A stretch of 64,000 nt of DNA, from the NCBI RefSeq assembly GCF_003258295.1, contig NZ_QKYN01000065.1, positions 62,001 through 126,000 of the forward strand, read 5' to 3'. The stretch is from Streptacidiphilus pinicola. GTDB lineage: Bacteria > Actinomycetota > Actinomycetes > Streptomycetales > Streptomycetaceae. The notes beneath the pieces were generated by a model, which did not search any database, had not been told where the DNA came from, and saw nothing but the letters and a program-made list of their open reading frames with translations. Of this stretch, positions 1-64,000 are shown one piece after another. Position numbers and translations under genes: made by a program. Every line of letters begins with the position of its first letter. Position 1 is the stretch's first letter.

Positions 1-1
1 C

Positions 2-640
2 GCGGACAAGGCGGCGTACCTGGCCGGGCAGTTCCACTTCTCCGTGACGCTGCCGACCGGTCCGACACAGCAGACCGTGCACTTCGACAGCGGCACCCGG
101 GCGACCCGCCCCGGACTCAGCGCCGACCAGGCGCTGCGCACCGAGGGAACCGGCCACTGCCCCGCCGCCGGGGGCTGCCCGACCTGGCTGACGGTCACCG
201 CCGCACGGGCCACGACCGAACGGGTGCGCACCAGCCAGGGCCCGGCGACGGTGCCCGCATGGGCCTTCCGGATCCAGGGCTACCAGGGCGAGTTCGTCTT
301 TGCGGCGGTCAAGCCGGAGACGCTTCCCAACCCGGTCGACGAACCCAGGCTGAACGGCTACCAGGGAGCGTTGCTGGAGTCCGTCTCCGCCGACGGCCGC
401 ACGCTGACCCTCGGCGTGGCCACCGGCTGCGGTCAGCAGCCGCCGTCGGGTCTGGTCTACGAGACGAAGGACGTGGTGGTGGTCGGTGCGACCGACAAGC
501 CCGTCTCCATGTCCCCCGGCACGGCCTGCCCAGCGGACCTGCGGCTCGCTCCCGTCGCGGTCCACCTGAACGACGTCCTGGACGGCCGCACCGTGATCAA
601 TGTCGGCTCCGGACTGCCCGAGGCGCCGACGCGCGGATAA
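2..640 (+). CDS. C-terminal part of an unknown, probably exported protein (truncated by window edge)
   Basis: The reading frame is open from base 2, so the gene begins upstream of the window; the GTG at 44 is internal because the codons before it are equally well formed. About 212 residues are visible, ending at TAA 638-640. The sequence is rich in Thr, Gly, Pro and beta-branched residues, with two Cys pairs (around residues 58-64 and near 140) and no membrane segment, as expected for an extracytoplasmic beta-rich domain whose signal peptide lies upstream. I do not recognise a family. It runs convergently toward gltD, and a strong hairpin follows 8 bases after the stop. Frame and stop are certain; function is unknown. 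Confidence 0.7.
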   Translation, partial: ADKAAYLAGQFHFSVTLPTGPTQQTVHFDSGTRATRPGLSADQALRTEGTGHCPAAGGCPTWLTVTAARATTERVRTSQGPATVPAWAFRIQGYQGEFVFAAVKPETLPNPVDEPRLNGYQGALLESVSADGRTLTLGVATGCGQQPPSGLVYETKDVVVVGATDKPVSMSPGTACPADLRLAPVAVHLNDVLDGRTVINVGSGLPEAPTRG

Positions 641-647
641 CGAACAA

Positions 648-693
648 CGGCACCAGCCCCCCGAACTTGGTCGGGGACAGGGGGCGGGTGCCG
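648..693. terminator. Bidirectional hairpin between the first gene and gltD
   Basis: The arms CGGCACC-a-GCCCCC (648-661) and GGGGGC-g-GGTGCCG (680-693) pair over 13 base pairs with one mismatch and an 18-base loop. It lies 8 bases after one stop codon and 54 bases after the stop of gltD, which reads toward it. No U-tract follows, which is usual for actinomycete terminators. Confidence 0.6.
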
Positions 694-746
694 CTTCAGT
701 TCGCCGCGTGCGATCCGGCGCCGTTGCAGGCCACGTGGCTGACCCG

Positions 747-2202
747 TCAGACCGTCAGCGGACGGTCCGTCGGGCGGATCGGGGCGGGCAGCGTGGAGGC
801 GCGGCCCGAGAGGAAGGAGTCGACCGCCTTGGCCGCGGAGCGGCCTTCGGCGATGGCCCAGACGATCAGCGACTGGCCGCGGCCGGCGTCACCGGCCACG
901 AAGACGCCATCGACGTTGGTGGCGAATCGACTGTCGCGGGCGACGTTGCCTCGCGCGTCAAGGTCCACACCGAGCTGCTCGACCAGGCCGTTCTTCACGT
1001 CGGTGCCCGTGAAGCCCATGGCCAGGGTGACCAGCTGGGCCGGGATGGCCCGCTCGGTGCCGGGGACCGGCTCGAAGCGGCCCTCGCGGAACACTACCTC
1101 AACCAGGTGGAGCTGCTGGACGTTGCCCTCCTCGTCCCCGGTGAAGTGGGTGGTGTTCACGGAGTAGATCCGCTCGCCGCCCTCCTCATGGGCCGAGGTG
1201 ACCTTGAAGACCATCGGCATGGTCGGCCAGGGCTGGCCGGCGGGCCGGTCGTCGCTGGGCTGGGGCATGATCTCCAGCTGGGTCACCGACGCGGCGCCCT
1301 GGCGGTGCGCGGTGCCGACACAGTCGGCACCGGTGTCGCCGCCGCCGATGACCACGACGTGCTTGCCGGCGGCGCTGATCGGGGAGTCGACGTAGTCGCC
1401 TTCCTGCACCTTGTTGGCCAGCGGCAGGTACTCCATGGCCTGGTGGATGCCGGCCAGCTCGCGGCCCGGGACGTTCAGGTCGCGGGCGGTGGTCGCGCCG
1501 GCCGCGATCACGACCGCGTCGAAGCGCTCGCGCAGCTGACGGCCGGTGATGTCGACGCCCACCTCGACACCGGTGCGGAACCGGGTGCCCTCCGCGCGCA
1601 TCTGCTCGACGCGGCGGTTGACGTGGCGCTTCTCCATCTTGAACTCGGGGATGCCGTAGCGCAGCAGGCCGCCGATGCGGTCGGCGCGCTCGTACACCAC
1701 CACCGTGTGCCCGGCCCGGGTGAGCTGCTGGGCGACGGCCAGGCCCGAGGGGCCGGAGCCCACGACGGCGACCGTCTTGCCGGAGAGGCGGTCCGGGACC
1801 TGCGGCGTGACGCTGCCGTTGTCCCAGGCCTTGTCGATGATGGTGACCTCGACGTTCTTGATGGTCACCGCGTCCTGGTTGATGCCCAGGACACACGCCG
1901 ACTCACACGGGGCCGGGCAGAGGCGACCGGTGAACTCCGGGAAGTTGTTGGTCGCGTGCAGGCGCTCGCTGGCGCCCTTCCAGTCGTCGCGGAAGGCCAG
2001 GTCGTTCCACTCGGGGATGAGGTTCCCGAGCGGGCAGCCGTTGTGGCAGAACGGGATGCCGCAGTCCATGCAGCGGCCGGCCTGCTTGCTGATGATGGGC
2101 AGCAGCGAGCGCTCGACGTAGACCTCGTTCCAGTCCCGGACGCGCTCGGCGACCGGACGGCGCTCGGCGAGCTGCTTGGGGGTGGTGAGGAAGCCCTTCG
2201 GG

Positions 2203-2210
<8 letters not shown>
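747..2210 (-). CDS. gltD: Glutamate synthase (NADPH) small subunit
   Basis: GltD (487 aa, normal length) passes electrons from NADPH through FAD and Fe-S clusters to the large subunit, which makes glutamate from glutamine and 2-oxoglutarate. The N-terminal Fe-S domain shows Cys47, 50, 55 and 59 ([13 protein letters not shown]) and Cys98, 102 and 106 (CPAPCESAC). The FAD Rossmann motif GSGPSG is at 151-156 and the NADPH motif GGGDTG at 289-294. The ATG at 2210 overlaps the end of gltB by 8 bases, with a GGAGG Shine-Dalgarno 6 bases upstream inside gltB, so the two subunits are translationally coupled. Related Fe-S oxidoreductases share this fold, but linkage to gltB settles the identity. Confidence 0.97.
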
Positions 2211-6807
<4,597 letters not shown>

Positions 6808-7148
6808 TGGCTCTCCCGTCGTCGTGATCGGCATGGAGGTCAATTCACATGCGCATCCGGGACGACGCTGGCCCTTAGCGATTACGTGTGTGTTGCAAGT
6901 TACATGATGCCCGAGATTCCACTCAGTGGATTTTTCAGTCCATCATGTGGACGAGCCAGCTGCGTGCGGCCGTGGGTGGAGGCCGTGAAAAGGACATCCC
7001 GTGGGGGGGTCCGCCCGCTTCGTCCCCAGGGTCAGGGGTATTCGGACGTCCTCGCAAGTCTGCCCGATCGCCGCACCTGCGAAACAGGGGGTTCACGCGA
7101 TTGCCCTGTGTGAGTAACACCACCTGGAATGCGCAGGTCCGCCCGTGT
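6808..7148 (-). other. Long intergenic region upstream of gltB
   Basis: These 341 bases separate the Lrp-type gene from gltB on the same strand. The gltB-proximal half holds two palindromes (6918-6930 and 6938-6952, listed separately), an A/T-rich tract between them, and, closer to gltB, GTAAC-N6-CACAC on the minus strand (6903-6888), which only weakly resembles a GlnR half-site pair. Bases 6953-7148 are G-rich, and I see no gene or clear hairpin there. The region probably carries the gltBD promoter and a long 5' leader, but no convincing -35/-10 pair was found. Confidence 0.5.
6918..6952 (-). promoter_or_regulatory. Twin palindromes, probable operator of gltBD
   Basis: TCCACTCAGTGGA (6918-6930, perfect about its central base) and GTCCATCATGTGGAC (6938-6952, arms GTCCA/TGGAC) share a TCCA-N5-TGGA core. 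Their centres are 21 bases apart, two helical turns, so two dimers would sit on the same DNA face. The symmetry resembles sites of IclR-family regulators such as NdgR/LtbR of amino-acid biosynthesis, but that assignment is inference. Confidence 0.55.
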
Positions 7149-7598
7149 TCAGCGCTCGACCGGCAGGCCGACGGGCTCCTTGATCGGCTTCATGATGATC
7201 TGCGAGTTGACCGCGGTGACCCCGGGCAGCGTCGTCAGCTTCTCCGTCCAGAGCTTCTCGTAGGCGGCGAGATCGGCCACGGCCACGCGCAGCAGGCAGG
7301 CGGGGCTGCCCATCAGCCGGTACGCCTCGACGACGTCGGGGAGCGTCTGCAGCGCCTCCTCGAAGGCGGCCACCTCGCGGGTGTCGCGTTCGATCGAGAC
7401 CAGCACCTCGAAGCCGCGTCCGACCGCGTCCGGGTCGACCACGGCGCGGTAGCCCTGGATCACCCCGTCCTGCTCCAGCTGGCGCACCCGGCGCATGCAC
7501 GGCGAGGCCGTCAGGCCGACGCGCTGGGCCAGCTCCTGGTTGGTCAGCCGGCCGTCCTTCTGGAGCTCACGCAAGATCTCGCGGTCAATGTCATCCAT
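7149..7598 (-). CDS. Lrp/AsnC-family transcriptional regulator
   Basis: This 149-residue protein has the size and architecture of the family: an N-terminal winged helix-turn-helix (residues about 1-60, starting MDDIDREILRELQKDGRLT) and a C-terminal RAM/AsnC effector-binding domain that oligomerises and senses amino acids. The ATG at 7598 starts exactly at the conserved N-terminus. The gene is divergent from aspA across 84 bases and lies upstream of gltBD on the same strand, so aspartate, asparagine or glutamate are plausible ligands and aspA or gltBD plausible targets (inference). No strong ribosome site precedes the ATG. It resembles the second Lrp protein at 50612-51094 in the helix-turn-helix, but the effector domains differ. 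Confidence 0.93.
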   Translation of the reverse strand: MDDIDREILRELQKDGRLTNQELAQRVGLTASPCMRRVRQLEQDGVIQGYRAVVDPDAVGRGFEVLVSIERDTREVAAFEEALQTLPDVVEAYRLMGSPACLLRVAVADLAAYEKLWTEKLTTLPGVTAVNSQIIMKPIKEPVGLPVER

Positions 7599-7669
7599 GG
7601 CGCGATTATCCACCCTGGTTATGGGCCAGAGGAGGTTGAACAGGCAACCCGATTGCTCGGCATCAGCAC

Positions 7670-7675
7670 TAATCT
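7670..7675 (+). promoter_or_regulatory. Candidate -10 box of a leaderless aspA promoter
   Basis: TAATCT ends 7 bases before the aspA ATG, the spacing typical of leaderless actinomycete transcripts, and no Shine-Dalgarno is present. An imperfect dyad (TGCT at 7654-7657, AGCA at 7665-7668) lies just upstream and could bind the divergent Lrp regulator. No good -35 is visible. Confidence 0.4.
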
Positions 7676-7682
7676 TGCGCCC

Positions 7683-9083
7683 ATGCAAACGCGCAGCGAA
7701 CACGACCTGCTCGGCGACCGTGCCGTCCCCGCCGACGCCTACTACGGCGTCCACACGCTCCGGGCGCTGGAGAACTTCCCCGTCACCGGCACGCCGATCT
7801 CGGCCTACCCGGAGCTGGTCGCGGCGCTGGCCTGCGTCAAGCAGGCGGCCGCGCTGGCCAACCGCGATCTGGGGCTGCTCGACCCGGACAAGGCCGACGC
7901 CATCGCAACCGCCTGCGAGGAGATCCGGGCGGGGCGGCTGCACGACCAGTTCGTGGTGGACGTGATCCAGGGCGGCGCCGGCACCTCGACCAACATGAAC
8001 GCCAACGAGGTCGTCGCCAACCGCGCGCTGGAGCTGCTCGGGCACGCCAAGGGCGAGTACCGGCTGCTGCACCCGCTGGAGGACGTCAACGCCGGCCAGA
8101 GCACCAACGACGTCTACCCGACCGCGGTCAAGATCGCGCTGCACTTCGCCGCCCGCGCGCTGCTGGACACGATGGCGCACCTGCGGGACACGTTCGCCGC
8201 CAAGGCCGAGGAGTTCACGGACGTCCTGAAGATGGGCCGCACGCAGCTCCAGGACGCCGTGCCGATGACGCTCGGTCAGGAGTTCACCGCCTTCGCGGTG
8301 ATGCTGGAGGAGGACCGCGGCCGACTGGCCGAGGCCTGCGCGCTGATCAGCGAGATCAACCTCGGCGGCACCGCGATCGGCACCGGCCTCAACGCCCACC
8401 CCGCCTACGCCGGCACGGCCTGCGCCCACCTCGGCGCGCTCACCGGTCTGCCGCTGGTGGTGGCCGGAGACCTGGTCGAGGCGACGCAGGACGCCGGGGC
8501 GTTCGTCCAGCTCTCCGGCGTGCTCAAGCGGATCGCGGTCAAGCTCTCCAAGACCTGCAACGACCTGCGGCTGCTCTCCTCCGGCCCGCGCACCGGGCTC
8601 GGCGAGATCAACCTGCCCGCCGTCCAGGCGGGTTCGAGCATCATGCCGGGCAAGGTCAACCCGGTGATCCCGGAGGCCGTCAACCAGATCGCCTTCGAGG
8701 TGATCGGCAACGACCTCACGGTGACCTTCGCCGCCGAGGCCGGGCAGCTACAGCTCAACGCCTTCGAGCCGATCATCGCCCACAGCCTGCTGAAGAGCCT
8801 GACGCATCTGCGGGCCGGCTGCGCGATCCTCGCCGAGCGGTGCGTCGTCGGCATCACCGCCAACCGCGACCACCTGGCCGAGCTGGTCGGCCGCTCCATC
8901 GGGCTGGTCACCGCGCTGAACCCGCACATCGGCTACGAGAACGCCACCGCCGTCGCCCAGGAGGCGCTGACGACCGGCATGCCGGTCCGCGAACTCGTGC
9001 TGCGCCGCGGGCTGTTGAGCGAGACGGCGCTGGACGAGCTGCTCCGCCCCGACAACCTCGCCCGGCCGCACGCGAGCGCGTGA
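7683..9083 (+). CDS. aspA: Aspartate ammonia-lyase
   Basis: The 466-residue protein belongs to the fumarase/aspartase superfamily and probably catalyses L-aspartate to fumarate plus ammonia in the cytosol. The superfamily signature GSSIMPGKVNP (about residues 318-328) carries the flexible-loop catalytic Ser; GTSTNMN and QSTNDV lie in the N-terminal half. Length and the N-terminal RSEHDLLGDRAVPADAYYGVHT fit aspartase better than class II fumarase, which shares the same motifs. ATG 7683 is preceded by a candidate -10 rather than a ribosome site. The gene stands alone, divergent from an Lrp regulator and convergent with the VIT gene. Confidence 0.9.
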   Translation: MQTRSEHDLLGDRAVPADAYYGVHTLRALENFPVTGTPISAYPELVAALACVKQAAALANRDLGLLDPDKADAIATACEEIRAGRLHDQFVVDVIQGGAGTSTNMNANEVVANRALELLGHAKGEYRLLHPLEDVNAGQSTNDVYPTAVKIALHFAARALLDTMAHLRDTFAAKAEEFTDVLKMGRTQLQDAVPMTLGQEFTAFAVMLEEDRGRLAEACALISEINLGGTAIGTGLNAHPAYAGTACAHLGALTGLPLVVAGDLVEATQDAGAFVQLSGVLKRIAVKLSKTCNDLRLLSSGPRTGLGEINLPAVQAGSSIMPGKVNPVIPEAVNQIAFEVIGNDLTVTFAAEAGQLQLNAFEPIIAHSLLKSLTHLRAGCAILAERCVVGITANRDHLAELVGRSIGLVTALNPHIGYENATAVAQEALTTGMPVRELVLRRGLLSETALDELLRPDNLARPHASA

Positions 9084-9128
9084 CCATGTGACCGCGCGAC
9101 CGTGTGACTGCCTGATCGCGCGGGCGCG

Positions 9129-9866
9129 TCAGCCGATGTGACCGCCGATCAGGCCACCCAGGAAGAAGGTCACGCCCGCCGCGGCACCGCCCAGCACCAG
9201 CTGGCGCAGGCCGGAGAACCACCAGGTGCGGGCGGTGACCTTGCTGACGACGGCGCCCGCCGCGAACAGGCCCACCGCGGCGATGCCGATCGCCGGCAGC
9301 AGCGAGGTCGCCCCGAGCAGGTACGGAAGCAGCGGCAGCAGTGCGCCCAGCGCGAACGCGGTGAACGAGGAGACGGCCGCGACCAGCGGAGACGGCAGGT
9401 CGTACGGGTCGATGCCCATCTCCTCGCGGGCGTGCACCTCCAGGGCCCGCTCCGGGTCCGCGCTGAGCTGCTGCGCCACCTCGAACGCCAGCTTCGGCTC
9501 CACGCCGCGCTCGACGTAGAGCTGGGCGAGCTCGGCCAGCTCCTCCTCCGGGTTGCGCTCCAGCTCGCGGCGCTCGAGCGCCAGCTCCGCCTGGACCATC
9601 TCGCCCTGCGAGGCCACGGAGGTGTACTCCCCCGCGGCCATCGAGAACGCACCGGCCGCGAGACCGGCGAGCCCCGTCAGCACGATCACGTTGTGGCCGG
9701 CACTGCCGCCGACGACACCCGACATGAGCGCGAAGTTGGACACCAGGCCGTCCATCGCGCCGAACACCGCCGGGCGCAGCCAGCCGCCGTTCACGTCGCG
9801 GTGGTCGTGCTTGTACGCCTCGGCGGTCTCGGCTATGTCCTGGGCGCTCATCGTCATCGTCGTCAC
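9129..9866 (-). CDS. VIT1/CCC1-family membrane transporter (Fe2+/Mn2+ type)
   Basis: The product is about 245 residues. It has the family N-terminal segment (GAMDGLVSNFALMSG), the Gly/Ala-rich membrane helices of VIT1/CCC1 proteins, a charged Glu-rich hydrophilic domain between the second and third helices (many EE/ER pairs, residues about 85-150, the metal-binding region in this family), and three C-terminal helices. Characterised relatives move ferrous iron or manganese out of the cytosol. The GTG at 9866 lies 7 bases after a TAGCTT -10 box, suggesting a leaderless mRNA; ATG 9857 and 9851 are in-frame alternatives. The promoter holds two inverted repeats, so metal-responsive control is plausible but untested. 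Confidence 0.88.
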   Translation of the reverse strand: MTTMTMSAQDIAETAEAYKHDHRDVNGGWLRPAVFGAMDGLVSNFALMSGVVGGSAGHNVIVLTGLAGLAAGAFSMAAGEYTSVASQGEMVQAELALERRELERNPEEELAELAQLYVERGVEPKLAFEVAQQLSADPERALEVHAREEMGIDPYDLPSPLVAAVSSFTAFALGALLPLLPYLLGATSLLPAIGIAAVGLFAAGAVVSKVTARTWWFSGLRQLVLGGAAAGVTFFLGGLIGGHIG

Positions 9867-9871
9867 GCCTA

Positions 9872-9923
9872 GGAAGCTAACGCTTCCGGAATTCCATTTC
9901 CAGCAAGGCAGGACTGCCTTACT
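9872..9923 (-). promoter_or_regulatory. VIT-gene promoter with two inverted repeats
   Basis: On the minus strand TAGCTT (9879-9874) forms a -10 box 7 bases before the GTG. It is embedded in the palindrome GGAAGC-TAAC-GCTTCC (9872-9887). A second, 22-base dyad with core AAGGCAG-GA-CTGCCTT (9905-9920; whole dyad 9902-9923) lies at the -35 side. Position over the promoter implies repression. Neither repeat matches the classical IdeR/DmdR iron box well. Confidence 0.5.
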
Positions 9924-9967
9924 AACGCCCTGACCTGCGAAGTTAGGCATTCCTTCCCTAAGGAACG

Positions 9968-10651
9968 CTAGGCCGGGACGGCCTCGGCCAGGCGTCCGTC
10001 GACCATCTCCAGCACCCGGTCCGCGGCCCTGAGCTGGGCCTTGTCGTGGGTGACCATGATCGTCGCCGTGCCGTGCTCGCGGGTGATCCGGGCCAGCAGA
10101 CCCACGATCTGCTCGCCGCGCTCGTGGTCCAGGGCGGAGGTGGGCTCGTCGACCAGCAGCACCGAGGGCTCCGCGAACAGGGCCCGCGCTATGTTGACGC
10201 GCTGACGCTCACCACCGGAGAGCTGGTGCGGGCGGCGGTGCTGCTTGCCGTCGGTCAGTCCGACGGAGGCCAGCAGGCTCTCGGCACGGGCGGCCACGGC
10301 GCGCGGCTTCTCACCGCGCAGGTGGGCGAGGGCCTGGAGCTGCTCGACCGCGGTCAGCGAGGCCAGCAGGTTGGACTGCTGGAAGACGATGCCGATCCGG
10401 TCGCGGCGCAACGCGGTGCGCTGGGCCGCGCTCAGCGCGCCCACGTCCTGGCCGCCGACGAGCACGCGGCCCGCGTCGGGCGTCAGCAGCGTCGCCGCGA
10501 CGGCCAGCAGGCTGGACTTGCCGGAGCCGGAGGGACCGACCACCGCGGTGAACTCGCCGGCGGCGACCTCCAGGGAGACTCCGTCCAGCGCGGTGAGCCG
10601 ACGGTCCCCGTCGGGGTACGTCAGGACGATGTCGGACAGGACGAGACTCAT
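9968..10651 (-). CDS. ABC transporter ATP-binding protein (MacB/LolD type)
   Basis: A 227-residue ATPase with Walker [10 protein letters not shown] (39-47), Q-loop (FQQSN), signature LSGGERQRV near 142, Walker B VLLVDEPTS near 165 and the switch His (MVTHD). Size and sequence are those of the MacB/LolD/FtsE group, which drives FtsX-like permeases rather than classical importers. Its ATG overlaps the stop of the permease gene by four bases (ATGA, 10648-10651), so the two are one unit. The pair is divergent from a two-component system across 157 bases, a common arrangement for exporters that remove antimicrobial peptides or other envelope-active compounds; the substrate is not evident. Confidence 0.93.
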   Translation of the reverse strand: MSLVLSDIVLTYPDGDRRLTALDGVSLEVAAGEFTAVVGPSGSGKSSLLAVAATLLTPDAGRVLVGGQDVGALSAAQRTALRRDRIGIVFQQSNLLASLTAVEQLQALAHLRGEKPRAVAARAESLLASVGLTDGKQHRRPHQLSGGERQRVNIARALFAEPSVLLVDEPTSALDHERGEQIVGLLARITREHGTATIMVTHDKAQLRAADRVLEMVDGRLAEAVPA

Positions 10652-11721
10652 CGGTTGGCTCCCAGCGCGGTCAGTGGGTCGACGGAGGTGATACGGCGGA
10701 CGGCGAGGGCGGCGCCGGCCAGGCCCAGCAGGACCATGACGACGACCGGGACGGCCACCGTCGCGGCGCCGAGGGTGAACGGCATGCCCGAGCCGCCGAG
10801 CACCGCGCCGCCGGCGAAGCCCACGACCGCCCCCGTCACGGCGCCGACCACCAGCAGGGCGAGGGCCTGTGCCAGGGCGTCGCGGACCAGGTAGCCGCTG
10901 GAGGCGCCGACGGCCTTGAGCACCGCGATGTCGGCCTTGCGCTGCACCGTCCACACCGTGAAGAACGCCCCGACCACGAGCGCGCTGACGGCGAAGAGGA
11001 AGCCCTGGATCATCTGCAGGCTGCCCTGCTCGGCCGAGAACCCGTCGATCCCGGCCAGCGCGCCCTCCCGGGAGACCGTCCGGGTGTTCTGCGCCGTGTC
11101 GAGCGCCGCCACGTCGGCGGAACCCGGGTCGACCACAAGGGCGTTGGGCTGCTTGGCACCGGTGACCCGGGACCAGGTGGCGGTCGGGGTCCAGACGCTG
11201 GGTGCGTGGGCGTAGGAGCGATCGGCGGTGATCGCGGAGACGGTGAGCGTCTCTCCGCCGACGGACACCTTGTCGCCGACGCGCAGCCTGCCGTCGTCCG
11301 CCACCTTCTGGCTCACCGCCACCTGGCCGGGCTGCGGGGCCGCGCCCGAGAGCACCGGCGGCAGCAGGTCGTCCGAGGCGCCGAAGACGCTGACCGAGGT
11401 GGCGCCGCCGTCGCCGGTCAGCCGGGACATGGCCACCCCGAGCGGCTCGACCCTGCCTATCCCGGGCGCGGCCGCGAAGGCCTGCTCCTGCTGGGGCGTG
11501 ATCCCGCTGTTGCTGAAGGAGACCTCCGGCGTCGCGCCACGCGGCGCACCGAAGACGACGTCCTGCGTCGGCAACTGCGCGATCGAGGACGAGGCCGCGG
11601 AGGCGAGGCCGCCGGTGAGGCCGTACAGGAAGACCACGAGGGTGGTGATGAGCGTGACGACCGCGCCCATCAGGGCGAAGCGCCCCTTGGCGAAGCGGAT
11701 GTCACGCAGGGCGACGAACAC
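10648..11721 (-). CDS. FtsX/MacB-like ABC transporter permease
   Basis: This 357-residue permease has one N-terminal membrane helix (about residues 18-40), a large extracytoplasmic MacB-periplasmic-core-like domain (about 45-235), and three C-terminal helices with the FtsX domain. It is a single-FtsX permease and probably works as a dimer with the ATPase encoded downstream by a four-base overlap. The GTG start at 11721 is chosen because AGGAG lies 8 bases upstream and FVALRDIRFAKGRF is the usual N-terminus of the family; longer readings have no ribosome site. It is divergent from the histidine kinase, so this exporter is the likely regulon of that kinase pair (inference). Confidence 0.9.
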   Translation of the reverse strand: MFVALRDIRFAKGRFALMGAVVTLITTLVVFLYGLTGGLASAASSSIAQLPTQDVVFGAPRGATPEVSFSNSGITPQQEQAFAAAPGIGRVEPLGVAMSRLTGDGGATSVSVFGASDDLLPPVLSGAAPQPGQVAVSQKVADDGRLRVGDKVSVGGETLTVSAITADRSYAHAPSVWTPTATWSRVTGAKQPNALVVDPGSADVAALDTAQNTRTVSREGALAGIDGFSAEQGSLQMIQGFLFAVSALVVGAFFTVWTVQRKADIAVLKAVGASSGYLVRDALAQALALLVVGAVTGAVVGFAGGAVLGGSGMPFTLGAATVAVPVVVMVLLGLAGAALAVRRITSVDPLTALGANR

Positions 11722-11814
11722 GGGAGGCACTCCTCGGAGCGGAAGGGACCGGCTGACGTCCTCCACGCTCGCCCATGAAGAGGGGCATGCCATCGGGGAG
11801 AGGATGGGTTCCGA

Positions 11815-11832
11815 ATCAACCGAAAGGTTGAT
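11815..11832. promoter_or_regulatory. 18-bp inverted repeat between the ABC exporter and the two-component genes
   Basis: ATCAACC-GAAA-GGTTGAT has perfect 7-base arms around GAAA. It stands in the divergent intergenic space, 94 bases upstream of the permease GTG and 47 bases upstream of the kinase GTG. It is the best candidate for the NarL-type response-regulator operator controlling both directions, though RNA hairpin formation (GAAA is a stable tetraloop) is possible. Confidence 0.5.
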
Positions 11833-11878
11833 GGCCCCAGGACGCAGCCCGTCGCTGCCGGGACGTAGGGTCGATGCC

Positions 11879-13171
11879 GTGACCAGCACTCCCCCCGCAC
11901 AGCACGACCCGGCACGGATGCCCGCGCTCCGGGTGATGCGGGTCGCCCTGCACGCCATGTTCTACCTGCTGCTGGTCATCGGTTGCCTCGGCGGCGGCGC
12001 CACCACCTGGGTGCTGGGTGCCGCGCTGGGCGCGGCCTACGCCTTCGGCGGGCTCTTCGCCCGGCCCGAGGCCGCCCGGCGGGACGGCCTGCTCTGGCTG
12101 GCGGCGGTCACCGTGCTCTGGGTGGCCCTGGCCGCGGCCTCCCCCGGCGCGGGCTACGTGGCCTTCCCGCTCTACTTCCTCTATCTGCACCTGCTGCCGG
12201 CGCGCTGGTCGGTGCCCTCGGTCGCGCTGCTGACGGGGGTCGTCATCGCGGCCCAGTCGACGACCTCGGGCGGGCTGACGCCGGCCAAGGTGATAGGGCC
12301 GTGCGCGGGCGCGGCCGTCGCGGTGTTGACGGCGTACGGATACGCCGGGCTGTACCGCGAGAGCCGGCGTCGTCAGGCGCTGATCGACGACCTGGTGCGC
12401 ACCAGGGACGAGTTGGCCGAGTCCCAGCGCGAGGCCGGGCGGCTCGCCGAGCGGGCCAGGCTGGCCCGGGAGATCCACGACACGCTGGCCCAGGGGCTCT
12501 CCTCCATCGTGCTGCTGGCCCGCTCCGCGGAGTCGGCCCTGCCGTCCGGGGCGGAGGCGGCGGCCGAGCGGGTGCGCGAGATCGGCGCCACCGCCGGGGA
12601 GAACCTGACGGAGGCGCGCCGCTTCGTCGCGGCGCTGACGCCGCCCTCGCTGCAGGACGCGACGCTGGCCGAGGCGCTGCGCCGGGTCACCGCCGGCTGC
12701 GGTCCGGTCCCCCGGGTCGCCTTCCACCTCGACGGCGAGCCCTGCCCGCTGCCGCTCGAGGCCGAGGTCGCGCTGCTGCGCCTGACCCAGGAGGCGCTGG
12801 CCAACGTGCAGCGCCACGCCCGTGCCGAGCGGGCCGCGGTCACCCTCTCCTACCTGGACGACGAGGTCACCCTCGACGTGTTCGACGACGGCGTCGGCTT
12901 CACCCCCGACGCGCCGGAGGGCACCGGGGGTTCGGCCGGCCGTCCGCGCTTCGGCCTGCACGGCATGCGGGAGCGGATCGCCGAGCTCGGCGGCACGCTG
13001 ACCATCGAGTCCGCGCCCGGCGAGGGCACGGCCGTCGCCGCCGCGATCCCGCTGCGCGGACCGCACGCCCAGCCTGATCCTGCGCCGTCCCAGCACGCGC
13101 CTGCCGTGACCCAGCCCGTCGAATCCACCGCCCGCCCGCACCCCGTGCATCCCGTGGAGCGCGCCTCGTGA
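11879..13171 (+). CDS. Sensor histidine kinase (NarL/DesK type)
   Basis: The 430-residue protein has about five membrane helices in its first 165 residues with almost no extracellular loop, then a dimerisation helix with the HisKA_3 phosphoacceptor motif REIHDTLAQGLSS (His200), and a C-terminal HATPase domain with an N box near LANVQRHA, FDDGVGF and GLHGMRERI. Such kinases often sense membrane stress or use an attached transporter as sensor. The GTG at 11879 follows a weak TAGGG. Its stop overlaps the start of the response regulator (GTGA, 13168-13171). The divergent ABC exporter is the likely target. The residues between His200 and the ATPase domain are typical, so the kinase should be active. 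Confidence 0.92.
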   Translation: MTSTPPAQHDPARMPALRVMRVALHAMFYLLLVIGCLGGGATTWVLGAALGAAYAFGGLFARPEAARRDGLLWLAAVTVLWVALAAASPGAGYVAFPLYFLYLHLLPARWSVPSVALLTGVVIAAQSTTSGGLTPAKVIGPCAGAAVAVLTAYGYAGLYRESRRRQALIDDLVRTRDELAESQREAGRLAERARLAREIHDTLAQGLSSIVLLARSAESALPSGAEAAAERVREIGATAGENLTEARRFVAALTPPSLQDATLAEALRRVTAGCGPVPRVAFHLDGEPCPLPLEAEVALLRLTQEALANVQRHARAERAAVTLSYLDDEVTLDVFDDGVGFTPDAPEGTGGSAGRPRFGLHGMRERIAELGGTLTIESAPGEGTAVAAAIPLRGPHAQPDPAPSQHAPAVTQPVESTARPHPVHPVERAS

Positions 13172-13812
13172 TCACCGTCGTCCTGGTCGACGACCACCCC
13201 GTCGTCCGGCGCGGCCTGCGGGCCCTGCTGGAGGAGCTGCCCGAGCTGGAGCCGGTCGGCGAGGCCGCCGACGGAGCCGAGGCCCTACGGCTGCTGGAGC
13301 AGTTCGCCGCGGACGGCCGTCCCCGGCCCGACGTGGTGCTGATGGATCTGCAGATGGGCTCCGGCATGCACGGCGTGGAGACCACACGCCGGCTCACCGC
13401 GCTCCCCGATCCCCCGGCCGTGCTGATCCTGACCACCTACAGCACCGACGCGGACATCCTCTCCGCGGTCGAGGCCGGGGCCACGGGCTATCTGCTCAAG
13501 GATGCCCCGCCCGAGGAGCTGGCCTCGGCCATCCGTGCCGCGGCCAAGGGCGAGACGGTGCTCGCGCCGCCCGTCGCCGCCCGGCTGCTGGGCCGCTCCC
13601 GCCCGGGGCGGCCGGTGCTCTCCCCGCGTGAGCTGGAGATCCTGGAGCTGCTGGCCGAGGGTCTGCCGAACCGGCAGATCTCCAAGCGCCTCTTCATCAG
13701 CGAGGCCACGGTGAAGACCCATCTCGTGCACATCTACGACAAGTTGGGCGTCGACAGCCGCACCTCCGCGGTCGCCGCCGCCATGCAGACGGGGCTGATC
13801 CGCGCCCGGTAG
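13168..13812 (+). CDS. NarL/FixJ-family response regulator
   Basis: A 214-residue regulator with an N-terminal receiver domain (acidic pair DD8-9, phosphoacceptor Asp60 in VVLMD, Lys of LLKDA near 112) and a C-terminal LuxR-type helix-turn-helix (about 150-210; LSPRELEILELLAEG, then ATVKTHLVHIYDKLGV). It would be phosphorylated by the kinase encoded immediately upstream, with which it overlaps by four bases. An 18-bp inverted repeat in the divergent intergenic region (11815-11832) is a plausible binding site. Nothing suggests inactivation. Confidence 0.95.
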   Translation: MITVVLVDDHPVVRRGLRALLEELPELEPVGEAADGAEALRLLEQFAADGRPRPDVVLMDLQMGSGMHGVETTRRLTALPDPPAVLILTTYSTDADILSAVEAGATGYLLKDAPPEELASAIRAAAKGETVLAPPVAARLLGRSRPGRPVLSPRELEILELLAEGLPNRQISKRLFISEATVKTHLVHIYDKLGVDSRTSAVAAAMQTGLIRAR

Positions 13813-13847
13813 TCGGGCGGCGGATCAGCCCCGAAGGCCGACCTCAC

Positions 13848-13892
13848 CTCAGGAGTGGCCGGCTCAGGAGTGGCCGGCTCAGGAGTGGCCGG
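13848..13892. repeat. Three perfect 15-bp tandem repeats over the stop codon of the DsbA gene
   Basis: The unit CTCAGGAGTGGCCGG occurs at 13848-13862, 13863-13877 and 13878-13892. On the minus strand each unit ends with CACTCCTGA, so the reading frame Gly-His-Ser-stop is repeated, in frame, up to three times; the first copy met by ribosomes supplies the actual C-terminus. Confidence 0.85.
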
Positions 13893-14751
13893 CCCCCGCC
13901 GACGCGGGCAGGTTGTTGTGGGCGGTCGGCGAGGCGAGGGCCTGGGCGCTGGCCGAGGGGATGCTCGCCAGCGGCTTGCCCTTGTTCGCGGTGTCGACCC
14001 ACTTGGTGAAGTTGGCCGGCGAGATGTCCTCACCGTTGTACGTCGAGTAGGCGGAGGTGCCGTTGAGCAGCACCGTCGGTGTGGAGTTGTAGCCGGACTT
14101 GTCGAAGTCCGACTGCACCGCCGTCACCCAGCTGCCGTAGGTGTTGTTGTTGACGCAGGACTCGAAGGCGGGCGAGTCCAGCCCGGGCACCTGCTTGGCC
14201 AGGCTGATCAGGATGGTCTTGTCGGCCCAGGCGTCGTTGGTCTCGTCCGGCTGGTTGGCGTAGAGAACGTCGTGGTAGTTGTGGAACAGCCCGACGTTCT
14301 GCGCGCAGGCCAGCGCGTTGGCCGCGTTCTTCGAGCCCTTGCCGCCGTCGTGGCGGTCGATGAACGACGCGATGTGGTACTGGATCTGGATCTTGCCCTG
14401 GGCCAGCAGCTGGTTGATGGTGCTCTTCATCCCGGTCTCGAACTGCTCGCAGGCCGGGCAGCGCGGGTCCTCGTAGATGGTGACCGTGCTGGGCGCGGTG
14501 GTCCCGCCGACGGGGATCAGCAGCCTGGTGTTGCCGACCGTGCCGGCCGGCGCGTCCGCGGCGGCGTTGTAGCTGCTGGAGCGGCCGTTCTGCACCACGA
14601 TGCCGATCACGACCGCCGCCGCGATGACGACCAGCGCCGCCAGGATGACGGTGAGCTGGCGCCGCTTGCGGGCCGCCGCCTCCTGCTTGGCGCGCTCCGC
14701 CTGCATGCGTTCACGCGCGCTGCGCTTGCCGCCGTCGTTCTTGTTGCTCAT
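13879..14751 (-). CDS. Membrane-anchored DsbA-like thioredoxin-fold protein
   Basis: The product is 290 residues: a basic N-terminal region (1-32), one membrane helix (about 33-53), then an extracytoplasmic DsbA/thioredoxin-fold domain with active site CPAC at 98-101 and the cis-Pro loop STPTVLLNG near 230. Family members oxidise or isomerise thiols of exported proteins. A short Ala/Ser/Pro tail ends inside a 15-bp tandem repeat. I prefer ATG 14751 (MSNKNDGGKR), the usual start in relatives; ATG 14784 overlaps the MauE stop as ATGA and would add 11 residues. It is the last gene of a three-gene redox operon with MauE and a second DsbA-like protein. Confidence 0.88.
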   Translation of the reverse strand: MSNKNDGGKRSARERMQAERAKQEAAARKRRQLTVILAALVVIAAAVVIGIVVQNGRSSSYNAAADAPAGTVGNTRLLIPVGGTTAPSTVTIYEDPRCPACEQFETGMKSTINQLLAQGKIQIQYHIASFIDRHDGGKGSKNAANALACAQNVGLFHNYHDVLYANQPDETNDAWADKTILISLAKQVPGLDSPAFESCVNNNTYGSWVTAVQSDFDKSGYNSTPTVLLNGTSAYSTYNGEDISPANFTKWVDTANKGKPLASIPSASAQALASPTAHNNLPASAGAGHS

Positions 14752-14780
14752 CACGTCTTCTGTTCTGTCGGTGTGTTGAC

Positions 14781-15314
14781 TCATGCGGTCAGCCACCCGT
14801 CCAGCGACAGCCGGGTCTTCGGACGCCAGATCAGCCAGCCCGACAACAGCAGGAAGCCGCAGTCGCGCAGGATCTCCTGCCAGTACTGCGTCTTCGAGGC
14901 GGCCACCGCGCCGCCGCCGCCGAAGCAGCCGCAGTCGATGGAGATCCCGCGCGCCCAGACCGAGGCGATCGAACCGATGTAGACGAGCAGCAGCACGCCG
15001 GAGATGACCGCGGCGATCCGCGTCCCGAGGCCGACCAGGAGCAGCAGCGCGAGCGCCAGCTCCAGGAACGGCAGGCCGTAGCCGAAGGGCTTCACCAGCG
15101 ACTCGGGCAGGATCCGGTAGACGCGCACGGCCTGCGCCGCGGCCTGTGGATCCGAGATCTTCGCCAGGCCCGCCCAGGCCCAGACGACGGCCAGGCCGAT
15201 GCGCACGGCCGTGCCGATCCAGGCCACCACGGCGGTCCCCCTCCTTGCCCCGGGCTCCTCCCGCCCGGCTCTGCCAATTGGGACCAATCCTGCCTTACGT
15301 TCTTTAACGGGCAT
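14781..15314 (-). CDS. MauE/DoxX-family redox-associated membrane protein
   Basis: A 177-residue integral membrane protein with four predicted helices (about 33-52, 79-97, 100-120, 148-164) and the DCGCFG motif at 127-132, whose vicinal cysteines characterise MauE-like proteins linked to thioredoxin-fold partners. MauE proteins are thought to shuttle electrons or disulfides across the membrane to a periplasmic thiol protein. The ATG at 15314 begins 3 bases after the upstream stop and has GGAGA 8 bases upstream, inside the previous gene; its stop overlaps ATG 14784 of the DsbA frame. The gene order strongly suggests it recycles one or both DsbA-like neighbours (inference). Confidence 0.87.
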   Translation of the reverse strand: MPVKERKAGLVPIGRAGREEPGARRGTAVVAWIGTAVRIGLAVVWAWAGLAKISDPQAAAQAVRVYRILPESLVKPFGYGLPFLELALALLLLVGLGTRIAAVISGVLLLVYIGSIASVWARGISIDCGCFGGGGAVAASKTQYWQEILRDCGFLLLSGWLIWRPKTRLSLDGWLTA

Positions 15315-15317
15315 GCG

Positions 15318-16166
15318 TCATTCTCCGCGATTCGCAGCATTCTCCACAAAGCGCTGGAGCGCGGACGGGTCGTCGAGCAGCTCCGGATGCGCCCAGAGGT
15401 CGACCTCGCCACCGTTCAGCAGCATCGACGGGGTGCCGTGGTGCACCCCCGCGGTGTCGTAGAGGTGCTGGGCGGCGTCGACCCAGGGCCTCCAGTAGAG
15501 CGTGCGAACCTCGGAGTCGAACGCCGCCGACCGCAGTCCCGGCACCCTGGCGGCCAGGGCCAGCAGGCGATCGGTGGTGAAGCCGTCCACCTCCTCCGGG
15601 CCCTGATTGGCCAGCAGCAGGGCGTGGAACAGCGGGAACTCCCCGTGGGCCAGCGCGGCGCGCGCCGCGTCGGCGGCGGACACGGCGCCGGGACCGGGCA
15701 GACGTTCGTCGAGTGACGACTCCATCACGTAGTGGACGAGCACCCGGTGACGGGCGATCAGACTGCGCAGCATCGACCCCTGGCGGGCCTCGAAGTTGGC
15801 CGTCTCGGAGCAGCGGTAGTCCTCGAAGAGGGTCAGCTGCACGGGCGCGTCCGCGTAGCCGACGTCGATGCTCACACCGTCGGCGTCCAGCCGGGCCGGC
15901 AGGCCGAGGGCAACGGCGCGGTCCGGCACGTCCGCGAAGACCGGACCGGCCTGCGGCTTGGTCTGCGGCTTGGACTGCGCGGGCCGCGGTTGCGGCTTGG
16001 CAGGGCCCGCATGATGACGGTGACGGTGGCTCACGTGGTGGCCGTGATGCGGGTGGCGCGCCTCGGCCAGCGCCTGGTTGACGGTGGATTCGGCGGCCAC
16101 CGCAAGGGTGAGCACAAGGGCGGCGACGGCGGCCCGGGCCGCCCTGCTGCGCTGGGGATTCGGCAC
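15318..16166 (-). CDS. Exported His-rich DsbA-like protein with a degenerate active site
   Basis: The 282-residue protein starts at GTG 16166 with AGGAGG 5 bases upstream. An N-terminal signal peptide (hydrophobic 10-25, cleavage probably near ALA/AEA 32-37) is followed by a stretch with nine His among residues 38-52 and a Pro/Lys/Gln-rich linker. The rest aligns by eye with the DsbA fold: FEDYRCSETANFE corresponds to the active site of the downstream DsbA, and GTPSMLLNG supplies the cis-Pro loop. The CxxC is reduced to CSET (Cys119 only), so it cannot form the usual intramolecular disulfide. It may be a metal- or thiol-binding partner rather than an oxidase; the function is unknown. Confidence 0.82.
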   Translation of the reverse strand: MPNPQRSRAARAAVAALVLTLAVAAESTVNQALAEARHPHHGHHVSHRHRHHAGPAKPQPRPAQSKPQTKPQAGPVFADVPDRAVALGLPARLDADGVSIDVGYADAPVQLTLFEDYRCSETANFEARQGSMLRSLIARHRVLVHYVMESSLDERLPGPGAVSAADAARAALAHGEFPLFHALLLANQGPEEVDGFTTDRLLALAARVPGLRSAAFDSEVRTLYWRPWVDAAQHLYDTAGVHHGTPSMLLNGGEVDLWAHPELLDDPSALQRFVENAANRGE

Positions 16167-16274
16167 GGGTCCTCCTCGACGGCCTCACGGGAGGCGGCTC
16201 CGGACGGACACGCACGCCCCACTCGCGATCATCGGCGACCCCGCGCGGCCTCCCCGGCCGCGCCACGCGCCCCG

Positions 16275-16306
16275 TCGCCTGATCGGGCGAGTGCCCGATC
16301 AGGCGA
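16275..16306. terminator. 14-bp perfect hairpin in the trpA/redox-operon interval
   Basis: TCGCCTGATCGGGC-GAGT-GCCCGATCAGGCGA forms a perfect 14-bp stem with a four-base loop. It lies about 85 bases beyond the trpA stop and 110 bases upstream of the next GTG on the same strand. It may be a second terminator or an element in the leader of the redox operon. Confidence 0.5.
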
Positions 16307-16344
16307 GTGCCTGTTCGGACGAGCCCACCCGGCACGACGACACG

Positions 16345-16380
16345 ACGAGGGGGCGCGGACCGAAGTCCGCGCCCCCTCGT
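16345..16380 (-). terminator. trpA terminator
   Basis: Arms ACGAGGGGGCGCGGAC and GTCCGCGCCCCCTCGT pair perfectly over 16 bp around a CGAA loop, beginning 9 bases after the trpA stop. This is one of the strongest hairpins in the window and marks the end of the trp operon. Confidence 0.85.
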
Positions 16381-16389
16381 GACGAGCCG

Positions 16390-17199
16390 TCAGCGCTTGC
16401 GCACGCCCCGGGCCAGCTCGGCGGCCAGCTCGCGGACCGCCGCGTAGCCCGCCTCCGGGCTGTCGGCGTCCAGGATCCGCTGGACGAAGGCCGAGCCGAC
16501 GATGACGCCGTCGGCGAAGGCGGCCACCTCGGCCGCCTGTCCGGCGTCGGAGACGCCCAGGCCGACGCAGACCGGCAGCTCCGTGGTGGCCCGGGTGCGC
16601 GCGGCCAGGTCCTCGGCCATCTCGCCGACCTGGGTGCGGGTGCCGGTCACTCCCATGACGGCGGCGGCGTAGACGAAACCGGTGCCCTTGGCGGTGATGA
16701 TCCCGAGGCGCTCGTCACGGCTGGAGGGCGCGACCACGAAGACCGTCGCCAGCCCGTGCTCGGCGGCCGCGGCGAGCCACCCGTCCGCCTCCTCGACCGG
16801 CAGGTCCGGCAGGATGCAGCCCGCGCCGCCCGCCGCCGCGAGATCGGCGGCGAACCGCGCCTGGCCGTAGCGGTCGACCGGGTTCCAGTACGTCATGCAC
16901 AGCACCGGGACGGTCGGGTTGGCGGCGGCGACGGTGCGGATCGTCTCCAGTACGTCCTTGGTCCGCACGCCGCCGCGCAGCGCGATGTCGTCGGCGGTCT
17001 GGATGGTCGGCCCGTCCAGCACCGGATCGCTGTGCGGCAGTCCGATCTCGACGACGTCCGCGCCGCCGTCGATCAGCGCCTGCACCGCCTGCGCGGCGCC
17101 CGCGACGCTCGGGAAGCCGGCCGGCAGGTAGCCGATCAGCGCGGCACGGCCCTCCGCCTTGGCGGCGGCGAGAGTCTGGTCCAGCAGGGCGTTCGTCAC
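16390..17199 (-). CDS. trpA: Tryptophan synthase alpha subunit
   Basis: The 269-residue TIM barrel cleaves indole-3-glycerol phosphate to indole and glyceraldehyde-3-phosphate and passes indole to TrpB. The catalytic Glu/Asp loops are visible as [16 protein letters not shown] (about 46-61), and the phosphate-binding region [12 protein letters not shown] lies near 210. The GTG at 17199 overlaps the trpB stop (GTGA, 17196-17199), the usual coupling for an alpha2beta2 enzyme. Two hairpins follow. In many actinomycetes lgt follows trpA; here the next gene is an exported DsbA-like protein. Confidence 0.97.
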
Positions 17200-18443
17200 T
17201 TGGCACCGCCAGCAGCGTCGTCGGAGGTCTCGGCGTCGGAGGAGTCGAGCAGCCCGAAGTACTGGGCGGCGGTGTGCATGTCCTTGTCCCCGCGGCCGGA
17301 GAGGTTCACCAGGATGACCGCGTCGGGGCCCAGCTCGCGGCCCAGCTCCAGGGCCCCGGCCAGGGCGTGGGAGGACTCGATGGCCGGGATGATGCCCTCG
17401 GTGCGCGAGAGCAGCCGCAGCGCGTCCATCGCGTCGGCGTCCGTGCACGGCCGGTACTCGGCGCGGCCGGTGTCCTTGAGGTACGCGTGCTCCGGGCCGA
17501 CACCCGGGTAGTCCAGACCGGCCGAGATCGAGTGCGACTCGATGGTCTGGCCGTCCTCGTCCTGCAGCACGTAGGTGCGCGAGCCGTGCAGCACGCCCGG
17601 GTCGCCCTTGGTCAGGGTCGCGGCGTGCCGGAGCGTCTGCACGCCCTCGCCGGCCGCCTCGATGCCGATCAGGCGCACGCCCGCGTCGGGGATGAAGTCG
17701 TAGAAGACACCCATGGCGTTGGACCCGCCACCGACGCAGGCCACCACGGCGTCCGGCAGCCTTCCGGTGCGCTCCAGTACCTGGCCGCGGGCCTCCTGGC
17801 CGATGACCCGGTGGAAGTCGCGGACCATCATCGGGAAGGGGTGCGGGCCGGCGACGGTGCCGAAGAGGTAGTGCGTGGAGTCGACGTTGGCGACCCAGTC
17901 GCGGAACGCCTCGTTGATCGCGTCCTTGAGGGTGCGGCTGCCGGACTTCACCGGCACGACCTCGGCACCGAGCATCCGCATCCGGGCGACGTTCAGCGCC
18001 TGGCGCTGGGTGTCGACCTCGCCCATGTAGATGGTGCACTCCATGCCGAAGAGCGCGGCGGCGGTCGCGGTGGCGACGCCGTGCTGGCCGGCCCCGGTCT
18101 CGGCGATGAGGCGGTTCTTGCCCATCCGCCGGGTCAGCAGCGCCTGGCCGAGCACGTTGTTGATCTTGTGCGAGCCGGTGTGGTTCAGGTCCTCGCGCTT
18201 GAGCAGGATCCTGGCCCCGCCGGCCTCCGCGGAGAAGCGGCGGACGTCGGTCAGCGGGCTCGGACGGCCCGTGTAGTCCTTGAGCAGCGCGTTCAGCTCG
18301 GCCGCGAATGCCGGGTCGGCCTTGGCCTTCTCGTACTCGTCGGCGACCTGCTCGACGGCGGCGACCAGCGCCTCCGGAATGAAACGACCGCCGTACGCGC
18401 CGAAGTAACCGCGCGCGTCGGGGACGGATGTCACGTCGGACAT
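17196..18443 (-). CDS. trpB: Tryptophan synthase beta subunit
   Basis: The 415-residue PLP enzyme condenses indole and serine to tryptophan. The Schiff-base lysine is Lys93 in HTGSHKINN; the glycine-rich phosphate loop appears as [10 protein letters not shown]. The ATG at 18443 is supported by AAGGGA 6 bases upstream and by the conserved start of TrpB proteins ([15 protein letters not shown]). Longer in-frame readings lack a ribosome site. It lies 76 bases downstream of trpM and overlaps trpA by four bases. Confidence 0.97.
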
Positions 18444-18519
18444 GAGTGTTCCCTTGGGGATGTGAACGGACGTGGGCAGGCGTGCGCGAAGCGGCGCACC
18501 CGCGTCGAGACCCATCGTC

Positions 18520-18702
18520 TCAGCGGTGCGCGGCACTCCGCACGCGCTGCCATCGCCGCCCGGGAACCTGGCCCGGCTCGGCCCCGATCACGTACCGCAC
18601 CCGGCGCCCGAGGACGCGCCGAGCGGGCGCACGACACCCGCGCGGCTTGCAGCCGCGCTGCAGCCCGGCATGGCGGGGCTGGTGGCGGGCGTCGGAGGTC
18701 AC
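18520..18702 (-). CDS. trpM: Tryptophan biosynthesis modulator TrpM
   Basis: A 60-residue very basic protein between trpC and trpB, the position of trpM (also called trpX) in Streptomyces. The core [18 protein letters not shown] followed by [14 protein letters not shown] matches my memory of the small family, including its two cysteines. The GTG at 18702 has AGGA 8 bases upstream. Published work on S. coelicolor TrpM implicates it in balancing tryptophan synthesis with growth; the biochemical mechanism is not clear. The trpC stop lies 33 bases upstream, so it is probably co-transcribed. Identification rests on position and remembered sequence, not on a search. Confidence 0.8.
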
Positions 18703-18735
18703 GCGTCAGATCCTAGCGTTCCGTACGGGCCCGGA

Positions 18736-19542
18736 TCACCGGCCGTGCCGCAGCGCCGGGTGCGCGCCCGCGGCCACCAGGTCCGCGACCGCGGCCTTCG
18801 GGTCCTTGCCGGTGACCAGCGACTCGCCGACCAGCACCGCGTTGGCGCCGTCGTTGGCGTAGGCGATCAGGTCGTGCGGACCGCGGACGCCGGACTCGGC
18901 GACCTTGACGATGTGGTTCGGGATCGCGTGGGCCACGTTGGCGAAGGTGTTCCGGTCGACCTCGAGGGTCTTCAGATTCCGCGCGTTCACGCCGATGATG
19001 CGCGCGCCGGCGTCGACCGCGCGGGCGATCTCCTCCTCGTCGTGCACCTCGACCAGCGGGGTCAGGCCGATCGACTCGGCCCGCTCGATCAGGGAGACCA
19101 GGGCCTCCTGGTCCAGCGCGGCGACGATCAGCAGGGCCAGGTCGGCCCCGTAGGCGCGGGCCTCCCACAGCTGATAGGAGGTGACGATGAAGTCCTTGCG
19201 CAGGAGCGGCGTGTCGACCGCGGCGCGGACCGCCTTGAGGTCGGCCAGCGAGCCGCCGAAGCGCCGCTGCTCGGTGAGCACGGAGATCGCGGCCGCGCCG
19301 CCCGCCGCGTAGTCGCGGGCCAGCGCCGCGGGGTCCGCGATCGCGGCCAGGGCACCCTTGGACGGGCTGGAGCGCTTGACCTCGCAGATGACCGCGACGC
19401 CCTCGCCGCCGAGCGCGGCCACGCCGTCCTTGGCCTCCGGGGCCTTGGCCGCGAGTTCCTTGAGCTCGTCCAGCGAGACCTGGGCCTGACGCTCCGCGAG
19501 GTCCTCACGGACACCGGCGATGATCTCGTCGAGCACGCTCAC
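18736..19542 (-). CDS. trpC: Indole-3-glycerol phosphate synthase
   Basis: The 268-residue TIM barrel converts CdRP to indole-3-glycerol phosphate. The family signature around the catalytic Lys is present ([14 protein letters not shown], about 49-62), followed by LLRKDFI and VGVNARNL. The GTG at 19542 has GGGGG 6 bases upstream and gives the common N-terminus MSVLDEII; a second GTG two codons on is possible. A monofunctional TrpC without a TrpF domain is expected here because PriA covers that step. The gene heads trpC-trpM-trpB-trpA and may have its own promoter. Confidence 0.96.
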
Positions 19543-19626
19543 TCGGAGCCCCCATTCGTCGGGTCGGTTGGTGGTCTCGTACACGTCGGCGTCTCTCGGA
19601 TGCCTGTCTGCCGATGACCTGGATCG

Positions 19627-19632
19627 ATGGTA
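19627..19632 (-). promoter_or_regulatory. Possible -10 box of an internal promoter for trpCMBA
   Basis: Minus-strand TACCAT lies 85 bases upstream of the trpC GTG in the 158-base gap after the DUF2752 gene. It fits the TANNNT -10 pattern, but no matching -35 is clear. I found no short Trp-rich leader peptide in the gap. Confidence 0.3.
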
Positions 19633-19700
19633 TCCGTCCGGCCCCGCCGAACCTGAATCGAGCGGGGTGCGGTCTCGCTCCCCGGACACCCGCCGGGCGG

Positions 19701-20132
19701 TCACGGTGCGAGAAAAGTGCCGGTGGGAAGGTTGCGCACCAGGGTGAACGCGAGCACCAGGACCGCGGCCGCGACCCACCACGGACGGCCCATACGCAGG
19801 GCCGGACGGGGTCGCCCGCGTAGCGCGCGCAGCGCCCACAGGGTCCAGAAGGAGGCGGTGAAACCGCACAGGGCGACCACGAGCACGTTGTCGTGCAGGG
19901 CGGTGCCGAGATCGCCGCGCGTCAGCGCGTGGACGGCGCGCAGGCCCCCGCAGCCGGGGCACCACCAGCCGGTCAGCGCCAGGAACGGGCAGACGGGGTA
20001 GTGGCCGGGCCGGTTCGGGTCGACCGCGCCGACGTAGGCCGTCGCCGTCAGGCCGGCGCCCAGCAGCCCCAGCGGGACGCGGACGGACCGCTCGGGGGAG
20101 GGGGAGGCGGCGGTCACCCGGCCATTCTTCAC
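19701..20132 (-). CDS. DUF2752 membrane protein
   Basis: The predicted 143-residue protein has three hydrophobic segments and the DUF2752 hallmark [16 protein letters not shown] followed by [11 protein letters not shown], with paired cysteines and a tryptophan pair in the first loop. Function of the family is unknown. It sits inside the trp cluster, between the HGxxPAAW gene (63 bases upstream) and trpC. The start is uncertain: GTG 20132 and GTG 20117 are both possible and neither has a strong ribosome site. Confidence 0.85.
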
Positions 20133-20195
20133 CGGACAGGCGGCACCGCCCGCTGGGGGCGCGCCGCCGTGTCGGGAGAACTCTCCGGCCGGGTC

Positions 20196-20444
20196 TCAGG
20201 CGGAGACGCTGCTGGAGACCGACTCCTTGGCCGCCGGGGCAGCGTGGGTGGCGGGCTTCTTGCCGAAGCCGGCAGCCGACATCAGCTTGCCGACGACCGC
20301 ACCGGCCGCGGCCAGGACCAGGCCGATGGTCACGAGGATCGGGCTCGGAATGACCATCGCCACGCCGGCCAGCATGAAGCCGAGGAACGAGACCGTGACA
20401 CCGGTCCAGGCGGCGGTGGTGTGTCCGTGGCTGTTTGCCGACAT
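20196..20444 (-). CDS. HGxxPAAW-family small membrane protein
   Basis: An 82-residue protein beginning [15 protein letters not shown], then two membrane helices (about 14-32 and 37-55) and an Ala/Lys tail. The N-terminal HG-x-x-x-AAW pattern defines a small family found next to trp genes in Streptomyces; here Thr replaces the usual Pro of PAAW. ATG 20444 has AGGAG 6 bases upstream. Function is unknown; its constant position suggests a role tied to membrane steps of tryptophan metabolism, but nothing in the sequence shows it. Confidence 0.82.
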
Positions 20445-20464
20445 TTACTGCTCCTAGTTCTAGG

Positions 20465-20484
20465 ACTCTCCCGCCCGGGAGAGT
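20465..20484. terminator. Hairpin between the Trp-associated membrane gene and the HGxxPAAW gene
   Basis: ACTCTCCC-GCCC-GGGAGAGT is a perfect 8-bp stem in the 71-base gap. It is flanked by a second palindrome, CCTAGTTCTAGG (20453-20464), beside the HGxxPAAW ribosome site. Partial termination or mRNA stabilisation are possible. Confidence 0.45.
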
Positions 20485-20515
20485 TCTCCTGGTCCATTGT
20501 CCCGTATCGCCGGGG

Positions 20516-21229
20516 TCAGCCTGCAGTGGGGTCCTCGCCCCGGTCCAGTGCCTTCCAGAGATCCGCGGGGCTCTGCTGGGCCGCGGAGGACGATGCGGAC
20601 GCCCTGGCGCGCGCCGGGGCGGCGGCCTTCTTGCCCGCCGGGGCGTCGTACCGGGCCGACATGCCCGGCCAGTCCGCGCCGCGCAGCACCGTCAGCACGC
20701 CGGCCGCGAGGACCAGCAGGCCGCCGAGCAGCGCCGCCCACGGCCAGGCCGTGTGCGACAGCGCGGTCGCGGTGACCTCGGTCAGCCCCACCGAGCGGGC
20801 CGCCTTGTCGTCCAGCGCGCCGGAGTCGGAGCCGAGCGCGCCCGTCGCTGCGGCCCCGGCCGCGGCGCCGCCGGCGAGCACGACCAGGCCGCCCAGGACC
20901 CGGCGGGCCTTGCCGCGCACCGCGAAGACCGCGACCACGGAGGCCAGCGCGACCAGCGCCATCGCGCTCGGCACGCCGCTCAGCTCGCTGCCGTGGGCGG
21001 TGACGTCCCGGACCGCGCCCTGCGCCTCGACCTTGCCCGAGACCCAGGTCTGCCCGGCGGCGACCAGCAGCAGCGTCGCGCCCGCGACCGAGAGGAGCAG
21101 CGTGAGGGCGAGCGGGCGCCGCCAGGGCTTCGCCTCCGGCGCCGCCCCCGCCTGCTCGCTCGGCTGGGTCGGCTCGGTCGGCTCGGTCGGCTGGGCGGTG
21201 GTCGCTGCGGTCGTCTGCTCGGGGCTCAC
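20516..21229 (-). CDS. Tryptophan-associated transmembrane protein (TIGR02234 family)
   Basis: The 237-residue protein has an N-terminal Thr/Pro/Gln-rich tail, four membrane helices (about 40-58, 86-104, 110-130, 158-178), conserved GQTWVSG after the first helix, and a basic Ala-rich C-terminal tail. TIGR02234 proteins occur next to trpE in actinobacteria (Rv1610 neighbourhood in Mycobacterium), but their role is unknown. The GTG at 21229 overlaps the trpE stop (GTGA, 21226-21229), so expression is coupled to TrpE. Confidence 0.88.
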
Positions 21230-22830
21230 CGCTCCAGTGTGCCCTGCCCCGCCCCGTCGTTCGGAGCCAGGGTGGTCCCGGCGCCCGGCGTCGCGGCCGG
21301 ACGCAGGGTGGCGGCCGCGGCGACGGCGCGCAGCACCGCCGCGGCCTTGTTGCGGCACTCCTGGTCCTCGCTCTCGGGGTCCGAGTCGGCGACGACGCCC
21401 GCGCCCGCCTGGACGTAGGCCTTGCCGTCGCGGATCAGCGCGGTGCGGATGGCGATGGCGGTGTCGGAGTCACCGGCGAAGTCGAAGTAGCCGACGCAAC
21501 CCCCGTACAGGCCGCGGCGGGTGGGCTCCAGCTCCTCGATGATCTGCATCGCCCGCGGCTTCGGCGCGCCGGAGAGGGTCCCGGCGGGGAAACAGGCGGT
21601 CAGCACGTCGAAGGCGGTGCGGTCGGCGGCGACGCGGCCGGTGACCGTGGAGACGATGTGCATCACGTGGCTGTAGCGCTCGATGGTCATGAAGTCGACC
21701 ACCTCGACGCTGCCCGGCGCGCAGACCCGGCCGAGGTCGTTGCGGCCGAGGTCGACGAGCATCAGGTGCTCGGCGCGCTCCTTGGGGTCGGCCAGCAGTT
21801 CGGCGGCCAGCTCCGCGTCGCGCTCGGGGGTGGCCCCGCGCGGCCGGGTGCCGGCGATGGGGTGCACCATCGCCTCGCCGTCCTCGACCTTGACCAACGC
21901 CTCGGGGCTGGAGCCCACCACGTCGAACGGCTCGCTGTCGGGGCCGGAGGCCCCGAAGCGGAAGAGGTACATGTACGGGCTGGGGTTGGTGGTGCGCAGC
22001 ACCCGGTAGACGTCGAGCGCGCTCGCCGGGCAGTCGACCTCGAACCGCTGCGAGGGCACGACCTGGAAGGCCTCGCCCGCCCGGATCCGCTCCTTCACGG
22101 CCTCGACCGCGGCCCGGTAGGGCGCGCCGCCGAACGGCGAGACCGCGTCGACGGAGGCGACCGGGGTGAGCACCGCGGCGCCGGCCGCGACGGGCCTGGC
22201 CAGATCGGCGGTCATCCGGTCCAGGCGCTTGACGGCGTCCTCCCAGGCCGCGTCGACGCCGGTCGGCCGGTCGTCGCGGTTGACGGCGTTGGCGATGAGC
22301 AGCACCGAGCCGTCGGTGTGGTCGAGCACCGCGAGGTCGTCGCTGAAGAGCATCGTCAGCTCGGGCAGCCGCAGGTCGTCCGGGGCGAGTTCGGGCAGTC
22401 GCTCCAGCCGGCGGACGATGTCGTAGCCGAGGTAGCCGACCAGGCCGCCGGTGAACGGCGGCAGTTCGCCGCCGGCGTGCAGGTCGCGCGGGCCGCGCAG
22501 CGCCTCGATGGTGGCGCGGAGCACCTGCAGCGGGTCACCGGAGGTGGGCACGCCGACGGGCGGGGTGCCGATCCAGCACGCGTCGCCCTCGGCGTCGACG
22601 GTCAGCTGCGCGCTGCTGCGCACGCCGACGAAGGAGTAGCGCGACCAGTGGCGGCCCTGCTCGGCGCTCTCCAGCAGGAAGGTGCCCGGCCGCTCGCCCG
22701 CGAGCTTGCGGTAGACGCCGACAGGCGTGTCCCCGTCGGCCAGCAGCCGCCGGGTCACCGGGATCACCCGGCGGTCGACGGCGAGCTTGCGGAAGGTGTC
22801 GAGATCGGGGGTGACGCGGCCGCTGGTCAT
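21226..22830 (-). CDS. trpE: Anthranilate synthase component I
   Basis: The 534-residue chorismate-using enzyme makes anthranilate with a TrpG glutaminase partner, which is not in this window. The N-terminal half carries the feedback-inhibition region, including LLESAEQG, where tryptophan binds in relatives. The C-terminal half carries the chorismate-binding signature ([23 protein letters not shown]). ATG 22830 gives the normal N-terminus. A 10-bp hairpin lies 14 bases upstream, but there is no Trp-codon leader peptide in the 63-base space after hisI. The gene is followed by the four-base-overlapping Trp-associated membrane gene. Confidence 0.96.
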
Positions 22831-22844
22831 GCCCCGGAAGCGTA

Positions 22845-22868
22845 CCGGCTCGGCCTCCGCCGAGCCGG
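22845..22868 (-). terminator. Hairpin in the hisI-trpE junction
   Basis: CCGGCTCGGC and GCCGAGCCGG pair perfectly over 10 bp around a loop that reads GGAG in the mRNA. The hairpin starts 14 bases upstream of the trpE ATG and 25 bases after the hisI stop. It may end hisI transcripts or regulate trpE translation. Confidence 0.5.
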
Positions 22869-22893
22869 ACCGTCTCAGCCCCCGGTGACCGCC

Positions 22894-23271
22894 TCAGCCA
22901 CCCGTGACGGGGAGCGAGCCGGCGTCGAAGCAGGTGCGGTCGCCGGTGTGGCAGGCGGCGCCGGTCTGGTCGACCTTGACCAGCACGGTGTCGCCGTCGC
23001 AGTCCAGCGCCACGGACCTGACCCGCTGGACGTGGCCGGAGGTGTCGCCCTTGACCCAGTACTCGGCGCGGCTGCGGCTCCAGTAGGTGCAGCGCCCGGT
23101 GGTGAGGGTGCGATGCAGCGCCTCGTCGTCCATCCAGCCCATCATCAGCACCTCGCCCGTGTCGTACTGCTGGGCGATGGCGGGGACCAGCCCGTGGGCG
23201 TCGCGCTTGAGGCGGGCCGCGATCGCCGGGTCGAGGGCGGTGGTGTTCGGGAGGGCAGGTGTTGCGGACAT
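22894..23271 (-). CDS. hisI: Phosphoribosyl-AMP cyclohydrolase
   Basis: A 125-residue monofunctional enzyme that opens the purine ring of PR-AMP in histidine synthesis. Family motifs are [10 protein letters not shown] (about 40-49), TYWSRSR, and the metal-binding Asp/Cys set DCDGDT and [12 protein letters not shown]. It has no fused HisE domain. ATG 23271 gives the normal N-terminus. It reads leftward 10 kb from the main his operon and directly upstream of trpE, the same hisI-trpE adjacency seen in Mycobacterium. Confidence 0.96.
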
Positions 23272-23353
23272 GCGTCCAATGCAACCACAGCGGCGACGGC
23301 CCCTGTCGCCCGTGCTCTGTTGCCGAACCCCGCCAGACGGCATGCTGGGGCGC

Positions 23354-23917
23354 ATGGGGCTCTCAGGGGGGTTCGGGCGGCTGCGCGGCTCACGTCTCGG
23401 CCTGGCCGTGACACTGGTGGCGTTGCTCGTGGCGGTGGCGCTGATCCTGCTGCTGGCGCTCCGGTCGAAACCCGCCGCCGCTCCGCAGGCGAAGCCGACG
23501 CCCTCGCCGTCCAAGGCCGCGCCGTCGCCCTCGCCGAGTCCGTCGCCGTCGCTGCCGAACACCTTCGCCTACATCTCGCTGCAGCCCGGCGACTGCTTCG
23601 ACTCGCCGGCGTTCACCCGGAGCCTCACCCTGCTGGCCAAACGCGCCTGCACCACGCCCCACGACGCCGAGGTCACCCGGCTGACCACGCTGCCCGGTGA
23701 CCTGGCCGACTACCCGGCGATCCTGCACAAGGCGCTGGAGCTGTGCGAGCCGCTGAACGCCGCGGCCTACCAGAAGCAGAGCGTCAAACAGCTGCAGTAC
23801 TACGAGCTGTATCCGAGCCTGGCCGAGTACCAGGGTGGTCGACACACCGTCACCTGCGCACTTTCGGGCGGAAGTTACCAGGGCGCACGGAAGTTGACGG
23901 CCCCGCTGGTCCGATGA
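23354..23917 (+). CDS. Membrane-anchored septum-formation-domain protein
   Basis: The 187-residue protein has a basic N-terminus, one membrane helix (about 16-37), a Pro/Ser/Ala/Lys-rich linker (38-66), and an extracytoplasmic domain with [18 protein letters not shown] and two further cysteines (LCEPL, VTCALSG). The Cys pattern and PHDAEV motif match the Septum_form (PF13845) family, which is named from a septum phenotype but has no defined biochemistry. ATG 23354 is preceded by GGGG; ATG 23342 would add four residues. It is divergent from hisI across 82 bases and is followed by the chitinase promoter. Confidence 0.8.
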
Positions 23918-23927
23918 GCGCAGGCAA

Positions 23928-23943
23928 GTTGGTCTAGTCCTAT
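23928..23943 (+). promoter_or_regulatory. DasR-like (dre) operator upstream of the chitinase gene
   Basis: The site centres on TGGTCTAGTCCT (23930-23941) and matches 11 of 16 positions of the DasR consensus as I recall it, ACTGGTCTAGACCAGT, including TGGTCTAG and CC. It abuts TTGACG (23943-23948), a possible -35. DasR represses chitin and N-acetylglucosamine genes in Streptomyces, which fits the gene downstream. Confidence 0.65.
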
Positions 23944-24050
23944 TGACGCGGACTCACGAACGTTGTTTCGTAGTCTCGCCAGGCCTGGCCGCGCACGGAA
24001 ACCCCCACACTCCCCCACACCCTTGGGGCATCCCCGAAGGGATCTCTGTC

Positions 24051-25760
24051 ATGCGCTTGGCGAGATTCACCGGCTCCGCGTGCGCTCTCGCGCTCGCCAC
24101 CGCCGGAGCGGTCGGCCTGCTGGCCCCCACCAGCAGCACCGCCGCAACCAGCGTCTACTCCGTGGCTCCCTATGTCGACATGTCGAACGGCCAGGAGGGC
24201 CTGCTCGACACCGCGATCACCGGCCACGGTCTCAAGGCCTACACCGCCGCCTTCGTCCTCGGCGAGGGCTGCAACCAGATCTGGGGCGACACGCTGCCGA
24301 TCGGCGCCGACTCCTACACCGACCCGGAGATCGCCAAGGCGAAGTCCGAGGGCGCCTCGGTGATCATCTCCTCCGGCGGCGCCAGCGGCGAGCCGCTCGC
24401 CTGGACCTGTTCCACCCAGAGCAGCATCGACGCCGGCTACCAGGCGATCATCAACGACTACGGCGTCAACCAGCTCGACTTCGACGTCGAGGGCGCGGCC
24501 GTCGCCGACACCGCCTCCGCCGCCCGCCAGATGCAGGCCATGAAGGACCTCAAGGCGAGCAACCCGGGCCTGACGTTCTCCATGACCCTGCCGGTGCTGA
24601 CGAGCGGTCTGACCGGCGACGGCGTCAACATCCTGAAGGCCGCGAAGAACGCCGGCATCAAGATCGACGTCGTCAACGTCATGGCCATGGACTACTACGC
24701 CGGCACCGGCACCGAGATGGGCCAGGGCGCGGTCTCGGCCGCGCAGGCCACGCTCGCGCAGATGCAGTCCGTGGACCCGAGCTACACCTACGCCAACCTC
24801 GGCATCACGCCGATGATCGGCAAGAACGACGACGGCTCGACCTTCACCCTCGCCGACGCGCAGACGGTGGAGAACTTCGCCGCGCAGAACGGCGTCGGCC
24901 GCCTCGCCTTCTGGGCGGTCACCCGCGACCAGGCGTGCGGCGGCAGCGCCAACTCGCTGCCCACGTGCAGCGAGATCAGCCAGAGCCCGCTCGCCTTCAC
25001 CGACGCGTTCGTGCCCTACGAGGGCTCCTCGGGCGGCGGAGGCGGCGGCAGCACCAGCGACTTCTCGCTCTCCCTCTCCCCCGGCTCCGCGTCCGTGGCC
25101 CAGGGCGGCAGCGCGACCGCGTCCGTGGCCACCGGCGTGACGGCGGGCAGCGCCGAGAGCGTCAGCCTGTCCGCCTCCGGCGCGCCCTCCGGCGTCAGCG
25201 TCTCGTTCAGCCCGAGCTCCGTCACCTCCGGCAACAGCTCCACGCTGACCGCCACGGTCGGCTCCTCGGTGGCCGCCGGGACCTACCCGATCACCGTCAC
25301 CGGCGCGGCGGCCTCCGGCAGCCACACCGCGACCTACTCGCTGACCGTCACCTCCTCCGGCGGCGGAGGCGGCGGGGGCGGCTCGCTCGCCAACGCCGGG
25401 TTCGAGAGCGGCAGCCTCAGCCCGTGGACCTGCCAGTCCGGCAGCGGCGTGGTCAGCAGCCCGGTCCACTCCGGCAGCCACGCGCTGCAGGTCGCCCCGT
25501 CCTCCAGCACCACGGGCGAGTGCGACCAGTCCGTCACGCTGCAGCCCAACCACAGCTACACGCTGACCGGGTGGGTGCAGGGCCCGTACGCCTACATCGG
25601 CGTCAGCGGCGGCGCCTCCGCCAGCACCTGGTCCAACAGCTCCAGTTGGAACCAGCTGTCGGTCAGCTTCACCACCGGCAGCAGCGGCGCGGTCACCGTC
25701 TACGTCCACGGCTGGTACGGCCAGGGCGACGTCTACGCGGACGACTTCACGCTCGGCTAG
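24051..25760 (+). CDS. Secreted GH18 chitinase-like protein with Ig-like and carbohydrate-binding domains
   Basis: The 569-residue protein starts at ATG 24051 (AAGGGA 9 bases upstream). A signal peptide (1-30, ending near TAA/ATS) precedes a GH18 barrel (about 35-322) of the PF-ChiA-like type: IISSGGASGE and the catalytic motif LDFDVEG (DxDxE form, about residues 143-149), with MAMDYYAG later. A Gly-rich linker leads to an Ig-like domain (about 335-435), a second Gly-rich linker, then a C-terminal carbohydrate-binding module beginning NAGFESGSLSPW (about 448-569). It probably hydrolyses chitin or chito-oligosaccharides outside the cell. A DasR-like site upstream supports this. A strong terminator follows. 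Confidence 0.9.
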   Translation: MRLARFTGSACALALATAGAVGLLAPTSSTAATSVYSVAPYVDMSNGQEGLLDTAITGHGLKAYTAAFVLGEGCNQIWGDTLPIGADSYTDPEIAKAKSEGASVIISSGGASGEPLAWTCSTQSSIDAGYQAIINDYGVNQLDFDVEGAAVADTASAARQMQAMKDLKASNPGLTFSMTLPVLTSGLTGDGVNILKAAKNAGIKIDVVNVMAMDYYAGTGTEMGQGAVSAAQATLAQMQSVDPSYTYANLGITPMIGKNDDGSTFTLADAQTVENFAAQNGVGRLAFWAVTRDQACGGSANSLPTCSEISQSPLAFTDAFVPYEGSSGGGGGGSTSDFSLSLSPGSASVAQGGSATASVATGVTAGSAESVSLSASGAPSGVSVSFSPSSVTSGNSSTLTATVGSSVAAGTYPITVTGAAASGSHTATYSLTVTSSGGGGGGGGSLANAGFESGSLSPWTCQSGSGVVSSPVHSGSHALQVAPSSSTTGECDQSVTLQPNHSYTLTGWVQGPYAYIGVSGGASASTWSNSSSWNQLSVSFTTGSSGAVTVYVHGWYGQGDVYADDFTLG

Positions 25761-25774
25761 TCCAGCGCCCGGCG

Positions 25775-25808
25775 CGTGGCGCTCCGCCCCCGCGGGCGGA
25801 GCGCCACG
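25775..25808. terminator. Bidirectional terminator between chitinase and sialidase-like genes
   Basis: CGTGGCGCTCCGCCC and GGGCGGAGCGCCACG form a perfect 15-bp stem with a CCGC loop. It starts 14 bases after the chitinase stop and ends 10 bases from the stop of the convergent gene. Confidence 0.85.
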
Positions 25809-25818
25809 TCATGTCACG

Positions 25819-27702
25819 TCACGGAACGGGGATCGAGGTGACCAGCTGCTGCTGGCGGTTGGCCGGGTTGCCGCCGTCGTCGTAGGTGGTGACGGAGCTG
25901 GTCCAGTCGACAGCTCCCGCGCCGCTCTGCCCCGTCGAGCTCTGCGCCGTCGAGCTCTGCGCTGTCGAGCTCTGGCCGACCGTGTTCCCGAAGTAGTCCC
26001 CGAGGAAGGTCGGGTTGCCGGTGGCCGACTCGCTGGGCGAGTTCAGCTGCGGGTCGAAGGAGTGCGGCGAGAGCCGGATGTTCTGCCCGATCGGGTTCAG
26101 GCTCGGGCCGTAGAACTGGATCGCGGTGTTGACGCAGTAGTTGGCCGCGCCGTACGGCGGGAGCGCACCCGAGTAGTTCGGGTTGGCGCCGTCGAGGGCG
26201 AGGCCGGCCGCGGCCGCCTCGGCGGTGCCGGCGGCGGGGCAGGCGAGCCGGCGGTCGTAGAAGGCGACGCTGACGGTGCCGTCCGGCGCCGCGGCGAGGT
26301 TGGGCTGGAACTCGTCGGCGGGCGTCGCGTTGTCGTTCACCTGGACCGGCGCGGACCAGGTGGCGCCGCCGTCGTAGGAGGCGGTGAGCAGCACGTCGTC
26401 CACGCCCGTGCTGTCGTCCTCGTAGGCGAGGTAGAGCGGGTAGTGGCCGTTCACCTTGACCGTGCCGGTGGCGAAGGTGTTCTCGATGCCGCTGCGGAAC
26501 GTCGTGTTGTTGTACGTCGCCCCCGGGGCGACCACCCCGCTCTCGGCGGTGCCGTCGGTGGTCCAGCTCGCGCCGCCGTCAGCGGAGGAGTCGACGAACA
26601 TGGTGGCGCCGAAGGCCCGGTGGGCCGGGTCGAAGTTGGTGATCGAGGTGTAGACGCTGCCGTCCGGGGCGACGTGCGGCAGCAGGTAGGTGGCGCCCTG
26701 CGGGGTGCTGGGCGGCTCGGGCAGCGCCTGCGGCTTCGACCAGTCGGTGTGCGCGCCGCCGGGCAGGGCGTCGGCGTAGGAGACGAACGGCACCGGCACG
26801 TTGTGGTGGAAGTCGACCCACATCGCGTAGACGCGGTCGAAGTGCGGGCTGGCCGGGTTGGTGTCGATGGTGATCCACTGCTTGTCGGGCCCGTTGCCGA
26901 TGCTGTCGTAGCTCGCGACGTAGTCCGGCCGGCCGTTGTGGGTGCTGACCCACTGTGAGGCCGTGGTCGAGCCGTGCGGGCGCACGGAGACCGAGATGAC
27001 CTCGGAGGGCACCGCGGGGTTGGCCTCGCGCGAGGTGCCCACGGAGCTGTTGTGGCTGCCGTCGGCGTTGTAGAAGAACTGGTAGGGCAGCAGCAGCTCG
27101 TAGTAGTCGCCGTAGCTGTCGAACGCGCCGACGGGGTCGGTGTTGTCGGTCCAGCCCTCGTAGCCGGGGATGTGGCCCTGCACCGGCCAGGACCTGCCAC
27201 CGTCGAAGGACTCGTAGAAGCCGAGCACGTGGTTGTAACCCTCGGCGCTGACGATCCACTTGGACGAGCCGATCAGGTGCTGAGGGTTGGTCGGGTCGAC
27301 CCGGATGTCGGACTCGGAGTGGTCCTTGACCAGCATCGGCCCGCTCGCGGGGTAGCCGGGGTTGCTGCCGGCCTGGGTGGCGTAGGGGCCGGCGGCGCCG
27401 GTGTCCTCACCGGTGGTCGCGCCGGGGCAGGCCGACTCGCCGCTGTAGCCGTCGTTCGGACCGTGGTTCGCCGCCCAGGGCACCTCGGGCCGGTAGCAGC
27501 TGACGGCGGTCTCGGTCGGGACGGTGCTGCTGACGTGGGCCGCCGTGCCACTGCCGGCGAAGGCGGCGTCGCTCTGCAGCCCTTGCGGGACCACGCCGAC
27601 GCCGGGGTCCGGAGCGCCGGCCGCGGCGGCACCCGGGGGCGCCAGGGTGAGGGCACCGAGGATGGCCGGGACGACGAGCAGGGCGAGTCCAGGGGCGCGC
27701 AC
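25819..27702 (-). CDS. Secreted sialidase-like (BNR-repeat) protein
   Basis: The 627-residue product starts at GTG 27702, where AGGAGG lies 4 bases upstream. A signal peptide (1-26) precedes a six-bladed-propeller-like region with at least three Asp boxes (SFDGGRSW, SADGGASW, SYDGGATW). Asp boxes mark sialidases but also other exported glycan-binding or hydrolytic proteins; I could not locate the sialidase Arg triad with confidence, so activity is uncertain. Near the C-terminus is a low-complexity QSSTA-type repeat encoded by 15-bp tandem units. The gene is convergent with the chitinase. The protein may bind or degrade extracellular glycans. Confidence 0.8.
   Translation of the reverse strand: MRAPGLALLVVPAILGALTLAPPGAAAAGAPDPGVGVVPQGLQSDAAFAGSGTAAHVSSTVPTETAVSCYRPEVPWAANHGPNDGYSGESACPGATTGEDTGAAGPYATQAGSNPGYPASGPMLVKDHSESDIRVDPTNPQHLIGSSKWIVSAEGYNHVLGFYESFDGGRSWPVQGHIPGYEGWTDNTDPVGAFDSYGDYYELLLPYQFFYNADGSHNSSVGTSREANPAVPSEVISVSVRPHGSTTASQWVSTHNGRPDYVASYDSIGNGPDKQWITIDTNPASPHFDRVYAMWVDFHHNVPVPFVSYADALPGGAHTDWSKPQALPEPPSTPQGATYLLPHVAPDGSVYTSITNFDPAHRAFGATMFVDSSADGGASWTTDGTAESGVVAPGATYNNTTFRSGIENTFATGTVKVNGHYPLYLAYEDDSTGVDDVLLTASYDGGATWSAPVQVNDNATPADEFQPNLAAAPDGTVSVAFYDRRLACPAAGTAEAAAAGLALDGANPNYSGALPPYGAANYCVNTAIQFYGPSLNPIGQNIRLSPHSFDPQLNSPSESATGNPTFLGDYFGNTVGQSSTAQSSTAQSSTGQSGAGAVDWTSSVTTYDDGGNPANRQQQLVTSIPVP
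25934..25975. repeat. 15-bp tandem repeat inside the sialidase-like gene
   Basis: The unit GTCGAGCTCTGCGCC is repeated about 2.8 times (25934-25948, 25949-25963 with one change, partial 25964-25975). It encodes repeated Gln-Ser-Ser-Thr-Ala. Fifteen-base periodicity keeps the frame, so copy number can vary without breaking the gene. Confidence 0.75.
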
Positions 27703-27847
27703 GTGACCTCCTGAGGGGGGTGGTCCAACGGCTTTCCCGCGCCGGGCGGGACCACCGTGACTGCGCGGCCCCGACGCGACGACGCCAGCGACGGTAGGGA
27801 CTCCCGCGCCCTCGGGCAAGAGGCCGGACAGGGCCTACGCTTGGCCC

Positions 27848-28480
27848 ATGTCGAATCTGGGACGACGTGAGCGCCTGCTGCTGGCCGATCTGCTGGAGGG
27901 CGTCGGCCCGGACGCGCCGACGCTGTGCGAGGGGTGGCGGACCGCGGATCTGGCCGCGCACGTGGTGGTGCGCGAGCGGCGGCCGGACGCGGCCGGAGGG
28001 ATCCTGATCAAGCCGCTGGCGGCCCGGCTGGCCCGGGTGCAGGCGGAGTACACGGCCAAGCCGTTCGAGGAGCTGGTCGAGGCGATCCGGGTGGGTCCAC
28101 CCGCGTACTCGCCGTTCCGGCTGCCGGGGGCCGAGGACGCCGGGAACACGGTGGAGTTCTTCGTCCACGGCGAGGACGTGCGGCGCGCGCAGCCGGGCTG
28201 GTCGCCCCGGGTGCTGGACGCGGAGCTCAGCGAGTACCTGTGGAAGCGGCTGACCGCGGTGGCCCGCCTCAACGGCCGCAAGGCGCCGGCCGGGCTGGTG
28301 CTGCGCCGCCCGGACGGGCAGACCGCGGTGGCCCGCAAGGGCGCGCCGGTGGTCACCGTGACCGGCGAACCGGGCGAGCTGCTGCTGTTCATGATGGGGC
28401 GTCAGGCCGACGCGCACGTCGAGTACGACGGGCCCGAGGAGAGCGTGGAGCAGATCAGGGCGGCGAAGTTCGGGCTCTGA
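27848..28480 (+). CDS. TIGR03085-family protein (DinB/maleylpyruvate-isomerase fold)
   Basis: A 210-residue cytosolic protein with the N-terminal four-helix fold of mycothiol-dependent enzymes: LCEGWRTADLAAHVVVRERRP (family core LCxGWxxxDLAAH) near residues 27-47 and FFVHGEDVRRAQPGW near 100-114, whose His residues are expected metal ligands. A C-terminal SCP2-like region follows. The family is linked to mycothiol chemistry but the substrate is not known. ATG 27848 is the natural start. The 3' end overlaps the convergent PucR-type gene by 26 bases. Confidence 0.85.
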   Translation: MSNLGRRERLLLADLLEGVGPDAPTLCEGWRTADLAAHVVVRERRPDAAGGILIKPLAARLARVQAEYTAKPFEELVEAIRVGPPAYSPFRLPGAEDAGNTVEFFVHGEDVRRAQPGWSPRVLDAELSEYLWKRLTAVARLNGRKAPAGLVLRRPDGQTAVARKGAPVVTVTGEPGELLLFMMGRQADAHVEYDGPEESVEQIRAAKFGL

Positions 28481-29648
28481 TGCGTTCCGCGCCCATCCGC
28501 GCCCGCAGGGCGATCTCCAGCTCGAAGCGGGTGTCGGCGTCACCGAGCGCCGGACCGAAGAGGCGCTGCACCTGGTGCAGTCGCTGACGCGCCGTCTGCG
28601 GGTGGATGCCGAGACGTGCGGCGACGTCGGGGGCGCTGCCGCGGTTGGTCTGCAGCCAGGCGAGCAGCGTCTCGGCGAAGCGGCCGCGCTGCTTGGGCGT
28701 CAGCTCGTCCAGGGCGCGCAGCCGTCGGGCCACGATGAGGCGGACCAGGGCGGGGTCGGCGAGCAGCAGCAGCGCGGTGAGGTGGGCCTCGCAGTCGACG
28801 GGGGTCTTCACCGTCTCGGGCAGTCGCGCGCGCAGCGAGCGGGCCCAGCGCAGCGAGTCCCCTGTCTGTTCGGGTGGCACGGTCGGGCCGATCACGCCGC
28901 CGCGCGCCTCCAGCAGCGCCCGGAGGCGGCCGTCGCGCAGTTGCAGCTCGGGCTCGGGGACCACCAACCACGGCTCGGGGCCGTCGAGTTCGGCCAGGAC
29001 GAGCTCGGGCAGGCCGGGTCTGGGCCGGTACGGGGGGCGATCCTCCCCCGGCAGCAGCGCGACCGCGCACAGCTCCCAGGGCAGGGCCCAGTCGGCGAGC
29101 GCGGCGGCGCTCTCCAGCTCCGGGCGAGTGGTACCGCGGGCCAGCAGCGCCAGCAGCTGTGACCGGGAGCGCCCGCGCGCACCGGCCTCGTCGGCCTGGG
29201 CGAGGGCGTAGCCCTGGACGGAGGCGGCGGCCAGCTCGTCGACATGGGCGAAGATCGCCTCCGCGAGCACGACGAGCTGTTCGGTGCCGAGCCCGACCCG
29301 CCGCGCGACGCGCGCGTAGCGCCGCCAGGCGACCCGGGCGCCGAGGCGGTAGGCGGCCTGCAGCGCGTCCAGACTGCGACCCTCGGCGAGCTCGCCGCGG
29401 CCGAGCGCGCGGTAGACGTGCATCCGCCCGGGATCGTCCGTCCGCGCACCCTCGATCATGTCGGTGAATTCGGAGAGCGCACTCTCGACACCACGCTGGA
29501 TTCCCGCACCGAAATAACCGGCGAGCGGCCTGGAGAATTCAGGGACCTGCTTCCTGATCTCCCTGATGATTTCCGCGGCGATGGTCTGCTGTTCCTTGCG
29601 CAGCTCCGCCGCGAGGCCCCTGGGCAGCGCGCTCCACGGGTCGCTCAA
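28455..29648 (-). CDS. PucR-type transcriptional regulator
   Basis: The 397-residue protein has a helical N-terminal domain (about 1-150), a middle domain, and the C-terminal HTH_30 domain of PucR/CdaR regulators (about 335-375: LLAWLQTNRGSAPDVAARLGI followed by PQTARQRLHQVQRLFG). It starts with TTG 29648, supported by GGAGG 8 bases upstream; no ATG or GTG is suitably placed. It is divergent from a secreted lipase, a pairing that suggests local control of the lipase (inference). Its own promoter overlaps two GTTACCGG repeats, which could be its autoregulatory site. Confidence 0.88.
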   Translation of the reverse strand: MSDPWSALPRGLAAELRKEQQTIAAEIIREIRKQVPEFSRPLAGYFGAGIQRGVESALSEFTDMIEGARTDDPGRMHVYRALGRGELAEGRSLDALQAAYRLGARVAWRRYARVARRVGLGTEQLVVLAEAIFAHVDELAAASVQGYALAQADEAGARGRSRSQLLALLARGTTRPELESAAALADWALPWELCAVALLPGEDRPPYRPRPGLPELVLAELDGPEPWLVVPEPELQLRDGRLRALLEARGGVIGPTVPPEQTGDSLRWARSLRARLPETVKTPVDCEAHLTALLLLADPALVRLIVARRLRALDELTPKQRGRFAETLLAWLQTNRGSAPDVAARLGIHPQTARQRLHQVQRLFGPALGDADTRFELEIALRARMGAERIRARTSPP

Positions 29649-29674
29649 GGCTGCTCCCTCCGACGTTACCGGTC

Positions 29675-29703
29675 AGTATGCGGCGATGTTACCGGCGGGT
29701 CAA
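29675..29703 (-). promoter_or_regulatory. PucR-type gene promoter with direct repeats
   Basis: TTGACC (29703-29698), a 17-base spacer and CATACT (29680-29675) make a near-consensus vegetative promoter for the leftward regulator gene. GTTACCGG (read on the plus strand) occurs at 29665-29672 and 29688-29695, 23 bases apart, one copy in the spacer and one just after the -10, well placed for autorepression. Confidence 0.6.
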
Positions 29704-29810
29704 TAGGCGGGCGCGTGCGTGTTCCGCGAGGTTTCGTGAGCGTTTCGCACCCTCGCCGCACGGGATGCGTGCACCTGCGCGCACGATTCGCCTTCGCAGC
29801 GTTCTTATTG

Positions 29811-29840
29811 TTGACCGACCCCGCTTTCCGGCTCCACGAT
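29811..29840 (+). promoter_or_regulatory. Possible promoter of the secreted lipase
   Basis: TTGACC (29811-29816), an 18-base spacer and CACGAT (29835-29840), 46 bases upstream of the ATG. The -10 matches only its two most conserved positions, so this is tentative. Confidence 0.35.
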
Positions 29841-29886
29841 CTGCGCCGATATCGACACGCACTACCGGCTCAGGACGGAGTCCACG

Positions 29887-30819
29887 ATGCGTAGAGGAAC
29901 CATGGGCGTGACGGCGGCGATGATCGCGGTGGGCGCCTTCGCGGCGCAGCCCGCTGCCGCCGCCTGGTATCCCGTCAACTACCACTTCGGAACCGGGTTC
30001 ACCGCCGGTTTCTTCTTCCCCGGCAGCGCCCCCGCCGGGGCGAACGACTGGAGCTGCCAGCCCTCCGCCGCCCACCCCGAGCCCGTGGTCCTCGTGCACG
30101 GCACGCTGGAGAGCGGGAACGACAACTGGGGCGGCGCCGCACCGCTGCTCGCCGACAACGGCTACTGCGTCTACACCTTCGACTACGGCGGCCCCGGCGC
30201 CTCCTCCCCGATCCAGGGCGTCGGCGCGATCGAGGACGGCGCCGCGGTGCTCTCCTCCTTCGTCGACCAGGTCCGCGCTGCGACCGGCGCCACCAAGGTC
30301 GACCTGGTCGGCCACTCCCAGGGCGGCATGATGCCGCGCTACTACATCAAGAACCTGGGCGGCGCGGACAAGGTCGCCAAGCTGGTCGCCCTCTCCCCCA
30401 CCAACCAGGGCACCACCCTCGACGGGATCACCGAATTCGGGCGCCAGCTCGGTCTGTTGGAGCCCGCGAACGCCTTCCTCTCCGGGCCCTGCGCGGCCTG
30501 CGTCGAGCAGGAGATCGGTTCGCCGTTCCTCACCGCGCTGAATGCCGGCGGCGAGACCGTGCCGGGCATCGACTACACCGTGGTCGGAACCAAGGACGAC
30601 GAGGTGGTCACCCCCTACACCAACGCCTTCCTGCCGGCCGCGCCCAACGTCACGAACATCACCGTGCAGGACCAGTGCGGGTTGGACCAGTCGGACCACC
30701 TGGAGATCGCCTACGACCCGGTGGCGCTGACGGACATGCTCAACGCCCTGGACCCGGCCCACCCGCAGCCGGTCCCCTGCGAGGTCGTGCTCCCGGTGAC
30801 CGGACCCCTGGTCGGCTGA
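29887..30819 (+). CDS. Secreted lipase/esterase (alpha/beta hydrolase)
   Basis: A 310-residue exported hydrolase. ATG 29887 has GGAG 8 bases upstream; the signal peptide spans residues 1-26 with cleavage at AAA-W. The mature enzyme shows the oxyanion strand VVLVHGTLESG (about 67-77), nucleophile elbow GHSQGG (Ser near 143), a charge-relay Asp in GTKDDEV and the catalytic His in DQSDHLEIAYDP near 271. Four or more cysteines suggest disulfides. It matches the actinomycete triacylglycerol lipase/esterase group (Lipase_2/EstA-like). The adjacent divergent PucR-type gene is a candidate regulator. Confidence 0.92.
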   Translation: MRRGTMGVTAAMIAVGAFAAQPAAAAWYPVNYHFGTGFTAGFFFPGSAPAGANDWSCQPSAAHPEPVVLVHGTLESGNDNWGGAAPLLADNGYCVYTFDYGGPGASSPIQGVGAIEDGAAVLSSFVDQVRAATGATKVDLVGHSQGGMMPRYYIKNLGGADKVAKLVALSPTNQGTTLDGITEFGRQLGLLEPANAFLSGPCAACVEQEIGSPFLTALNAGGETVPGIDYTVVGTKDDEVVTPYTNAFLPAAPNVTNITVQDQCGLDQSDHLEIAYDPVALTDMLNALDPAHPQPVPCEVVLPVTGPLVG

Positions 30820-30828
30820 GCCCCGACG

Positions 30829-33078
30829 CTAGCCCTTCGCCGCGGACCCGGACGTCGCCTGGTGGAGGGCCGCCTCGCCCTCGGTGTCCAGGTGCGGCAG
30901 GATCCGGTCCAGCCACCGGGGCGCCCACCAGGCGTGCCGTCCGAGCAGCGTCATCACGGCAGGGACCAGCAGCAGCCGGACGACGGTGGCGTCCACCAGG
31001 ACGCTGACGGCGAGGCCGAGCCCCAGCATCTTCACCACGATGTTGTCGCTCAGGATGAAGGCCGCGAAGACGCTGAACATGATCAGTGCCGCACAGGTGA
31101 TCACCCGGGCGGTGATCTCCAGACCGTAGGCGACGCTGTCCTCGGCCCGCTGGGAGCGGATCCAGGCCTCGTGCACCCGGGAGAGAAGGAAGATCTCGTA
31201 GTCCATGCTCAGCCCGAAGATGATCGCGAACATCATCATCGGCACGTAGCTCTCGATCGGCACCTTGCCGGCGACGCCCAGCGCCGTCCCGCCCCAGCCC
31301 CACTGGAAGACGGCGACCACCACGCCGTAGGAGGCGCCGATCGAGAACAGGTTCAGCACGGCGGCCTTCAGCGCGACCAGCAGGCCCCGGAAGACGGCGA
31401 GGATGATCAGGAAGGCGAGGCAGACCACGACCACGATGATCAGCGCCAGCCGGGCGCTGATGATCTCGGTGAAGTCCTGCTGGGCCGCGGTCACCCCGGT
31501 CACGTAGGTGGTGGCCGCCGTCCCCTTGGCGCCCTGGGGCAGCGACACGTCCTTGAGGTGGTTGAACAGGTGCGTCGTGTCCGCGGCCTGCGGCCGCTGG
31601 GTCGAGATCGCCGTGCCGGTCAGCACGTTGCCGTTGCTGGTGGCCTGGAGCGGGCTGATGCTGGCCGCGTTCGGCACCCCGGTCAGCGACTTCTGCAGGT
31701 TGGAAGCCAACGTGGAACGTTGACTCGACGGCACGTTCGTCTGGTCCACGACGAGGGTGAGCGGCCCGTTGGCGCCCGGCCCGAAGCCCTGGCTGATCAG
31801 GTCGAACGCGCGGCGGTCGGTGAAGGAGGTCGGGTCGGCGCCGTCGTCGATGTGGTCGAGCCGCATCGAGAACAGCGGGATCGCGAGGATGCCCAGCACC
31901 AGCACACCGGCCGCCAGGAACCACCACGGGCGGTGCTCGACGCGCTTGGCGTAGCGGTGCCAGAAGCCGTGCTGCGGCTCGCCGGACTTCTCCACGGCGT
32001 CGTCGCCGGCCACCGGGCCGCCCTCGGCGACGGGGGTCTTCAGACAGAAACGGTCGATCCGACGCCCGATCAGGCCCGCCAGCGCGGGCACCAACGTGAG
32101 CGCGCCCGCCACCGCGGTGACCACGGTGACCGCCGCCGCGATGCCGAGCCGGCCGATGAAGCTCAGGCCCGACACGTACAGCCCGGCCAGGGCCACGATG
32201 ACGGTGCAGCCCGAGACGAGGACGGCCCGTCCGCTGGTGGTGACCGCCACGCCGGCCGCGATGTGGGGCTCCACCCGGTCCATGATCAGCTGTCGGTACC
32301 GGGTGATCAGGAACAGCGCGTAGTCGATGCCGACGCCGAGCCCGATCATGGTGGCCAGGGTCGGCGACACGCTGGCGAAGTCGATGGCGGCCGCCAGCAG
32401 GCTGAGGCAGCTGAGCCCGACGATGACGCTGATCAGCGCCGTCACCAGGGGCAGTCCGGCCGCGATCAGGCTGCCGAACCCGACGACCAGAACCACGATC
32501 GCCACCGCGAAGCCGATGGCCTCACTGGTCAGGTCCTTGGCATGCGGCCTCGCCGCCTCGCCGAGCGGTCCGCCGTACTCGACCTGCACCCCCGCCGAAC
32601 GCAGCGGCGCCACCGCGGCGTCGACCCCGTTCAGGTAGTCCGTCCCCAGCGCGCTGGGGTTCTGGTCGAACCGGACGGTGATGTAACCGATCGTCCCGTC
32701 CTTGGACAGCGCGCCGGTCTGGGTCGTGGTGCCGGAGGAGTTCGTCTGCGGCAGCGGGTTCTGCACCGACAGGACGTGGTCCAGCTTCTGCAGCGAGGCG
32801 ACCGCCTGGTTCACCTGGGTGGTGAAGTCCGTCAGCGGCTTCGCGTCGTGCAGCACCACCTGGGCGCTGGTGCCGCCGATGCTGGGCGCGTTCGCCTGGA
32901 GGACGTCGGCCCCCTTCTGCGACTGACTGTCGGGGAGGCTGAAGTCGTCCGAGTAGGTGCCGCCGAAGCTGTTCTGGAGCCCGTGGAGCACACCGAGTCC
33001 AGCCAGCCACACCACGATCACGATGATCGCGTGGCGGGCACACCATTCGCCGAGTCGCTGCAGGATGCCTTTGCGCAC
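30829..33078 (-). CDS. MMPL-family RND transporter
   Basis: The 749-residue protein has the duplicated MMPL layout: one N-terminal helix, a large extracytoplasmic domain, five or six helices (about 170-320), a second extracytoplasmic domain, then six C-terminal helices. GIDYALFLITRYR near 250 and SMDYEIFLLSRVHEAW near 620 are the paired proton-relay motifs with conserved Asp and Tyr. Such proteins export lipids or drugs by proton motive force; the cargo cannot be told from sequence. It starts at GTG 33078, 65 bases after hisF on the same strand, and ends 9 bases from the convergent lipase. Confidence 0.93.
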   Translation of the reverse strand: MRKGILQRLGEWCARHAIIVIVVWLAGLGVLHGLQNSFGGTYSDDFSLPDSQSQKGADVLQANAPSIGGTSAQVVLHDAKPLTDFTTQVNQAVASLQKLDHVLSVQNPLPQTNSSGTTTQTGALSKDGTIGYITVRFDQNPSALGTDYLNGVDAAVAPLRSAGVQVEYGGPLGEAARPHAKDLTSEAIGFAVAIVVLVVGFGSLIAAGLPLVTALISVIVGLSCLSLLAAAIDFASVSPTLATMIGLGVGIDYALFLITRYRQLIMDRVEPHIAAGVAVTTSGRAVLVSGCTVIVALAGLYVSGLSFIGRLGIAAAVTVVTAVAGALTLVPALAGLIGRRIDRFCLKTPVAEGGPVAGDDAVEKSGEPQHGFWHRYAKRVEHRPWWFLAAGVLVLGILAIPLFSMRLDHIDDGADPTSFTDRRAFDLISQGFGPGANGPLTLVVDQTNVPSSQRSTLASNLQKSLTGVPNAASISPLQATSNGNVLTGTAISTQRPQAADTTHLFNHLKDVSLPQGAKGTAATTYVTGVTAAQQDFTEIISARLALIIVVVVCLAFLIILAVFRGLLVALKAAVLNLFSIGASYGVVVAVFQWGWGGTALGVAGKVPIESYVPMMMFAIIFGLSMDYEIFLLSRVHEAWIRSQRAEDSVAYGLEITARVITCAALIMFSVFAAFILSDNIVVKMLGLGLAVSVLVDATVVRLLLVPAVMTLLGRHAWWAPRWLDRILPHLDTEGEAALHQATSGSAAKG

Positions 33079-33143
33079 CCGTCCAGTTCAGGGCCGCGGC
33101 GAGGGCCCCGCAATCCGGACGGGGCCGTTCGGATGTCGCCCCG

Positions 33144-33917
33144 TCAGATCCGGACGGGGTGGCCCGCCTCGCGCAGCGACTCCTTCACCTGGGCGATCGT
33201 CAGATCGCCGAAGTGGAAGACGCTCGCCGCCAGCACCGCGTCAGCGCCCGCGCCGACCGCCGGGGCGAAGTCGCCCAGCTTGCCCGCGCCGCCGCTGGCG
33301 ATGACCGGGACGGAGACCGCCTTGCGGACGGCGGCGATCATGTCGAGGTCGTAGCCGTCCTTGGTGCCGTCCGCGTCCATCGAGTTCAGCAGGATCTCGC
33401 CCGCGCCGAGCTCGGCGGCTCGCGTCGCCCACTCCACCGCGTCGATGCCGGTGCCGGTGCGGCCGCCGTGCGTGGTGACCTCGAAGCCGGACGCGGTCTC
33501 GGTGCCCTCGGGCGCGCGGCGCGCGTCCACCGACAGCACCAGCACCTGGCGGCCGAAGCGCCGGGCGATCTCGCGGATCAGCTCCGGGCGGGCGATGGCG
33601 GCGGTGTTGACGCCGACCTTGTCCGCGCCGGCGCGCAGCAGCTTGTCGACGTCGTCGACGGTGCGGACGCCGCCGCCGACGGTCAGCGGGATGAAGACCT
33701 GCTCGGCGGTGCGGCGCACGATCTCGTAGGTCGTCTCCCGGTCACCGGACGAGGCGGTGATGTCCAGGAAGGTCAACTCGTCGGCGCCCTGGGCGTCGTA
33801 GAGCTTGGCCAGCTCGACCGGGTCGCCCGCGTCGCGCAGGTTCTGGAAGTTGACGCCCTTGACCACCCGACCGGCGTCGACGTCCAGGCAGGGGATCACG
33901 CGGACCGCGAGGGTCAT
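33144..33917 (-). CDS. hisF: Imidazole glycerol phosphate synthase cyclase subunit
   Basis: The 257-residue TIM barrel uses ammonia from HisH to make imidazole glycerol phosphate and AICAR from PRFAR. The catalytic acids are Asp12 ([15 protein letters not shown]) and the Asp of VLSVDARR near 130; phosphate loops are ASGGAGK and the C-terminal [14 protein letters not shown] 33917 shares its A with the ridA stop (TGATG). It is the last gene of the his operon. A weak hairpin, ATCCGGAC-GGGGCC-GTTCGGAT (33113-33134, one mismatch), follows the stop. Confidence 0.97.
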
Positions 33918-34321
33918 CAGGGAAGCTCCAAGTTCTTCTTGTACGCGTCGACCTCGACCTCGACGCTCATGCGCGAGTCGAGGAGGGCGCTGACGACGAC
34001 GATCGTGCAGGCCGGCCGGACGTCCGCCAGGATGTCCCGGTGGGCCCGGCCGACCTCGTCGGTGTCACGGGCGTGGGTGACGTAGAGACGGGTGCGGACC
34101 ACGTCCGCCTTGCCGAGGCCGAAGCGGGAGATCGCGTCCAGGGCCACCCCGAAGGCGGCCACGGTCTGGTCGTAGGGGGATCCCTCGAACCGGACCGAGC
34201 CGTCGTCCCAGGCCGTGCAGCCCGAGACGAAGACGAAGTCCCCTATGGCGACGGCACGTGCGAAGCCGTACTGGTCCTCCCAGGGGGAGTACCCGCCCAC
34301 GTGCCGCCGATCCTGCGTCAT
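33917..34321 (-). CDS. RidA-like (YjgF/UK114) family protein
   Basis: A 134-residue single-domain protein of the Rid superfamily ([51 protein letters not shown]). RidA hydrolyses reactive enamines and imines such as 2-aminoacrylate using an Arg in a PAR-x-C motif; here the equivalent position reads PACT, with Cys in place of Arg, as in Rid subfamilies of unknown activity. ATG 34321 has GGAGG 7 bases upstream. It lies between priA and hisF, overlapping the latter by one base, so it is expressed with histidine enzymes and may clear a reactive intermediate or act as an assembly factor (inference). Confidence 0.88.
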
Positions 34322-34340
34322 CCCGCGACCTCCATCGGTG

Positions 34341-35066
34341 TCAGGACACTGCTGCGAGAGCCTCTTCGAGCGTGAACGCCTGCGCGTACAGGGCCTTGCC
34401 CACGATGGCCCCCTCCACACCTTCCGGCACCAGCGTCGCGATGTCACGCAGGTCCTGCAGCGAGGACACGCCGCCGGAGGCGACGACCGCCCGGTCGGTG
34501 GCGGCGCAGACGTTGCGCAGCAGCTCCAGGTTGGGACCGGTCAGCGTGCCGTCCTTGTCCACGTCGGTGACGACGTAGCGGGCGCAGCCCTCGGCGTCGA
34601 GGCGGGCCAGCGCCTCGTACAGGTCGCCGCCCTCGCTGGTCCAGCCGCGGCCTCGCAGCGTGGTGCCGACCACGTCGAGGCCCACCGCGATCCGGTCGCC
34701 GTACTCGGCGATGACCTTGGCGACCCACTCCGGGGACTCCAGCGCGGCGGTTCCGAGATTGACCCGGGCGCAGCCGGTGGCGAGCGCGGCGCGCAGCGAG
34801 TCGTCGTCGCGGATGCCGCCGGACAGCTCGACCTTGACGTCGAGTCGGCCGGTGACCTCGGCGAGCAGCGCGCGGTTGTCGCCGGTGCCGAAGGCGGCGT
34901 CGAGGTCGACCAGGTGGATCCACTCGGCGCCGGCGTTCTGCCAGGCGAGCGCGGCGGCCAGCGGCTCGCCGTAGGAGGTCTCCGAGCCGGAGGCGCCCTT
35001 GACCAGGCGCACGGCCTGGCCGTCGCGGACGTCGACGGCGGGCAGCAGCGTCAGCTTCTCGGTCAC
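34341..35066 (-). CDS. priA: Bifunctional HisA/TrpF phosphoribosyl isomerase
   Basis: The 241-residue barrel isomerises both ProFAR (histidine) and phosphoribosyl anthranilate (tryptophan). Catalytic Asp12 ([13 protein letters not shown]) and the Asp of [10 protein letters not shown] near 175 are present, with [12 protein letters not shown] and GVSSLQDLR. By sequence alone it could be a plain HisA; the PriA call rests on the actinobacterial context and on the absence of trpF in this window's trp cluster. The GTG at 35066 overlaps the hisH stop (GTGA). It therefore links the two amino-acid pathways encoded in this window. Confidence 0.93.
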
Positions 35067-35698
35067 AGCGTGTCGATCCAGTTCTTGAGGAGGGCGGCGC
35101 CGGCGTCGCCGGACTTCTCGGGGTGGAACTGCGTGGCGGAGAGCGGGCCGTTCTCCACCGCGGCGACGAACGGCTCGCCGTGCTCGGACCAGGTCACCTT
35201 GGGCGGGCGCAGCTGCTCGATCGGGTTCATCTCCCAGTGGCGGACGCCGTAGGAGTGCACGAAGTAGTACCGGCTGTCCTCCGGCAGCCCGGCGAAGAGC
35301 ACGGAGCCCTCGGCCGGCTTGACGGTGTTCCAGCCCATGTGCGGCACCACGGGCGCGCGCAGCGGCTCGACGGTGCCGGGCCACTCGTCGCAGCCCTCCG
35401 TCTCGACGCCGTGCTCGACGCCGTGGGCGAAGAGGATCTGCATGCCGACGCAGATCCCCAGCACCGGGCGGCCGCCGGCCAGGCGGCGGCCGATCAGCCG
35501 GTCGCCCTTGACGGCCTTCAGGCCCTCCATGCAGGCGGCGAAGGCGCCGACGCCGGGCACGAGCAGCCCGTCGGCGTTCATCGCCTCGGCGAAGTCGGAG
35601 CTGATGACGGCCTCCGCGCCGACGCGCTCCAGGGCGCGCTGCGCGGAGCGGACGTTGCCGGAGCCGTAGTCGAGGACGACCACGCTCTTGGCGGTCAT
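35063..35698 (-). CDS. hisH: Imidazole glycerol phosphate synthase glutamine amidotransferase subunit
   Basis: The 211-residue class I glutaminase supplies ammonia to HisF. The nucleophile is Cys83 in GICVGMQ; the His-Glu pair is in QFHPEKSG near 195. The oxyanion-strand PGVGAF appears at 48-53. ATG 35698 is 28 bases after the small membrane gene and the stop overlaps priA by four bases. Partner HisF is encoded two genes downstream. Confidence 0.97.
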
Positions 35699-35726
35699 GG
35701 GTTACGTCCCTTCCGGGTCGAGCGGG

Positions 35727-35879
35727 TCAGATCCGCAGGATGCCTGCGGCCAGGCTCATGGCTCCGCAGAGGGCGAGCAGCACGATGACGCCCTTGGGCA
35801 GCTTCTGCTTCCAGAAGGAGTACGCGCCACCGCAGAGGAACAGGCCGAGGAAGATCAGAACATACGTGGTACCGCTCAC
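35727..35879 (-). CDS. Small membrane protein between hisB and hisH
   Basis: A 50-residue gene that is easy to miss. GTG 35879 overlaps the hisB stop by four bases (GTGA) and the frame stays open to TGA 35729-35727. The protein begins MSGTTYVLIFLGLFLCGGAY, then has a charged centre (WKQKLPKG) and a second helix ending AAGILRI: two membrane helices of about 17 residues each. I recognise no family. Position and coupling to hisB argue that it is translated; similar short genes are found here in other Streptomyces by my recollection. Confidence 0.75.
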   Translation of the reverse strand: MSGTTYVLIFLGLFLCGGAYSFWKQKLPKGVIVLLALCGAMSLAAGILRI

Positions 35880-36484
35880 AGCGCGCCCTTGGTCGACGGG
35901 ATGATGCCCGCCGCCCGCGGGTCCAGCTCGCTCGCGGAGCGCAGGGCGCGGGCGAGAGCCTTGAACTGGGCCTCGACGATGTGGTGGGCGTTACGCCCAT
36001 ACGGTACGTGGACGTGGAGCGCGACCTGCGCCTGGGCCACGAAGGACTCCAGGATGTGCCGGGTCATGGTGGTGTCGTAGGAGCCGATCATCGGCGCCAT
36101 GCCCTCGGGCTCGGTGTGCACCAGGTAGGGGCGGCCGGAGAGGTCCACGGTGACCTGCGCCAGCGACTCGTCCAGCGGCACGGACGCGTCGGCGAAACGG
36201 CGGATGCCCACCTTGTCGCCCAGCGCCTGCTTGAAGGCGGCGCCCAGCGCCAGCGAGGTGTCCTCGATGGTGTGGTGGGTGTCGATGTGCAGGTCGCCGT
36301 CGGTCTTCACGGTGAGGTCGAAGAAGCCGTGCCGGCCGAGCTGGTCGAGCATGTGGTCGTAGAAGCCGACGCCGGTGGAGATGTCGGTCTTCCCGGTGCC
36401 GTCCAGGTCTATCTCGACCTTGACGGAGGTCTCCTTGGTGGTGCGCTCGACGCGGCCCACACGGTGCTGGTCGCTGCGGGACAT
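35876..36484 (-). CDS. hisB: Imidazoleglycerol-phosphate dehydratase
   Basis: The 202-residue monofunctional dehydratase carries the paired manganese-binding His motifs: DHMLDQLGRHGFFD (about 43-56), HIDTHHTIEDT (about 66-76) and GRNAHHIVEAQFKA (about 163-176). ATG 36484 directly follows the hisC stop, and the hisB stop overlaps the small membrane gene. There is no fused histidinol-phosphatase domain; a separate phosphatase must act elsewhere in the genome. Confidence 0.97.
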   Translation of the reverse strand: MSRSDQHRVGRVERTTKETSVKVEIDLDGTGKTDISTGVGFYDHMLDQLGRHGFFDLTVKTDGDLHIDTHHTIEDTSLALGAAFKQALGDKVGIRRFADASVPLDESLAQVTVDLSGRPYLVHTEPEGMAPMIGSYDTTMTRHILESFVAQAQVALHVHVPYGRNAHHIVEAQFKALARALRSASELDPRAAGIIPSTKGAL

Positions 36485-37597
36485 TTAGCGGTTCTCCTTG
36501 AGGACTGTACGGACGGCGTCGAGGAAGGCGTCGTTCTCGGCGGGGGTGCCCGCCGTGACCCGGAGCCGGCCGGGCACGCCGTTGTCGCGCACCAGCACGC
36601 CCCGGGCCAGGATCGCCTGCCAGATCGCGTGGGTGTCCTCGAAGCGGCCGAACTGCACGAAGTTGGCGTCGGAGTCGGTGACGTCCAGACCCAGCGCGCG
36701 CAGCTCGGTGACGATGCGGTCGCGCTCGGCCTTGAGCTTGTCGACGTAGCCGAGCAGGACGTCGGTGAACTCCAGCGCGGCCAGGGCCGTCGCCTGCGTC
36801 ACCGCGGAGAGGTGGTACGGGAGCCGGACCAGCTGCACGGCGTCGACGACGGCCGACGCCGCGGCGAAGTAGCCGAGCCGCAGGCCGGCCGCGCCGAAGG
36901 CCTTGGACATGGTCCGGGTGACCACCATCAGCGGGCGGCCGTCGAGCAGCTCCAGCAGCGAGGGCCGGTGCGAGAACTCGACGTAGGCCTCGTCGACGAT
37001 GACCAGCGTCGGCTTGACCGCCTGTGCCGCGTCGTAGAGGCGGACGACCGTCTCGCGCTCCATGGCCGTGCCGGTCGGGTTGTTCGGCGAGCAGAGGAAG
37101 AGCACGTCCGGCCGCTCGGCCTGGAGCGCGGTCTCGGCGGCCTCGACGTCGACGGTGAAGTCCGGACGGCGCGGGCCCTCGATCCAGCGGGTGCCGGTAC
37201 CGCGCGAGATCAGGTCGTGCATCTGGTACGTCGGCGAGAAGCCGAGCGCGGTGCGCCCGGAGCCGCCGAAGGTCTGCATCAGCTGCTGGATGATCTCGTT
37301 GGAACCGTTGGCGGCCCAGACCTGCTCCTTGACCACCGCGTGGCCGGTGGAGGTCGTCAGGTAAGCCGCCAGCTGGGTGCGCAGCTCCACCGCGTCGCGG
37401 TCGGGGTAGCGGTTGAGGTCCCGCGCGGCCGCGGCGACGCGCTCGGCGATGCGGGCGACGAGGTCCTCGGGCAGGGAGTACGGGTTCTCGTTCGTGTTCA
37501 GCAGCACGGGGACGTGCAGCTGCGGCGCGCCGTACGGGGACTTGCCCTTGAGCTCGTCCCGGATCGGCAGGTCGTCGATGTTGAGCTTGTCTGTCAC
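36485..37597 (-). CDS. hisC: Histidinol-phosphate aminotransferase
   Basis: A 370-residue class I/II PLP aminotransferase. The Schiff-base lysine is in [15 protein letters not shown] (about Lys231); other motifs are LNTNENPY (33-40), [16 protein letters not shown] (with the Asn that contacts PLP) and the C-terminal Arg in GRLRVTAGT. It makes histidinol phosphate from imidazole-acetol phosphate with glutamate as donor. GTG 37597 overlaps the hisD stop by four bases; the stop TAA abuts the hisB ATG. Confidence 0.97.
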
Positions 37598-38901
37598 TGG
37601 TTGGGCACCGTCCAGTCGAAGCGGGCACGGATCGCGTCACCGTGGCCCGGAAGGTCCTCCGCGTTGGCGAGCGTGACCACGTGCCCGGCCACCTCGGCCA
37701 GGGCGTCGCGGTCGTAGCTGACCACATGGATGCCGCGCAGGAAGGACTGGACGGAGAGCCCGGAGGAGTGACAGGCGCAGCCGCCGGTGGGCAGGACGTG
37801 GTTGGAGCCGGCCGCGTAGTCGCCCAGCGAGACGGGCGCGAACGGGCCGACGAAGACCGCGCCCGCGTTGATCACGCGCGCGGCGACCGCCTCGGAGTCG
37901 GCGGTCTGGATCTCCAGGTGCTCGGCCGCGTAGGCGTTGACCAGCGCCAGGCCCTGCTCCAGGTCGCGGACCAGCACGATGCCGGACTGCGGGCCCGCCA
38001 GCGCGGTGGCGATGCGCTCGCTGTGCTTGGTCGCCTCGACCTGCTTCGGCAGCTCGGCCTCGACGGCCTCGGCCAGCGCGACGGAGTCGGTGACCAGGAC
38101 GGCCGCGGCCATCGGGTCGTGCTCGGCCTGGCTGATCATGTCGGCGGCGACGTGCCGCGGGTCGGCGGTCGCGTCCGCGAGGATCGCGATCTCCGTGGGC
38201 CCGGCCTCGGCGTCGATGCCGATCCGGCCCTTGAGCAGCCGCTTGGCTGCGGCGACCCAGATGTTGCCGGGGCCGGTGACCAGGTTGACCGGACGGCACT
38301 CGCCGGCGCCGTAGGCGAACATCGCGATCGCCTGGGCGCCGCCCACGGAGTAGACCTCGTCGACGCCGAGCAGCGCACAGGCGGCCAGGATCGTCGGGTG
38401 CGGGAGCCCGCCGAACTCCTTCTGCGGCGGCGAGGTCACGGCGAGCGAGCGGACGCCCGCCTCCTGCGCCGGGACGACGTTCATCACGACCGAGGACGGG
38501 TAGACGGCCAGGCCGCCCGGCACGTACAGGCCCACCCGCTCGACCGGCACCCAGCGCTCGGTGACGGTGCCACCGGGCACCACCTGGGTGGTGTGGTCCG
38601 TGCGGCGCTGCTCGCGGTGCACCAGGCGGGCGCGGCGGATCGACTCCTCCAGCGCGGCCCGGACGGCGGGGTCCAGCGTCTCCAGCGCGGCGGTGATCGT
38701 CGCCTTGGGCACGCGGATGTCGGACAGTCGAACCCCGTCGAAGCGCTCCGTGATCTCGATCAGCGCCTCGACGCCCCGATGGTGGACGTCCTCGCAGATG
38801 GGCCGCACCTTCTCCAGGGCGGCCTCGACATCGAGCTCGGCGCGCGGCAGCACGGCGCGCGGGTCCTCGGTGGAGCTGCGGAGGTCGATTCGAGAAATCA
38901 C
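37594..38901 (-). CDS. hisD: Histidinol dehydrogenase
   Basis: The 435-residue zinc enzyme performs the last two oxidations to histidine. Family motifs include VGLYVPGG (about 120), [16 protein letters not shown] (about 215), [12 protein letters not shown], the zinc-ligand region [10 protein letters not shown] and the C-terminal [12 protein letters not shown] 38901 is 7 bases after a TAGACT box, so it is probably the first gene of a leaderless his operon: hisD-hisC-hisB-small gene-hisH-priA-ridA-hisF. A longer in-frame reading upstream lacks any start signal. Confidence 0.96.
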
Positions 38902-38908
38902 GTTGTCA

Positions 38909-38914
38909 AGTCTA
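38909..38914 (-). promoter_or_regulatory. -10 box of a leaderless his-operon promoter
   Basis: Minus-strand TAGACT (38914-38909) precedes the hisD GTG by exactly 7 bases, with no Shine-Dalgarno between. A clear -35 is missing. The spacing fits transcription starting at or next to the GTG. Confidence 0.55.
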
Positions 38915-39204
38915 GTGAGGCCTGGGAAAACACTGCCGTGGCATATCACTCTCTGATACGCCTCCTGAGACACGCGGTGACATCATCGGCCCGGAAAGCC
39001 CCGCAACGGGCCACGGCAGGCCCCCGAGTGGCCAACGACACGTTCGGCCGCGCCGGGCTCGCCGCGAACGGGCGGCGGGGGCAGCGTTGGTGAGGTCTCC
39101 GGTCCCCGAGCCGGAGACACCTGAGCGCCCGTACCGGCGAGCTGCCCCGAGCGCGACCCGGTACGGGCACCTGGACTGGTGAGTAGCCCTTACGCTTGCG
39201 CACT
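38915..39204. other. Intergenic region between the his operon and the LON-domain gene
   Basis: This 290-base divergent space contains no convincing gene. Its right part holds two inverted repeats: GTCTCCGG/CCGGAGAC (39095-39118, 8-bp arms, 8-base loop) and a larger one at 39127-39168. TACGCT (39191-39196) may be a -10 for the LON gene, 8 bases from its GTG. The left part holds the hisD promoter. Confidence 0.5.
39127..39168. repeat. 11-bp inverted repeat upstream of the LON-domain gene
   Basis: GCCCGTACCGG (39127-39137) and CCGGTACGGGC (39158-39168) are perfect complements separated by 20 bases. The right arm ends 22 bases before the candidate -10. It could be an operator or a cruciform or hairpin-forming element. 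Confidence 0.65.
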
Positions 39205-39915
39205 GTGACGGAACGGCTCCCCCTCTTCCCGCTGGGCTCGGTGCTCTATCCGGGGCTGGTGCTCCCCCTCCACGTGTTCGAGGAGCGCTACCGCCGGCTG
39301 ATGGCCGACCTGACCGCCAAGCCGGAGCCGCACCGCTTCGGCGTCGTGGCGATCCGCGACGGGCGCGAGGTCGCGCCGACCGGAGTGGACAGCGAGGTGC
39401 CCGCGCTGGCCGGGCTCGGCTCGGACCCGGAGCGGGCGCTCTTCGAGATCGGCTGCGTCGCCGAGATCGCCCAGCTCACCCCGCACCGCGACGGCCGCTT
39501 CGAGCTGATCGCCAGCGGCACGACCCGCTTCCGGATCCTCTCCGTCGACACGACCGGGCCGTATCTGACGGCCGAGGTCGAGGACGTCCCGGAGGAGACG
39601 GGGCCGGAGGCGCAGCTGCTGGCCAAGGGCGTGGAGCGGGTCTTCCGCACCTACCGCAAGCGGCTGGCCGGCGCGCAGGAGAGCACCGTCGCCGGTGAGC
39701 GCGAGCTGCCGGACGACCCGAACGTCCTGTCCTACCTGGTCGCTGCGGCCTCGGTGCTGGACACCCAGGACAAGCAGCACCTGCTCGCCGCCGCCTCGGC
39801 GAGCGACCGGCTGCGCGCGGAGCTGCGCCTGCTGCGCCGCGAGGCCGCGGTGCTGGCCAAGCTGCCCTCACTGCCGGCGGTGGAGCTGACCCGCCAGGCC
39901 TTCAGCCCGAACTAG
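39205..39915 (+). CDS. LON substrate-binding-domain protein
   Basis: The 236-residue protein consists of the N-terminal substrate-binding domain of Lon proteases (LPLFPLGSVLYPGLVLPLHVFEERYR, split here as LPLFPLGSVLYPG and LPLHVFEERY) plus a helical C-terminal part. It lacks the AAA and protease domains, so it is a stand-alone LON-domain protein, a common actinomycete form of unknown role. GTG 39205 matches the conserved MTERLPLFPLG start; TTG 39196 is in frame but less likely. A candidate -10 (TACGCT) lies 8 bases upstream. YbaK follows after 11 bases and is probably co-transcribed. Confidence 0.88.
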   Translation: MTERLPLFPLGSVLYPGLVLPLHVFEERYRRLMADLTAKPEPHRFGVVAIRDGREVAPTGVDSEVPALAGLGSDPERALFEIGCVAEIAQLTPHRDGRFELIASGTTRFRILSVDTTGPYLTAEVEDVPEETGPEAQLLAKGVERVFRTYRKRLAGAQESTVAGERELPDDPNVLSYLVAAASVLDTQDKQHLLAAASASDRLRAELRLLRREAAVLAKLPSLPAVELTRQAFSPN

Positions 39916-39926
39916 GAGCGGAACCC

Positions 39927-40421
39927 ATGGCCAAGAAGGGCAGGGGCGGCCAGGGCACGCCCGCGACCGTCGCGCTGGAGGCGGCCGGCGTCGCGTTCAC
40001 GGTGCACGACTACGTCCACGACCCGGCCGCGGAGTCCTACGGCGGCGAGGCGGCGCAGGCGCTGGGCCTCGCGCCGGAGCGGGTCCTCAAGACGCTCGTC
40101 GCCGAGGTCGACGGTGCGCTGGTGGTCGGTGTGGTGCCGGTCGCCGGGCAGCTGGACCTGAAGGCGCTGGCCGCCGCCGTCGGCGGCAAGCGGGCCGCGA
40201 TGGCGGATCCGGTGGCCGCCGAGCGCAGCAGCGGCTACGTGCGCGGCGGCATCTCGCCGCTGGGCCAGCGCAAGGCGCTGCGGACGGTGCTGGACGCGTC
40301 CGCGCTGGAGCACGCGACCGTCTTCGTCTCGGCCGGCCGCCGCGGCCTGGAGGTGGAGCTGGCCCCACAGGACCTGGCGACGCTGACGAAGGCCGTCGTC
40401 GCGCCCATCGGGCGCGGCTGA
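39927..40421 (+). CDS. ybaK: YbaK/EbsC-type Cys-tRNA(Pro) deacylase
   Basis: A 164-residue member of the YbaK/ProX editing family: TPATVALEAAGVAFTVHDYVHD at the N-terminus (TPA..LE..G), then ALGLAPERVLKTLV with the catalytic Lys, VPVAGQLDLKALA, and GYVRGGISPLGQR. YbaK removes cysteine mischarged on tRNA(Pro). ATG 39927 has AGGAG 8 bases upstream. It shares a transcript with the LON gene; a short bidirectional hairpin follows. Confidence 0.93.
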   Translation: MAKKGRGGQGTPATVALEAAGVAFTVHDYVHDPAAESYGGEAAQALGLAPERVLKTLVAEVDGALVVGVVPVAGQLDLKALAAAVGGKRAAMADPVAAERSSGYVRGGISPLGQRKALRTVLDASALEHATVFVSAGRRGLEVELAPQDLATLTKAVVAPIGRG

Positions 40422-40442
40422 GAGGCCCGCCCGCCGGTGCGA

Positions 40443-40458
40443 CTCGGCCCAGGCCGAG
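40443..40458. terminator. Short bidirectional hairpin after ybaK
   Basis: CTCGGC-CCAG-GCCGAG, a 6-bp stem in the 38-base gap between the convergent ybaK and secreted-protein genes. Confidence 0.45.
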
Positions 40459-40459
40459 C

Positions 40460-41218
40460 TCAGCCCACGCTGACCTGGGCCGCCGCGCTGGTCACCGGCA
40501 CCGACCAGTCCTTGCCCGCGTAGTACCAGGCGTAGGTGCCCGTCGTGGTGGCCTTGGTCTCGGCGCGCATGAAGCCGCGCGCGTCCGTCTTCGTGCGGGC
40601 GACGATCTGCCAGGTCGAGCTGCCGGCGGCCTTGAAGCGCAGCTGCACCGGCTGGCTCGGGTTCCACACCCACAGCCAGGTCTTCCAGTTCGGCTGCATC
40701 AGCTGGCCCTCGATGTCCAGCAGCGTCCCGGGCGAGGCGGTGGACTGGGTACCGGTCAGCGTCGCGTAGCCGTCCTTCTTGATGAAGAACTTGCCGGCCG
40801 TGTCGGACTCGAACCGGTCCCCGTCGTTGGCCGTGGCGGTGGCCTGGACGTACCACTCGCCGGCCATGTTGTCGTAGACGTCGTGGTTGGCCAGGTTCAC
40901 CGTGAAGGAGCCGGTGCAGACCGAGACGGTCTTGCTCTTGGCGACGCAGGGCGCCGCCGTCGGCCGGAGCACGCCGTAGTTGCCGCCCCAGACGCCGATC
41001 TTGTCGACCGACCTGATCCCGGACTTGTCCTCGGCGGTGACGGCGAAGCTCACCGTCGCGCTCTCCTTGCCCTTGAGCACCACGGGCTTGCCCTCGTTGA
41101 CCACGACGTGGGTGATCCGGGTGGAGCCGCTCGACTGCTTCTCCCCGATCGAGGGCAGCACGATGCCGCCCACCGCGAGCACCCCGGAGGCCAGCAGGAG
41201 CACGGACCGTCTGCGCAT
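40460..41218 (-). CDS. Secreted beta-sandwich protein of unknown function
   Basis: The 252-residue protein has a signal peptide (RRRSVLLLASGVLAVGG) followed by two beta-rich regions: about residues 40-145 (ITHVVVNEG, VSFAVTAEDKSGI, GEWYVQATA) and about 150-250, which resembles Ig-like calcium-free repeats seen in surface proteins. One Cys pair lies near residues 95-105. It resembles secreted Streptomyces proteins of the DUF5707 kind as I remember them, but I am not sure. Start ATG 41218 follows GAGG at a plausible distance; ATG 41227 is in frame with GAGG directly adjacent. No partner gene is evident. Confidence 0.7.
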   Translation of the reverse strand: MRRRSVLLLASGVLAVGGIVLPSIGEKQSSGSTRITHVVVNEGKPVVLKGKESATVSFAVTAEDKSGIRSVDKIGVWGGNYGVLRPTAAPCVAKSKTVSVCTGSFTVNLANHDVYDNMAGEWYVQATATANDGDRFESDTAGKFFIKKDGYATLTGTQSTASPGTLLDIEGQLMQPNWKTWLWVWNPSQPVQLRFKAAGSSTWQIVARTKTDARGFMRAETKATTTGTYAWYYAGKDWSVPVTSAAAQVSVG

Positions 41219-41367
41219 CTTCCTCATCCTCGATCGACCACAGGCCGCCCCCATTGTCCCCGAAGCCGGACCCGTCCGGTCCGCCCCCGTACGACGGTAG
41301 GTCGCGGGCGGCGTAGGCTCTACGCGGTCCGGGTCTCCCCCAGCGTGCCCGGACGGTGAGGGAGCAC

Positions 41368-42381
41368 GTGAACACGGTGGCAGCTGAACCGCAGGCGGCG
41401 ACGGCCGCCCCCGCGACCGCCATCTGCTGCGCGGTGCGGGACGTGGTGAAGACCTACCGCGTCGGCCGCGGCGCCGGGGCCACCCGGGTGCGGGCCAACG
41501 ACGGGATCTCGCTGGAGGTCCGCCGCGGCGAGGTGTTCGGTCTGCTCGGCCCGAACGGCGCCGGCAAGTCCACCCTGGTCCGCCAGCTCACCGGCCTGCT
41601 GCGGCCGGACTCGGGCGGCATCGAGATCCTCGGCCACGACATCGTCCGCCACCCCGACCGGGCCGCACGGCTGCTCGCCTACCTCGGCCAGGAGTCGACG
41701 GCGCTGGACGAGCTCACCGTCCGCCTCGCCATCGAGACCACCGCCCGGCTGCGCGGCCTGCCGACCGCGCTCGCCCGCGCCGCCACCGCGGACGTGATCG
41801 ACGAGCTGGCGCTGGGCCCGCTCGCCCACCGTCCGCTGGCCAAGCTCTCCGGCGGCCAGCGCCGGCTGGCCTGCTTCGGCGCCGCGCTGGCCGGGCCGCG
41901 TCCGCTGCTGGTCCTGGACGAGCCGACCACCGGCATGGACCCGATCGCCCGTCGCTCCGTCTGGTCCGCTGTCGACCGCCGCCGCGATCAGGACGGCGCG
42001 ACGGTGCTGCTGGTCACCCACAACGTCATCGAGGCCGAGACGGTGCTGGACCGGGTCGCGGTCGTCGACGAGGGCCGGGTCATCGCCTGCGACACCCCCG
42101 GCGGCCTCAAGGCCATGGTGGACGGCTCCGTCCGGCTCGACCTGGTCTGGCGCGACGGGGCCCCGACCGCGATCCCGCTGGTCGCCGCGCTGGCCGGCCG
42201 CTCGGCCGTCAACGGCCGCCGCTGGACCGTGCGCACCGACCCGGACGAGGCCCGCGAGCTGGTCGCCCAGGTGACCGCCGGACCGGCCTTCGCGGCGCTC
42301 GACGACTTCTCCCTCTCCACGCCCAGCCTGGAGGACGTCTACCTGCTGCTCGGCGGCCGGCACGAGGGGCTGGAGAAGTGA
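41368..42381 (+). CDS. ABC-2-type exporter ATP-binding protein
   Basis: A 337-residue ATPase with Walker A GPNGAGKST (about 64-72), Q-loop (YLGQEST), signature LSGGQRR near 160, Walker B LLVLDEPTTGMDP near 180 and the His switch VTHNV, plus a C-terminal regulatory extension of the DrrA type. It energises the ABC-2 permease encoded downstream by a four-base overlap. GTG 41368 is chosen because GGGAG lies just upstream; GTG 41356 is an in-frame alternative. Substrate unknown; such pairs export drugs, lipids or polysaccharides. Confidence 0.92.
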   Translation: MNTVAAEPQAATAAPATAICCAVRDVVKTYRVGRGAGATRVRANDGISLEVRRGEVFGLLGPNGAGKSTLVRQLTGLLRPDSGGIEILGHDIVRHPDRAARLLAYLGQESTALDELTVRLAIETTARLRGLPTALARAATADVIDELALGPLAHRPLAKLSGGQRRLACFGAALAGPRPLLVLDEPTTGMDPIARRSVWSAVDRRRDQDGATVLLVTHNVIEAETVLDRVAVVDEGRVIACDTPGGLKAMVDGSVRLDLVWRDGAPTAIPLVAALAGRSAVNGRRWTVRTDPDEARELVAQVTAGPAFAALDDFSLSTPSLEDVYLLLGGRHEGLEK

Positions 42382-43169
42382 GCGACACCGCCCTCCTCGA
42401 CGAAGCGCAGCCCCTCGCCCCGCGCGCGAGCCTGCTGCCCTCCCTCGGCGCCGTCTACCGCGCCCAGCTCTCCCGGGCCAGGGTGGCCCGGATCCCGCTG
42501 ATGTTCGTGGCCACCTTCCAGTCCCTCGGCATCCTGGTGATGATGCGCGGCGTGGTCGGCGCCCACGACACGGAGGCGGCCCGCGACGTGGTCGCCGGCT
42601 CGGCGGTGCTGGTCGTCGCTTTCGTCGCGCTGAACCTGTTCGCCCAGTACTTCGGCAGGCTGCGCGCCACCGGGGGCCTCGACCACTATGCGACACTGCC
42701 GGTCCCGGCCGCGTCCGTGGTGCTGGGCACGGCGGCGGCCTACGCCTCCTTCACCGTGCCGGGCACGCTGGTGACCGCGGCCGTGGGCTGCGCGCTGTTC
42801 CAACTGCCGTGGGTGCACGTGTGGATCGTGCTGGCGGTGATCCCGCTCGCGGGCGCGGCGCTGGCCGGGGTCGGCGCCGCGCTGGGTCTGCTGGCGCCGA
42901 AGCAGGAGATCGCGACGCTGCTGGGCCAGCTCGGCATGTCGGCGGCGCTGCTGCTCGGCGTGCTGCCGGCCAGTCACATGCCGACGCCCGTCCAGTGGCT
43001 GCGCGACCTGCTGCCCTCGACCTACGGCGTCGAGGCCTTCGCCCGCACCTTCACGGCGCGGCCGGACTGGGCGGTCGTCGCCGCGGACCTCGCCGTCTGC
43101 GCGGTGGTGGGCGTGCTGTCGCTGGCGCTCTCCACCTGGGCCTACCGCAAGGCCGCGACGCGCGCCTGA
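42378..43169 (+). CDS. ABC-2-type transporter permease
   Basis: The 263-residue membrane protein has six helices with the typical ABC-2 pattern: an amphipathic N-terminal segment, helix pairs at about 33-52, 70-88, 115-140, 150-175 and 180-200, and a last helix at 235-255. The loop LRDLLPSTYGVEAF before the last helix is characteristic. It overlaps the ATPase stop by four bases (GTGA, 42378-42381). A strong hairpin follows 16 bases after the stop, so this is a two-gene exporter operon. Confidence 0.9.
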   Translation: MSDTALLDEAQPLAPRASLLPSLGAVYRAQLSRARVARIPLMFVATFQSLGILVMMRGVVGAHDTEAARDVVAGSAVLVVAFVALNLFAQYFGRLRATGGLDHYATLPVPAASVVLGTAAAYASFTVPGTLVTAAVGCALFQLPWVHVWIVLAVIPLAGAALAGVGAALGLLAPKQEIATLLGQLGMSAALLLGVLPASHMPTPVQWLRDLLPSTYGVEAFARTFTARPDWAVVAADLAVCAVVGVLSLALSTWAYRKAATRA

Positions 43170-43185
43170 GCGCCGTCGGTCGCGG

Positions 43186-43212
43186 GTCCGTCCGCGCGGC
43201 GGCCGGACGGAC
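43186..43212 (+). terminator. Terminator of the ABC-2 exporter operon
   Basis: GTCCGTCCG and CGGACGGAC pair perfectly over 9 bp with a 9-base loop, 16 bases after the permease stop and 16 bases before the next GTG. Confidence 0.65.
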
Positions 43213-43228
43213 GTGCGACCATGTCCCG

Positions 43229-43837
43229 GTGACCGCACCCAACAGCCCCGAGGGCCCCAGCCACCCGCCGTCCGCACCTCCGGTTCCCCCCGGAGCGGGT
43301 CCGGAGTGGCACGCCCCCGCCGAGTCCGCGCGCCCGCGGCCCGACCTGCGCCGCGAGATCCTGATCGGTCTCGCCCTGGTCCTCGGTTCGGCTGTCGTCG
43401 GTCTCCTCTTCGGCCTGCTGTGGCACGCCATGGCTCCTCGGGTCCCGCTCTACTCCGACGGCACCGCGGTCTACCTGCGCGACCCCGAGGGCGAGCAGCA
43501 GATCGCCGCGGACGGCGTCTTCGCCCTCATCGGCGCCTGCTTCGGCATCCTGGCGGCGGCACTCTCCTACGTCCTCACCCGCCGCCGCGGCGCGGGCCTG
43601 GCGGTGCCCGTCGGACTCACCCTCGGCGGGCTGGCGGCGGGCTGGGTCGCCTGGCAGCTGGGCGTCCACCTCGGCCAGCAGGACATCCTCACGCTGGCGA
43701 AGCAGGTCCCGACGAACACCGACTTCTCCCGTCCGCTGGCGCTGGGCGCGAAGACCGCGATCGTGGCCTGGCCGATGGCGGCACTGCTGACCTTCCTCGG
43801 CGCGACGACACTCTTCACCCCGAAGGACGACCAGTAG
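43229..43837 (+). CDS. DUF2567-like membrane protein
   Basis: A 202-residue protein with a Pro-rich cytosolic N-terminus (1-45) and four membrane helices (about 48-68, 95-115, 122-140, 172-192). The first loop contains LWHAMAPRVPLYSDG and YLRDPEGEQQIAADG, the pattern I associate with DUF2567 of Streptomyces. Function is unknown. GTG 43229 lacks a ribosome site, so the start is tentative. It stands between the ABC-2 exporter and the MBL-fold gene on the same strand. Confidence 0.75.
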   Translation: MTAPNSPEGPSHPPSAPPVPPGAGPEWHAPAESARPRPDLRREILIGLALVLGSAVVGLLFGLLWHAMAPRVPLYSDGTAVYLRDPEGEQQIAADGVFALIGACFGILAAALSYVLTRRRGAGLAVPVGLTLGGLAAGWVAWQLGVHLGQQDILTLAKQVPTNTDFSRPLALGAKTAIVAWPMAALLTFLGATTLFTPKDDQ

Positions 43838-43898
43838 TCCCGTCCGCTGCCCCGAAGGGCGTTGTGACGCCGGATCAGCAGGGGTTAGCGTCGGTGGC

Positions 43899-44798
43899 AT
43901 GATCACTGACCGGGAGCAGACCTTCAAGCTGGGCGACGTGGAGATCGTGCGCGTCGTGGAGTGGGCCGGGCCGCACCTGCCCGGCCCGCAGTTGGTGCCG
44001 GGCACACCCGCGGAGCTGTGGGAGCGGAACGCCGACTGGCTGGCGCCGGACCACCTCGAGCGCGACAGCGGCCGGGCCGTGCTCGCCGTGCAGACCTGGG
44101 TGCTGCGCAGCGGCGGACGGACCGTGCTGGTGGACACCGGCGTCGGCAACGGCCGGGAGCGGCCGAGCGTGCCGCTCTTCCACCGGCGGGAGGGCGACTT
44201 CCTGGACCGGCTGGCACGCGCCGGGGTCCGGCCGGAGGACGTCGACGTCGTCGTGAACACCCACCTCCACGCCGACCACGTCGGGTGGAACACCACCGAC
44301 GTGGACGGGGAGTGGGTGCCGACCTTCCCGAACGCCCGCTACCTGCTGCCGGCCGCGGACCACGCCCACTACGGCCCCGAGGGCGGCTACGCCGGCGGGC
44401 GACGCCCGGACGACCGCCTGATCTTCGAGGACAGCGTGGCGCCCGTCGCCCGCGCCGGGCAGCTGGAGCTGTGGGAGGACGCCCACCGCATCGACGAGCA
44501 CCTGACCCTGGAGCCGGCTCCCGGCCACAGCCCCGGCTCCTCCGTGCTGCGGCTCACCTCCGGCGGGGACCGCGCGGTCTTCGTCGGCGACCTGCTGCAC
44601 AGCCCGGTGCAGCTGCTCGACCCCGCCCACAACAGCTGCTTCTGCCTCGACCAGGCCGCCGCGGCCGCGACCCGCCGCCGGATCCTGGAGCGGGCCGCGG
44701 ACCTACGGGAGCTGGTCGTCCCGGCGCACTTCGGCGGCAGCGGCGTGGTCGAGGTCCGACGGGAGGGCGACGGCTTCCGGGCGGCCGCTCACGGCTGA
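43899..44798 (+). CDS. MBL-fold metallohydrolase
   Basis: The 299-residue protein has the metallo-beta-lactamase fold with the zinc motif THLHADH (121-127), a second His in PGHSPGS, the bridging Asp in VFVGDLLH and a last His in VVPAHFGG. Two zinc ions are therefore expected. It resembles the broad quorum-quenching lactonase/hydrolase branch, where sequence does not fix the substrate. ATG 43899 has GGTGG upstream. It ends 8 bases from the convergent dnaE gene. Confidence 0.9.
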   Translation: MITDREQTFKLGDVEIVRVVEWAGPHLPGPQLVPGTPAELWERNADWLAPDHLERDSGRAVLAVQTWVLRSGGRTVLVDTGVGNGRERPSVPLFHRREGDFLDRLARAGVRPEDVDVVVNTHLHADHVGWNTTDVDGEWVPTFPNARYLLPAADHAHYGPEGGYAGGRRPDDRLIFEDSVAPVARAGQLELWEDAHRIDEHLTLEPAPGHSPGSSVLRLTSGGDRAVFVGDLLHSPVQLLDPAHNSCFCLDQAAAAATRRRILERAADLRELVVPAHFGGSGVVEVRREGDGFRAAAHG

Positions 44799-44806
44799 GG
44801 CCTGTT

Positions 44807-48364
<3,558 letters not shown>

Positions 48365-48484
48365 GGCGGACAGAACTCCCTCGGGCAGAAGGCGGCGGGG
48401 TGGATAGGGCAACACTAATCCCTCCCGTGCCGAGACACGCCGGGAGTTGCACGGTGGCCGACCCGGTATGTTAACAAATCGGAT

Positions 48485-49510
48485 ATGTCCTGGAAGGTGA
48501 CTGTCCAACTGATCACCGTGGCGCTGACCATCGGCCTCACGCTGCTCATCGGCTGGTTGGTCGACAAGGCGCTCCAGCGGATCGCCGTGCGGCACCCCGA
48601 GACGACGGTCTGGCCGCTGCTGCGGCGCTGCCGGATCCCGCTGCAGCTCGTCGTCTGCCTCTCCCTGCTGCTCGCCAACGCGCCGCTGGCGCAGTTGTTC
48701 ACGTCCTCGGCCGGGGACGTGCGGCACGGACTGCTGCTGGCGCTGATCGCGTCCGTCGGCTGGCTGGCGAACCGGGTCCTCGCGGCCGTGCTGTCCGCGG
48801 TCTTCGCCCGCTACCGCGAGCTCAGCGACGACCCGTCACGGGTCCAGCGCGTGCGCACCCAGGTCAATCTGCTGCGCCGGGCGACCGGCGCGCTGGTCGC
48901 GCTGATCACCGTCGGCGCGATGCTGCTGACCTTCCCGGAGATGCGCGCCGTCGGGGCTTCACTGCTGGCCTCGGCCGGCCTGATCGGCGTCGTCGCCGGC
49001 ATCGCGGCCCAGAGCACCCTGGGCAACTTCTTCTCCGGCCTGGTCATCGCCTTCGGCGACCTGGTCCGGATCGGCGACACCGTGGTGGTCGAGCAGCAGC
49101 AGGGCACGGTCGAGGAGATCACCCTCGCCTACCTCGTGGTCCGCCTCTGGGACCAACGCCGCCTGGTCGTCCCGGTCTCCTACTTCGTCAGCCGCCCCTT
49201 CGAGAACTGGACCCGCACCGACACCCACACCACCGGCTGGGTGCTGCTCCACCTCGACCACACCACTCCGGTCCCGGAGCTGCGCGCGGAGTTCCACCGC
49301 CTGCTGCTCGACAGCAAGGAGTGGGACGGCCGCGACTGGAGCCTGGTCGTCTTCGACACCACCCCGTCCACCATCGTCGTCCGCGCCACCATGACGGCCC
49401 GCAACCCCGACGACGCCTACACCCTCAAGTGCGCCGCCCGCGAACACCTCCTCGCCTGGCTCCGCGACCACCACCCGGGAGCGCTGCCGCGCGTGCGCAC
49501 GGGCGAGTAG
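48485..49510 (+). CDS. MscS-family mechanosensitive channel
   Basis: A 341-residue protein with four N-terminal helices (about 7-27, 55-72, 83-105, 133-155), the pore-lining helix with Gly/Ala packing (GVVAGIAAQSTLGNFFSGLVI split as GVVAGIAAQSTLG and NFFSGLVIAFGDLVRIGD, about 165-195), and a cytosolic beta/alpha-beta domain. It should open under hypo-osmotic stress to release solutes. ATG 48485 is the first in-frame start after an A/T-rich promoter stretch. Divergent from dnaE. Confidence 0.93.
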   Translation: MSWKVTVQLITVALTIGLTLLIGWLVDKALQRIAVRHPETTVWPLLRRCRIPLQLVVCLSLLLANAPLAQLFTSSAGDVRHGLLLALIASVGWLANRVLAAVLSAVFARYRELSDDPSRVQRVRTQVNLLRRATGALVALITVGAMLLTFPEMRAVGASLLASAGLIGVVAGIAAQSTLGNFFSGLVIAFGDLVRIGDTVVVEQQQGTVEEITLAYLVVRLWDQRRLVVPVSYFVSRPFENWTRTDTHTTGWVLLHLDHTTPVPELRAEFHRLLLDSKEWDGRDWSLVVFDTTPSTIVVRATMTARNPDDAYTLKCAAREHLLAWLRDHHPGALPRVRTGE

Positions 49511-49551
49511 CCGGGACGAGGCCGGGCGGACAGGGCACCCGAGCAGCCACG

Positions 49552-50514
49552 TCAACTGACGTCGCGTCGGTTGGCCAGCATCACGCCCGCCGCGACGAGG
49601 GCGGTGCCGGCGAGGACGGGAAGGGTCAGGGGTTCGGCGAGGAGGGGGACGGCGGCCGCGGCGGTGAGGACGGGGCTGAGGCTGCCGACGGTGGTGCAGC
49701 GTTCGGGGCCGAGGCGGCGGATCGCGGTGGCGTAGAAGAGGCCGGAGCAGATGCCGGTGCCGACGCCCTGCACCAGGAGGAAGGCGAGCACGTCGCGCGG
49801 CGCGGCGTGGGAGGGGTGGGTGAGGAGCGTGCTCGGCAGGACGCCGGCCAGGCCCGCCGGCGCGATGAGGACGAAGGTGGGGACGCAGAGCAGGCCCATC
49901 GAGGCGACGGGGTCCAGCGAGATCTCTCGGAGCCCGACGGTGTAGACGGCCCAGAGGCCGCTGGCGAGCAGCAGCAGGCCCACGCCACCGAGGGTGCGCC
50001 CGTCGACGCCCGCGAGGTCGGGCCCGACCAGGGCGAGTGCGCCCAGGCCGATGAGGGTGAGGCCGATGGCCTGGAGGCCGCGCGGGACGCGGCCGCCGCG
50101 GGCGGCGAGGGCCGCGACGAAGAGCGGGACCATGCCCGGCACCAGCGCGCCGACGAACGCGGCCGAGGTCAGCGCGCCGCCGTAGGTCGCGGCCAGGTAG
50201 AACGGGACGCCGCCGCCGAGGACGATCTTCGCCACGGGTGCCCAGCGCAGGCCGGTCGCCCGCGTGAAGCGGTCCCGCCGACGCCACAGTGCCGGGGCGA
50301 GCACCAGCGCCGGCAGCCCGAAGCGGATCAGCGCCGCGTCCGCCGGGCGCAGCGAGGAGGAGGCGAGCGCCCGGTCACTGAGCGCGAAGGCGCTCCACAG
50401 GCAGACCGTCGCCACCAGCGCGAGGACGCCGAGCGGGTCGGCCACCCCGCGCCCGGCCGGGCGAAGGACTCCGGCGGCAGGCGCGGGCGCGGCGGGAACC
50501 GTGGTCTGGGACAT
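49552..50514 (-). CDS. EamA/DMT-family transporter
   Basis: The 320-residue protein has ten membrane helices in two EamA repeats (about 30-170 and 180-315). Relatives export amino acids or other metabolites. ATG 50514 lies 6 bases after TAGCAT, a candidate -10 for a leaderless transcript, and there is no ribosome site. It is divergent from the second Lrp-type gene with a palindromic operator between them. A Lrp-controlled amino-acid exporter is the most likely reading (inference). Confidence 0.9.
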   Translation of the reverse strand: MSQTTVPAAPAPAAGVLRPAGRGVADPLGVLALVATVCLWSAFALSDRALASSSLRPADAALIRFGLPALVLAPALWRRRDRFTRATGLRWAPVAKIVLGGGVPFYLAATYGGALTSAAFVGALVPGMVPLFVAALAARGGRVPRGLQAIGLTLIGLGALALVGPDLAGVDGRTLGGVGLLLLASGLWAVYTVGLREISLDPVASMGLLCVPTFVLIAPAGLAGVLPSTLLTHPSHAAPRDVLAFLLVQGVGTGICSGLFYATAIRRLGPERCTTVGSLSPVLTAAAAVPLLAEPLTLPVLAGTALVAAGVMLANRRDVS

Positions 50515-50546
50515 ATGGCAATGCTATGGCGACAGTCAGGGCATAC

Positions 50547-50557
50547 GATTGCCAATC
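50547..50557. promoter_or_regulatory. Palindromic operator between eamA-type and Lrp-type genes
   Basis: GATTGCCAATC is a perfect palindrome around its central base, framed by GGCAT (left) and ATGCC (right). A related inverted copy (TGGCAAT at 50516-50522 against ATTGCCA at 50548-50554) lies over the eamA start. This fits an Lrp/AsnC site controlling both divergent genes. Confidence 0.55.
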
Positions 50558-50611
50558 ATGCCTCCAGAGACCGCTCAAGGGGCAGAATCTGCCACAGGAG
50601 GCATGAGAACC

Positions 50612-51094
50612 ATGGACACCGTCGATCGGGAGATCATCCGCGAGCTGCAGGAGGACGGCCGACTGACCAACCAGGAGCTGGCCGACCGGGTCCGCCTCTC
50701 CCCCTCCCCCTGCCTGCGGCGGGTGCGCCGGCTCGAGGAGGCGGGGGTCATCGAGGGCTACACGGCCCTGGTGGACCAGTCCGTCTTCGGGCTGCCCGTC
50801 ACCGCCTTCGTGCGGATCCGGCTGGAGCAGCACAACGCCGCGCTGGTGCGGGCCTTCGAGGAGCACGTCCAGCGGATCGACCACATCCAGGACTGCTACC
50901 TGATGGCGGGCAGCACCGACTACCTGCTCCGGATCGTCGTCGAGGACCTGCAGGCCTACGAACGCCTGGTCCGCACCCGCCTGCACGCGATCCCCGGCAT
51001 CGCCTCGATCGACACCGAGTTCGCGTTCGGCAGCGTCAAGCACACGCGGGTCTTCCCGCAGCCGGTGCCTTCCCGTCTCAGTCCCGACGCCTGA
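50612..51094 (+). CDS. Lrp/AsnC-family transcriptional regulator
   Basis: The 160-residue regulator has the winged helix-turn-helix ([19 protein letters not shown]..., residues about 1-60) and a C-terminal AsnC/RAM domain (about 65-150). The start is decided by AGGAGG: it is 9 bases from ATG 50612 but only one base from ATG 50603. The gene is divergent from the EamA transporter, its likely target, and overlaps the convergent amino-acid permease by 17 bases. Basic C-terminal tail. Effector unknown. Confidence 0.93.
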
Positions 51095-52502
51095 TGGCGT
51101 ACCAGCCGGCCGTCAGGGCGCCGGCGATGGGGATGATGAGGGCGACGGTCCAGCGGCCGACGTCCCCGCCCTGGACACCCATCTCGACGACCACGAAGAC
51201 CAGGAACGCGATCGTGACGATCTCGACCCAGGGGGAGCCGCCGAGGCGGTAGGAGGGGCGTTCGGCATGGCCGGCCCTGGCGCGGCGGACGAAGAGGGCG
51301 TGGCAGACCATGATCATGATCCAGGTGGAGATGACGCCCAGCGAGGCGATGTTGACCACGATGTCGAAGGCCTCGCCCGGCAGCCAGGCGTTGAGCGCGA
51401 CACCGATCAGCGCGAAGCCCGCGGTGAAGAAGATGCCGCCGTAGGGGACGGCGCGGGCGCTCATCTTCCCGGTGAACTTGGGCGCGGAGCCGGCCGCGGC
51501 CAGCGAGCGCAGGATGCGGCCGGTGGAGTACAGGCCGGAGTTGAGGCTGGACATGGCCGCCGTCAGCACGACGGCGTTCATGATGCCGCCGATGGCGGGC
51601 ACGCCCATCTTGGAGAAGACCGTCACGAACGGGCTCTCGCCCGCGTGGTAGGCCGACCACGGCAGCAGCATGACGAGCAGCACCACCGAGCCGACGTAGA
51701 ACAGCGCGATCCGCCAGGTGATCGAGTTGATCGCCTTCGGCACCACCTTGGCCGGCTCGGCCGTCTCGCCGGCCGTGATGCCGACCATCTCGATGGCGGC
51801 GTAGGCGAAGACCACGCCCTGCAGCACGATCACCATCTGCGCCACGCCGTGCGGGAACCAGCCGCCGTTGTCGCTGATCATGTGGAGCCCGGGCGTCTGC
51901 CCGGCGATCTTGTGCTGGGTGGCGAGCAGCACGATGCCCACGATCAGGAAGACCACGATCGCCGCGACCTTGATGATCGCGAACCAGAACTCCATCTCGC
52001 CGAAGAGCCGGACCGAGATCAGGTTGACCGAGACGACCACGGCCAGCGCGATCAGTGCCAGCAGCCACTGCGGCACCGAGGTGAAAGCGCCCCAGTAGTG
52101 CACGTAGAGCGCGACGGCGGTGATGTCCGCCATGCCGGTGGTCGCCCAGTTGAGCACGTACATCCAGCCGGCGACGTACGCGCCCTTCTCGCCGAGGAAC
52201 TCGCGGGCGTAGCTGACGAACGAGCCCGACGAGGGCCGGTGCAGCACCAGCTCGCCCAGGGCCCGCACGACCAGGAAGGCGAAGACGCCCGCGATCGCGT
52301 AGGAGATCGCCAGGGACGGCCCGGCGATGGCGAGCCTGCCGCCGGCGCCGAGGAAGAGCCCGGTACCGATCGCGCCGCCGATGGCGATCATGCTGATGTG
52401 ACGCGGCGCCAGGGACTTCGCGTAGCCGGCGTCGCCGGCGTCGTCGAGGTCGATCTCGCCGGGGACGCCCTTGGTCCCGGTCTTGGTCAGGTCCTTGCTC
52501 AC
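51078..52502 (-). CDS. APC-superfamily amino-acid permease
   Basis: A 474-residue permease of the amino-acid transporter (AAT) family with about twelve helices. The first unwound helix carries the substrate-carboxylate motif [17 protein letters not shown] (about 39-55), and the consensus [15 protein letters not shown] follows near 90. Relatives import asparagine, GABA, lysine, phenylalanine or other amino acids with protons; the substrate is not resolvable here. GTG 52502 starts it. The 3' end overlaps the Lrp gene convergently, which favours local co-regulation (inference). Confidence 0.92.
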
Positions 52503-52590
52503 GGTGCGCAGGAGCCCCTTTCGTGCGGGTCCTCATGAGCATAAAGGGGGATTAAGGCGGTCTGTACCACTCCCCGCGGCCCGCCGCGCC

Positions 52591-54180
52591 TCAGCGCTCG
52601 CTGCGCAGATCGAGCCGACGGATCACGCGGTCGACCAATTCCGGGTCAGCACCGGGTTCCGTGCGGGCCGCCTGCATCTCCTCCCGCGAGGCCGCGAGCA
52701 TTTCGGACTCCACCCTGCGCAAGGTCTTCACGGCCTTCACCCGCTGCTTCCACTCCTCGCGCTGCTGCTCGTCGTAGAGATCGGGCCGGCTGCGGGCCAG
52801 CCGGTCGACCTGACGCTGCTTCAGCCGGTCGACCAGTTCCTCCGGCAGCTCCTCGCCCGCGGCCATCTCCTTGAGCCGCATCAGCCCGGCCCGGGAGGCC
52901 CGGTACCACAGGCGGCGCTCCTCGTGGTCCTCGGCGTCCTGGTCCCGGCTGAGCCCCAGCCAGCGCACCACCAGCGGCAGCGTCATGCCCTGCACCACCA
53001 GCGTGAAGATGACCACGGAGAAGGCGATGAAGACGATCTCGAAGCGCAGCGGGAAGGCCTTGCCGCCGTGCACAGTGAACGGGATGGCGAGCGCCAGCGC
53101 GACCGAGGCCACCCCGCGCATCCCCGCCCACCACAGCACCACGGTCTCGCGCCAGCCGAGCGGGGTCACCTCCTCGCGGCGGCCGAGCCTCCGGTCCAGC
53201 CAGGCGGCGAACCAGGAGCCGGGCAGCAGCCACAGGAACCGGACGCCGACCACGACGACGATGACCAGGGCCGCGTCCCCGATCATCGAGGGCCAGCTGC
53301 TACCGACCTCGTGCAGCACGCTGGACCACTCCAGGCCGATCAGCCCGAAGGCCATGCCGGAGATCAGCAGCTCGACCACGTCCCAGAACGCGGAGCCGAC
53401 CAGCCGGAAGGAGACGTCGTCGGCGCCGACCGCGCGGTCGTTGATCCACAGCGCGCAGACCAGCACCGCCAGCACGCCGGAGCCGTGCAGCTGGTCGGCG
53501 AGCACGTAGGCCGCGAACGGGACCAGCAGGCTGAGCCCGACCTGCAGCGTGGCGTCGCTGAGCAGCTCTATGGCCTTGCCGCTCAGCCAGCCGATGCCGA
53601 CACCGAAGACGACGGCCAGCACGGCCGACAGCAGCAGCCGCAACGCGGCGTGCACGGTGGAGAACTGACCGGTCACCACGGCGTCGATGGCCAGCGCGTA
53701 GACGACCAGCGCGGTGACGTCGTTGAAGAGACCCTCGGTCTCCAGGATGCCGAGCAGGCGACGCGGCAGGCCGACGCTGGAGGCCACCGCCGCGGCCGCG
53801 ATCGGGTCGGGCGGGGAGATCAGCGCGCCCAGCGCGACGGCCGCCGCCACCGGCATGGCCGGGGTGATCCACTGCATGGCGCCGGCCACCGCCACGGTGG
53901 TGAGCAGCACCAGCGCCACGGCCAGCAGCAGGATCACCCGGGCGTTCTGCCGGTAGTAGCGCGCCGTGGAGCGCTGCGCGGACGCGTAGATCAGCGGCGG
54001 CAGCACCAGCGGCAGGATCAGGTCCGGCTCGATGCTGATGTTCGGCACGAACGGCAGCAGCGCCAGCACGATGCCGATCAGGGTCATCAGCACGGGCTGC
54101 GGCACCCGGATCCGCTCGGCGATCGGGGTGCTGATGATGGCGCAGAGAAAGACCGTGAAGAGAAGAGTCAGCTGCGCCAC
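52591..54180 (-). CDS. CPA1-family Na+/H+ antiporter
   Basis: The 529-residue protein has about twelve helices (1-395) with the ion-binding motif FNDVTALVV (Asn-Asp pair near residue 150) and PPDPIAAAAV near 125, then a long charged cytosolic tail (about 410-529) rich in Arg and Glu, probably regulatory coiled coil. It exchanges sodium or potassium for protons. GTG 54180 is the natural start. Two AGGTCTGGC direct repeats with 18-base period (54192-54200 and 54210-54218, read on the minus strand) lie just upstream. Confidence 0.92.
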   Translation of the reverse strand: MAQLTLLFTVFLCAIISTPIAERIRVPQPVLMTLIGIVLALLPFVPNISIEPDLILPLVLPPLIYASAQRSTARYYRQNARVILLLAVALVLLTTVAVAGAMQWITPAMPVAAAVALGALISPPDPIAAAAVASSVGLPRRLLGILETEGLFNDVTALVVYALAIDAVVTGQFSTVHAALRLLLSAVLAVVFGVGIGWLSGKAIELLSDATLQVGLSLLVPFAAYVLADQLHGSGVLAVLVCALWINDRAVGADDVSFRLVGSAFWDVVELLISGMAFGLIGLEWSSVLHEVGSSWPSMIGDAALVIVVVVGVRFLWLLPGSWFAAWLDRRLGRREEVTPLGWRETVVLWWAGMRGVASVALALAIPFTVHGGKAFPLRFEIVFIAFSVVIFTLVVQGMTLPLVVRWLGLSRDQDAEDHEERRLWYRASRAGLMRLKEMAAGEELPEELVDRLKQRQVDRLARSRPDLYDEQQREEWKQRVKAVKTLRRVESEMLAASREEMQAARTEPGADPELVDRVIRRLDLRSER

Positions 54181-54223
54181 AAATGCATCATGCCAGACCT
54201 CACGGTCGGGCCAGACCTAACAG

Positions 54224-54718
54224 TCAGACCAGACGCTTCAGCATACTTCGGTGCGGAATTCCAGCATCCGGGTATTCCTCGCCAAAGGCGACATATCCCA
54301 GCCGTTCGTAGAAGCCGAGGGCCGCCACCTGGGCGTGCAGTTCCAGCTCCACGCCGCCGTGTTCGCGCCCCGCCGCCTCGATGGCCCGCACCAGCGCGGC
54401 CCCGAGCCCGGTACCGCGCGCCTGCTGACGGACCGCCAGCCGGCCGAGCAGCACGACGCCCTCACGACCCGTCTCGGCCAGCGCCTGCGGACCATGGATC
54501 AGCCGACCGGTGCCGAGCGGCGTGCCCTCGGCGTCACGTGCGAGCACGTGCACGCTGGTCGCGTCGAGCTCGTCGTACTCGAGCTCGACGGGAACGTTCT
54601 GCTCCTCGACGAAGACCTCGTGGCGGACCGCGCGGACATCGGGCATGTCCGCCTCGGTCGCCACCTCGATCGAGACGTCGGTCGAGACGTCGCTCGAGAC
54701 GTCCTCAGCTCTCGGCAC
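54224..54718 (-). CDS. GNAT-family N-acetyltransferase (ElaA-like)
   Basis: A 164-residue acetyltransferase. The acetyl-CoA pyrophosphate-binding motif is [14 protein letters not shown] (R/Q-x-x-G-x-G/A) near 98-111; [13 protein letters not shown] (about 31-43) and the terminal [11 protein letters not shown] are typical of the ElaA branch. Substrate unknown. GTG 54718 is supported by GGAG 7 bases upstream, located inside rluD, whose end it overlaps by 14 bases. The first 15 residues come from three 12-bp tandem repeats, giving a Ser/Val/Asp/Thr repeat before the domain. Confidence 0.88.
54671..54706. repeat. Three 12-bp tandem repeats at the N-terminus of the GNAT gene
   Basis: CGAGACGTCGGT, CGAGACGTCGCT and CGAGACGTCCTC (54671-54682, 54683-54694, 54695-54706). 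The period keeps the frame and encodes four-residue steps such as Ser-Asp-Val-Ser. They fall in the segment just after the start. Confidence 0.75.
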
Positions 54719-55643
54719 TGATGATCTCCAGGGCGCGGGCCAGGTCGGCCGGGTACTCGCTGCGGAACTCGACCCACTCCCCCGTCGCCGGGTGCTCGAA
54801 GCCGAGCGAGACGGCGTGCAGCCACTGCCGGGTCAGGCCCAGGCGCTTGGCCAGGGTCGGGTCGGCGCCGTAGGTGAGGTCACCGACGCAGGGGTGGCGC
54901 AGCGCGGACATGTGGACGCGGATCTGGTGGGTGCGGCCCGTCTCCAGCTTGATGTCCAGCAGCGAGGCGGCGCGGTAGGCCTCGATCAGGTCGTAGTGGG
55001 TGACCGACGGCTTGCCGCCGGCGACCACGGCCCACTTCCAGTCGCTGCTGGGGTGGCGGTCGATCGGCGCGTCGACGGTGCCGGACAGCGGGTCCGGGTG
55101 GCCCTGGACCAGCGCGTTGTAGCGCTTCTCCGGCACCCGGTCGCGGAACTGCTGCTTGAGCGAGGTGTAGGCCTGCTCGGACTTGGCGACGACCATCAGG
55201 CCGGAGGTGCCGACGTCCAGGCGGTGCACCACGCCCTGGCGCTCGGCGGCGCCGGAGGTGGAGATGCGGTAGCCCGCCCCGGCGAGGCCGCCGATGACGG
55301 TGGGACCGGTCCAGCCCGGGCTCGGGTGCGCGGCGACGCCGACCGGCTTGTCCACGAGGACGAAGTGCTCGTCGTCGTAGACGATCTTCATGTCGTCGAT
55401 CTTCTCCGCGACGATCTGCACCGGCGCCGGCGGCGCCGGGATCTCGACCTCCAGCCAGGCTCCGGCGGTGACCCGCTCGGACTTGCCGACCTCGGCACCG
55501 TCCACGGTGACCTTGCCCTCGGCGGCCAGCTCGGCGGCCTTCGTGCGGGAGAAGCCGAACATGCGGGCGATCGCGGCGTCGACGCGCTCGCCTTCGAGGC
55601 CGTCGGGCACGGGCAGGGCGCGGATCTGGGGAACGGTGCTCAC
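54705..55643 (-). CDS. rluD: RluD-type 23S rRNA pseudouridine synthase
   Basis: The 312-residue enzyme has an N-terminal S4 RNA-binding domain (about 15-75) and the RluA/RluD catalytic domain with [16 protein letters not shown] (catalytic Asp of RLD, about 138-153), [13 protein letters not shown] and VGDLTYG. It modifies uridines in helix 69 of 23S rRNA in studied bacteria. GTG 55643 lies 7 bases after CATACT, so a leaderless transcript is likely. It is divergent from the amino-acid ABC importer; its usual neighbour lspA is 3 kb away. Confidence 0.94.
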
Positions 55644-55650
55644 CGTAACG

Positions 55651-55656
55651 AGTATG
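55651..55656 (-). promoter_or_regulatory. -10 box of a leaderless rluD promoter
   Basis: Minus-strand CATACT (55656-55651) ends 7 bases before the rluD GTG; there is no Shine-Dalgarno in between. No -35 is recognisable. Confidence 0.45.
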
Positions 55657-55852
55657 CCGCATCGGGCCCGCCCTCCCGGACCCGCGAGCCGCGCTGCGAG
55701 CTGCGGCTTGTTATCTGATTTTGACCCAACTGTGCAGCCGAACACACTCTCGGCAGTGAGAGGATGCGGTCTCAATTCACGCGGGGGCGGGACGCATAAC
55801 GGTGTGCAGGCCGTCCTCGGCGCGTTCATACATCGCAGGAGGACCCACCCTC

Positions 55853-56797
55853 ATGGCTCGTTCCGTCTCGCAGCGTCTCCTCCTCGCCGGCTCCGTCGCC
55901 GTGGCCGGCTCCCTGATCCTCACCGGCTGCGGCAGCTCCAAGATCGGCGGCGGCTCCGGTGCCGCGCCCAACGCCTCGCAGTCGGTGAACGCGGAGGGCG
56001 CCGACTCGGCGCTCGCGGCCATGGTCCCCGCCGCCCTGAAGACCAAGGGCACCGTCCTCATCGCCACCGACTCCACCTACGCGCCGTCCGAGTTCAAGGA
56101 CGCGAGCGGCAACATCGTCGGCATGGACGTCGACCTCGGCAACGCGATCCTGAAGAAGCTGGGCCTCAAGGCCCAGTGGCAGAGCGCCGACTTCGGCAGC
56201 ATCCTCGGCGGCATCACCGCCAAGAAGTACGACCTGAGCCTCTCCTCCTTCACCGACACCAAGGCCCGCGAGCAGCAGGTCGACCTGGTCGAGTACTACA
56301 ACGCGGGCGAGGCCATCGCCACGCTGGCCGGCAACCCGGACAAGCTGAGCGGCCAGGCGTCCGACCTGTGCGGCATCAAGGTCTCGGTGCAGACCAACAC
56401 CACCGAGTCGCAGGAGATCGCACAGACCATCAACCCGGCCTGCAAGAAGGCCGGCAAGGCCGAGGTCCCGGGCAACGGCGACCAGTTCAACGCGCAGACG
56501 GACGCCACCTCGGCGCTGATCGCCAAGCGCGACCAGGCGATGATGGCCGACTCCCCCGTCGTCGACTACGCCGTCAAGCAGAGCAACGGCCAACTGGTCA
56601 AGATCGGCCAGAACTACAACAGCGCTCCCTACGGCATCGTCGTGCCCAAGGGCGACGGCCAGATGGCGCAGGCCATCCAGGGCGCGATCAAGGACCTCAT
56701 CAACGACGGCACCTACCTGCAGATCCTGAAGAAGTGGGGTGTCGACTCCGGCGCGCTCACCACGGACAAGGTCCTCATCAACGCCGCCACCAGCTGA
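55853..56797 (+). CDS. Polar amino-acid ABC transporter substrate-binding lipoprotein
   Basis: A 314-residue family 3 (SBP_bac_3) protein. ATG 55853 follows AGGAGG at about 10 bases. The signal sequence ends in lipobox LTGC, with Cys26 the lipidated residue. The mature protein shows the SBP_bac_3 core (VLIATDSTYAPSEF, MDVDLGNAILKKLG, YDLSLSSFTDTKAREQQVD) and two Cys (SDLCGIK and NPACKKA) that may form a disulfide. It would capture an amino acid outside the cell for the permease and ATPase encoded downstream. One permease rather than two points to a GlnHPQ-like layout; the substrate is not certain. Confidence 0.93.
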   Translation: MARSVSQRLLLAGSVAVAGSLILTGCGSSKIGGGSGAAPNASQSVNAEGADSALAAMVPAALKTKGTVLIATDSTYAPSEFKDASGNIVGMDVDLGNAILKKLGLKAQWQSADFGSILGGITAKKYDLSLSSFTDTKAREQQVDLVEYYNAGEAIATLAGNPDKLSGQASDLCGIKVSVQTNTTESQEIAQTINPACKKAGKAEVPGNGDQFNAQTDATSALIAKRDQAMMADSPVVDYAVKQSNGQLVKIGQNYNSAPYGIVVPKGDGQMAQAIQGAIKDLINDGTYLQILKKWGVDSGALTTDKVLINAATS

Positions 56798-56837
56798 TCC
56801 TCCCCGTCCCTCCCACGTACGTAAGGCAGAGAGAATC

Positions 56838-57779
56838 GTGACGATTCCTCAGGACACGGCGCCCCCGGACCGGGGGCGCCCGGAGGAGATCCGGGCCGTC
56901 GCCGTCCGTCACCCCGGCCGCTGGGTCGCCGTCGCCGTCATCGCGGTGCTCGCGGCGATGCTGGTCCACCTGCTGGTCTCGAGCAAGGTCCTGCAATGGG
57001 ACGTCGTCGGCCAGATCTTCACCTACCAGACCGTGATCGCCGGCCTCGGGCGGACGCTGCTGCTGACCGTGCTCGGCATGGTCATCGGCATCGTCGGCGG
57101 TGTGCTGCTGGCCGTCATGCGGCTGTCGCACAACCCGGTACTGTCCGGAGTCTCCTGGCTCTTCATCTGGGTCTTCCGCGGCACCCCGCTGCTGGTCCAG
57201 CTGTTCTTCTGGTTCTTCCTGGGCGCGCTGGTCCCGACCATCGGGCTCGGCATACCCTTCGGCCCGACCTTCGTCTCATGGAGCTACAACTCCCTGGTCG
57301 GGCTGTTCACCGCGGCCACGCTGGCGCTCGGTCTCAACGAGGCCGCCTACATGGCCGAGATCGTCCGCGCCGGCATCCTCTCCGTCGACGAGGGCCAGAC
57401 CGAGGCGGCCTCCTCGCTGGGCCTCACCTACGGGCAGTCGCTGTGGCGCATCGTGCTGCCGCAGGCCATGCGCGTGATCATCCCGCCGACGGGCAACGAG
57501 GCCATCTCGATGCTCAAGAACACCTCGCTGGTGTCGGCCATCGCCCTGGAGGACCTGACCCGGGCCGGCCAGGACATCGCCAACCGGACCCTGTACGAGA
57601 TCCCGGCGCTGGTCGCGATCAGTCTCTGGTACCTGCTGCTGACCTCGGTCATGTCCGTCGGCCAGTACTACGTGGAGCGGTACTACGCCCGCGGCGCCAA
57701 CCGCGTGCTCCCCGAGACGCCCTGGCAGAAGGTCCGCAGGAACGTGCTGCGCCTGGGGCGCGTCGGAGGTGCCGCATGA
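56838..57779 (+). CDS. Polar amino-acid ABC transporter permease
   Basis: The 313-residue permease has a longer N-terminus than usual (cytosolic Pro/Asp-rich 1-30 and an extra helix at about 31-50), then a HisM-type domain with five helices. The EAA loop is present as [20 protein letters not shown] (about 198-217). GTG 56838 starts after a purine-rich stretch; the stop overlaps the ATPase ATG (ATGA). A single permease implies homodimeric pore formation. Confidence 0.92.
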
Positions 57780-58543
57780 CCGTCCAGCCCATGGTCCGCG
57801 CCGAGCAGGTGCACAAGTCCTACGGTCCGGTCGAGGTGCTCAAGGGCATCGACCTGCAGGTCGAGCAGGGCCAGGTGTTCTGCCTGGTCGGCCCGTCCGG
57901 CTCGGGCAAGTCCACCTTCCTGCGCTGCATCAACCACCTGGAGAAGATCAACGCCGGCCGGCTCTACGTCGACGGCGAGCTGGTCGGCTACCAGGAGCGG
58001 GGCGGCAAGCTGCACGAGCTGCCCGACCGGGTGGTGGCGCAGAAGCGCCGCGACATCGGCATGGTCTTCCAGCGGTTCAACCTGTTTCCGCACAAGACCG
58101 CGCTGGAGAACATCACCGAGGCGCCGACCCAGGTCAAGAAGCTGCCGAAGGCGCAGGCCCGCGAGCAGGCCATGGAGTTGCTGAACCGGGTCGGGCTGGC
58201 CGACAAGGCCGGCAACTACCCCTCCCAGCTCTCCGGCGGCCAGCAGCAGCGCGTCGCGATCGCCCGCGCGCTGGCGATGGAGCCGAAGCTGATGCTCTTC
58301 GACGAGCCCACCTCGGCGCTCGATCCGGAGCTGGTCGGCGACGTGCTCGACGTCATGCGGGGCCTGGCGGAGGACGGCATGACCATGATCGTGGTCACCC
58401 ACGAGATGGGCTTCGCCCGTGAGGTCGGCGACGCGCTGGTCTTCATGGACGAGGGCGTGGTCGTCGAGTCCGGCCACCCGCGCGAGGTCCTGACCAACCC
58501 GCAGCACGAACGGACCAGGGCCTTCCTGTCCAAGGTGCTGTAA
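57776..58543 (+). CDS. Polar amino-acid ABC transporter ATP-binding protein
   Basis: A 255-residue ATPase of the GlnQ/HisP group: Walker [10 protein letters not shown] (39-47), Q-loop FQRFNLFPH, signature LSGGQQQRV near 155, Walker [14 protein letters not shown] near 175 and VTHEMGFA. The ATG at 57776 overlaps the permease stop by four bases and has GGAGG 5-6 bases upstream. It completes a three-gene importer. A strong bidirectional terminator follows. Confidence 0.95.
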
Positions 58544-58555
58544 GGCTCACGGAAA

Positions 58556-58592
58556 GCGAAGGGGCGCCGGGCCGAGCCGGGCGCCCCTTCGC
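58556..58592. terminator. Bidirectional terminator between the ABC importer and lspA
   Basis: GCGAAGGGGCGCC (58556-58568) pairs with GGCGCCCCTTCGC (58580-58592) over 13 bp, and the inner GGC/GCC extends the stem past one G-G mismatch. It is 12 bases after one stop and 8 bases from the other. Confidence 0.8.
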
Positions 58593-58600
58593 GTGTCAGA

Positions 58601-59260
58601 TCACTTGTCGCGGTGGACGCTGCCGTCCGGGTTGGTGCCCAGGAAGGAGAGGAGCACCACCAGGATGCCGCCGCAGACGATGGCCGAGTCGGCCAGGTTG
58701 AAGACGGCGAAGTGCTTGACCGAGATGAAGTCGACGACCGCGCCGCGGAACAGGCCCGGCGAGCGGACGATCCGGTCGGTCAGGTTGCCGAAGGCGCCGC
58801 CGAGCAGCAGGCCGAGCGCGATCGCCCAGGGCAGGCTGTAGAGGCGGCGGGCCAGCCGGATGATCACCACGATCACGGTGGTCGCGATGAGCGTGAAGAC
58901 GACGGTCAGCGCCGCGCCCATGCCGAAGGCCGCACCGGGGTTGCGGATCACGGTGAACTGCACCCAGTCGCCGATCAGCCGGATCGCGTCCTTGTGCTCC
59001 AGTTGCGCCACGACCAGCAGCTTGCTGCCGAGGTCGAGCAGGTAGGCGAGCAGGGCGACGCTCAGCAGCACGCCGATGCGGCGCTTGCGCACGTCGGACG
59101 TGGACGCAGTCGTCTCGTCCGCCGTCGGCTCCGACGTCACGTCCGTCGCGTCCTCGTCCGAGGCGGGAGCGGCGGCCTCGGCGTTCTGGTGACCCTGGGT
59201 ACTGATGATGCGCTCCGCGTGACCGGTTCGGTTGGGCTGTCGCCGTCGAGGGTACGGCAC
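58601..59260 (-). CDS. lspA: Lipoprotein signal peptidase (SPase II)
   Basis: LspA cleaves signal peptides of lipidated prolipoproteins at the membrane. The family motifs are complete: the conserved Asn-Pro-Gly loop [21 protein letters not shown] with the first catalytic Asp, and [12 protein letters not shown] with the second. Four helices are visible. The start is difficult: the conserved segment AERIISTQ extends 5' of any ATG, so I use GTG 59260 (GGGG 8 bases upstream; 219 aa). GTG 59140 is an alternative that would drop that segment. The N-terminal acidic tail is longer than in other phyla, as usual in Streptomyces. rluD, its common partner, is not adjacent here. Confidence 0.92.
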
Positions 59261-59307
59261 GCCATACCCCAGGCGCGGCTCGGGGCCGCACCCGGGGGGC
59301 GCTGTTT

Positions 59308-59784
59308 CTAGCGGCGTTCCTGCTTCTGCTTGCACTCCACGCAGAGCGTGGCGCGCGGGAAGGCCTGCACCCGGGCCTTGCCGATGGCCTTGCCGCAGGA
59401 CTCGCAGAGCCCGAACTGCGGACCGGCCAGGCGCAGCAGCGCGCGCTCGGTCTGGGCGAGCATGTCGCGGGCGTTGGCCGCCAGCGAGAGCTCGTGCTCG
59501 CGCGAGATGTTCTTGGTGCCGGCGTCGACCTGGTCGTCGCCCGCGCCGTCGCCAGAGTCCCGCATCAGGCCGCTGACGGCCTCCTCGGCGGTGTGGATCT
59601 CCGCCCGCAGCTCCGCGGCCTCGGCCGTGAGCTCGGACTGCAGCTCCATGACCTCCTCGGCCGTCCACGGGTCCTCACCGGGGCGGACCGGGAGCGCCGC
59701 CGGGTCCAGCCGTGCGCCCGTCGCCTGGTGGGTGGCCTGGTGCGCGGTCCGGGTGGCGGCGGTCGTCGTCTTGTTGCGCGTCAC
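59308..59784 (-). CDS. TraR/DksA-family zinc-finger protein
   Basis: A 158-residue protein with a helical N-terminal coiled coil (about 60-115, many Glu/Ala) and a C-terminal C4 zinc finger [18 protein letters not shown] followed by CVECK. DksA/TraR proteins bind the secondary channel of RNA polymerase; the acidic pair at the coiled-coil tip is not obvious here. Start: GTG 59784 has GGAG 6 bases upstream and a typical Thr/Ala start; ATG 59862 is in frame and also has purine-rich sequence upstream, which would give 184 aa. It lies 47 bases upstream of lspA on the same strand. Confidence 0.88.
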
Positions 59785-59862
59785 GATGCTCTCCCCCGGG
59801 TCGCCCACGGACACTCCGGCGCGGCGTGTCCCGCCAGCTCGGCTCCTTGCCTTGTCCGCCAT

Positions 59863-60149
59863 TCCCTCGACCCCTTCGTGCATGACTGACCGGCCTTCTG
59901 TCGGTGCCGGAACGATAAACCGTGGCGAAAGCCACCACAACGGGACATACCGGAGTAGGTCCCTTCCACTCGTCCGGCTGCACCAGCGCGGTTGCCCGGG
60001 CCGCGTGGTCCTCGCAGCATGTAGGACGACTGGACGATGGAAGTTGTGCCCAGAACGTGACGCGATAATCGCCCGGTGTGTCCGTTACCGGCGCGTCACC
60101 GCGCAGGGGGCGCGCGCGGGAGTGCAGGAAATCACCTTGCCGCGCCCTA
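59863..60149. other. Intergenic region between the TraR/DksA and ileS leader
   Basis: About 290 bases with no plausible gene. It should contain the leftward TraR/DksA promoter and end at the ileS promoter. I recognised no further clear element. Confidence 0.5.
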
Positions 60150-60155
60150 TAGACT
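60150..60155 (+). promoter_or_regulatory. -10 box of the ileS promoter
   Basis: TAGACT (within CTATAGACT) is a good -10 and places the start of transcription a few bases before the T-box leader, about 290 bases upstream of ileS. The -35 is not clear. Confidence 0.55.
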
Positions 60156-60161
60156 GCTGGC

Positions 60162-60420
60162 AGCAAGGCGTGGATGGGGACGAGTACCGCCGCACGCAGC
60201 CGATAGAGACCCGGGGACGGTGGAAGCCCGGGGGTGTGCGCAGCGGGAAGATCACCCCGGAGCCGCCGGAGGAAAGACACCCGGTGTCGTCGGGTGTCGA
60301 GTAGAGCCGGCCGCTGACCCCAATGAGGGGGCCGTACGAGTGTCGTTCGTCAGGCACAGTCTCGTACGGTCAAGGAGGGTGGTACCGCGGGGCCCGTTCG
60401 GCCTCGTCCCTCCGTCGGAG
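60162..60420 (+). promoter_or_regulatory. T-box riboswitch (isoleucine-type) upstream of ileS
   Basis: The leader has the T-box core TGGTACCGCGG (60380-60390). GGAGGG (60374-60379) pairs with CCCTCC (60408-60413), enclosing the T-box in the antisequestrator. Stem III is CCGTACGAG (60332-60340) with CTCGTACGG (60361-60369). The stem I region contains AAG-ATC-ACC (60248-60256), where ATC at 60251-60253 fits an isoleucine specifier codon. The leader ends at the GGAGG (60443-60447) of ileS, so control is probably translational, as in other actinobacterial ileS T-boxes: uncharged tRNA(Ile) frees the ribosome site. Confidence 0.9.
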
Positions 60421-60451
60421 ACAGCAGTGGAGCCGTTCCGCCGGAGGAAGC

Positions 60452-63589
<3,138 letters not shown>

Positions 63590-63591
63590 AC

Positions 63592-64000
63592 ATGACGACC
63601 CTTCAGGTACTCCGCGCCGCCGACCGCGTGGCCAGTCCCTGGAAGAACGGCGGCGGCGTGACCCGCGAGGTCGCGTCGTCGCCGTCGGGGGCGGCCGACT
63701 TCGACTGGCGCGTCAGCCTGGCCGACGTCGCCGACGGGGGCCCCTTCTCCGTCTTCGAGGGCATCGACCGCGTCATCACCGTCGTGGTGGGAGAGGGCAT
63801 GGCCCTCACCGTCGACGGGGTCGAGACCGTCGTCGCCGAGCGGTACCGGCCGTTCGCCTTCTCCGGGGACGCGACCACGGGCTGCCGCCTGCTCGGCGGC
63901 CCGCTGGTCGACTTCAACGTGATGACCCGCAGGGGCGCGGTCTCCGCGGAGGTGCGGTTCGTCCGCGACGGCACCGCCCTGTCGGGCACCACCCTCGCGA
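63592..64000 (+). CDS. HutD-family protein (truncated by window edge)
   Basis: The frame opens at ATG 63592, 2 bases after the ileS stop, and stays open to the window end (136 codons). MTTLQVLRAADRVASPWKNG and the following GGVTREVA, DWRVSLADVADGGPFS and FEGIDRVITVVVGEG match the cupin-fold HutD (Ves) family, named from histidine-utilisation loci but of unclear function. The closeness to ileS suggests translational coupling or read-through; nothing links it to tRNA charging. Confidence 0.82.
   Translation, partial: MTTLQVLRAADRVASPWKNGGGVTREVASSPSGAADFDWRVSLADVADGGPFSVFEGIDRVITVVVGEGMALTVDGVETVVAERYRPFAFSGDATTGCRLLGGPLVDFNVMTRRGAVSAEVRFVRDGTALSGTTLA

Follow-up and report, generated by a model that had tools for sequence, protein, structure and literature searches.

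D1, the product of the first of three co-directional genes lying on the minus strand downstream of trpB and trpA, appears on sequence grounds to be a lineage-specific monothiol derivative of the actinobacterial CxxC DsbA proteins. It is encoded beside a MauE family protein and a membrane-anchored dithiol DsbA (D2), i.e., a pair which is a common unit of actinomycetes, often located beside trpBA, and to which D1 is an addition. The reading proposed for D1, tentatively and with a probability of about 0.4, is that of an accessory monothiol reductase/isomerase or thiol holdase beside this pair, keeping substrate binding and the attacking Cys. The features are collected in Table 1; all positions are those of the window, i.e., the whole stretch of 64,000 nucleotides that was analysed.

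Table 1. Features of the D1-MauE-D2 genes and of the interval upstream, in window positions.
Feature	Positions	Strand	Basis
D1, exported DsbA-fold protein, 282 aa, monothiol CxxT	15318..16166	-	ORF, Pfam, alignment, model
D1 His-rich linker, residues 38-52	16011..16055	-	9 His in 15
D1 C-S-E-T, residues 119-122, replacing CxxC	15801..15812	-	alignment and codons
D1 T245-P246, cis-Pro loop position	15429..15434	-	invariant in 11/11 rows
MauE family membrane protein, 177 aa	14781..15314	-	PF07291
MauE DCGCFG motif	14919..14936	-	sequence; CGC in 46/46 matching MauE loci
D2, membrane-anchored DsbA (Thioredoxin_4)	13879..14796	-	PF13462
D2 CPAC active site	14449..14460	-	sequence
Terminator-like hairpin between trpA and D1, without U tract	16345..16380	-	16-bp perfect stem

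The D1 gene starts with GTG, preceded by GAGGAGG. The sole Cys of the protein (C119) lies within CSET, and nine His are found in residues 38-52, HPHHGHHVSHRHRHH, between the N-terminal helix and the thioredoxin domain; the exported DsbA-like protein with CSET and nine His in fifteen residues described in the initial annotation is thus confirmed from the sequence. D1 is unique among the 281 open reading frames of the window (stop-to-stop, at least 100 codons) in having at least 7 His in 15 residues, and 9 His in 15 was reached by none of 20000 shuffles of its residues. Among the Pfam-A matches at E <= 1, Thioredoxin_4 (PF13462) is the sole model above its cut-off (37.1 bits vs. 23.2) and no glutaredoxin model is present, i.e., D1 does not have the profile of a monothiol glutaredoxin. 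The NCBIfam model NF041057 (Rcas_1661) gives 25.4 bits, below its cut-off of 190. D1, with CSET, does not possess the CxxC of a dithiol DsbA.

The structure of the domain (residues 79-282) was predicted by AF2 from an alignment of 62 rows, i.e., the window's own sequence and 61 of the 77 available relatives, CxxC forms included (mean pLDDT 96.9, pTM 0.93). The highest-scoring structures against the model are BdbD (Z 21.5), MdbA (21.4), Mtb DsbA (20.5-21.0) and both TsdA and its C129S mutant (18.1). It has the DsbA fold with the helical insertion and a T-P loop at the cis-Pro position, and the DsbA-like assignment made initially is thus borne out by structure prediction. In the sequence alignment, T122 falls at the position of the second Cys in A. 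oris MdbA. The His-rich linker is of low confidence in a first structure model, weak as a whole (pLDDT 63.8), based on 11 rows.

The genus sample comprises 14 Streptacidiphilus genomes, the window's own included. The thioredoxin domain of D1 is retained in 11 of them, and all 11 retained genes encode CxxT (CSTT in four, CSST in three, CSET in two, CSDT and CDST in one each), so that the single-Cys form pointed out initially holds for the whole set. The middle residues are variable (SE, SD, DS, ST, SS); C119, T122 and T245-P246 are invariant and each of the 11 aligned rows contains exactly one Cys. It must be noted that 88 of the 204 core positions are invariant across these rows, and thus the invariance of the Cys and the Thr alone is not strong evidence. 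The orthologues are 53-84% identical to the window D1. Thr is encoded by ACC or ACG. A sequencing error as the source of CSET, which had been set beforehand as a refutation, is ruled out: 11 assemblies agree, and the passage from TGC to ACC or ACG takes two or three changes. In G013 (listed as 76% complete), D1 loses the reading frame ahead of the domain and trpA is broken as well, which makes an assembly fault likely; the G013 row consists of the domain only, its linker being unreadable.

Ten orthologues have a readable linker. Four of them, i.e., the window's own, G006, G002 and G004, contain the His-rich tract (6-9 His in 15), the other six having at most 2 His in 15. Its pattern varies among the four related species and its composition is kept. 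The conserved His cluster expected of a His-rich metal-binding protein is thus not found among these 10 linkers, and the stretch appears from this comparison to be a changeable linker. Of the His-rich/CSET form to be searched for in other genomes, the CxxT part is present in all 11 retained genus genes and the His tract in this minority, which argues against the cluster as a defining part of the protein.

Outside the genus, the 18 further D1-like proteins of the family (best hits after the genus) comprise 17 with CxxC and one with DPGS. The tree of D1 has 79 rows, 12 of which stand for the 11 genus genes (G013 being present twice, as L013 and L020); four ORF pieces shorter than 150 residues and two remnant ORFs (L028, L029) were left out. 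The genus D1s form a single clade (100/99), joined with the D1s of genus g11 (100/99). Since these two clades sit among CxxC proteins, the loss of the second Cys is derived, having occurred most simply once, on the genus stem. An origin of D1 by direct duplication of the adjacent D2 is not supported, D1 being grouped with other CxxC DsbAs of the family. A single origin of the operon D1s, those of genus g4 included, is not seen in the free tree and is not rejected by the AU test (p 0.17).

The pattern [FY]EDxRCxxT was found in 15 of 249 family genomes, and a control pattern in 3. The 15 correspond to the 11 Streptacidiphilus D1s, one DsbA-like protein in G076 and three proteins unlike D1, MauE or D2. 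Of the 296 genomes of the class sample, in which Streptacidiphilus is represented by the window's own genome alone, six match vs. four for the controls, the DsbA-like matches being the window's own and G076. These patterns fix the flanking EDxR (R, Q or H in the class scan), and other CxxT forms would be missed. The G076 protein, from another genus (L145, C1:1614554-1615096), contains FEDPRCVMT (i.e., CVMT), and no MauE match lies within 1.5 kb of its gene. Another DsbA-like membrane protein is encoded in the window's own genome, and it lacks an active-site Cys (EDMRDPAT; L005/L117, G000:C141:97521-98510). Among the relatives of this Cys-free paralogue, NPQS (g7) and DPQS (g17) are found, and most of the others read have CPxC.

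MauE matches PF07291 with 105 bits (cut-off 27) and D2 matches PF13462 with 96.5 bits (cut-off 23.2), so the MauE with DCGCFG and the membrane DsbA with CPAC were correctly recognized from the outset. The D1 stop codon is separated from the MauE start by 3 bases. The D2 ORF, if started at 14796, overlaps MauE by 16 bases; nevertheless, M[ST]xKN is common to the 14 genus rows near the D2 start (13 MSxKN and one MTQKN), and the true start is thus probably the ATG at 14751, giving a 29-base gap after MauE. The genes had been described as overlapping or nearly touching: the latter is true of D1 and MauE, the overlap of D2 being likely such a gap. A perfect 15-bp tandem repeat (3.1 copies, positions 13848-13893) extends over the 3' end of D2, and its unit includes the D2 stop codon.

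The hairpin between trpA and D1 has an energy of -41.3 kcal/mol (z -6.3). Consensus scans detected no sigma-70 promoter and no T-run terminator. Because of this strong hairpin after trpA, D1, MauE and D2 are suggested to form a separate transcription unit. Read-through from the trp genes as an expression route is made less likely by the same hairpin. A loose scan of relatives, made without control, turned up hairpins of different sequence upstream of D1 as well, and some of these may be coding sequence.

MauE was detected in 92 of 197 sampled class genomes (E <= 1e-12) and in 16 of 35 chosen family genomes (E <= 1e-5), i.e., it is absent at these thresholds from about half of the genomes. Forty-eight MauE loci were read (the best 30 of the class search and 18 of the family search). 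A MauE with CGC is followed directly, on the same strand, by a DsbA-like ORF in 46 of them; the remaining two (L085, L086) are weak hits without any match in this comparison. trpA lies at most 1.5 kb upstream in 26 of the 46 MauE-DsbA loci, over eight family codes. A D1-like ORF is inserted between trpA and MauE in 8 of the 46 only (the window's own, three of genus g11 and four of genus g4), and D1 is thus an extra gene, the pair standing without it in the other 38. The operon, a combination not known to the initial annotation as a described system, is thus not supported as a new one, MauE-DsbA being a widespread pair often beside trpBA. MauE-DsbA beside trpA is also found in genomes of 2.5-3 Mb (class sample, L069-L116), and MauE is present in genomes of 1.2-1.5 Mb as well. 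No literature on this pair beside trpBA was found in the titles and abstract beginnings of open-access papers. The pair is a candidate thiol-handling pair of actinomycetes.

The D1s of the two other genera have CPFC in g4, CPDC in g11 G023 and G036, and DPGS, i.e., both Cys gone, in g11 G044. The His-rich tract is absent in the six g11/g4 D1s examined out of seven (G016 was outside the set). Homologues with CPDC and without His tract thus exist in the same operon in the sister genus g11, which is one of the two refutations set beforehand in the initial annotation.

Selection was estimated as dN/dS by a Nei-Gojobori count without significance test, on 12 of the 55 pairs, i.e., 10 near pairs (within clades) and two distant ones, G001/G011 being left out. 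For the near pairs the D1 values are 0.17, 0.27, 0.24, 0.25, 0.18, 0.46, 0.40, 0.30, 0.48 and 0.40; the same pairs give 0.16-0.42 for D2 and 0.07-0.25 for MauE, D1 being higher than D2 in 8 of 10 and than MauE in 10 of 10. The distant pairs give 0.44 (D1), 0.52 (D2) and 0.25 (MauE) for own/G011, and 0.58, 0.33 and 0.40, respectively, for G012/G005. Retained D1 thus appears, from these counts, to be constrained, more loosely than its neighbours (mostly D2, always MauE).

In the three other genus genomes (G007, G008, G009), only a 3' remnant of D1 is left, without the 5' half and the active-site region, beside intact MauE (CGC) and D2 (CPAC). The remnants (L016, L017, L018) start close to one another, around codons 121-134 and immediately past the active site; this shared start may reflect one common deletion or several. 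Near its decayed D1, G008 (L017) has a trpA that appears as two parts separated by about 240 bases. The G008 remnant has a dN/dS of 0.56-0.63 vs. own, G006 and G002 (0.42 vs. G004), to be compared with 0.17-0.27 for the intact D1s of own, G006 and G002 among themselves. The G009 remnant (0.40-0.48) is comparable to the distant intact pair own/G011, and the contrast between remnant and intact genes comes from G008 alone, G007 being outside the count. The DPGS form of g11 G044 gives 0.53 and 0.73 vs. two congeners, which give 0.46 between them. One operon thus offers a series from dithiol to monothiol or Cys-free DsbA, in which two other genera have CxxC, Streptacidiphilus has CxxT, a single sister species has DPGS and three genomes have remnants.

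For the C. diphtheriae protein TsdA, C129 mutants are reported to retain insulin reduction and FimA oxidation in vitro, both activities requiring C126 (PMC9974433, available part of the text). By analogy with these mutants, D1 is probably able to attack disulfides or thiols, and unable alone to donate a disulfide like a dithiol DsbA. As an accessory monothiol protein, D1 would be exported, with its N-terminal helix as anchor, and C119 would attack thiols, or disulfides that are wrong or exposed, in secreted proteins, leading to a mixed disulfide which, without a resolving Cys, would be undone either by the second Cys of the client (isomerase/reductase mode) or by D2/MauE. The dithiol work would be done by D2 with MauE, and the His-rich linker would be dispensable. 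Against this reading count the decay of D1 in 3 of 14 genomes and the DPGS of one sister species. The same observations favour the main rival, possible but rather doubtful, in which D1, a redundant copy of a DsbA, lost its second Cys, is slowly decaying in one lineage after another and no longer performs thiol chemistry of importance: G007, G008 and G009 lack the 5' half and the active site, G044 with DPGS evolves at 0.53 and 0.73 vs. the 0.46 of its congeners, the dN/dS of D1 exceeds that of MauE in all the near pairs and that of D2 in eight, and MauE-DsbA does without any D1-like ORF in 38 of 46 loci. The in vivo result for TsdA and the weak contrast given by the G009 remnant also weaken the monothiol reading and strengthen that of decay. 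Against decay, the domain remains open in 11 of 14 genomes with the same CxxT and T-P, D1 dN/dS is below 0.5 in all 10 near pairs, and the orthologues share 53-84% identity with the window D1.

It is unlikely that D1 is non-redox, i.e., a chaperone or scaffold presenting secreted proteins to MauE-DsbA, with an incidental Cys. Fold and T-P are retained, and since every one of the 14 genus genomes has kept a Cys-free DsbA-like paralogue (D-P-x-[TS]), DsbA folds without active-site Cys are of lasting use in the genus; nevertheless, all 11 D1s have preserved their single Cys, which a purely structural role would not demand. The version of the initial annotation, a metal carrier or metal-tuned mixed-disulfide carrier with a functional His cluster, is very improbable. 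The His richness of D1 is far beyond chance, its composition (6-9 in 15) is kept in four related species, and ERp44, a eukaryotic single-Cys protein (CRFS), is described as zinc-regulated via His residues (PMC13384778, available part). However, six of the 10 readable linkers have at most 2 His in 15 (G013 could not be judged), and the tract varies in pattern and sits in a low-confidence linker. Slighter still is the chance that D1 is a functional counterpart of ERp44, which would capture free-thiol secreted proteins as mixed disulfides and hand them to the MauE-linked CPAC DsbA, with metal tuning of this capture via the His linker in one clade of Streptacidiphilus.

Among known systems, MauE-MauD offers the same arrangement of a MauE family protein adjoining a thioredoxin-fold gene; MauD is the thioredoxin-fold partner of MauE in the maturation of methylamine dehydrogenase. 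Unlike there, the partner of MauE is here a PF13462 DsbA beside trpBA. Among solved structures, those of the Mtb DsbA Rv2969c (4JR4, 4K6X) are nearest to D2 in sequence (E 7e-15), and the protein is also a fold match of the D1 model (Z 20.5-21.0), but it is a dithiol enzyme, tied by the title of a paper to VKOR-derived peptides rather than to MauE. S. coelicolor is reported with VKOR (SCO1507) and DsbA (SCO2634) (PMC10433416, available part), and MauE is thus not the sole possible partner type in the family.

TsdA and MdbA of C. diphtheriae and A. oris (PDB 7UNN, 7UNO, 5C00, 4Z7X) are, like D1, exported actinobacterial proteins with a DsbA fold and a T-P loop (Z 18-21 vs. the D1 model, 15-23% identity). 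Their active sites are CPFC in TsdA and CPHC in C. diphtheriae MdbA (PMC9974433, available part), and CSHC in A. oris MdbA (alignment), vs. CxxT in D1; TsdA, like D1, is described in the same part as having no further Cys. The replacement of one Cys of CxxC by Ser or Thr (CxxS, CxxT) in many bacterial thioredoxin-fold proteins is mentioned there too (PMC9974433, citing Fomenko and Gladyshev 2003). Such replacement is already known, and D1 is a variation on it; a CxxT DsbA in a MauE-DsbA operon was found in none of the open-access titles and abstract beginnings searched. ERp44, as far as its source is available, resembles the proposed D1 in its single attacking Cys, its mixed disulfides and its His residues. 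It differs in having three Trx domains, an ER/Golgi location and a structured His cluster, and no common ancestry is claimed.
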